NCBI GenBank assembly: GCA_964023275.1
Contig: OZ029915.1
Location: forward strand, 39,333,238 to 39,397,237
Origin: Norana najaformis
Taxonomy: Eukaryota; Annelida; Clitellata; Crassiclitellata; Hormogastridae
Reading direction: 5' to 3'
DNA: 64,000 bases
The notes under the pieces are model-generated. The model made no database searches. It saw only the letters and a program-made list of their open reading frames with translations, and was not told the DNA's origin. A program made the translations under genes and the position numbers. Position 1 is the first letter of the stretch, and the number at the start of each line of letters is the position of its first letter. Below, one piece after another: positions 1 to 64,000 of the stretch.

Positions 1-326
1 ACATGCACACACACAAAGCCCAACCAACAGGTTCTCAGCTAGAGTTGAATGATTGCTTTGTAAGACAGTTGCTCTTTTTGTCTACTTAACCATCTTAAGG
101 AAACCGGCCATACACTGATGTATCGTGAGCTGAGGAATATTTTACTCGGGATCAACCATCTATATTTTGCAACATCCACTTGTGGACATAAATTTCACAG
201 AATCAATTCTACCTTATGAATACTTAACTTAATTATAAATGGTTATGCCAATAATGCATTTTCAGTGGTATAATGTTGATAAAACTAATAAACTGGTATT
301 TCACAGTCATATAAAGAAGAACTCAC
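1..326. other. FAK intron, no recognised content
   Basis: AT-rich sequence downstream (minus sense) of the linker exon. No exon, repeat or RNA gene was recognised. Confidence 0.5.
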
Positions 327-15704
<15,378 letters not shown>

Positions 15705-17884
15705 CTAAACAGCTTTATGAATCAGACTGACAGACCAACAGAAGATAGGAAGAAGTCCGAGTAATTAGAGAAAGCATAACTAACCCATTTTATCGACCAA
15801 GATCAATAGCTTCAAACTGCTTATTTATATAATTAAAAGACATCAATTAGAAAAGAGGCAGAAATAAACCCAATCACACAGTCTGAATTAACCTCTGCAG
15901 TTTGTTGAATCCTGTTTTGGACCAGCCACTACCCCTATAAAATATTCAGGGCCAGAAACACAATTTAAGATGATTTAAAGGGGAAGCCAAACAGGGCAAC
16001 TAGTTGGGCAGAAAATGACAACACTGACTTGGGCTGTGGCTATCTGGAACCCATTAAGTCAGTCAACAGTTCCAAGTTTGACGATTAGCCATAGAAAATT
16101 AACTGTCTGACGGATTTGTTAGATAAGAAAGAATTGACTAGTGACTGACTTTATAGACCAGCCACAGACTTGTACATCAGTGACTAATCTATTCCAACCT
16201 ACTCTATGGGTACCTCCATTACTGGATATAATTCCCCATTACTCTAAGAATATGAATAAGCAAAGTCAGTCAACAGTCATTGAAATCTAGGTCAGATTAA
16301 AGGCAATCAATTAATTACTTAGACATTGAATGAGTTCCATTCTGACTCAAAATACCTCTTTATGGTTGCTAACTCACACCATATCCACTACAACCCACAA
16401 TCTCACCCCATTAGAGCCCACTCCTACCCCTACCTACTGTCTTGTACCAATCCTTATTCCACAAAGGCCACAGCCAAGTATTTCCTGAGGCACCATTTTT
16501 CTTGACAAACAGACAGAATGTTCACATTAAGTGGTGGTCTGGATGATCAGTTTAATCCACTTATTGGCTCCAGATTGTAACTATACTTGTAATACAGCAT
16601 TTATATAGCACCTATTGAGAGCCCCTCTGTAAGGATGTATGTATATCTGTCAGACTGAACACTAGACAGACATCAGATTGGTTGGAGTCTTGTGGCCAAG
16701 TTATCGGCTTCCTCCTTTCACTCCGTATTGTAAATGCAATTGTAACACTAACATTGATGTTTTGTTTCTTTACAGGCCTCAAAATCACAATGCATATTAC
16801 CGGGTACTAATAGTCAGATGGAAAACTTCTAGGAGACATTAAGGATTTATGCAACAGAAGTGCCAAAGTCTCTAAGGGAACAATCTGGTGCATATGTTTC
16901 TGAATTTGCTGCAGGGGGAGATTTTTTGATGAAATTATGTTGTTTGACCATTTGCTGCAGAGCATGAGTTACAAAACTGCTGTGTGACTGTACAGCTTAG
17001 ATGGGATACTGGTCTTTGCCTTCTTCCATACCTGTAACATTGACTGTCCAACATTCAGCATACTCAGCTTTAAAATGGCAGCACAGGCAAACTCAAACTT
17101 TGCAAACAAAAGACTCAAATGTTCAACCAACCTGGACTCTGGTATCATCCGTGCATCGGACAAAGTTGACTGTTCCAGTCGCAAGATGGACCTTGAGAAA
17201 AGACTTGTCGTGATTGGACATATGTCCACTTGTATAACTCAAAAATCTCTGTAAGCATGTTGGCACGCCAGTCACTTGCGATTCTTCCTTTGGTCCAAAC
17301 ACTTGAGGAACATGACCTCCAATATTGCATCGTCGTGTTTCAGCCGGCTTGGAATCTTTCGAAGAAAACTACACGCGAACATACAACATGAAGAACTCTC
17401 AATTCAAGGCATGCTCACAGAATCAAATTTAAAACTAAGAAATGCATACTTACTGCATGGAATGTAATTATGCTGGTTCAGTATAAATACCGAAACGAGG
17501 ATCAGAATACTATTTGTATTTTATTTCTTTATTTATTATATTTATATCTACCTAATGCCAAAGTCATTGTTTGATAGTTCTAAGCCATTATAAGTTAAAG
17601 ACTTGCCCAAGGTGCCCCCCAGTGACCTTCTCAGGACAAACTTAAACACTCTGCACACTCTGTGCTACAAGGGGTACACAACCAGGGAGCTGACATGTCG
17701 CATAATACACACATATATGCACATACACATGTACACACATACAGACACACAGACATATATGTGTATATAAAATCAACATATAGTGTCACAATAATAATCA
17801 TAACTGAGCAGTTATGCATCACCATTTCAGGACTCCTCAGAGGCACGTGCTTCTAGTGATCCGTCCTCATGAAATCAGTACCGT

Positions 17885-17919
<35 letters not shown>

Positions 17920-18178
17920 CATGTGCTTTGTGTTCACAGGTACACACGTTCTGCGTGTTTATATAGGATATTAGCAACCATAGTGCAAGCCCACAACTTT
18001 CATCCTGTTCTACTCTTGTCTACTATCCATACAAAATGAAAATATCCCATCATAAACTAAAACATCCATATACAAGAAAATGTTTTCTTATTACTTGATA
18101 AAGTGGCCAGTGATTTCTGGCATGGAAGCAGCTAACAAATACGATGCATGGCTTCTGTTTTGCCTGCATATGTTTGGG
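15705..18178. other. FAK intronic DNA, mostly without recognised features
   Basis: AT-rich sequence with a weak CORE-SINE-like scrap near 17600-17635 and a (CA)n run at 17889-17919. An open minus frame ending at a CAG/GTATGG junction near 17030 was examined but could not be joined to FAK or recognised. Confidence 0.45.
17889..17919. repeat. (CA)n microsatellite
   Basis: About 15 CA units. Confidence 0.95.
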
Positions 18179-18682
18179 GTCAACCCATTGTAAAGGTGGC
18201 ACCAGTCAAAGGCGGTCAACCCATTGTAAAGGTGGCACCAGTCAAAGGCAGTCAACCCATTGTAAAGGTGGCACCAGTCAAAGGCGGTCAACCCATTGTA
18301 AAGGTGGCACCAGTCAAAGGCGGTCAACCCATTGTAAAGGTGGCACCAGTCAAAGGCGGTCAACCCATTGTAAAGGTGGCACCAGTCAAAGGCGGTCAAC
18401 CCATTGTAAAGGTGGCACCAGTCAAAGGCGGTCAACCCATTGTAAAGGTGGCACCAGTCAAAGGCGGTCAACCCATTGTAAAGGTGGCACCAGTCAAAGG
18501 CGGTCAACCCATTGTAAAGGTGGCACCAGTCAAAGGCGGTCAACCCATTGTAAAGGTGGCACCAGTCAAAGGCGGTCAACCCATTGTAAAGGTGGCACCA
18601 GTCAAAGGTGGTCAACCCATTGTAAAGGTGGCACCAGTCAAAGGTGGTCAACCCATTGTAAAGGTGGCACCAGTCAAAGGCA
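18179..18682. repeat. 36-bp tandem repeat, 14 near-identical copies
   Basis: The unit begins GTCAACCCATTGTAAAGG and ends GTGGCACCAGTCAAAGGCG (18 bp each). Copies start every 36 bp from 18179 to 18647. They differ almost only in the last bases (GCG, GCA or GTG), so the array is young or actively homogenised. Because 36 is a multiple of three, three frames stay open across it. One plus frame reads GQPIVKVAPVKG, another STHCKGGTSQRR, and a minus frame TAFDWCHLYNGL. None has a convincing start, splice context or flank, so it is called a minisatellite in FAK intronic DNA rather than a gene. Confidence 0.95.
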
Positions 18683-19534
18683 GAATACAGAGAATTGTGT
18701 GTTTATGTAGGATCAAAAACATAACAAACCAAAGTTGAAACATATCATAGCAACTGGTGGATCACAGAAACTGATCTTTTCATTTATACTAGGTCATACA
18801 CAATGTTATTATGTGGAGTCTCATACAGCTATCAATATTAAACTTTATTGGCAAATAAAACAATGTTTTATGGACACATATTTTACTAATGGTAATCGAA
18901 ATTCAAATCACGTTCCAAATGGTAGGAAATTAACTCCAAATAAGCCTATAGAAAGGCAGATTATAGTATGTGCAACACTTTTACAATTTAATACACTACT
19001 TGTAACCTGGAGATTGGAGTGTAGTGGTACAATGTGTAGGATGAAAATGGCAAGAAATTCAGCAGAAAGGCATTTTGTGTGTGGACAGTTATGTTATAAT
19101 CAGCAGCGACAACATGCATTTAAAAACCTCTGCATTAACCAGAGAGCCCCTTCATACAAGGTTGCTTGAACACAACAACGTTTTACCCTCAGGCTAACAT
19201 TCTTGGCTTTAATGAGGCAAAGTGGGCCATTGCTCTAAACATGGATAGGAATTGGTTCACCCCAACAACTTCTTCAGTTATCTAGATAACAGCACTCTAG
19301 ATATCACCAATAATCACAACCACACTCTGTCTTGATAGCAGTAAAATCAGCAGTTACGAGCAATGATCAGAATAAAAACCAACAGCGAAAGCAATATTAA
19401 TACTGATCATCATTGATCTTTGTGATCATTAGCATAATCACTAATCATCACTAATCAACAATAATTATGACAACAATGATGTCCACGACGAGGCGCAGGA
19501 GAAGGAGGGAGAGAAGTTGGAGGAGGAGGAAGAA

Positions 19535-19567
<33 letters not shown>

Positions 19568-20610
19568 GAAGAGGAGGAGGGAGAGGAAGAGGATGAGGAC
19601 AATGATGTGGTATTCCCTTTCCTGCCAATGTCCCCACATAGAGTGAAGCCTTGTCTAATGTGACTGATGTCTGAAACTGAACCTGAATGAGGATATAACA
19701 TCCCAGACAGTCTCTCCTTGTTGAATCATTGACTGACTTCCCATAAAGTCTGGACAGGTTTCCTAACGGCAGTCATATTATGGCCCTTTAAGATCCTATT
19801 ATATACCCTTTTAAATCCTATCATTTGTCCTTTTATATCCTATCAGTTATCCTCCTGTCTGCCCTGCCCTATTAAGCTTTAAACTGGCAATTATTTGGGC
19901 CCCTAAGGCTGTAATTTCCTTTAAACCCGACAGGTCATCAGCAATCAAGCCCCATAAGAGTGGGATAAGATACACTTCAATTATCTTGGTGTTTTTATCT
20001 GACAGCTGTAAGGAAGTCAAATGGCCAGGTCCTCGTTTTAGCTGCTCTGGGCATTAGTAAACTAGACAGCTGCGGTATTTTATCCAACCCATAGCCTCTT
20101 TCAGCCATCTGCTTATGTATATTTAGCCTGTAGGGTGGGTAAAAGATACCCACCCAAAAGATCACAATCCAATCTAGATGAGGTCATTCGGATTGAGAGC
20201 TTTCACTCATGCTCAAAGTTCACCCTTGATATGGCCTGCCCAGCAACAGCTTTACTCCCTTATGCTGACAGCAACACTCGTAAAAGCCTAACCAAATTTT
20301 AATTTTAATTCAGCATATATAAGGTGCAATGAATAAATCGTATAGCACATGTAATCAAGTAATCATCAAATGATACAACAAGTCATCAGCAAACGGCTGC
20401 CACTGATTAGCACATGATCATAGATTAAACAGAAAACCTTATCCACATCTTAATTTGTTACATATAAAGTGTCTGTTTGCGATGGAAGTGCAGTAACTGA
20501 TCCAATGTTACTAATGTTTCGTCATTTGACATCAGTTCATTGATGTTGTACAGGATAAGTTAGCAGCTGTAAATGTTGCTGACTAACAATTCATTTTATG
20601 AATATTGTCA
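18683..20610. other. Intronic/intergenic DNA with simple repeats
   Basis: Holds a purine-rich GGA/GAA tract (19496-19600) and three imperfect 24-bp units around 19788-19850 (CCTTTTAAATCCTATCA-like). No gene was recognised. A 144-codon plus frame at 18735-19169 has no recognisable motif. Confidence 0.45.
19496..19600. repeat. GGA/GAA purine tract
   Basis: About 100 bp of nearly pure purine on the plus strand, which can form triplex-type DNA. Poly-Ser and poly-Pro frames on the other strand are artefacts. Confidence 0.92.
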
Positions 20611-20650
20611 TACATGTATGTATGTATGTATGTATGTATGTATGTATGTA
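20610..20650. repeat. (TGTA)n microsatellite at a LINE 3' end
   Basis: About nine TGTA units, followed by TTAATTAATTAATTAG, which directly abuts the 3' end of the minus-strand LINE. Confidence 0.93.
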
Positions 20651-20659
20651 CCATATTAA

Positions 20660-23312
20660 TTAATTAATTAGAATCTTCTAAAGCGCCAGTGTCTAATGCA
20701 CAAGGCATCAACCCATGGCACATCAAACTTAAGCCGCATTCAGGCAATATCCAGAAGATCAGTCCACTAAGACAGAGAGGCAGCCTACGGCGGAAAAGCC
20801 AATTGAAAAAGATAAGTCTTATCTTGAGAACGAAATGACATAAGAAACTGGGCATAATGCACAGATGCAGGAAGAGAATTCCAAAATTTTGGTCTAGCAA
20901 CCTAAAAACTCTCTTACCAAGAACAGTTCTAGTTTCTGGCACAACAAGAGAAAGGCATTCAGATGACCTGGTTGAATAATGATGAGTTTGAGGAGTGAGG
21001 ACTGATTTTAAATACTGTGATTGGCCATAGTTCAATGTTTTGTAAAATTATAAGCCTCAATTTAAAAGCGAGTTATAGTATTAAAGGCAACAGAAGACCA
21101 GTGCATTTGCTAGAGATATCCTTGAAGGCATAGGAACATATCACCGAATTCTGTGTATGTCACTAATACGCATGTATGATGACTTACAAATTCCATTTAC
21201 ATAATTGGTGAGAAACGCAGTAGAATCAAAAATAATGCCCAAGTTACGAGCAGCAACAACCAACTCCACAAGTGAATTGTCCAGTTTTAAAATTTAAGCC
21301 ATTCAAACTTCTTAATTAAGCTGCTGTGGAGTGCCCAGTATCATAAATTCAGTTTTTGATGGGTTAAGGGGGGGTTTATTAGCTACCATCCAAGACTGCA
21401 CCTCTTCAAAGGCAGTGGATAACAACTGCACAGATGAATGACAAGACAAACTGACAAAAGAAATGTACATTTGAGTATCATCAGCATAGAAGTGTTATAT
21501 CTAAGTGAATGATTGTCTAGTAGTGTATCTAATGGTGCAGTGCATAGTAAAAATAAAAGAGGACCAAGCACAGAATCCTGTGGAACACCACATCTCAACA
21601 AAGCACTAGATGAATAATTACCATCTAAATAAACTGCTTGAGTGCGGAGACTAAGATAAGTACCAAACCAATTTAGGGCAGGACCAGAAACCCCAAACCA
21701 GTGCTGGAGATGATGCAACAGGAGAGAATGATCCATCATATCAAATGCAGCAGATAAGTCAAGAAGAACAAGTGCTGTCACCTTACCCTTAGCCATTGAG
21801 CACATGACGTCATCATGAACAGCAAGAAGTGCAGATTCTGTTGAATGAAACTTAAGATAAGGAGAATGAAAGGGGGATAATAGTGAGTTGGTAAATAAAT
21901 GACTTTGCATATGACTCAAAACTATTCGTTCATGAATGTTAGATACAAAATTCAAAAGTTGAGATTGGTCTGTAATCAGATAGCTCACTTGGGTCAAGAG
22001 AGTGTTTCTTTAGCAGAGGATAAACCATGGCATGAGCAAAAACAGACGGGAAGGAACCATCTTGCAATGACAAATTGAGAATTAATGTAATGGTTAGACC
22101 AAGACCATCGAATCATTCCTTCCACAGTGATGCAAGAATGGCATCAAGGAGACAATGTTTGTTCACAGAATAAAAGTTAAGTGTGCGAACCTCTGCAAGA
22201 GTTGTAGGTTGAAAGTAAGCTAAGACAGGAGGCAAGGAAATCGGATGAAGAAATTTATCTAATGCCGATGAACCAACAAATTTCAACATTATACTACAGA
22301 TTTTGTCTGCAAAATAGGTCAAGAATTTACTGGCAAGCTCCTGACTAGTTGAGCACACAGCAGGAAACAAATTTAATTTCTCCAGATGCAATAACTTATT
22401 TAAGGCCAACCACAAGGTTTTTGGTGATGCCGAACTTTTGGTGCTTAAATTAATTAAATACTCAGATTTAGCAGATGAGACAAGTTTTTTGCACAAGTTT
22501 GCATTGTTGCTTAAACCTAGCGTGGTCTGAGGGAAGACGAGAATGATGCCATCAATTTTCCAGCTGACTTCTGAGCCACTTGGCTTTAGAAATGGTGGAG
22601 TTAAACCAAGGCTGTGGTGTGCACTCTACAGCTCTCTTAGTTTTAAAGTTCTTAGTTCTTAGTTCTTAGCTCAGTTAAAGCAGACTGGAACTGAATAGCC
22701 AGCTCACTAGCTGTTTATGCATGAGAAAACCACAAAAGGGATGCCAAGATATCATGCATCAGCTTATCTAAATCAATTTTATGCCTAGAGCGGAATTTAA
22801 CAGTTTTATAATTTGGAGGTGGTTTAATTAAACAGGAAGTCAAATTTTGAGAAAACTCCAACATGATCTGATGATAGATATGATTCAACAGAAGTGACAG
22901 GATGAAAGGATTTTGAATCAGAATGAGTTATCAGGACATCCAAGGTATGGCTTTAATTACATGTAGGAAAGGTGACTAACTAGTTGTTTCATGGCAAACC
23001 TTTCCAGCATATCAAGAAATGATGAAGAACAATGACCAGCTACATCAAGATAATATCAAAGTCACCCATAATAACTATTTCAGAGGGAGAGGAAATTAAA
23101 TATTCAAGTAGTGACTGGAATTCACTAAGAATATCGGTAAGAGTGATGGTGGACGGAAAATATTTACAAGCAACACCTGTTTGTTGCCAGAAATGAGAAA
23201 TATGTATGTATGTATTTATGTATGTATCTGTGTATGTATTTATGTATGTATGTACCATATGTATGTATGTATGTGTGTGTATTTTGATGTAGGTATGAAC
23301 ATATCTATACAA
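20660..23312 (-). mobile_element. Degenerate LINE (L2/CR1-like), endonuclease to ORF end
   Basis: Minus-strand pieces appear in the correct LINE order. An AP-endonuclease end reads EIVIMGDFDI (near 23050). A linker reads PKTLWLALNKLLHLEK and NKHCLLDAILASLWKE (22113-22496). Reverse transcriptase blocks read STESALLAVHDDV, LVLLDLSAAFD, CGVPQDSVLGPLLFLL and RYNTSMLMI, the last standing where the YADD box should be (21383-21997). The C-terminus reads HYSTRSSECLSLVVPETRTV (20664-21035). Frameshifts, stops and the lost YADD box show it is dead. It sits in FAK intronic DNA. Confidence 0.9.
23198..23285. repeat. (ATGT)n-rich tract
   Basis: Imperfect TATG/TGTA repeats overlapping the 5' remnant of the LINE. 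Confidence 0.85.
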
Positions 23313-23554
23313 TTAATATAGCACCTTTTAGTTAACTCACAAAAGCACTATATGTATGTAAGTATGTATATATTGATCATGCAATGTGTTCCATGCTTTT
23401 CAATTACTGCAGACTCTTGCTTTGTTGCATCTGAAGTGCTATTGAATAGTTTATTTGAAGTGATGCTATAATGATCTCCATTTACATTACATTACATTAT
23501 GCCATATGCTGACCAGACAATAGATCACATGTGGAACACAAGATGTAGACCAGT

Positions 23555-23760
23555 TCGTAATAGTAAACTCAAGATTTCTACAGCACCAAACAAAAGCTAC
23601 GTCGCAGGAAGCAGCTTATTCGCAAGCGCTCAATCAAAACAATATCGATAGGCAACAAGGGTTCAGTTCCATGTCAGGCTTGCAGGCAGCTGTGGTGGGT
23701 GGTGGGTGGAATTAGATCTGCAGGACAGGAAGGGAAGAAGAGGAATCAGGATAGGAATAG
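23555..23760 (-). mobile_element. LINE/SINE 3' end with common tail, minus orientation
   Basis: In minus sense it carries GTTGCCTATCGATATTGTTT, GAGCGCTTGCGAATAAGCTG and CTGTAGAAATC, the same order as the tail family at 28.2, 28.7, 29.3 and 39.9 kb. The tail end has lost the TTACGA units. Confidence 0.7.
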
Positions 23761-24432
23761 TTGCTGCAGTCATGGTTCTGGTTACATATGAGAAATATCT
23801 CCCATATAGAGTCAGACAGTCAGGACTACCAATGATAAAGAAGCAACATAAATAAGCAGTAACATTACCTGAGCTCCCATGTTTATTCAGTGACAAAGTT
23901 GAGCATGTCTTGTTTAAATGCTTCCGTGTTGATCATCGATAAGCTAAGTTAGTGTAATGTAATGATGACAATTTTTACAGCATCACTAATAGCACTTTTA
24001 TTGTACTTCTGTTGTACCAGGCCCCAGTGATCCTATACCCGTCCAGACTCCATTACGTTGGCCTTGTATGAGCTCTAGATCCCCTGAAGTCCGATTGCTC
24101 ATCTATATTTCAACATTTTCAAAACGTCTATTGTCAGTCTTTGGCCCGTTTGTCAAGTAGGTCGTCTAATCCACCAGTATTGACGTTTTGTCGACCACGC
24201 TGCGCAGACGGTGGCAATTCATTGTGCACCACAGGTTTTGTTCGTCAAAAGAAAATCTATATCAGCCAACTCAACACACACACATACACACCCACACACA
24301 CACGCACACATGCATCTACACACACACATACAAACACACATGCACATTTCAATGGTTGACCATAAAACACATAGTTCACAGCATTTCTAGTATTCAGGCA
24401 AATAAATCCAATAACAGATAAATTTGACTTAC
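23761..24432. other. Intron/5' region with (CA)n-rich DNA
   Basis: Contains a CA/CACG-rich stretch at 24272-24352. No exon was recognised. A minus-strand CTCAG/GTAATG junction near 23873 has stops in all joined frames. Confidence 0.45.
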
Positions 24433-24456
24433 CGAAGGTTTTGATCTTTTAATCAT
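24433..24456 (-). CDS. Candidate first coding exon of the minus-strand (FAK) gene
   Basis: ATG followed by seven codons (MIKRSKPS) and then a perfect GTAAGT donor, directly downstream (minus sense) of a GC-rich, CpG-containing region. No other minus-strand gene is apparent between here and the FAK exons, so it probably begins FAK. Phase 0 at the donor does not fit the exon at 15704 directly (that join gives a stop), so at least one exon lies between. Moderate to low certainty. Confidence 0.4.
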
Positions 24457-24675
24457 GGTTCAATGACGCCTTTAATTCAAAACAGTGCCTTGCATAATAC
24501 CCTGCGCCTGAATGAACGAAGCGAATATTCCGCTCGGATGCTAGCGTCTGTGAATATAGCGAAAGTGTATCCACACACGCCCACGCACACACACAAACAC
24601 ACAGGCACACACACAAAAGCACACACACAAACATAAACACACACACACACACGAGCGAACTGTTACCGTTTACGG

Positions 24676-24708
24676 CGACGGATATCTTATACGAACAAGT
24701 ATCCGTCG
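24676..24708. repeat. Inverted repeat (9-bp perfect stem)
   Basis: CGACGGATA (24676-24684) and TATCCGTCG (24700-24708) with a 15-nt spacer. It lies in the 5' region of the minus-strand gene, so it could fold in the 5' UTR. Confidence 0.7.
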
Positions 24709-25474
24709 GTTAATTGATAGCGTTAGAAATTCCAGCCAACGTGTAAACGAATATCGGCCGAATATTGCCGCTCGCAGGAGGCTGGCTACCCGCGACCAGT
24801 TTTTCTCCGTTTCTCCCGCGAAATACGGTTCTCTATGCTCCGTTCTTTCGTCCAGGCCGATCAAGTATAAAGGGGCTTCAGAGGCTTCTAGAGATAAGGT
24901 CACTCTCTTTGTCTCTGTCTCTATCTGTCTCTGTCTGTATCTCTGTATCTCTGTATCTAATGATGCTGAAAAGGAGGAGGAGGAGGAAGACACGATAATA
25001 CGCGCATCTGTCCAGACCCAGGTGAGATACACACAAACACACACTGTTTATCTGTCTGTTCTTGTATCCATAGCAACAAATGTATCTATCGCACAGCCAG
25101 CAGTAAACCGACGACTAAACTCGGGTTAAACATAAGACGGACGCGTTTTGCTACTCGGCTTCCACGAGGATGATGATGATGAAGCATACTGCAACAGGAG
25201 ACTGAATGCAGGCAACGACGGTTGCTCCTAGCGCCGCTTCTGCTGTTGCTCCTGTAACGACTGGTCCCTATTCACGTTTTCCACGAACACCACCAGCTAG
25301 ACGCGCACGCGCCTCGGACCACAACCGAAACCTTTTTCTCGGCTCTGCTTCGGTCGATCGTGTCCACGCGGGCGTCCATGCGGGCGGCTGGGGCAGAGAA
25401 GCGCGAGTGAGTGGGCTTAGCAGGCTGCGGTGGTGGCATTGGTCAGCGGCGCCAGGGGTTGCCAGTGTAGGCAC

Positions 25475-25496
25475 GGGGGGGGGGGGGGGGGGGGGG
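25475..25496. repeat. G22 homopolymer
   Basis: Twenty-two consecutive G on the plus strand in the GC-rich region; able to form a G-quadruplex. Confidence 0.97.
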
Positions 25497-27344
25497 TCGC
25501 GTCAGAGCTGCCTCTTGTTTGCATTTGTCGTAATGATTCAAAGAGCAAGTATAGATAGGGGGCCTACGTAGGGCGGCGAAATGACCGAAGCCTATGACGT
25601 GAGATAGTAGTGGAGGGGTACTACATATGGGGCTCCTGTATACGTCGTTAGGCAGACCACGCTAGGCCGTACGGTTGACCTACGTCAATTACGGATTATG
25701 AAAGTAGTGAGGACATTATCAAGAGCGACAGAACACACACACACACGCACGCACACGCACGCACACGTCAACGTAGACGCCGAAAGACTCAAGGAGACTA
25801 GACACTGACCCGGATATCCAGACAGGAAAGCAGAGATCGACCCGATTCAAATTAGTCGAATGGTTTGACGAATTCGAAAGCCTTCGTTTGATAATAATTC
25901 TGCGAAATTTTTATTTATTATCAAACCGTAATGGTCTTAATTACCATTACGGTTTTATAGGCCTACGTGGCTAGCAATCTGTGCCGGTTACGTCAAAGTC
26001 TAACGTTCTGTGCTATACAGACCTAATAGGCCTATAGGTAAAGAGTTATTCATTCATTTGCACGCTGTTGACCAGTCATATCTAGGCCTATGTGTAAAAC
26101 AGCTAGGCCTACAGGCCCAGTGTTTAGAGTAGCCCTACGAGACAAAACACCCACAATTATATTTAATGGCAGCGTAGGTGTTCACGACTGAAGAAGAGCT
26201 ATCTGTAGGAATTGTAAACTCCGACAAAGCTAGATCGAGTTCATTCACTATCGTGTATCATACATATGTACGCTTTGCCCGTACGTATTAATTGTAGGCC
26301 ACTCAGAGCCCTTCAGAGAGTAAGACAGGCCGGGGCCACTGCAAATGTTCATTATAAGCCTACTAAACCGCAGTTGTGAATTATAACACAGTAAAGGAGA
26401 TATAGGTCTACATATTAATAACTGATAATAAAATGAATCAAAAGAATTCGAAAGAGTTGTTGCTAGTTGCCGAATCACAAATGGAAAATCTTTGATTCGA
26501 ATAAGAACATTTCTTATTTTGAAGTAGACGAAAAACAGCATGTAAAGATGAAGCCCCTTACCATGTCAGGCCTGGGTCCCCCCCTGATAGGGCCTGAAGC
26601 TAATAGGAATGAATGAATGCTTCGTTTACTTCAAAACATTAGCAGGCCTATTTACCTATACATATTGTGTCCGATTTTTAAGATGTCTTTCTGGAACATA
26701 ATATGATTTCGAAAAGGCGAACATTTGTATTGAAGAAGAGCGCGGTGGTAGGCTATATCCAGTAGGCTATTCGTGGGACATTCACGTATTCAAATATATA
26801 ATGAGGCCTACGCGGGGTGGCTTATGCCCCTCTAGATATGCCTGAGTGTGTGTCTGTTCTTGTCTGTCTCCCAGTAAATAACAGGATACCACGTAAACGG
26901 AACAGCGCATATGTTTGTCATAATCTCATATACATTCAGGACTGCAGTCGATAAACCATTAGCTCTACTTATCAACTTTCTTAAATCACTCTATGTCTGT
27001 TCATTGTTAAGGCTGCGTATCGTTCCTGCGTGCATTCTCGGTCGACCCCAGTAGAACTAAACAGCGACGACCGATATATTGCACACGTGTCTACAGATAC
27101 TGCAGGCCACATCAAAGACTATGTATATTCATGTAGAGCTTATCTGGCATTCGTCCGCTGAGCAGCTATGGTGATCGTGTATTCCTCAACTTATATACCG
27201 TTCACTTTAATTCTCCGCAATACTTATTTCTTTTCTTTTCATACAAAAGCAGTATCTCGCCATTCTACGTGTACGATCATGTATGTCTATAGCTTGGCTT
27301 CTTATACAAGTAGGCCTACCTATGCATAGGAAATTACACAAACA

Positions 27345-27348
<4 letters not shown>

Positions 27349-27397
<49 letters not shown>
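27349..27397. repeat. (AT)n microsatellite
   Basis: About 24 AT units. Confidence 0.97.
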
Positions 27398-27399
<2 letters not shown>

Positions 27400-27904
27400 A
27401 TTCATTTATGTGTAATTAGGCTTAATTGTTATCAGTTTCTGGACCAAATGCCTAGACGGGGCACATAAAGGCCTTCTTCAACCAGGGAACAACGAGGCCT
27501 GGCCTACCTCGATAGGCTGGAGTTTATTAGACGCGAATAGAATATTAGCATAAATTCACGTGACCGGTCTAAAGGACTCATATATGAAGCCTATATATGA
27601 GGCTACGGATGCATGGTCTGCAGACACAATGCGCACAAAATAAAGGCCTATTTTTATATATTATGGGTGAGTTGTTTTTACCTCATAAATTCAATTGCTT
27701 CATCGCAACCGCCACAGTTAGTCAAACCTAACTGCACTCTTATCTAATGAGGCTGCAGTCTGGTTTTATGGTTTCAATATAGGCCAGTCCTTTCCTTCGA
27801 CCTCGACCCAACTGCGGTGCTCTATTATTAGTTTTCGCCAAAGTATATATGTTCCCTCAGGATTAAAATATGTCCGCAGAAAATGATAAATTATTATATT
27901 GATA

Positions 27905-27970
27905 AATTATCATCATCATCGTCGTCGTCGTCATCATCATCATCATCATCATCATTATTATTATTATTAT
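27905..27970. repeat. (ATC/GTC/ATT)n trinucleotide tract
   Basis: Runs of CATCAT, CGTCGT and TTATTA in tandem over about 65 bp. Confidence 0.93.
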
Positions 27971-28049
27971 AAAATTCATATTCATGGTCTTCATCATCAT
28001 ATTCCTTCGGTTATAAGCAGCTAGGCATAGGCCTACATTTATGAAGAGC

Positions 28050-28560
28050 TATACAGAGACGATGACGCAGCCCAATTATCTCTATGGGTCAGAATGCTGG
28101 ACAACGAGACAAAACAGAACGAAAGAATAGCCTACTTACCGTAGATATTAGACGGCTACTGAAAACTGCAGGAATCTCACGACTACAAAAAAAAATCAGA
28201 AATGAAATAAAACAGTTCTTGGATATGCAGAAACCGAACTCCTTTTGCCTATCGATTTGGTTTTGACTGAGCGCCTGTGAATAAGCTGGTCCCAGTGACG
28301 TGGCTTTCGTTGGGCGCTCTAGAAATCTCGAGATTACGATTACGATTACTCTGTATGATAAAGTGGTTCAGCGAAGACATCGATGGTTTGGTCACGTGGA
28401 AAGAATGCCAACTGACAGAATCCCACACAATGCATTACATGCAAAAGAAGCGAAGGAAAGACAAGCAAATGAAGACCACGACTTCGCTGGATAGACAGTA
28501 TAAAGGAGGACATAACGAGACTTTGACTAAAAACGAGAACAGCACTTAACTTGACAAATG
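28050..28560 (+). mobile_element. LINE fragment split by a SINE-like insertion
   Basis: The left part reads LYGSECWTT and then QKKIRNEI (28070-28210). The right part reads QRRHRWFGHVERM and HNALHAKEAKERQ (28365-28470). These are typical C-terminal LINE motifs (YGSE.W, IRNE, RWLGHVLRM) in the right order. Between them, 28232-28350 is a copy of the TTACGA-tailed repeat. Frameshifts in the left part show it is decayed. Confidence 0.72.
28232..28350 (+). mobile_element. TTACGA-tailed SINE-like repeat, copy 1
   Basis: Starts CCGAACTCCTTTTGCCTATC. It continues through GAGCGCCTGTGAATAAGCTG and GGCTTTCGTTGGGCGCT, and ends ATTACGATTACGATTAC. It is inserted within LINE sequence. Confidence 0.82.
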
Positions 28561-28680
28561 ACCGAAACGAATGAGGCTCATTAATTCGCACCTATCGCCA
28601 CCAAAAGGCTGACGTCAGGAAATGATGATAATGATGATGACTATGAAGATGATGAGGAGGAGGAGGACGATGATGATGAT

Positions 28681-28795
28681 AACCTTTTTTGCCTATCGAT
28701 TTTGTTTTGACTGAGCGCCTGTGAATAAGCTGGTCCCCGCGGCGAGGCTTTCGTTGGGCGCTGTAGAAATCTTGGAATTACGAATACGATTACGA
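28681..28795 (+). mobile_element. TTACGA-tailed SINE-like repeat, copy 2
   Basis: Same order of blocks as copy 1 (TTGCCTATCGATTTTGTTTT, GAATAAGCTGGTCCC, GTTGGGCGCTGTAGAAATC, tail GAATACGATTACGA). It is preceded by a GAT/GAG-rich simple tract (28620-28680). Confidence 0.82.
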
Positions 28796-29250
28796 AGAAG
28801 GCGATACGAAGCATTCGGCTACATACTTATTATTCAGTTGCTTATTTAAACCAAGCGCTATAAAAAGTGATGATGCAGCCTTTATTAAAGGGTCTCGGGC
28901 AGATTTTCCAAACGAATCTAGCGTGGCAGACGCAGCCAAACTGATGAGACCCGGAAGAGAAGAGGAATTAGGAAGCAACTGTTGGTGATGCTGAGAAAAC
29001 CTCTATCGTTGGCCTCAGACGATCAATCAGCAGCTGACCACAGCTGCTTCTGCTGCTGCTGGTGGTGCTGCTGCTGCTGGTGCTGCAGCAACATCACTTG
29101 GATGCAGCGTCGCTTCCGCGTGATGTATCTGTGCGTTTCGTGTGCTTCCATGCTCCTCTCGTATTCAAGCGGCTGCAGAGGAAGGGGTATTATGCACAGG
29201 GTATTATGCTAAGCTCACACAGGCGCTTTATGGCTCTTAACATATCGGTG
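28796..29250. other. Repeat-derived DNA, no gene recognised
   Basis: Includes a CTGCTG-rich patch (29044-29090) giving a Cys-rich chance frame. No motif was recognised. Confidence 0.4.
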
Positions 29251-29467
29251 TAAGCTCTCCAAGGGGCCCGCCCATACCCTTCTTCCTCTTATCACTCTTT
29301 CCGCTCCAATCCCAAACATTATCCGCCGTAGCAGCCACGCTGCCACCCGAATCCTTTTGCCTATCGATTTTGTTTTGGCTGAGCGCCTGTGAATAAGCTG
29401 GTCCCAGTGAGATGTGGTTTTCGTTGGGCGCTGTATAAATCTCGGAATTACGATTTCGATTACTAAT
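29251..29467 (+). mobile_element. TTACGA-tailed LINE 3' end, copy 3
   Basis: The tail blocks CTTTTGCCTATCGATTTTG, GCGCCTGTGAATAAGCTG and GTTGGGCGCTGTATAAATC, ending near CGATTTCGATTAC, occupy 29348-29467. The CTCTT/TCC-rich lead-in resembles the 3' UTR before copy 4. Confidence 0.72.
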
Positions 29468-29698
29468 CGTGACTGGGTCCCTTTTTTGCGTCGTTGGGGC
29501 CCCTCGGTGTTTACACCGACTACACCGGTGTTAAAAGCTCCTCTGTAAGCTCCCTATCGTTTTAAGATGGATCATGCACGTGCGGATCCAGGATTTGAAA
29601 ATGGGGTGGGGAAAAGTAATGTGGCGTACGTCCATCGTTACCCATCTGAAACCGCCACAGGGTAATCGATTAAGATTTCCTTATAGGCTAATATGTGA

Positions 29699-29726
29699 CG
29701 CCGGCCAAGAAAAGGGACCACTTGTC
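29699..29726. repeat. Left terminal inverted repeat of the transposon
   Basis: Perfect reverse complement of 33293-33320, starting CGCCGGCC and ending CACTTGTC. Similarity stops abruptly inside the element, as expected of a true TIR. Confidence 0.95.
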
Positions 29727-32175
29727 TCAAATGGACTTATCACCAGTTTCTATAAGCTGATACTATAAGGAAGTCAGGGTAAAAGTTTCAGGCTCATTGG
29801 TCCAAAATTCATGCATCTATTTTCATTTTCACTTTCAACATTGTAAAATATCAATTTTCTGCAAATTGCGTTTGAAAATTGACATACACCTAACTTAAAG
29901 ACTGTTTGCATGTTAGTATTTTTATTTACAGATCTAATTCAGTTATACAAAAACTACAGAAACACCAAATTTCAGCCAAATATGAACAAATTTGAACAAA
30001 TTATGGTTAGTTTCTTGAAGCCGAGCAATGTTAATATTTTACAACTGAAAAGACGCTATGCATTTCTAAAACGTTCAGCTACCGGAATCAATAGATTTTA
30101 TTGGAAGTCACACCTAATCATTATTTTCTTGAGCTCTACGTTTAGGGCACATAAATAATCCGTTTTTGTTTTTTCTGTTAATATGCCCAGTCTCCTTACA
30201 AAATCCACAAGTAGGTGGTGCCCGACGAGCCATCACCAAGGATGCTTCTGACAATGTTTGCAAGTTCTCTAAAGTCCCTACAGTTCTTTCATGATCAGCT
30301 GATGTTGTTTGAGTTATGGCATCATCATAGGGCCTAGGGCAAAGAATATCTTGAGCCTCCTTTGTGCAGAATCTGCGAATATTCTGGAAGAGATATTGCT
30401 TCCTATCAGTGGAAAGTCCCAATGGAAGAATTTCTTCTGGTAGATTAGCCAGTGCTTCTTCCTCAGCATCAAACAGTGTGTGCAGAATTCCCTCATCACC
30501 AAGTTCCTTATGGCAGATAACATGACCTGGTATTTGAGTATCAAACTCAAACTGGCAGAAGGTTTTTAAATCTCTGACTTTCTGAATCCTCAGTTTGTCA
30601 TTGAAATATGAATGCCAATTGTTAACAGGTATGAAAACATTGCCTTGCTCATCTCCAGTAAGAATTGCCTTGTTCAATTTTGTTATTGGAGTGCTTCGTT
30701 CAATGCAGTTCTTCAGTTCAGTGAGGGTGCAAACCTTGCTTAATTGAAACTGACGCTTCAGAAGACCAAATGCCCAATCTGGAGAGAATTTTGTGTGTCC
30801 AACAGGAAGGAAAGAATACGTAATATGACTGTGGAATCCTTTAACAATTCTCCATGCCCAGTACGCAATTACAAAGTTATTCTTATTTTGGCCAATGCAA
30901 TTATCAGCAAAAATGCTAAGATCTGTCTCTCCAAGGCCAAACTCTTCCAAATAATGGTTGATATAGGAAACTACAGAGTCCGAACCCTTTCCAGTTGACA
31001 CGCATTCTGGAATGACATAAGTCATCTGCTGGCTCAATGAATCATTCATTATTCCAAACAATCCAACTTTAAATGGGGTCAAGAAGTAAATATCTCCTGG
31101 TTGCTGAGGATCCTGAGGAATATGAATTTGTTGTGCATAATCAAAACCGATCTGCAGCATTTTTTTGAAAGAGCAGGGATTGTTTCTTCCAAGTTCTTTT
31201 GTAGGGTGATCTTTAATGTTCTGTTGAGACGTAAAACACCCTTTGCCTATAATCAGCTCTGGATATGGTCACAGAATCCAAATGACTACTGATTTTAGCG
31301 GTTCGTTTCTTCTTTTCTTCCTCACTCATGTTTGACATGCTGGCAACTGATGTTATTAGCGAGTGACAAGTTCCACACAAATCAGATCTTGGTCTTTGCA
31401 ACATAAGATTTGGCAGTGCTTCCTTCCATATTTTACGGAATGATTTGCATGACGTTGGTCTTCTTTCGGTCAACTTGCAAGCTTCTGCATACTGTCTGTA
31501 CATACCCTGGACACTGAAATGACTAGGCAATAAAATAAGATCCGGTGACCTGAAAGCTGGAACTCGACCTGGAAGAACCAGTCCGTGGTTTTCTCCAAAT
31601 TTAATCAGAAAGTGAACAACCTCAGAACACTGTTCTTTACTCATAACATGATGCTGTTTCTTTCCTGTGTTGCCATGATAAACAGGAGATAATCCAGCTT
31701 CCTTCAGTCTGCGTTTCAATCTCTTGTACCTCTTTTCACCGATATTATACAGGAAAAAGTAGACAGCTTTGCATACACTTAACCCATCAAACCTAAACAC
31801 TGAATGTGTCATACAACGGTGTGTTTTCTTCTTGCGCGTCCGCAGAACATTCTCACCAGTGGCACAGAAAGATCGCAGCTGACCAACGATTAGATCGTTC
31901 AAAGGATTTTGATGTAGCTCGTTGAAATAATCAAGTTCTGCAATCTGCAACTGATGCTCAAAAACCATACTTGCATTAAGCTGTGTCGTACACATGGATT
32001 TGTTGGGACCATGCTGACACTGACATCCTTTTGTCAAAAATGCTTCAATCTTATTTATATCTGGTAATTGGGCATCAAATGCTTCAGCAATGTATGAAGT
32101 TTTCTCTTCATCCCGGAAGACTGGAACAGGATCTGCATCTGGTTCATCTTGCAGCACTTCTTCGGTTGGACTATT

Positions 32176-32658
32176 CTAAGAAACAAAATGAGGAATAAAA
32201 TCAATGCATGAAAAAAGTTAGAAATTCTTTTATAATTGTTGTCTTCATTCATTCATTCATTCATTCAAGGAATCTATATAGCGCCCCTTCAAGGAGGCCT
32301 GCTCAGAGGCCCTCCCAACCCATTCCTCAGAGTAGGCCCCGCAACAGAAAGGGCACGATGCTGCCCGATGACCTACCGTCTTTAATGTAAATGTAAGTGA
32401 TTGAACCGTCTTAAAATTAAAAGAGACTGACAATGGAAATAAAATTTATGTTAGAAGAAATTGGCCTTTAAGTTCAAGGACGGCAACTGGTTAATCTCAG
32501 TGTAGGAGAATTGCGATTTTGATTTGAAGTGCTGTCGATTGATGCGTGATGCTTTATTACAGCGGCGCTATAGAAGTGCTGAGATTTGATTAGATTAGGT
32601 CAGGGTGAACATTTACTTTCTATTAACATGTAGTTGTATGCTAGCTACTAAAATTTAC
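32176..32658 (-). other. Intron of the transposase-like gene
   Basis: A 483-bp intron containing an ATTC-repeat and a TCTATATAGCGCCCC block (32246-32300). The latter looks like a small repeat insertion and also occurs in variant form near 16600 and 23310. Confidence 0.6.
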
Positions 32659-32841
32659 CTCACTGACTTGTGATTCAGCAGCCGTTTCGACCTCAGAATG
32701 CTCATCACAAGATTCTTCACTGTCACAATCTTTCGCTGTAGTGAAATAATCTTGCAACACATTAGAAACTTCCTCTGTAGATAATTTTAAATTCAACAAA
32801 TTCGCAATTTCTAGAAAAGTTTTGTCAGCGTTGACCGCCAT
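32659..32841 (-). CDS. Transposase-like gene, exon 1
   Basis: MAVNADKTFLEIANLL onward, with a Ser/Asp/Glu-rich end. The donor is GAG/GTAAAT. It joins in phase 0 to exon 2 (NSPTEEVLQDEPDADP), which confirms the intron. Confidence 0.82.
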
Positions 32842-33292
32842 TATTTCCCTTTAAACTTTCGCGTAACGGCCACTTTGCGACCTCGGTATATGTTTGCTAA
32901 GAAAATAGTTCCTCGCTTGAAAATTTGTAATTATAAAAGACGCAAGTTTTATCTGTCTATGAAAATTTACCTAATTCCATTTTTTAAAATTATATTTAAC
33001 AGAAATATTCATTAAAGTTAAAATTAATAAATATGTGATTTATGTAAATCCGAAAATACCGAAGTAGATTCAAACGCTTGGCAACATGCTGGGCGACAAG
33101 TGGGCCATTTTTTACCCTGTCTGTACCCATGTCTTTAACTGCAGATTCTGGTTTTAAAATAGCAGGCGCAGTAATACCAGGTATAGTAAAATGAAGCTGA
33201 AATGCAGACGCATTCATTGGATACAAAAACCGAAATTCTATGAATATTCATGTTCTTAGCTAAAACGGCGTTTTCTAGCTCTTCTAGCAAGC

Positions 33293-33320
33293 GACAAGTG
33301 GTCCCTTTTCTTGGCCGGCG
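33293..33320. repeat. Right terminal inverted repeat of the transposon
   Basis: Perfect reverse complement of 29699-29726. The gene starts about 450 bp inside this end, so it is the 5' (promoter) end of the transposase gene. Confidence 0.95.
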
Positions 33321-33380
33321 TAATATATAGGCTATATATATTTCCTTATGAGATTTCCTCTCTGTGTCTGTCTGTCTGTC

Positions 33381-34194
<814 letters not shown>

Positions 34195-34412
34195 AATATG
34201 CGTGAGGATCCCAGGTTCGCGTCCCGGTCGTGGCGTATTTTAGAGATTTAAATCTCGGGCTAGTACGGTCCGTGTACGGGAACCTTAACTGGCGTGGCAA
34301 CCATTCAAACGGGCAGCGGTGGTGAAGGTTCTCACCCGATAAATTCATTGCAAAATGAGCAGGGTCGAGGCCATACGGTCGCTATATAAAACCCATACAT
34401 TTATATGACTGG
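34195..34412 (+). mobile_element. tRNA-derived-looking SINE
   Basis: Has a B-box-like GGTTCGCGTCC (34214-34224). It also has the GAGCAGGGTCGAGGCCATA plus CGCTATATAAAAC body shared with 3739-3793. The A box is not clear, so pol III origin is inferred. Confidence 0.6.
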
Positions 34413-35193
34413 GGTTCGAACCTCGAATCATGCGTTTAATATTGGTGAAATTCGATGCGTAACACAGCAGGCAGCCATGCACTTCAGCAACAATGGGATG
34501 TGAATTTGTCGACATTTTCTTCATGAATATTTTGTCAGACTTCTTAACACAAAAATATTAATGTTTTCTGTTTGCATCAGTAGCTTTCATGTTATCTCTT
34601 CATCAGTCATTACAGTTAGTTTGACTGTTGCAGTCCTGTGTCTCTAGTAAAAGAGAAGTATATTGGTTATGTTTAAACGATTATCCAACAATTACTGCAC
34701 TATATATTTATCATGTAAATACTGCATCATACATGCAGAGTGAAGCCATAGATGTGGTTGGAGAATATAAATGATGTGATGACTTTCAATGAAGCAGAGT
34801 ATACTTTAGTGTACTGGGTTCATTCCTTGTTATATATTTCCATAAGCTGGTAACTCTGCACTGTTGGGCTTTTACCCAGATCAAGCTTGGCTAGGAGTGC
34901 TTCTCATTATACAAATATAGTAATTCTCAGGTATATTAGATTAAGAACCATGGTTGCTTTGTCGCGTTCTTAGGTTTACTGTACATGCTTAGTGTCGCAT
35001 GCAGTGACAGGAGAAAGTATCTCATCTTGTAAAGCAATCATGACACGCACAAAGAAGCTGTATCTGTGTTCTTTAACGGTGGCCACTAGGTACAAATGAT
35101 GCATAAGAAGTGTAGTGTGGTAATAGTAGTTTAGACAACAATGCAATAAACAGCAGCACTTTGGATGTTTATAACAGGATATCCACATGATAG
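34413..35193. other. Intergenic/intronic DNA, nothing recognised
   Basis: AT-rich; no exon, repeat or RNA gene was recognised. A second GGTTCGAACC word at 34412-34421 is not part of a tRNA fold. Confidence 0.4.
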
Positions 35194-35586
35194 ATGCCTG
35201 TCTACAAACTACCAATCCAGAGGACAGCAAATGTTGATGGCATCTTACATGAAACAAGGTTTGCAAGCATCCAAATTTGGCAAATGGTACAACAACTAAC
35301 AGAAAGAAACAGAGAAAGGACGACTATGGTGCTGTTAGTTCCACACCGCAGGCTTGTCCTGGAAGTTGAGAAAATGGCAAAAAGGTTCACAGTTCAAACA
35401 ACAGGAGTCTTTTTACCCAGAGTGAGAACAGATGTATCGAGAGCTTCCAGTTTAGTTACTAAGCCAATGCAGAAGTACAGTAATATATTGTCAGATGAGA
35501 AAGTGCAAGAACAAATCAGTGTGCATCAGGATCAGCTGAGATATTCAAGAATATCACTGCCTCATCACCTGTCTGCTGTGAATTGA
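35194..35586 (+). CDS. Possible upstream exon(s) of the unrecognised plus-strand gene
   Basis: A 130-codon open frame in which another frame also looks partly coding (NRKKQRKDDYGAVSS near 35300). It may hold a real exon with unresolved borders, or decayed coding sequence. No family was recognised. Confidence 0.3.
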   Translation: MPVYKLPIQRTANVDGILHETRFASIQIWQMVQQLTERNRERTTMVLLVPHRRLVLEVEKMAKRFTVQTTGVFLPRVRTDVSRASSLVTKPMQKYSNILSDEKVQEQISVHQDQLRYSRISLPHHLSAVN

Positions 35587-35634
35587 AGCAAACATCTGTT
35601 CTGCTGACTCCCAATATGCAACATTTTGCCACAG

Positions 35635-37429
35635 CTGGATCCAAAAAAAATGGAAAACCAGATTGAAACTCCACTTACTGCCAAAGAAGTTGTAGAGGGA
35701 GGAACTATTAGTGTGAAGCCTCTTGAAGTAAAGTACCTTAAAAACAATTCATCAGCTGAGAATTCAGTCATACAGCAATTATTTCCTATGGAAGGATGCT
35801 CTACAATGTATGTATAATTTGTTTTATATTTTTATGCATGTGTAAACTTTCTTATGATTGGTTGGCATAGCAGACCTTCAAAACTTTGTGGGTACAGAGG
35901 TTTGAGAGGATTTGAACCATACTTTCCAAAGGATAACTTACAAATTCTGTGTGTCTGTTTGTCTCTAATATGATTTAGTGGTGTCTATAGTGCTCTTATC
36001 ATAATTGCTTAAACCATTAATTGATGGTCATTTCAAGTCAGCGACAGCTGAAATCGTCAAAATCATAATCTGTTGGAGAAACATGTTGGAAATCTGATAA
36101 GCCAGAGATGGGTGTATAACAGAAAAGTGATAATGTATGGAATCTAGATACTGAAGATGGCTCTCATAATGATATTTGCAATTATAAGTTTGGAAAAGGT
36201 ATGGTACTGCTGACTGTGATTCTGATAATGGTGTATAAATTTATAATCTGGATACTGATAACAATGAACTAATGGACAACAATGTCTTATGTTTATTATA
36301 CAGTTTTGGATTCTTGGGTGATGGCACGACACTACAGTATACTTCTGTACCAACTGCTACAATTGTTATACAGACATATAAGCCTGTACTGGAACTGTCA
36401 ACCCACAGCAAAATTGGTCAAGCAACCTTGTTTGGCAATTAAATGAGATGGAATTTAATCTGCAGAATATGATGCTGAGCACAAGTCAAGGTATTTCAGA
36501 ATTTCAGTCTCCAGGAAACGTACCTTCAGATGTAGTTCACAAGATGGTGACGATGATGTTGACAAGAATCAAACTCACGACACTAGTGATGATGCCGACA
36601 TGACTGCCAACCATGACACTAACTCTGGTGCTATCAGTCAAGATGATGATTCCAAGATTCATAATGGTACAGTGGTTGGCTCCTGTTTCAATTTCAACTT
36701 AAAATGGTATTATGATATCCCTTTCATAATTAATACCTCTTTTCTTCTTGTTTTTGTTATTATTATTATTATTGCTATTACTGCTATTACTGTTATTGTT
36801 GCTATTATCAATGATAATTACTGTTATCATTACTAATGGTATTGCTATTGTTAATAGTATACAACTGAGGCAGGAAGGGATGGAGAGAGATCCAGGCAGA
36901 GTAAGGTGGTTAGGGAGGGAGGAAGCAGAGAATATAAGGTAACGTGAATGTTAGCTTGTATTCTGTGATGTGTTAAGATGTATTTTAAGTTTGTTAATTA
37001 AGAAATAACATTTAACCAGTGTTGCGTAATTAGCAGCAGATGCTCTGAGTGGGTTAGGCTTGTTATAATAATATAATTAATGTTTGTTCACTGTTTATTT
37101 AGACATGTTTATTGGAGAAACCATATTTACGCCATTTGCACCATCAGTTAATATGTGAAATGTACATTATGTTATTTATAATGTTTACAGTTCATCTAGA
37201 AAAAGAGAAAGATAACAGCACAAGTTGCAACAGTTGCTCAAAAGTGGAAGCGGGAGTTGCAGCCACAACAAAACCTACAAAGTCACTGAAGCCTACAACA
37301 TCTGTTCCAATAGCAAGTCTAAGTCACAGTCAAAGGATGAGAAATTTCACCAAAAATGCAGAATACAAGCCGAGAGGACATCAAGTAGTCCGAAGGAGAA
37401 AAAGAAGCTGTGAAGAGATATTTTTTTAA
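35635..37429 (+). CDS. Unrecognised spliced gene, last four exons (230 codons)
   Basis: Exons 35635-35811, 36123-36198, 36466-36666 and 37191-37429 have AG acceptors (TTTTGCCACAG, TGTATAACAG, TTTAATCTGCAG, ATGTTTACAG) and GT donors. Each junction keeps one open frame (phases 0, 1, 1), and it ends in TAA. The product is hydrophilic. A first part reads LDPKKMENQIETPLTAKEVV. A mid segment reads YDAEHKSRYFRISVSRKRTF. Then comes an Asp-rich part with DGDDDVDKNQTHDTSDDAD. The basic C-terminus is RGHQVVRRRKRSCEEIFF. Basic clusters suggest a nuclear protein, but no domain is recognised. Real gene versus recently dead copy cannot be settled; four matched phases favour a gene. Confidence 0.55.
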
Positions 37430-39265
37430 TTCCATAAAGAAAATGCAATGCCCTAAAAATTGAGTGCTTGAATGCAAAAGCTTAGGAACCAGCGCTTGCC
37501 AATCGCACATGGAAAAATATAAGATTTTATGTAGATATCCAAATCAACAAATATAAGTCTAAGATGTGCCCTAGGTCTTAGAATTCATGAACTGGTAGCA
37601 TGTTCAAAGTTTTGAGCTGCATAATTGTGCATTTTTGCCACAGCTGAAATGTTTTATTGAAGCCTCTCAGACATGTTGTTATTAATTATTAGCAGACGCC
37701 TTAGTTAAATCTTGTCGCACCTTCTTGTGTGGACAACAGAGCTAAGGAAAATTGCTTTTGATTGACTACCTAGTACATGTACTACAAAACTGTTCTGTGT
37801 GATGTTCTGTGGTGATCAATAAGTCTGATACCATAGGATAGTCATAGGCTTTTCAGCCAGTTATTGTATTACCAGAAAGGTCTTGCTGGCTGTCTGTGTC
37901 AAAATTTGTGTCTACAGTTTGCATAAATTACATTTAGGTATTGTCACAGCAGAGTTCATGTCAGCAACAGAACAAAAGCATTGTTTATGCTTATGGTTTA
38001 GTTTTGAATTTACGAGAAGGTTATTTGAGTGTAAACTGTGTTAATATAAGGTAATTAATTCCAACTGCACGATTTGTTAGCTTGATCATAAAAATGATTA
38101 CTGAATGTGGATTCTGCATTTAATGTCATGTATTTCTGGTGAGTGTGACATAGGGAGTTCATAGTTCATAGGGAGTTCAGGTAGTTCATGTCATATGGTG
38201 GAATGTGGAATATCCAGGTTCAAGTCTCTCCTGAGATGGTCTTTGTGTAGGATAATTTGGCAAGTCCTTAATGTATAGCCTCTTTGGGACCTTCCTTACT
38301 TTCTTCTTACTTCGTTATCAGATGGTAGTGCCATGTAAATATAAGAAAATCAGTTTGGTTATTTATAAGATACAGAATGATGATTCGGAAGGTGTTGCAA
38401 GCTAAAGGCCTTTATTGCAAGGATCGAGCACTTACATTTGAGTCTTCAATAAAGGTATATTTGCTACTTGCTGATTTTGTGACATGGATAATGTAATTTC
38501 AGAGTACTTATGATACTGCCACTAATTTGTGGTATCAGTATGGGTTTTTAATTAATTCCATTTGTTAGGTTGTTTTGTCCCATTAGAAGTAAGGTACTTG
38601 TATCTGTGATCCATTGATGTTCCACATCACAGGACTGAATAATAATCATCAATGATTCACACAACATAATCTTAGATTAACCGAATCAAAATGCTCACTG
38701 GCTTTCAAAGAATTTTTGCTGTGATAAGAGATGCTTCGAGTAGGCAAAATTTTACTTTTATGACAAAGTAGAAGGAGTTTGTAGGTGTAATGTTGGCTGA
38801 GAAGAAATTGCAAGTGAAGCAGCTTTCATCTCTAGAGATAGAGATACTAATACATTCCACATTTAGCAAATCTCAAGTAGTAGTCTTCTGGTTTGAAGAC
38901 CACTTTCATATGTAGAAGAAATTTGTGTAATTTGTCTTATCAAGCATGAATGACTTAAAAGTGCAGAATAACTTTCATGCCAGTTTACTCTTCATGCTAA
39001 CTATAGTACATTGTTATATTCATGTTATGTTCATGCTAACTATAGTCGTTGAAAGGTTCTTTAAGATATTTCTATCTAAGTATTCTAGCAACTCAGTATG
39101 GCTCTAAATAAATTATTATTGATGTTTATGACGGTCTAGTTAAATGTTATTCATATGACTTTCACTGATCTTGATGTGTTTGTTTTATTTACAGCTGTTC
39201 CTTTTAATTCTTTTAATAAAGTTCAGTGAAAAGGATTTTCTTATTGTGCCACTGTAACTGTTATC
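37430..39265. other. AT-rich stretch, probable 3' UTR then intergenic
   Basis: No coding sequence was recognised. An AATAAA at 39213-39218 could serve a long 3' UTR, but this is speculative. Confidence 0.4.
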
Positions 39266-39769
39266 TTTCCAATAAGCTGTTTCAGCCGTTTTCTAAAACG
39301 CCAACTAAAATCTCACTTCTTTGCCCTTTGTATCAAATACACACCCTCTAGATAATCTCACAAACACTGTGACAATGTAAGTTTAGTTATCAAAACAATT
39401 AATTTCTATTTTGTTCATACTTATATACAAAATATGTAAAGACACGTTTCGGTTACTGACACTAAGCAGTTGTTAGACAAGGAATACTCAATGTGAAAAA
39501 GGTGTATGGGAAAAAGGTTGATTTATCTCACTCACACACTCTATTGTCAAATGTCATCGATGGAGTTCCAGGTTTAAGCTTATTTGGTCATACTAACAGT
39601 GGGGATATGAAAGTCAAAAGTTTCTGATCTGAGAAAACTTACAGTGCTCTCAAACCAAGTGTGCCTAGAATTTATAAATTGCTTTGCAGCCTTGACCGAA
39701 ATGTAGAAACTTGGATCCTAGAACAAAAGATTTCAATGAAAACTAAACACATCATATAAACTCATCGAC
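39266..39769. other. Repeat-derived stretch
   Basis: A plus-strand frame near 39276-39355 reads FSRFLKRQLKSHFFALC, resembling a LINE ORF terminus, then stops. The rest is unrecognised. Confidence 0.4.
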
Positions 39770-40055
39770 GCTCCACCGCTTGCAATTTCTGAATTGGCCT
39801 TTCACTCAAAACTGAAAAACATTCCTCTTTCACAGATTCTATCTTAATAACACACCCTTCTTCCTCATCTCTCTCCTCTCCAACCGAAACACCCCCCATA
39901 GCTGCCATGCTGTCTCTCCGTCTGACTTTTGGATCTTGACCTGGAACCGAACCCTTTTGCCTATCGATTTTGTTTTGACTGAGCGCCTGCGAATAAGCGG
40001 GTCCCCGCAATGTGGCTTTCGTTTGGGCGCTGTAGAAATTTCGGAATTACGATTA
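39770..40055 (+). mobile_element. LINE 3' end with TTACGA-family tail, copy 4
   Basis: Begins with an ORF-end block (TTTCACTCAAAACTGAAAAA, as in the 13.7 and 42.0 kb copies). A 3' UTR follows, then the common tail (ACCCTTTTGCCTATCGATTT, GAGCGCCTGCGAATAAGC, GGGCGCTGTAGAAATTTC, GAATTACGATT). This copy links the SINE-like tail to a LINE. Confidence 0.78.
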
Positions 40056-40525
40056 ATTAATTAATATTATATATTTTTATTCTTGTAATAAATTTCATTT
40101 GAGAACAAGTTAGCCACAGACAGACTTACTTAATAGTCAGATTTTCAATTATGTAACATCATCAACTAATATGTACTATTAATTTTTATTTCATGTTATT
40201 ATTTAATGATTAGTTTTTATTTCATGTTATTATTTAATGATTAGTTTATACAAAAATATATATCTTTATGATGGTTTTGGTTCAGGCAAACTATACTAAA
40301 TGCAGAGCTTAATATAATAGGCCTATTCACATATAATTACAATTAACATTATATTAAGTTTATTATTTTTATTTTTATTAATATTTTAATTAAGGCTTTG
40401 GCTATATTGCGTGTGAATTTGACACTAAATCGACTTGCATCCCGTGTGAGAGCCCAACTTAAAACCTTTACGTTGCTATGCGCGCAGTTAATGTTTATTC
40501 ATTTCGTTACGTGCGTATTTACGGC

Positions 40526-40545
40526 TTCCGAGAGCGCTCTCGGAA
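40526..40545. repeat. 20-bp perfect palindrome
   Basis: TTCCGAGAGCGCTCTCGGAA is its own reverse complement. It lies in otherwise AT-rich DNA. Confidence 0.95.
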
Positions 40546-40747
40546 CGACGTTCTCATAATTGATGCAAGCCATGATGTAGGTTCTAATTTGAATTTTAAG
40601 CTGTGTATCTTTTAAAATAACCCCCAGTGATTGGATACTCATTCTCATGAACATATTGATATATAATTCATTAGGGTCGTCATAGGCTAAAAGGACGTTC
40701 TCGGACCGGATGTACAGATACATGTTCTCGGATAGGCATTGAAGGCA

Positions 40748-40751
<4 letters not shown>

Positions 40752-40821
<70 letters not shown>
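40752..40821. repeat. (TG)n microsatellite
   Basis: About 35 TG units. Confidence 0.97.
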
Positions 40822-40823
<2 letters not shown>

Positions 40824-41227
40824 CGTGTGTGTATAAAAGCCAAGCGTGTACATAGCAAAACTGTATTGATTTCGTCCCGCAATCTTATCCGCGTCAGCTT
40901 AGGCTACTTCTGCTGCTATAACTGGACCAGCGACTGGTCAGCGAATTCTGACGCTGGTCCGACATCAGAAGAATGCAATATATTACGTTGAATGGATCTT
41001 GAAGGAAACTACACCAACATCACACGGCCCGAAACAGCGTATCTTTTGCCTTGGAAGGCTCCCACGATTTCTCTCTCGGCCGATGGACACATGGCGTGCT
41101 AACAACTGTCTTACTTACTTACTGACTTGAACCTATCCCTGGAACTCAGCATTTACACGGAGCAGCCTACCAGTCACTATCTGAAATTATATTAATACAT
41201 ATTTATCCGTGTTATGCAGTTTTATGC

Positions 41228-41272
41228 TGTAGAAATCTTGAGATTGCGATTACCATTACGATTACGATAAAT
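41228..41272 (+). mobile_element. TTACGA-family tail fragment
   Basis: Only the tail end is present: GCTGTAGAAATCTTGAGATT followed by TTACCATTACGATTACGA. Confidence 0.65.
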
Positions 41273-41456
41273 GTTAATGGTTATTCCCTGTGCATGCGAT
41301 ATATCAACTTTAGTGTTGGGTCGGTTTAACCGATAGGCCCTACCTAACCGATATCGCGATATTCAGGCAAACCAAATTCGACACCAAAATCTGTATTCAG
41401 AAAACCGAAATTACCGAAAACACGTGATGGCGATGGTGGTGGTCGTCGTCATCGTG

Positions 41457-41481
41457 ATGATAATGATGATGATGATGTTGT

Positions 41482-41565
<84 letters not shown>

Positions 41566-41582
41566 CGACGACGATGATGATC
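41457..41582. repeat. (ATG)n trinucleotide microsatellite
   Basis: About 40 GAT/ATG units with a few GAC interruptions. The poly-Met frame here is an artefact. Confidence 0.97.
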
Positions 41583-41882
41583 ATACCGTACGTAGTAACG
41601 CAGGACCTATTAGGTAGATGAGTCGTGCCTTCGTGTATGAGTGGCGCCCTCTAGCGATTGCACATGCAAGATGTAATCGCTGACAAAATCATTTGCTTAT
41701 CAGTCATCACCTGCTGTGATAACTAATGACGCCCGTCGTGTTAATTTTTTTGGCGTCTTTCAGTATTTTGATAATTTACATGTATGGTAGACAGTTTTAA
41801 ATTTCGACAGAGAATAACGAGGATGAAATGAAATTTATCGGATGACGATTACGGTTGAGCCATCTGACCTGGAAGTGAAGCT

Positions 41883-42480
41883 GACCTTTTCCGTCTATCG
41901 CTTTTGTTCTGACCTCGCGTCTGCGATTATGCTGCTAACCGCGTCTTAGGGAAGAGGAAGAATCAAGATTGGATTTGTGGAAGAGGAGTGTTTTCAGTTT
42001 TGAGTGAAAGTCTTGCGCAAAAAATTGCAAGGGGTGAATTGCTAGTGAATTTATATGATGAGTCAGATAATTGTCTTAATTCTGGTGTGAGTTTATTCCA
42101 GACGGGGTATCTGTGGCTATGGATCGATTTCCAAATTTTAAGGGTGACGTGACGACAGGGCGTAGAATTGTTAGGGCGGAAAAGGAGCGAGTTGAACGGA
42201 GCGGTTGGATTGTAAATAACTGACGAAGATATTAGGGTTGGGAGGATTGAAGTGTGTTCTAGGTAAGGCATAGGACTTTGTACTCTATTCGTTCAGGTAT
42301 TTTAAGCCGTGAAGTGATTTGGGGGTTTTGGTGACAGCACAAGCGAGAGCTTTCTGAATAGCTTCAAGGCGGTTTATTTGAGTGGAATCTACGGTGAGTA
42401 ATGTCTGGGATTTGAGCGGAAAGAGAGATAAAAGGAAGAAGGGGAGTCAGGAAATGATAGTTTTATACAGTCTCCATATT
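41883..42480 (-). mobile_element. LINE fragment, RT C-terminal region
   Basis: Minus-strand frames read QINRLEAIQKALACAVTKTP and SLHGLKYLNE (about 42290-42420). Then IEYKVLCLT and TLQSSQP follow, then RYPVWNKLTPELRQLSD, ending LKTENTPLPQIQS (41963). These are classic post-RT LINE motifs (RLQ.IQN.A.RAVT, ERIEYK.L.LTY). Stops and frameshifts show decay. At 41883-41940 a plus-oriented head of the TTACGA-tailed family (TTTTCCGTCTATCGCTTTTG) abuts it. Confidence 0.82.
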
Positions 42481-43740
42481 TTCATCTTGTTGTTTTCTAT
42501 GTAGTTTTGTTCGTACAGCGTGGGCGTTTTTCGCTCGTTAATAAAAATTACTTACTTACTTATACATATTCATATAAATATATGTTATACGCGAGTTGGT
42601 CTTAACTGCGTCATCAGTTTGTGATTGTCTGACTAAAAATAGATTATCAGTGCGCGTGCGCAGAAAAGAGCTAGAAGGAGCCTTATCTTGTCGGAGGTGG
42701 AAGACATTTTGTGAGTCGTGAAGGAGAAACGGAAATAGCGGACAGCAACGGCTTCTTTCTGAGACACCTAATCGTCCAAAGTCGTTAGATAATGTTATAT
42801 GGTCAGTTTAAGCTGATTTAAGGTGCTGGCTCGGAGTCAGTGACCAGAAATATAGGTGATTTTAGGCAGCCATCTGGAAAACATGTCCGCCGCGTGCATG
42901 GAATGGCGTGATTGCTCTGTATGCCGTGTAAAACTCCCAATTTATAAATTTCCATTTCTTTTCCTTCGTACCCACTAAAAATAAACGCATGATTAATAAG
43001 TCATCAAACTGGTATTCTGTCTGTGTCGATGTTTGAACTCAACTGTAGGATTTCAGGCGGACTGTGTAGTAGTTTTCACAACTATCGCAGTACATTTCTG
43101 GGGCCTTTTCTGAGTAAGTGTTAGTAACCTAAATTACCCAACATTTCAAGCGCAAATGTTGCAGAATGGTTTTATATAAATAAGTCTTTCAGCTGTGATA
43201 CTGCATTGTTTAGTTTGCTAGTCTTAACGAATTTCAGCACGCGACTATGCGGATTATTTTTGCGTGTAACATATCAAGTATTGTCAGTTGCAGCTGGTTA
43301 TTTATGCATATTGGTAATTGTATATGACGTAGAAGTGTTCTGTTTTGCAAGTTTTCAGATCTGTTAATATTTAGCTTGATTTTTAAGTTATTCAAATTTT
43401 GAAGGTTTATTTGTCTGTGATTAGCTAAAATGTCCATTTTTGCATGAGTCCAGATATGAAATATTTTCTAAAAATCTTTTTCAAAGGACACATTTAATTT
43501 CTCTGCTAGTATTACCAGACATACTGTGTATAGATTAAATACACTAGCTCTGAGAATGTTCTGTGCATAATCAGAGCAGACAAGGTACTGCTACATGTTG
43601 CATCATATTGAATTAATCATTACTTATTCCCTTTTTACTAAAATTCTTGCTTTAATACTTACTAATGTTATACTTACTGAAATATGTAAAAATTATCTCT
43701 GAGTTGCACTGTTTTAAATTATATATTTGATGCTGTTTAG
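42481..43740. promoter_or_regulatory. eIF5 promoter and 5' UTR intron (predicted)
   Basis: Just upstream of eIF5. A GC-richer patch around 42640-42710 ends at a perfect GTGAGT donor (exon end 42710), which could be the non-coding first exon. An acceptor ATGCTGTTTAG ends at 43740. The intervening 1.03 kb is AT-rich with no recognised content. The transcription start is inferred, not seen. Confidence 0.45.
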
Positions 43741-43915
43741 GTCTACCAAACCAAAAAGATCCATCATTACAAAGAACCAGGTTATTGGTAACTGTTCGTT
43801 CGTCAAGCGAGTTTATGAATTGCACTGAATATTCGCAGCAGGCTGCAAAAAGCGTCATCCACAGGAGTGTTCGAAGAAGCAGGCATAAACTACCGTTGAC
43901 CAAAGACCATCGAGA
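43741..43915 (+). other. EIF5: eIF5 5' UTR exon segment
   Basis: Sequence between the acceptor at 43740 and the start codon at 43916. It contains a single upstream ATG, at 43815, which opens the overlapping uORF. Confidence 0.6.
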
Positions 43916-43988
43916 ATGGCGGGAAACATTAACGTCAACCGAAATGTCACAGATGCGTTCTATCGCTACAAGATGCCTCGCCTCATAG
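43815..43988 (+). promoter_or_regulatory. uORF overlapping the eIF5 start codon
   Basis: An ATG in poor context (T at -3, A at +4) opens 57 codons in another frame, ending in TAG 73 nt inside the eIF5 coding exon. The eIF5 ATG itself has a good context (A at -3, G at +4). In human eIF5 mRNA, poor-context uORFs are translated when eIF5 is abundant and repress eIF5 synthesis. This layout matches that autoregulatory design. Confidence 0.65.
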
Positions 43989-43993
43989 CGAAG
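43916..43993 (+). CDS. EIF5: eIF5 coding exon 1
   Basis: Reads [20 protein letters not shown] and PRLIAK; donor GTATAT. The start is two residues longer than human MSVNVNR. Confidence 0.95.
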
Positions 43994-46900
43994 GTATATA
44001 GTTATTATATGAAAGTCAGTTTCCTCAGTTCATTATTCATTATTCTATTGCTTAGTTGTTTATTTTGTTAATCTCTTTTTGAATTTAATATATTAAGATT
44101 TAGCCGAGGGTTTGCATATTAAGTTGAAATTAAAACTGAGTGCCATTTTTAACATAATAAAATGAATGTAACTTTGTCTTTCAGGGAAAGAGTGCTCAGA
44201 CAATGAACCATGTGGATGAGGAACTTTAGCACTTAACTATTGTTCTTGTAGGTTGAAGGAAAGGGTAATGGCATCAAAACTGTGATTGTCAACATGTCTG
44301 AAATTGCTAAGGCTCTGTCTAGGCCTCCTACCTGTAAGTTATGGCTCCTTAATTCATATACATTACTTTTAGTGTATTACTGTTTAAATTATAATCTCTT
44401 TCAAAGACTAATTACAGGAATGATGGCTCAACCCAGTCCTACATGCGGGAGCTGTTTTGCTTGTATGAGCAAACTTTGACTTGAAAACACTTAAGGACAC
44501 AGCTAAAAAGCATCAGTAGTATGAAAGAATACAAAAGAGAAATACGAGAAATTGTAGTAAAAATTCTGTCAGTTTTATCTAATGGTAAAGGGAAATGCTA
44601 AATATTTACATTTTACAGCTTGGTATTTAAAGTAAAACAATAGGATCTAGAATTTTTAGGCATACTGTAAGGTACTTTCTTTTTCAATTTCAGCACACAA
44701 ATATTTACATTGTCCTGTGCCCTAAGTTATATATATGCAGTTACTTTATTTTTGGCTAGGTTATATAATTTGAGTTAATGTATAAATGTTTCTGCATGAG
44801 TGTTTGGTAGCAGTATTGTGAATTACAATATTTGAAGTTTTAGGATCTTTTTATACTATAAATTGTTGATTTTCAGGGGTTTAACAGGGGTTTTGAAAGC
44901 GAGTGATAGCATCATGAATATGAAATAGTAAATTTATTAACTTATTAATAAGAGTTATTTGTTCTTTCTGTTACTGATGAAGCTGTGCAAGGGCATTTGA
45001 CTTGCAACTTAAGCTAGTACTAATTCTGCTTAGTGACAGAGGCGTTCATGTGCTTGCAACTTTTCCAAGATCACTGCCCAAGAGTCAGACCAGCTGGCTT
45101 GAATTTGCAGTCATTAGATCATGAAATGAGCAGGTTGCTGATTGGGCTACTGCATCACAGAGCAACTGTTTTGTGTAAATCTTAGTTTTGTTTGTTTCAG
45201 ATCCTACTAAATATTTTGGCTGTGAACTGGGAGCACAAACGCAGTTTGATCAGAAGAATGATCGATACATTGTTAATGGATCTCACGATTCAGGCAAACT
45301 GCAGAATCTTCTTGATGGTTTCATCAAAAGATTTGTGCTCTGTCCTGAATGTGAAAACCCAGAAACCATACTGGTTAGTATAACAGATTTATGGCTTAAA
45401 GAGCTCTCAGGAAAGATAAAACATGCCTGGTTAGATTGTTGATGGATGCTTTTGGTGTCGACAAAATATCTAGGCACCAGTTTTTAGGAAATTTTATGTG
45501 ATTTAACTGCTTTACAAGTATAGATGTGTCACTCTAGCCAGTTCCTGGACACTTGTTTCATCTGTTCAAAGATTGAAATGTAATTAGTGAAGTTTTAATT
45601 GTCCGTTAAGTTTTTGTTATAGTTACATATTTCTTACATGATGACTTTTAGTTGTAATTAGTTATCGTTAGTTCTTGAGTTCAGTTAAGTTGTAGTGAGT
45701 GATATTAAAACCTCTGACTTTTAGTTATTAAATTTTAAGCTTTAGTTAATTTTAATTATAGTTGTTCGAATTTTTTATAGGATATACCTTTAATGAAAAT
45801 CTTAAGTTGTAATTAATGATTTGTTATCGTTAACAGAAATTTTGCTAAATGTAATAGAAAATGTGTCACTTCTTGATTGCCTTAACTTATTGGTATATTC
45901 TTTCTGGTGGTTATGATGTGCTACAGGTAACAGTCTATGGAGTTATGATTGGCCTTGATGTCTAAGGTTGTAATGTGAATCTTGCACTATTTTACTAATA
46001 TAATTGAACAGTATTCAGCAGTAAAATTTGAAGTGCACGTATCTGGCTGATGATGAGACTGACTTGAGCGTTACTTTTCCCTTGCAGACAGTTCAAGCTA
46101 AGAAGCAGATGATTCTTCAGCGCTGTGCTGCATGCGGCTACCAAGGAAACATTGACATGCGCCACAAGCTGACAACATTTATTCTAAAGAATCCACCAGA
46201 ATCAGTACGAATTTCTTTAATATCTGAGAAAACAAGATTTTTGGGTTTTATTTTACTTTTTTTATTTTATTTTGTTCTGTGTTGTGTGGTGCTAGAAATT
46301 ATTTGGCACTGAAGGCATATTATGGTTTCTAATACAGTTTGGATATGGTTTTAAAATGTGGAAGCACATTAATACCACTGCAATGATGGGATTCATGGCA
46401 GATTGAGACTGCAGACAACAGGTCTGCAGCCAAACTGTCAACCAGAGTAAGGCTAGACCTCTCAAATATGGGCACACATATCAACATTTTCTCACAGAAT
46501 AAAAACTGCTAAGTGACGTGATGAATTTGTTTGTTTAGCTACAAGTTTTCATGATGTTAATAATCTATTTAATTCCAAAGTGTCTGTTGACAGTGGACAT
46601 TGGCATGGTTATTCTTCTCCTTGTGTTCGCATATGAAACATTAGCTGAAATTTTCCTTATTCATGCTTTACATTGCTCTGTGTCGGTCTTTTGCAGGATA
46701 TGCTGGTGACTGGGAATGCCGATGCTCCAACCACTACACCTGGAAAGAAGGAAAAGAAAAAGGAGGGTAAGGCTTCAGACAAAAAAGGCAAAGGAGCAAA
46801 AGATGCTGACAATGGAAATGGCGATGCAAATGCAGCTGATAACCAGGATAACAACCACGATGTTCCAAAGTCTCCTCATGTGGTATGTGTTCATATTCTA

Positions 46901-49900
46901 GGTGCTGTATTTATTTGTATAGATGTTTGCATTTTAGGTTCGATTCATGTAATATTTGTCTTGCATTCATTTCACTGTAACCTCCTATCGCACCACAGAA
47001 TTATTTAAAAGCTCAGTATTTATTAATATTAAATGGTCAATAAGTGGTTGCATGTTTGTGAGCTGTCAGCATTAAAGATTTATGTCACTGTTGCCCTGCA
47101 GTCTCCTCATTGGCCCTAGTTCTCCGCAGAATTTAAGTAAGTTCTACATGCTTAGCCATTTGATATGCATTCAGTGCATTTCACCTTATCTGTCAGCTTT
47201 CATCATGTTGGCAGCAAGTGTTCAGTCACGTTGTTGAGTGCATTCTGTTGGCCACCGGCAGCATGAGCTGCTGCTAATGAAGATGAAATGCAGCTTTTCA
47301 TTTAAGTAAGTACCACATTTGTTGACACGCCATGTATCCAATGGCTGAGCGAGGAATCATAGGCGTGTAAGGTCGTATGAGGTCCAGCTGCATGGAACTT
47401 TGCCTATAGTCTTGAAAAGATGACCAACAATGAACTGTTCAAGTGCTGGCTTTTGACATGCTAGCTTTTGATGATTGATATTGTTGTGTGGTGTTGGTCA
47501 CTATAGATGTAAGTTACACGTTAATATCTACACTGTATGAATTGGATAGACATACAGGCTGAGCTTGAATGATAAACTGTGGGAAAAAGACATTTTATTT
47601 TAGCAAGTTTCTTTGTGTGAAAATTGAAACAAATGTTTTAAACAAGTTTTCATATTTTTTATTAGATATTTTTGTATAGTTAGTGTAACTTGAAGTTGTG
47701 AACTGTTCTGAAGTTAAACGCTGATGATGAGGATGACTGGTGTGAGGATACCTCTGATGCGGCAGTTCAGGCTCGTCTAGAGGCTATATCTAATGCTGCG
47801 AAAACAATGACTGTTTGCGATGACCTGGAAAAATCTCCACAGGAAAGAATCGACATGTTCTATTCATTTGTCAAGGTCAGCTGTTGGTGTAGTTTGAATT
47901 TTATGATGGAGTAATAGTATTTAATATGTATCAATTTCAGTGTCATACTATTTTATTTTCTTTGATAGTAAACCAGGTGTGTTACTAAGCAAGGCACTTG
48001 ATGAGACAATATCTTATGATGGTAGTCTAGATGCACACCATATCTTAAAGTAAATGTCACAACCCTAATCACTACAAATGTTGTAACTTCTGTAGAGCAA
48101 ACATTATTATTGAGAGCTTTTGGGCTTCCAGGTAGTGTTCAGCATTCCAGGTTAGCGGTATGTGCAGTTTTTAAAATAAGCAGTCTCAAATTTCGTTAAC
48201 ATGTTAGTTGTGGCCTGAAACTGTAGTTTGCACTTGTGTATGTTTTGCAGCAAAGGAAAGTGAGCGGTGGAGTGACAGGTTCGGACAAGGAGAAAGAGAT
48301 TCTCTTGGAGGCAGAACGTCTGGAGATCAAAGAGAAGGCACCGATGGTTCTTGCTGAGTTACTTTTTGACATGAATATGGCCCAACAAATCAAACAGTAT
48401 CGCTGTCTTTTCCGCCGTGTAAGTCTTTTTGACTGTTCTGATGTGTTATTTTATAATGTGCTACAGTTGCCTAAATGTAACACTCTGGGCAAAGTTGCTG
48501 TATTGCTAACAGACGTCTGATTAAAGGAATCAAGCAAAAGCAGATGATCTTGAAACTTACATTTGTATTTTGGACACAACTCTGGGGCAGTACTGAGAAG
48601 ATTGACAGCATGAATGATGTGGTGCCATGTTGCTGTGCTCGTATTTTCTCTATGCAGTGTGCTGTTACATACATTTGGTTCTAATCTTTTAATGTTGTGC
48701 TTCATAGGATATCTCTAGGTCTGCATCTGTTGGCAGACCTGTGAATGTAGTAAGGCCTTGTTTCTTTAGAGTGTACTATTATTTTAATTTGAGAGTAATC
48801 ATGGAGAAATAAAAATTTTTAGTTTCAGTTTTTTTATTTCTATCGTTTTGTTTCTCTGTTACCTTTTCTCTTCAACAATGGAAAGAAATGAATTTGTGTA
48901 GTTCTGTGTAGTTTGTTTGAATGCGTGTCCTCCGTTGCAAGTGCTATGCCCAATGATCATTGTGTATATGCCACAGTATCTGCTTATATTAAAAATTGGA
49001 AAAATTAAATTGCAAAAAAAGTGGTTAAGATGAAATTTGGTTACACGAATTGTTCACACTAGTGCCCTGCGTTTCATGTTAAATTATTTGCGCTGTATTA
49101 GAAAACATTTCTGTTATAATTTTATGGCTTTTGACTTTGCTGTTTGTTGTGTACTGAAACAATTTACTTTTTAGTTTACTGAGGAGAATGAGAAAGCACA
49201 GCGCTATCTTCTTGGAGGATTTGAGCAATTGGTGGGCAAGGTTCATCCAGATGTTCTTCTGCCCAAGGTTTCCAAGATTCTGAGTGAATTTTACCAACAT
49301 GACATTTTGTCAGAGGAAGTCCTCTTGGACTGGGCTAAGAAGGTTTGTTGGAATTGGTTTTTATTATTCTATTGAGCACAGTATGTGCTTCAGTTAAACA
49401 TGCTACTACAGTGCAGTCCAATCTACTCGCGGTTGTCGGGAACCAGTCACCGCAACCCCGTATTAACAAACTGTGGGTCAGGAGTGCCCTGCTGAAATAC
49501 AGCAGTGTACAATTTATGTAAGTTTTAGTTTTGGCTAGAAAGACCAAAGACATCGGATGTCTGGTGAGAAGGCACTTGTTTTGTAGCAAGCTATAGGGCT
49601 AGTGCCTTCACAAGTCCAGTATTTCACGTTAACCAACCATTGCAAAGTCATTTATGGTCGTCAAGAAAATGGCTTTTAATAGCTTAATTACAGTTAAATA
49701 GCTAAACATTTGTCCAGTTTACTGACCTGCTAAATTTTGGAGCTGTCGTTTTATTCTCTGAAATCAGCCTTCGAAGAAGTATGTGTCGAAAGAGGTGGCT
49801 AAGGATATTCATTCTCAGGCAGAGAAATTCATTGAGTGGCTGAAAACTGCTGAAGAGGAGAGCAGTGAGGATGAAGATGAAGATGACGACAATGTGGAGG

Positions 49901-50550
49901 TTAGGCTTATTTACGATGGCTTGAATCATTAAGTTTATTTTCTATATAAATCACACTTAATGAAGTTGCATTTTCTGAACAATTAGATCTCTGTACAAAC
50001 TAAGTGTAACTCTAAATTGTAGCATGGTTGTCTCCCAAATATTTTGTTACATGACGTATAATGGGAGTGTGTGTGAAGGATTGAGGAGAGAGTTTTAATG
50101 TAGCGTTTGTCCTTCAGTGCTCTGCGATAAGGCAGGTCCAGGATTTCGGTGAATGATGCTACTCATCTGTCTTTTATTTACTGGTGCACAGCCGAAGTTC
50201 TAGTGCTTTTGTCTGGTCCAGGAGCCTTGTTTATGAAGCAGTGCACTGCATTGGTTGTGCAAAGTAGGACATTTTTCAGTTCTGTTGCCTTTCTCTGGTT
50301 GCGTCTGTGTTATTAGGGTCACCATAATGCTCTTGAGGCCTACTAGAGATGATTGTAAGTTCATGTATGGTTTGCTTAGTCAGTTTTTTTATCTATGCAG
50401 GTGGTCTACTCTAATAACACTGCTGATAAACCAACCCTGACTGCCACTAAAGCTGCTGCTGCTCCTGCTCAAGGGCAGAACGACGAACCAGATGAGGAAG
50501 ATGAAGACGAGCAAGATGAAGACGATGACCTTAACATCGATGATATCTAA
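43916..50550 (+). CDS. EIF5: Eukaryotic translation initiation factor 5 (eIF5), complete
   Basis: eIF5 is the GTPase-activating protein for eIF2 in the 43S preinitiation complex; it promotes GTP hydrolysis and start-codon selection. Ten coding exons: 43916-43993, 44252-44333, 45201-45373, 46088-46204, 46697-46882, 47714-47875, 48251-48418, 49175-49342, 49768-49899 and 50401-50550. All have GT-AG borders and matching phases, giving 471 aa (human 431). The N-terminal GAP domain reads [20 protein letters not shown], including the catalytic arginine region. The zinc ribbon is CPEC...CAACGYQG. A Lys-rich linker follows, then a C-terminal W2/HEAT domain, [18 protein letters not shown], and an acidic end in DDDLNIDDI. 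No lesion was seen. Confidence 0.97.
44252..44333 (+). CDS. EIF5: eIF5 coding exon 2
   Basis: Reads [20 protein letters not shown] and ALSRPPT, nearly identical to other animals. Acceptor TTCTTGTAG, donor GTAAGT. Confidence 0.96.
45201..45373 (+). CDS. EIF5: eIF5 coding exon 3
   Basis: Reads [28 protein letters not shown] and [14 protein letters not shown]. It carries the first CxxC of the zinc ribbon. Acceptor TTTGTTTCAG, donor GTTAGT. Confidence 0.97.
46088..46204 (+). CDS. EIF5: eIF5 coding exon 4
   Basis: Reads [20 protein letters not shown] then [14 protein letters not shown]. It supplies the second zinc pair. Acceptor CCTTGCAG; the donor GTACGA is non-consensus but the phase fits. Confidence 0.94.
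46697..46882 (+). CDS. EIF5: eIF5 coding exon 5 (Lys-rich linker)
   Basis: 62 codons, with [20 protein letters not shown] then an Asn/Asp-rich stretch. It is the poorly conserved linker between the GAP and W2 domains. Donor GTATGT. Confidence 0.93.
47714..47875 (+). CDS. EIF5: eIF5 coding exon 6
   Basis: Reads [20 protein letters not shown] then [20 protein letters not shown]. It corresponds to human DDDWGEDTTEEAQRRRM. Acceptor TTCTGAAG (purine-rich, weak), donor GTCAGC. Confidence 0.93.
48251..48418 (+). CDS. EIF5: eIF5 coding exon 7 (W2 domain)
   Basis: 56 codons: [20 protein letters not shown] then [20 protein letters not shown]. This is the start of the W2 HEAT repeats. Acceptor GTTTTGCAG, donor GTAAGT. 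Confidence 0.96.
49175..49342 (+). CDS. EIF5: eIF5 coding exon 8 (W2 domain)
   Basis: 56 codons: [20 protein letters not shown] then [11 protein letters not shown]. Acceptor ACTTTTTAG, donor GTTTGT. Confidence 0.96.
49768..49899 (+). CDS. EIF5: eIF5 coding exon 9 (W2 AA-box region)
   Basis: 44 codons: [38 protein letters not shown]. It holds the aromatic/acidic boxes that bind eIF2-beta and eIF3c in other species. Donor GTTAGG. Confidence 0.96.
50401..50550 (+). CDS. EIF5: eIF5 coding exon 10 (acidic C-terminus)
   Basis: 49 codons and TAA. An Ala-rich start is followed by an Asp/Glu run ending DDDLNIDDI. Acceptor ATCTATGCAG. Confidence 0.95.
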   Translation: MVYSNNTADKPTLTATKAAAAPAQGQNDEPDEEDEDEQDEDDDLNIDDI

Positions 50551-51690
50551 TCTAAAGCTGTTCTGCAGCCAGTTCCACACAATTGTCATTGTAGCACAAC
50601 GTTTAACAGTTGACATTTACTGATGCTTAGCATTAGCCTTTTGCGAAATCTTTCCAATTTGGTCGTGCAAGTGGTGTGCATTCGTTTTGTGAAGTTTGGG
50701 AAATGGTGGTGAAGCTGTCTGTTAACAGTAATATTCCATTTTCAATCTGTTAAACTTGATTGTATGTATAAATTGCATGGCTAGATTAGATCTTTCATTC
50801 AGTCATTGGCTTTGAATGTTATCAACCCTTGGATTGGCTTAAGGTTATCAAAGAGCCTTTGCTGTTTTCATTGAAAATAAGGTGAACACTGTACAAATCT
50901 ATTGTTAATGTCTCGCATGTTTGTCATTAGTATAAACATCTACTGGATAAAAGATGTTGCAGTCGCTTCTGCTTTCTTAGACAGACCGCCACTAAAGTGT
51001 TGTTATGGAGTAACTGTTTGATATTGTCAGCCTTCCAGTTTATTGTGTTGAAGGTTTTTTGCTTTTTCCCAGTACAAATTCATAGTGCAGAACAATACAC
51101 TCAACGTTCGTTGAAGTTTAATCACTACAGTTTAGTTACCAAACTCTCGAAGCCAAATCAGCACAATTTGAGTTCCGTGTACCCATATTCTCTGTTGCAA
51201 CTGACGTGGGGAAAATGTCGTACATAAACATTGCAAAATACCCTTAGATATTCATATTATAAGTGCAGTGCATTTGACAATCTGCTGATATGGCCTGAAA
51301 AATTGTATATAATAACATATCATTCAATGGCATGAAGAAGCTGCTCTGGTATCATTACTCCTTTACCGACAGCGAACACTAAAAAACATAAACAAGGCGT
51401 GTTGTGTCTCAGAATCATTCTATGTTTTTCTCACTTGTGCTGGTTCAAAGTTGGATGACCTGCTGACATCACCACAAAGTGATATGGGGCAAGTGTTAAT
51501 CTGACAAGTCGGTTACAATATATTAGCTGAATTTCGTTCTAGACACATGATATGGTTTAATGCTTGCTTTTAAAAGTTGTTAGCTGGTTAAATTTTAAGA
51601 GTTTCCTGTATGTATAAAAAGCCTTATCAATAAGTGTATTTGAGAGTGCTCAGGTCTTTTAAAAATGTTTTTGAAGGGTTGATGCATACA
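50551..51690 (+). other. eIF5 3' UTR and downstream DNA
   Basis: AT-rich, with no coding potential recognised. No single poly(A) signal stands out. Confidence 0.5.
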
Positions 51691-51699
51691 AGGTTGGTG

Positions 51700-52560
51700 G
51701 TCATCTAGGCTGCTGTCTTGGTGATGGTAGTACTAAGATGATTTAATGCATCTGAAAAATAGTAAGGGAGAAGAGCATGAGGATTTGTATGTCCGTGTAG
51801 CGGTTATGATCAACAGAGAATGAGGAAATCAGTTTGCTGAGCAAAGAGGTGTAAAAATAAGCAGGAGGGAACCGAGAACAAAACTGAGTGAAAGAACAAG
51901 AGGAAAGGTATGACTTGATCCAAGATAGACTGCTTAATGATCTTTTTATAATGGGAATGCTTAGGGTTGAACAGTCTTTGAGTAAGGAGGTTGGAATTGG
52001 GTAAAGTGCATTGTTTGTTTTGAGAGGACTAATTCAGAGCAGCGAATTCAGCTTCAGAAGCAGGGTCAAAAAGGTGAAAACAGATGTTAGGTGAAGGTGA
52101 GGAGATGGCTTAATGTCGAGTGGTGAATATAGTACAGTATAGTGATCAAAGGGCGAGTGTGCGCAACTGGGGATTGGTGACAAACCGGATGACTAAATCA
52201 TGAGTGTGGTTGTACATGGGAGTGGGGAAAGAAATATGTTCTATCTGATCGAAGCCACTGAGGGAGGAAAGCAACTGGAATACAAGTTCATGATCAGGAT
52301 ATTGAAATCACCAGTGAGGACAAAATTCATGAGGTGTGGTGACAGCAGTTGGCATAAAAGAGTTGAATTCTTTAAGCAAAGCCCTAAGTTTTACACTGTA
52401 AGATGATGTAGGAGGCAGGTAGATATTGCATATGGTTAGTTTACAGTACATGTAGGTGATTTGTGAGTGACAGATGTTGATTGGAAGGAGTGATGTGTAG
52501 CTGGGTGAGGAGAGGACTGGCTGGCTCACAGATGAGGCAGGCAGTACCTCGCCCAAGATT
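51700..52560 (-). mobile_element. LINE fragment, AP-endonuclease domain
   Basis: Minus-strand frames read LTICNIYLPPTSSYSVKL, then FVLTGDFNI (near 52320) and HSPFDHYTVLYSPLDIKPSP (near 52130). The last leads toward the RT linker. GDFNI is the hallmark of LINE apurinic endonucleases. Several stops and frameshifts are present. Confidence 0.8.
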
Positions 52561-52701
52561 GAGGTGTGTTTATGACGTTAAATAGATGAAGAAATTTGCA
52601 GATTAATAATTTCAAGCAAAAAAGATCGTAGAAGTTCAACTATAGCAATACAGATATTATATATATTTCTTTCTTTAACCTAGGAATTGATGCATTATAT
52701 G

Positions 52702-53540
<839 letters not shown>

Positions 53541-55425
53541 CATGACTATAATAGGCCTGGGCACAGCCGCTCGACAGACATACATACAACATTACATACA
53601 TCTTCGCTGCATTGCATAACGTCGTCATCACCCGTGCAGTCCCAGATGGAATTTACACTTGTTTGTTCGTTCGTGTCCTTTGGTATCTTTCTAGCAAGCA
53701 CCTGACCAGAGTTCCAGTTTTGAGGCCCTCTAATTGCCGCCGTGGTCACATGGCTGCTTATTGAGGCGACACGACGATAAAGAGAACCGGGTAGTGTGTG
53801 TTGTTAACTGTTGTTGGACACGCGCCCACTAATGAAACCAGTTACCCTGCTGTTCCGGCTGCCGTTCGCCACCCTTAATGCTGTAAGTTGGGGTTGTTGC
53901 ATGTTTACAAATAAGACTTGGGTTAAATTTCTGTTATGGAGTCACGCGTGAAATCATTGTAGTGCGGGGTAAATTCCGCATGGATTTTGTGGTATCTGCC
54001 TGCATTAGAACACGCTTAGAATTGTTATTCGTTAGTCGTGTAACTCACGCGGTTTGTCTAAAAACCTGAAACAACACGTAACCACGTGGAACTGTGTTTT
54101 GGTAAGCGGAATCTCGAACTGCCGAAATATTTGTGACAAAATCTTCTTGTGCTCTAGTGTTGCATCACATCTAGATTCAGAGGAGTTCAACTCGTTTCCT
54201 AAGGTTTCAAATAAAACGACTCACGGCGTGCCCCTTCCGAATTGCAGTTTTTAATAGTTCTTTTGAGACACAGATAGACTCTTGTCTTTTTCGGCCTTTT
54301 AGCGTTACCTTTTGTGTAGAAGTGTTACACTGTATGGTCTTTGTTTCATATGATGTATGCTTCTGTAATCATAATCGTAAAGTCGAAATTTCTACACCAC
54401 CCAGCGAAAGCTAAGTTGCGGGAACCAGCTTATTCACAGTTACCATGTCTGAGTAGGTTGTACAGTTAAAACAATTTCTGTTGAAAATTTTAGTTAAATT
54501 TAACTATTTATTGGGTCAGTAATATTTATGAAATTCTTAATTCTTATGTTGACATTTTGGGCGAGTACTGTTTCATAATTGGTTCTGTTAGTAACTGGAG
54601 GTGAGTGAAGTGCAGCACATTAAAAGTTTTAGTTATGATCTTAATCATAAGTTATTCTAGTCCATAATTGAGTATTATTAAAATTCCAATACCATTTAGT
54701 GGTCAAAAGGTTGCTGGACACAGTTTGTAATGTATTTCAAGTTTGCAGCTTTTTTACAGTGATACTTCAGCTGAGACATCGACAAAACGTTAATGACACT
54801 TCATGAGTAAAAAGCCATTAATTATCGTGGTTGACTTTTATTTTTCTTGGTGAATAAGGTTCTGAAGATCATGAGCTGTCATAAAGTTGTCATGTTTACC
54901 ATTTTGTTGTCATGGCAGCTATTTCTTGTGACAATTCCCTTGCCCAGATTGTCAAACTTAAAGTATGAAACTATGCTAAAAAAAGCTTGTGGGATTTGTA
55001 AATGTTAAAGCATCTGGTGTTTTTATGTGCTTCCAGTGTACAGGGATACATAGAAAGGTCAAGACAATGTAGGGTGGGCAGATATACGTAGACATATGTG
55101 TTACATTTACCTCTTTTACCTTGAAGTTTTTATGACCAAAGCTGCTCTTCATACATTTTGCAAATTTGTTTTTGAGACCAGTGAAGAGAAGGTAACTACA
55201 GGTAAGCCAATTTCTGGTCAGATCAAAGTGACAACCAAATGCAAATAACAATGCATGGGCCAGATGTATTTGAATTGCAGTTAAAACATGTTTGGTAATA
55301 ACCCTTAGTTGAGAGAAGGTTGTGTTGTTTTTTGACATTGTTAGTTCTGTGTTTCTGATGCTGGCCTGTTGTACATATTTTGCTCATTTATGTTGAAATT
55401 AAAGTTTTCATGCATTTTGTTGTAG
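53541..55425 (+). promoter_or_regulatory. Promoter-like region, 5' UTR exon and first intron of the 504-aa gene (predicted)
   Basis: 53541-53880 is GC/CpG-richer than its flanks. A perfect GTAAGT donor follows 53882, so a non-coding first exon probably ends there. The acceptor TTTTGTTGTAG ends at 55425, 13 bp before the start codon. Joined, an ATG at 53833 reads a short uORF that stops early in exon 2. The intron carries a minus-oriented TTACGA-family tail (54365-54445). Confidence 0.5.
54365..54445 (-). mobile_element. TTACGA-family tail, minus orientation
   Basis: In minus sense: GTGAATAAGCTGGTTCCCGC, GCTTTCGCTGGGTGGTGTAG, then TTACGATTATGATTAC. It is a 5'-truncated copy. Confidence 0.75.
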
Positions 55426-55438
55426 GCTGTGTACTTTG

Positions 55439-57772
55439 ATGGAGAATTGGGAGTATGTGAATGATTTGGATATAAAAAGCTTACCGTTTCTCCCAGGGAT
55501 GTCTCCTTCAGTTCGGTTTCCACATTCCAGTTCCACCACAACAACTGAAAACCAGCTGGACATATGGAATGATACAGTATTGTCAAAGATAAACACTTCA
55601 GTGTTGTCAACTTCAAAGCCAACACAGACTTCAGATGTTATAGGTGAAACTCGGAATTTTTCTGGAGCTGCCTTATTAGACTTTCCCTTTCCAGAGGATT
55701 TTCTTGCTCATGATAATATTGCTCAGCCTCTGACAGAACTAAATAACTATTTTAGTGGTCATACTGGAGAGAAAAGGGACCATTTGTTTTCTAATACTGG
55801 AAGCCGCCTCTATGATGGAGACTCTGGAGTGTTGGATTTTGCTGGTAATGAAATGAGCTTATCGCCAGCACCGCAGAGTACTTTATCGCCTGGTTCCAAA
55901 GAGAATTTCTGTAAAGACATTCCAAGCAGTATTCCAAAGCCTTCAGAAAGTAGTTCGAATGAGCCTTTTGGCAATACCTTTATGCCCTCGTCTAGTCTAT
56001 CTGGACCAGTTTCATCTGTGAAGGGATGCTCAAAAATTATAACTAATAAAAAATTTACTGAACCCAACATCAGAACCTTTGAAAAGAGTGAAATTAACAG
56101 CAGGCAAAGTGGGCAACAATTTATTGAGCACACAGTGGTAATTCGTAAAGTTTCAAAAAATTCCAGATCTTGCAGAAGTACTGCGACTAAGAGCCTAATA
56201 AGGAATGCTGCAAGTGACCAAAAGGGCATAATTCGCCAGACCTTGAATAAAAAGCATGACTTGAGAAAAGAAGCAGGCACCTCAAAAGCATCACTTGCCA
56301 AGGCTTTAGGTGATCATTTGTACACACTGAATACAAGGTCCAAGTCATTGCCGGAATTACCAGTTAAGGCTGAAACTTACATTGCTGGCCTTAAGTCATT
56401 GGCTAGACCACCTTCATTTCTGGAGGCTTTCTTGCGTTGCACAAAAAAACTAAATCCAAATGTAGGCAGTGACGAGTTGTTAAATTCTGAAGAGGTCCTC
56501 CGATCAGTGTTAGAAATCAGATCTGTGCTGGGCAAAGGAAAGAACCAGTTGGTCTCTGAGGATAACCAAATGATACAGTTAAAGATACAGGGAAGCCAGA
56601 CTGAGGACAGCATTTCATACAAAACGAATGCCAATACTGTAGTTGCATCTGTTAGTAGCTCTGAATCTGTGGCTGACAATTCTTGTGCCATGGATGTGGG
56701 TGAAGATAATTACTGTGCCTTGCCTGCTGATGTGGCTAATCTAGAACTGCACACACCATTACTTGGCGATGATACTTTGTTACATGATGACTTTGGTCTG
56801 GATATTGTATGGATGGACTTCGATTCTCAGAGAAAGGATCCTCAAGACTCTGGAAACAGCCTTACTGAAATCGATATAATGATAGAGCACAAAGACTGGG
56901 TAAATTTTCCTCCTGACAGATTTTTGTTGCCAGCAGTGTTACTGACAAAATTATTATTTAACTATAAATAAGCCATTTTAAGTATTTAGGTAGGGACCTA
57001 TCTGTTCAAATCAATTTAAGAAAAAGCTTGTATTAGGTCCACTTCTCTTCGTTTTGTACATTACGCAGCTGAGCCATGTCATTGAATCCTCTTCAGCCGA
57101 CCGCCATCTTTATGCTGATGACACGCAACTTTTCATATCCTCTCCTAGTTTCCTTTCCTCATCCATCACTCAGTTGCTTGATGTTGTCAGCTAAATCTCG
57201 AAATCAATTTTCTCAAACTTCCTTTTCCTTAACCCTGCCAAAACTGAATGTATTGTTCTAGGTCTGCCAGATCAGATTAAGGAAATCCCTGACTTTTCCA
57301 TCAGCATATCGACTGCATCCTTCATTGTCACTTCCAACTGTGCACAATTTTGACATTACCTTTCAAATCACAACTCTTCATAACCTCTTGCATACCACTT
57401 TCATTAACATTCATGGCCTTTGCCATGTTTGATCTACGCTTAATTTGAAAACTGCCTGTATCATTGCGACCTCGGGTCCACTCCAAGCTTGACTACTATA
57501 ATTCCCTTTTCCTTAACCTTGATACTGCTCAAATTAACTCACAAAAACTTCCCTTGCCTGAGGTATCATCAGGAAACCCAAGCATCTCCATATCACTCCT
57601 CTTCTGAAATCATTCCATCGGTTGATTTTACTTGTGGTAGAAAAAGGTAATAAAAATAGCAACAAATATAAAAATTTAAAATCTTGTTTATTTGAATTTA
57701 TTTTTATTTTAGTTTCAGGAGGAACAGAGACAGGAGGACGAGTACTGGAAGTCATATCTGAATGAAGTGTAG
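55439..57772 (+). CDS. Unrecognised 504-residue protein gene, two coding exons
   Basis: Exon A is 55439-56899 (487 codons); the donor TGG/GTAAAT is followed by a long intron. Exon B is 57719-57772 (acceptor TAGTTTCAG). It adds [17 protein letters not shown] and TAG in phase 0. Without splicing the frame runs only 24 codons further into hydrophobic residues, so the splice is preferred. The protein starts [20 protein letters not shown]. It is Ser/Thr-rich to about residue 220, with a basic stretch near 235-290 ([31 protein letters not shown]) that could be a nuclear signal. The most conserved-looking block is [19 protein letters not shown] with [15 protein letters not shown] (about 305-345). 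The tail is acidic. No named domain is recognised; codon use and length make it clearly coding. Confidence 0.8.
56996..57640 (+). mobile_element. LINE RT fragment in the last intron of the 504-aa gene
   Basis: Reads [20 protein letters not shown] then [18 protein letters not shown] (catalytic YADD at 57111-57122) and [20 protein letters not shown]. Further on, out of frame, comes [14 protein letters not shown]. Motif order is that of an L2/CR1-type LINE from the RT core onward. Stops and frameshifts make it inactive, though the YADD box is intact. Confidence 0.87.
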
Positions 57773-60700
57773 GACTGAGGAAGAACCGTCTGCAACTTTT
57801 CCTTCCGTCCTCTTTCATCTGCCGTTCCACAGTTTTTCAGTGGTGCATGTGACACTCTGCAGACAATGCTCATCCATTTTGTGAATGGTAACCAGAAGAA
57901 TTTGCTCGTGGTTGAAACTGGTGATGATGGTTCGTGTTGGTCTTGAAAGATTTTAGTTTTTAGCAATGTCGCTAGCAGTTTAACTGAACAGTGCAGTTTC
58001 GGCACTCATGTTGATGTTCTAGCTATCCCTCATGTCTAGTTGCAGATCTGAAAATGGCTTCCTGGTAGATGAACTGTTCAAAATATAGCATGATTGAAAT
58101 GGCATGCATTGATCTCATCATTGGGTATTTGTGCTGTCATTTAGAAACTAACGTCATCTTATTTTGTATATTCTTATTTTTGAACCAGATTTGCACCATA
58201 GTCTGTTGTTCAGATGAAGTAAGATTGTACAGATGACTGACAATTATTATTATTATAAGTATTATCATTATTAGTATTAGTTTTATTGTTATTAAGAGAT
58301 TTATGATACAGGTGTCTTTCAGTGAGGACTTTCTGTACTACTGATTTTCTGTAAAATAAATTGGTAAATAATATTTTACCTCAAATAAATGCATGTACTT
58401 TTGCAATGGGTACATGCAAAACTTGGTGAAGCATTCCTAGAACAGTGTCTGGTCTGATCTAACAATGTATGTTAAGTAAAGCTGTGTTGAAGTAATGCAG
58501 TTAGTCTTGGTAAGAGTTAACAAAACTTATCTCGGTGAAATTGTATGCTGCGAAATAGGAACACTTTAAATACTTACTTTTTATCTAGAACTTGGGTTTG
58601 ATATTCTTCTTGCAAACCTGTTTTGTGAAATAACCTGCTTTTCCTTGCATAACACACCATGAGCCATAGTTACTTTACTAATATTTTATAATGTTTTTTA
58701 TAGTTTCATGCAGACTGCCTTTTGATGGCATCAGGTAGAGTAGGCTTATTGTTTGCATAACCCTTGAAACATTTTGCAGTAGAGAATAGTCTAGTTTAGG
58801 GCATAATAGTACTGTTTAGTGCAATACAATTTGCCTTTGCTTAAAGTAGTTACAAAGTTTAGGTTCTTAGGCTTCTGAACCAATAGCAAGTAACCTGGTG
58901 ATGCTCTGCTTTTAATCAAGTTTTTGGGTTTTGTTTGACTTTAAAACCTGTAAATATTCAAAAACAAAAAGTTTGGTGTAGTTTCAGTTTTGTGGTCCTG
59001 CCTGCTGGAAAATATTAATGCTTGTGTTGCTTGTCATAGCAAAGATTTGTCATATTTGAAATATGTGGCAATTTTCATATTTCTGGAAATAGGCAAAGAT
59101 TTTACCATAATGTTTGATCTCATTGATCGCGGTGTTTAGCAACAGAAGTTAGTTCACAGCTTTTAAACAGAATGATAAAGCACACAATTTATGGGTAAGA
59201 AACAATTCTCATTCATTGGCAGATAGCATGTGCCAGATCTCTGTATATGGAACAGCACTTTGCATTCTCTGTATGTTTTAACTAAGAACTTAAGTGTATG
59301 TCACTACTGCTCACTTTTCAACATTAGTCTTCAGAGGCATCGTCCTTTAGTTTAAATACAAACTATCCAGCAACTGATGAACCTTTTCCTACACGTTATT
59401 TGGACTTACCAGTTTCATGTGTCACACTAAGATTCAGACTCTGACCACAAAGGCAGACGCATTAGCAATCTGCCATCAGCCCGTTCATTTCTGACTCGTC
59501 TGTATTTTTATAAAAGATTATTACTGCTTGTAGCAACTCATTTAATACATTAATACATGTATATGTCAGTTAATGACATATTTTACAAAAGCTTATTTTT
59601 AAACATTAAAGGTCATACTGGGTAAGAAATGTGTCCTTGTGAAATATATTAAAGATAGTGTACTTTTCTGTGATAAAGTCTTCTCTAAACATTTGTTACT
59701 TTTTTCAGCTGTTTTGGAAAAGTCTTGCAGTTTGTGTTTAATAATCATAGCAAGCATTTGCTATCAGCTTGTATGCTTTTTTAATATCATATGCCATTTG
59801 AAATTTCCGTTACCAACTTACAATGTTTACAGACTTAAAGAATATACAGCAGTTGACAACCTATCTTACTGATAGTGTGATGAGGCTGGGGTGCAACTTT
59901 GGAATTTTTCTTGTAAAGAGTCATACTAAACATGGTAGCCTGCATTAGCCTTTGCTTCTGTGCTGTCATGATGATCAGTACATCTCTGCAGGTCATTTAA
60001 TTGTTGTTTTTTAGTCAGTGCTTTTAAAATTCTGCATGAATAAAAGTGGTATTTTACTTCACTAGAAGTTTAAAATAAGTCAGTTCAGCCTAAATAGTGG
60101 GATTTTCATGGTTTCAGGCAAATGTTGGAGTCAAATTCATTGAGGTCTGTTTCCACACTGTTTGTGGTCTTGCCACATTGTCTACTGTTGCAGCGTCGTT
60201 TTTTGAAAATAATAGAAGTAATTTGCTTCTCCCATTTCTGTTCCACTTTTTCCACTTTCAAGTGGAACTGCACAAGTGGAACTGCACAGTTGCATCTGCT
60301 GTTCTGTTTAAGTTTTTCTGTTTTTCCTCTTGTATTGATGTGACACATGGGGACACTTAAGTGCAGGGAATTTTTTCACACTTATTTTAGTTATTTGTAA
60401 AAATTGCTTGTGATGTTTGATGGAATTTTGAATCGTGTTGCCAAACCTTGTTTGTGTTTAACATTTTTAAACGTTGGTATGCACAGTTTTGATTTTCTTG
60501 TGTAATTTTAAGATGCATGTTGTTTTGATTTTGGCTTTTGTTATATTTTAAATTGGCATCACAAATAACTGTGCTTTGATTTTGTTCTTTATTTGGCAAA
60601 ATGTGAATTCAGGTTCATAAATGTTCAGTGTTCAAATGCTACACTGTGGCTGCTATTAATTTTTTCACCGGATTGGCATTTACTTTGAAGCAATCTGCTG

Positions 60701-61435
60701 AATTGTGTTACAGCGTCAGACGTGAAGATGGATCTACCTCTAGTGTTTGTCGTAACCTATTCTGACGTGATTTTCCATATGTTACAAATAAATTGACCGA
60801 AAAGTAGTTTGTTGCAGATGATGCTTCATTTAAAAGGAAAATCTGTTCCAATCACTGCTTATACAGTGGATGTTGTTTTGCTTTAAGAAGATACATTTGG
60901 TGGAATGATGATTGTTACTAGATGTGGATTAATTTGCACACTGTTAAAATCTGTTAGTCATGTGAAGTTAGATGAGCAATTCCATTGTTTTTGTTAATTA
61001 ATTTGGAAAGATCCTTATAAACAATAACAAGCCAAACGACTGGAAAATTTGTTTTTAGTTGCATACAACAATATTTTAATGCATGTTGTGGTTAAACCCA
61101 ATTAAGTCTGAGGTATTTGTTTGTGTTACCTTATTTCTTCTTAGTGCTTTTGTTTATTATGAATCAACAATTGTCTTAATATTCAATCTCTTTTCTAATA
61201 AAAATTAATACATGTATTTCAGAAATGTTACCAGTAATGTCTTTTGCATGATTTAAATGACACTTTATAATTTTATGGATTAAATTAAGAACATCTGTAA
61301 GCATTTGCTCAAGATTTATGCTATGCTTGTGAGTTCGAACTTAAATCAGTGAAGATGTTCTTTTATTTTTGTGACTTTGATTGTGTTCACTGGATTGGAA
61401 TTTTTTGTATTATTAAGTTCAATATGTAGACTAGT
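57773..61435 (+). other. 3' UTR of the 504-aa gene and intergenic DNA
   Basis: AT-rich. AATAAA words at 58357 and 58384 could end the transcript. Beyond that no gene was recognised. ORFs such as 60097-60360 lack features of coding sequence. Confidence 0.45.
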
Positions 61436-61720
61436 TTGCGTTTGTTGTCTTGGTACAATTCATTAACTAGTACAATGAGCCTAACTTGCTTGATGAAATT
61501 GGTCAGTATATGTAGAGATGTTGTGAGAAAAGTGGTGATAGTGCGTATTTCCTGCTGTTCGGCCCGTAGCCGGCAATGGACGAATCCCGAGGGGCTAAGT
61601 GCATCGCGGGACCTAGGCCTACCGTTTGCTTCCCGGCTTACGCCGATATCAGATTATGCTGTTTTGGTTGTGAAGGTACATGTGCGCAAACAACATGCAC
61701 TGGGTCGTTACACGGAGTCT

Positions 61721-61888
61721 GCTCATCGTAATCATAAACTCGAGTATTCAAAGAAAGCCAATTCGTGGGAACCAGCTTGACATGGCGTCTTTGGACAGCC
61801 TCACTGCATTGACGCAACGCTTGTGAATAAGCTGGTACCCTTGCTTAGATTTAGCGCTGTAGAATTTGGATATTACGATTACGATGGA
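61721..61888. mobile_element. Head-to-head pair of TTACGA-family tails
   Basis: The left half (61721-61782) is a minus-oriented tail (starts ATCGTAATCATAAACTCGAG; GGGAACCAGCTT). The right half (61793-61888) is plus-oriented (TTGTGAATAAGCTGGTACCC, GCGCTGTAGAATTTGGATAT, ATTACGATTACGATGG). Together they form an imperfect hairpin with the two tails outermost. Confidence 0.7.
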
Positions 61889-62008
61889 TGAAATTAACCA
61901 AGAACAAAAGATCCTACTCAAGCCATACGGCGGCTCTACTGAAGTCTCATTTCTACTACTGCAAGTCCGTTCCATAGGTTTGCTTCTACACGTGCGTGCG
62001 TGTGTGTC

Positions 62009-62010
<2 letters not shown>

Positions 62011-62068
<58 letters not shown>
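62011..62068. repeat. (TG)n microsatellite
   Basis: About 29 TG units. Confidence 0.97.
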
Positions 62069-62072
<4 letters not shown>

Positions 62073-62357
62073 AGTGATCCTGCCACAGTAAACTTTTCCT
62101 GCTATTCCAACCAGTAAATTGATCGGGCGAGATCCTTCACCACCGCTTCCCGTCTGGATGGGCGCCGCGCTATTTAAGCCCTATCGACCCGATTCACTGT
62201 TGGTTGGGTAGAGACGACCCCTTTGAGTAATCCTGCAGGAGGCCAGACCGTTTAATTACTGTAGATAGGGTCGTAATCTCTGAATTTATTCAGGGTTTAA
62301 GTCGGGGGAATCAGCTTTAGTTATTAGGGGTTATTCGTTGCGATGAAGCCTGTGCCT

Positions 62358-62503
62358 CAGTGGCGGCTCCAGGATTGCTTGCGTGGAGGGGTCATTCTGG
62401 CAGTCCACCATGCACGGGTCTGGTCTGAGGGGCTCTGGCATATAGCCAAGAGAGGCGCGGGGTGGGCGAACCGCCCCCACCCCTATAGCTAAACCCGCCA
62501 CTG
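62358..62503. mobile_element. hAT-type MITE, 146 bp, with perfect 8-bp target duplication
   Basis: Ends are CAGTGGCGG (62358-62366) and its reverse complement CCGCCACTG (62495-62503). The element is flanked on both sides by CTGTGCCT (62350-62357 and 62504-62511). An 8-bp duplication and CAGTGGCG-type ends are diagnostic of hAT elements. It has no coding capacity, so it is a non-autonomous MITE. The perfect duplication points to fairly recent insertion. Confidence 0.93.
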
Positions 62504-62636
62504 CTGTGCCTGTCAGTATACGCCAGTTTGCGACAAACGTGTGTAGGCCTACATATAGAGTCTTCTTAGGAAGTCTACAGCGAGGTCATTGATCATAAAT
62601 CCCCGGTCCCATGAAAGAACTGCATGAGACCAAAGT

Positions 62637-63022
62637 CTATATTAGGTCATCGTCAAATCCACTGAGATTGATTTCGTTGCGGAGTCTCTTTTCGGCCTTC
62701 GTTATTCTTTTCTTGAGCTGGAGTTGAAGGGTGTTGAAGTTCTCCATCATAGACCTCAGCTGCTGTGTCGTTTCGTCGAGTGACTTCTCCAGTCGTTCGA
62801 GCTTCTGTTCGGCTGTCAGTTCCAGAAGGTCCTGCTGTTTGGCCAGCTCTTCGTCGAGGAGGTTGTCCTTACGAAGCATCTGGCGACCCTTTTCAATCAG
62901 CTTCTGCTTGGCCTCGGGATATTCGGTCAGGGCGTCCCACAGGTCCTCCTTTGAAAGCACGAACAGATCGGAGTAACCGACGCTACGGATGTTTGCCGTG
63001 CGCTTGTTGCCATTCTTGTTAC
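62637..63022 (-). CDS. CNG channel terminal exon (end of CNBD, CLZ coiled coil)
   Basis: Acceptor TGTTTCCAG, TAG stop at 62637-62639. It carries the C-helix and the CLZ, which sets subunit stoichiometry in known CNG channels. About 128 codons. Confidence 0.93.
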
Positions 63023-64000
63023 CTGGAAACATGCGCATACGGTGAATTATCGGGCGAATTCAGGTCTCCCTACGAGTTATAAGAAAACCAGTGCAAAGAA
63101 CAAAGAGCAGGTGTGCAAAGGTCGATCGGGGGGGGGGGGGCACTCCGGCCATAATACCCCTCCCTTTCTAAACTTACATGGGAGGGGCCATGACAAGACT
63201 GTCCTGTGGATCCTCCATTTTGTATCGGGGCCACTCTGACCGTACCTCTCTCCTTATGAGCTTGAATGGAAGGGACCATAGATTGGAAGGGACCATTACT
63301 CTGTATTCGCCAGTGTATGGTATTACACAACAGGGCATTCAAATGGCGCTTCATGATCTGCTCTTAGTTCGACCTCGTTTAACATAGGTAATCGTTCAGC
63401 ATAGGTATTCGTTTAGCACAGGTAGTCCTGCGCAGGTGTCCATCCGTGGTTCAGTCTTCGACAACCTATACTGTTAGGTCTACTACTGGACTACTGCCCG
63501 AAATTTCTACTAAATGTCTATAAGCCGGATGTAGACGCCCAACAGTCATTGATAATTATAAATTGTATTATTATCCGCAAGTGGCTCATCCATCCATCTA
63601 TCGATCCGTCCATTATTTTATCTATCCATCCCTTCGTTTGTTCATTCATCCATCTATCCATCCATCGGTTCATTAATTTATCCGTCCGTCCGTCCGTCCG
63701 TCGTCCGTCCGTCCGTCCGTCGTCCGTCCGTCGTCCGTCCGTCCGTCCGTCCGTCGTCCGTCCGTCCGTCCGTCCGTCCGTCTACTGATCGACGCACCTG
63801 CTATGTTGAGAATGCTTATCTCTCCGAAGACGACTCCCTCTCCGAGCGTCGCAAAGACCGTCTTTCCATCGTCCGAGACGACATTCAGTTTCCCTCGCTT
63901 GATGATGTACAGCTCCTTACCGATGTCTCCCTTGCGACAGACGTAGTCCGACGGACTGAACACGGACAGTCTCAGCTTCAGGACCAGCTCCATCAGCAGC
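62637..64000 (-). CDS. Cyclic-nucleotide-gated channel alpha-like subunit, last two exons (partial)
   Basis: CNG channels are plasma-membrane cation channels opened by cGMP or cAMP. The exon from beyond the right edge to 63798 reads [32 protein letters not shown] and [16 protein letters not shown]. That is the cyclic-nucleotide-binding beta roll with the FGEISIL phosphate-binding cassette. The last exon (63022-62637) reads [20 protein letters not shown], the RTA arginine/threonine that contacts the phosphate and purine. Then [19 protein letters not shown] and a leucine-zipper-like coiled coil ([19 protein letters not shown]) typical of the alpha-subunit CLZ follow, ending in TAG. Membrane segments and pore lie off the window. 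Intron phase 1 matches across both exons. Confidence 0.93.
63023..63797 (-). other. CNG channel intron
   Basis: Contains a 13-G run at about 63128-63140, an ATCC/ATCT-rich tract (63588-63665) and the CCGT array (63680-63783), which ends 14 bp before the donor. Confidence 0.75.
63680..63783. repeat. (CCGT)n tetranucleotide array with regular CGT slips
   Basis: About 26 CCGT units broken at intervals by a 3-nt CGT unit. The minus frame reads RTDG/GRTD repeats continuous with the CNG exon frame but beyond its donor. Confidence 0.95.
63798..64000 (-). CDS. CNG channel CNBD exon, cut by the window edge
   Basis: Open from the right edge to donor GTGCGT at 63797. It encodes the first part of the cyclic-nucleotide-binding domain through the phosphate-binding cassette. 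Confidence 0.93.

Follow-up and report, generated by a model that had tools for sequence, protein, structure and literature searches.

A young DNA transposon in Norana najaformis, most likely of the Sola superfamily, with a DUF7869 protein as its probable DDD transposase

The element and its gene

The window, which is the whole 64,000-nucleotide stretch of Norana najaformis DNA analysed here, contains a 3.6-kb unit that is bounded by terminal inverted repeats (TIRs) of 29-32 bp and carries between them a single long gene, located on the minus strand and encoding a protein of the DUF7869 ("GQNKN") family (Table 1). The two TIRs pair perfectly over 29 bp (29698-29726 and 33293-33321), so that the original prediction of perfect inverted ends holds as to their perfection, while the 28 bp it gave is one base too short. 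By chance, about 3 × 10^-8 such exact pairs would be expected in a 64-kb sequence of the window's base composition. In most of the other copies read, the full ends are GTGACGCC...GGCGTCAC, that is, the core with three further bases on both sides; the window copy has kept the left GTG and lacks the right CAC. Two 51-bp direct repeats adjoin the transposon on its left (28687-28796 and 29355-29466), each with its second copy about 670 bp away. Elsewhere in the window there is a minisatellite (18091-18710) with units of about 13 residues that are open in frames on both strands, and a minus-strand ORF (21383-22009) that, by eye, looks like a fragment of a non-LTR reverse transcriptase.

The gene can be read as two putative exons separated by a phase 0 intron with GT..AG borders, giving about 747 codons in uninterrupted copies. 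In the window copy a one-base frameshift splits exon 2 into two ORFs, 31213-32175 and 30114-31268, which overlap at 31213-31268, and the gene of this copy is broken. The C-terminal ORF matches the Pfam family PF25273 (DUF7869) with an E value of 1.2e-15 and 58 bits, the curated cut-off being 26. The middle ORF has two matches below cut-off, to an RFX winged-helix model (E 0.0096) and to an ISNCY transposase model (E 0.0036), which are consistent with an N-terminal half that binds DNA. The Cys/His clusters named in the original prediction are present in the protein and may likewise bind DNA; the C-terminal cluster gives a weak C2H2 match below cut-off (E 0.66). Nothing over cut-off was returned by NCBIfam for three bacterial relatives and two window ORFs, or by PHROGs for two bacterial relatives and two window ORFs. 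A phmmer search of the PDB gave no matches, and the single match from a PDB profile search, a vicilin at E 0.9, was taken as chance.

Three aspartates stand out as catalytic candidates in a 12-sequence alignment, and the motifs around them follow the patterns [FW]D[FY][AS]Q, DNCxGQN and GHTKFxPD. The second and third aspartates (D2 and D3) are 41 residues apart in 16 of the 16 proteins in which both motifs were found, of which 10 are from loci in prokaryote records and the other six from host copies that are nearly identical. The first and second (D1 and D2) are 78 residues apart in 12 of 14 proteins, the exceptions being L002 (72) and L006 (82). The D1 search pattern missed L019, L020 and L059, and the D2 pattern missed L055-L059, although L055, L057, L058 and L059 read CDNCSGQNKN at that position. 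Both of the blocks earlier proposed to hold acidic catalytic residues do contain a conserved aspartate (IFADN and SPD), and the one that precedes them, in FDYAQ, had been overlooked. The order of the motifs is that which would be expected for an RNase H-like core.

Table 1. Positions in the window of the transposon's ends, gene and candidate catalytic residues
Feature	Position	Strand	Basis
Left 4-bp target duplication copy, ATAT	29691..29694	+	sequence; ATAT both sides in 16/19 copies
Left TIR, GTG + 29-bp core	29695..29726	+	repeat search, copy comparison
Exon 2 of transposase gene (putative)	30114..32175	-	ORFs, copy comparison
C-terminal Cys/His cluster, CGFCKETGH...C	30147..30209	-	computed from ORF
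DUF7869 (PF25273) match, residues 66-246 of C-terminal ORF	30531..31073	-	Pfam
Candidate catalytic D3, GHTKFSPD, invariant	30777..30779	-	12-sequence alignment
Candidate catalytic D2, ADNCIGQNKN, invariant	30903..30905	-	12-sequence alignment
Candidate catalytic D1, FDYAQ, nearly invariant	31140..31142	-	12-sequence alignment
Putative intron, GTAAAT...TCTTAG	32176..32658	-	sequence reading
Putative exon 1, 61 codons starting at ATG, phase 0 junction with exon 2	32659..32841	-	sequence reading
Right TIR, 29-bp core, outer CAC missing	33293..33321	-	repeat search, copy comparison
Right target duplication copy, ATAT, one base past shortened end	33323..33326	+	by eye

Copies and target sites in the host genome

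The host genome comprises 608 Mb in 17 contigs. Searching it by the TIR, as had been suggested with the original prediction, brought out 57 occurrences of the 29-bp core at up to three mismatches, against none for a reversed control pattern. A DNA search, the counts of which are lower bounds, found at least eight near-full-length copies, the window copy included, on six of the 17 contigs (one each on C3, C4, C6 and C16, two each on C8 and C13), as well as internally deleted ones. Pairwise identity among the eight ranges from 98.84 to 99.81%, and their flanks have only scattered repeats in common. Of the seven near-full-length copies outside the window, six have a main frame of 686-687 codons and one a frame of 639.

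Among the internally deleted copies, those at C3:41210104 and C3:25416748 have the same breakpoints, and two further classes of deletion with common breakpoints were noted (1-657/1403-3627 and 1-1058/1931-3627). As these breakpoints recur in separate copies, it seems that the deleted forms have in turn multiplied. At another locus, L017 (C16:18883852), a stretch of about 80 bp from the right flank is directly repeated to the left of the element, the left end of which is without GT, a pattern that would fit an insertion that was aberrant or local.

Alignment of the copy ends, also suggested earlier, set the target-site duplication (TSD) at 4 bp, mainly ATAT. It was scored in 19 distinct copies that have both ends within one locus, taken from loci L013-L042, among which a copy can be covered by more than one locus; the same tetramer lies on both flanks in 17 of them (ATAT in 16, AGAT in one). 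At L017 the script counted a single G as the left end. The flanks of L016 differ (TTTA/AATT), and the window copy, without its right CAC, was scored as unequal by the script but reads ATAT on both sides by eye, one base further out on the right. A copy split over L037 and L039, outside this count, is flanked by AGTT at either end, provided that its left end is likewise taken to be without GT. Equal tetramers are also frequent in a mismatched-copy control (256/342), because ATAT is palindromic; with a palindromic site dominant, the case for direct duplication rests on non-palindromic sites, namely AGAT in this family and AAAT, AAAT and ATTT in a second host family.

The second family came to light among diverged host loci, five of which (L055-L059) were examined from a longer list of diverged DUF7869 loci. 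In four of the five fetched, the DUF7869 gene lies inside TIRs that begin GTGACCCGCC..., and the tetramers at all four (AAAT, AAAT and ATTT at L055, L057 and L059, ATAT at L058) fit the consensus ANNT; those of L058 and L059 were re-read by eye, the latter assuming one substitution in the right end. At the fifth locus, L056 (C7:2390200-2395200), no gene-flanking TIRs were found in the 5-kb stretch examined. Its ORF (1435-3489 of that stretch) encodes a DUF7869 relative in an open frame of 685 codons, in which the second motif has decayed to AGDCGGKSKSN as against ADNCxGQNKNN. It may be a host gene that arose from a transposase of this kind, or else an old remnant. Gene copies without TIRs had been named in advance as an observation that would count against a transposase, and L056 is in part such a copy, but one whose GQNKN motif has decayed.

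Relatives in bacteria

A degenerate DNA pattern for DNCxGQNKN detected 12 loci among 84,980 prokaryote species genomes. Eleven of these encode a relative, eight of them as proteins of 577-668 residues in one frame, and L004 is the pattern locus where none is encoded; four of four bacterial proteins tested match PF25273. The records that hold bacterial elements are from Desulfocicer, Desulfobacterales, Deltaproteobacteria, Ca. Thiomargarita, Legionellales and Nitrospirales. Inverted repeats of 39-64 nt flank the DUF7869 gene in eight of the ten loci examined (L002 and L004 were left out of this test), those of L003 being only 75% complementary. Flanking inverted repeats were not found at L009, where the gene is N-terminally truncated, or at L011, where it starts at the contig edge, and none flank the gene in the stretches examined of two other bacterial DUF7869 loci, L071 and L074. 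The bacterial elements measure 2.0-3.5 kb, five of the eight being 2.0-2.1 kb, and in the two for which ORFs were listed, L005 and L012, the DUF7869 gene is the only long sense gene.

These IS-like elements resemble the window element in having a homologous protein between TIRs, sites of the form ANNT and an A-rich TIR core at about an equal distance from the end. They differ in that the gene of the eight long relatives is in one frame, that the bacterial sequences in alignment A1 do not show the C-terminal Cys/His cluster, and that their ends start GGGG, GAGG, GGGA or GGCG, compared with GTGAC in the window family. By eye, and counting the flanking T as position 1, the TIRs of the window family and of the second host family have AAAA at positions 17-20, and so do those of L001, L005, L006, L007, L008, L010 and L012; in L003 the AAAA comes one base earlier on the right and is not clean on the left. 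This placement hints at a common binding-site layout.

The sequence A-N-N-T is present at 16 of 16 ends of the eight bacterial elements, compared with a background of 8.7%, and only the A is an independent observation here, because the T was used to place the element end. The tetramers are equal in three of the eight elements (four of nine with a deleted copy) and unequal in five, as against 10 of 56 equal in a mismatched-copy control, which is weak when taken alone. The strongest single result among the bacterial evidence is a natural empty site for L006. When its flanks were joined without the element and one tetramer, the query matched a second Ca. Thiomargarita nelsonii genome at 92% identity over 227 bases without a gap, the tetramer at the empty site differing by one base. 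The gene interrupted by L006 is PqqD-like; that match does not reach across the junction and hence names the target gene without testing the join, which is tested by the empty site. A similar search with the flanks of L007 found no site spanning the junction. At L005 the left flank ends inside an ORF that is integrase-like by eye and the frame across the joined flanks has no natural-looking continuation, for which reason a rearrangement is possible. A further locus of Ca. Thiomargarita nelsonii (L069 1467-1950, G005:C468) holds an internally deleted copy of 484 bp that keeps both TIRs and is flanked by AAAT at either end, a MITE-like element in a bacterium.

The distribution of the bacterial relatives is sporadic. 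In the order of Desulfocicer they occur in 11 of 389 genomes (several matches are short, and five of the genomes were already in the set), in that of Thiomargarita in two of 42, both already in the set, and in a phylum sample searched with the Pfam model in one of 395, namely Desulfocicer itself. That the bacterial set stems from stray eukaryotic DNA is unlikely, because one of the pattern loci belongs to a DSM strain (Desulfocicer vacuolatum DSM 3385). L002 was taken from the MAG of a sponge symbiont and may be DNA of the host. In viral contigs neither the TIR core nor the DNCxGQNKN pattern was found, and protein searches there gave 1 and 22 stretches that matched a pattern, none of them a relative. 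Protein searches in phages and plasmids found no relatives.

Identity and mobility of the element

The unit is a real, recently mobile DNA transposon, with discrete ends, dispersed near-identical copies and 4-bp duplications, and its protein has conserved D/D/D residues and bacterial relatives that are themselves encoded between TIRs. Taken as a whole, the element is best read as a young DNA transposon of the TIR type that most likely belongs to the Sola superfamily, with the DUF7869 protein as its DDD transposase (a probability of about 0.78). That at least some GQNKN proteins are transposases was claimed in the original prediction, and this has been strengthened by the recurrence of gene, TIRs and 4-bp duplications in the second host family and of gene and TIRs in the bacterial elements, one with a natural empty site. 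By this association, which lends strong support, GQNKN/DUF7869 proteins are very probably DDD transposases.

The original Sola abstract of 2009 is said to describe a DDD transposase, 4-bp TSDs and an occurrence in bacteria and metazoans. The same description appears in PMC10741241, where Sola elements are mostly 2-9 kb long with TIRs of 11-1124 bp, ranges that take in the 3.6 kb and 29-32 bp found here. The 4-bp TSDs seen in the window family, in the second host family and at the bacterial empty site agree with this description of Sola (Sola1-3). The DDD transposase of Sola would have its counterpart in three conserved aspartates, with a D2-D3 spacing of 41, that are presumed to be catalytic, and its host range may be matched by the bacterial elements together with the families in a host genome whose size and putative intron point to a eukaryote. 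On the other side, one survey (PMC10294476) reports that, of the molluscs it covered, only bivalves have Sola. Membership in Sola appears probable from general features.

It has to be weighed against this that DUF7869 may represent a DDD transposase superfamily of its own, reaching from bacteria to animals, with ANNT 4-bp duplications and spacings of 78 and 41 residues, and distinct from Sola. The Pfam name, which is without function, does not call the protein a transposase, the other two family collections are silent above cut-off, and no paper naming DUF7869 or PF25273 was found in the paper library searched, where papers containing the string GQNKN were, by title, unrelated. The candidate DDD residues, the 4-bp TSD, the size and the presumed range over bacteria and metazoa nevertheless agree in general with Sola as described in PMC10741241, and the simpler reading is therefore that Pfam left DUF7869 and Sola unconnected. 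A separate superfamily is on these grounds unlikely, and the "superfamily not yet named" of the original prediction is doubtful. It is far less probable still that the DUF7869 gene is a passenger or a host gene caught between TIRs while another protein moves the element. L056, with its 685-codon frame and no TIRs in the 5-kb stretch examined, would fit such a gene, but it has lost the ADN motif. Genes for DUF7869 recur between differing TIRs in both host families and in eight elements from bacteria; no other long gene is present in the window element, nor any other long sense gene in L005 or L012.

Hardly any weight falls on the last alternative, a helper-dependent family with ends recognized by a transposase of a class that makes 8-bp duplications (hAT, P) or uses TTAA (piggyBac, Kolobok). 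At first sight the window copy alone presents an 8-bp near-duplication, AATATGTG/AATATATA, matching at 6 of 8 positions; this candidate was rejected, as comparison with other copies places GTG/CAC inside the element and gives a duplication of 4 bp that is not TTAA. P elements make 8-bp duplications. Those of hAT and Zisupton elements are also 8 bp long (PMC12730594), in contrast to the 4 bp seen here. Kolobok and piggyBac share the 4-bp length but are given as TTAA-specific (PMC9587614), unlike the ATAT, AGAT, AAAT and ATTT of the present elements.

If the element is indeed a Sola-like transposon moved by its DUF7869 protein, the transposase produced from the single two-exon gene would bind the terminal repeats, and three aspartates within a presumed RNase H-like core would cut the element out. 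Insertion would then take place at A-N-N-T sites through a 4-bp stagger, leaving 4-bp duplications, and the route would presumably be cut-and-paste rather than copy-out. Intact copies elsewhere might move the window copy in trans, despite a right end that is three bases short.

Once DUF7869 genes are linked to mobile elements for which ends, target sites and an empty site are defined, these "uncharacterised" genes become probable transposases, and the data suggest a function for PF25273, matched by the window protein and by the bacterial proteins tested. Activity is testable, because the host has several near-identical copies, six of them with an uninterrupted main frame of 686-687 codons, and homologous bacterial and eukaryotic elements with a common ANNT target would suit structural work. 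If DUF7869 is Sola, the gain is mainly one of annotation; if it is not, the family would be a separate superfamily.
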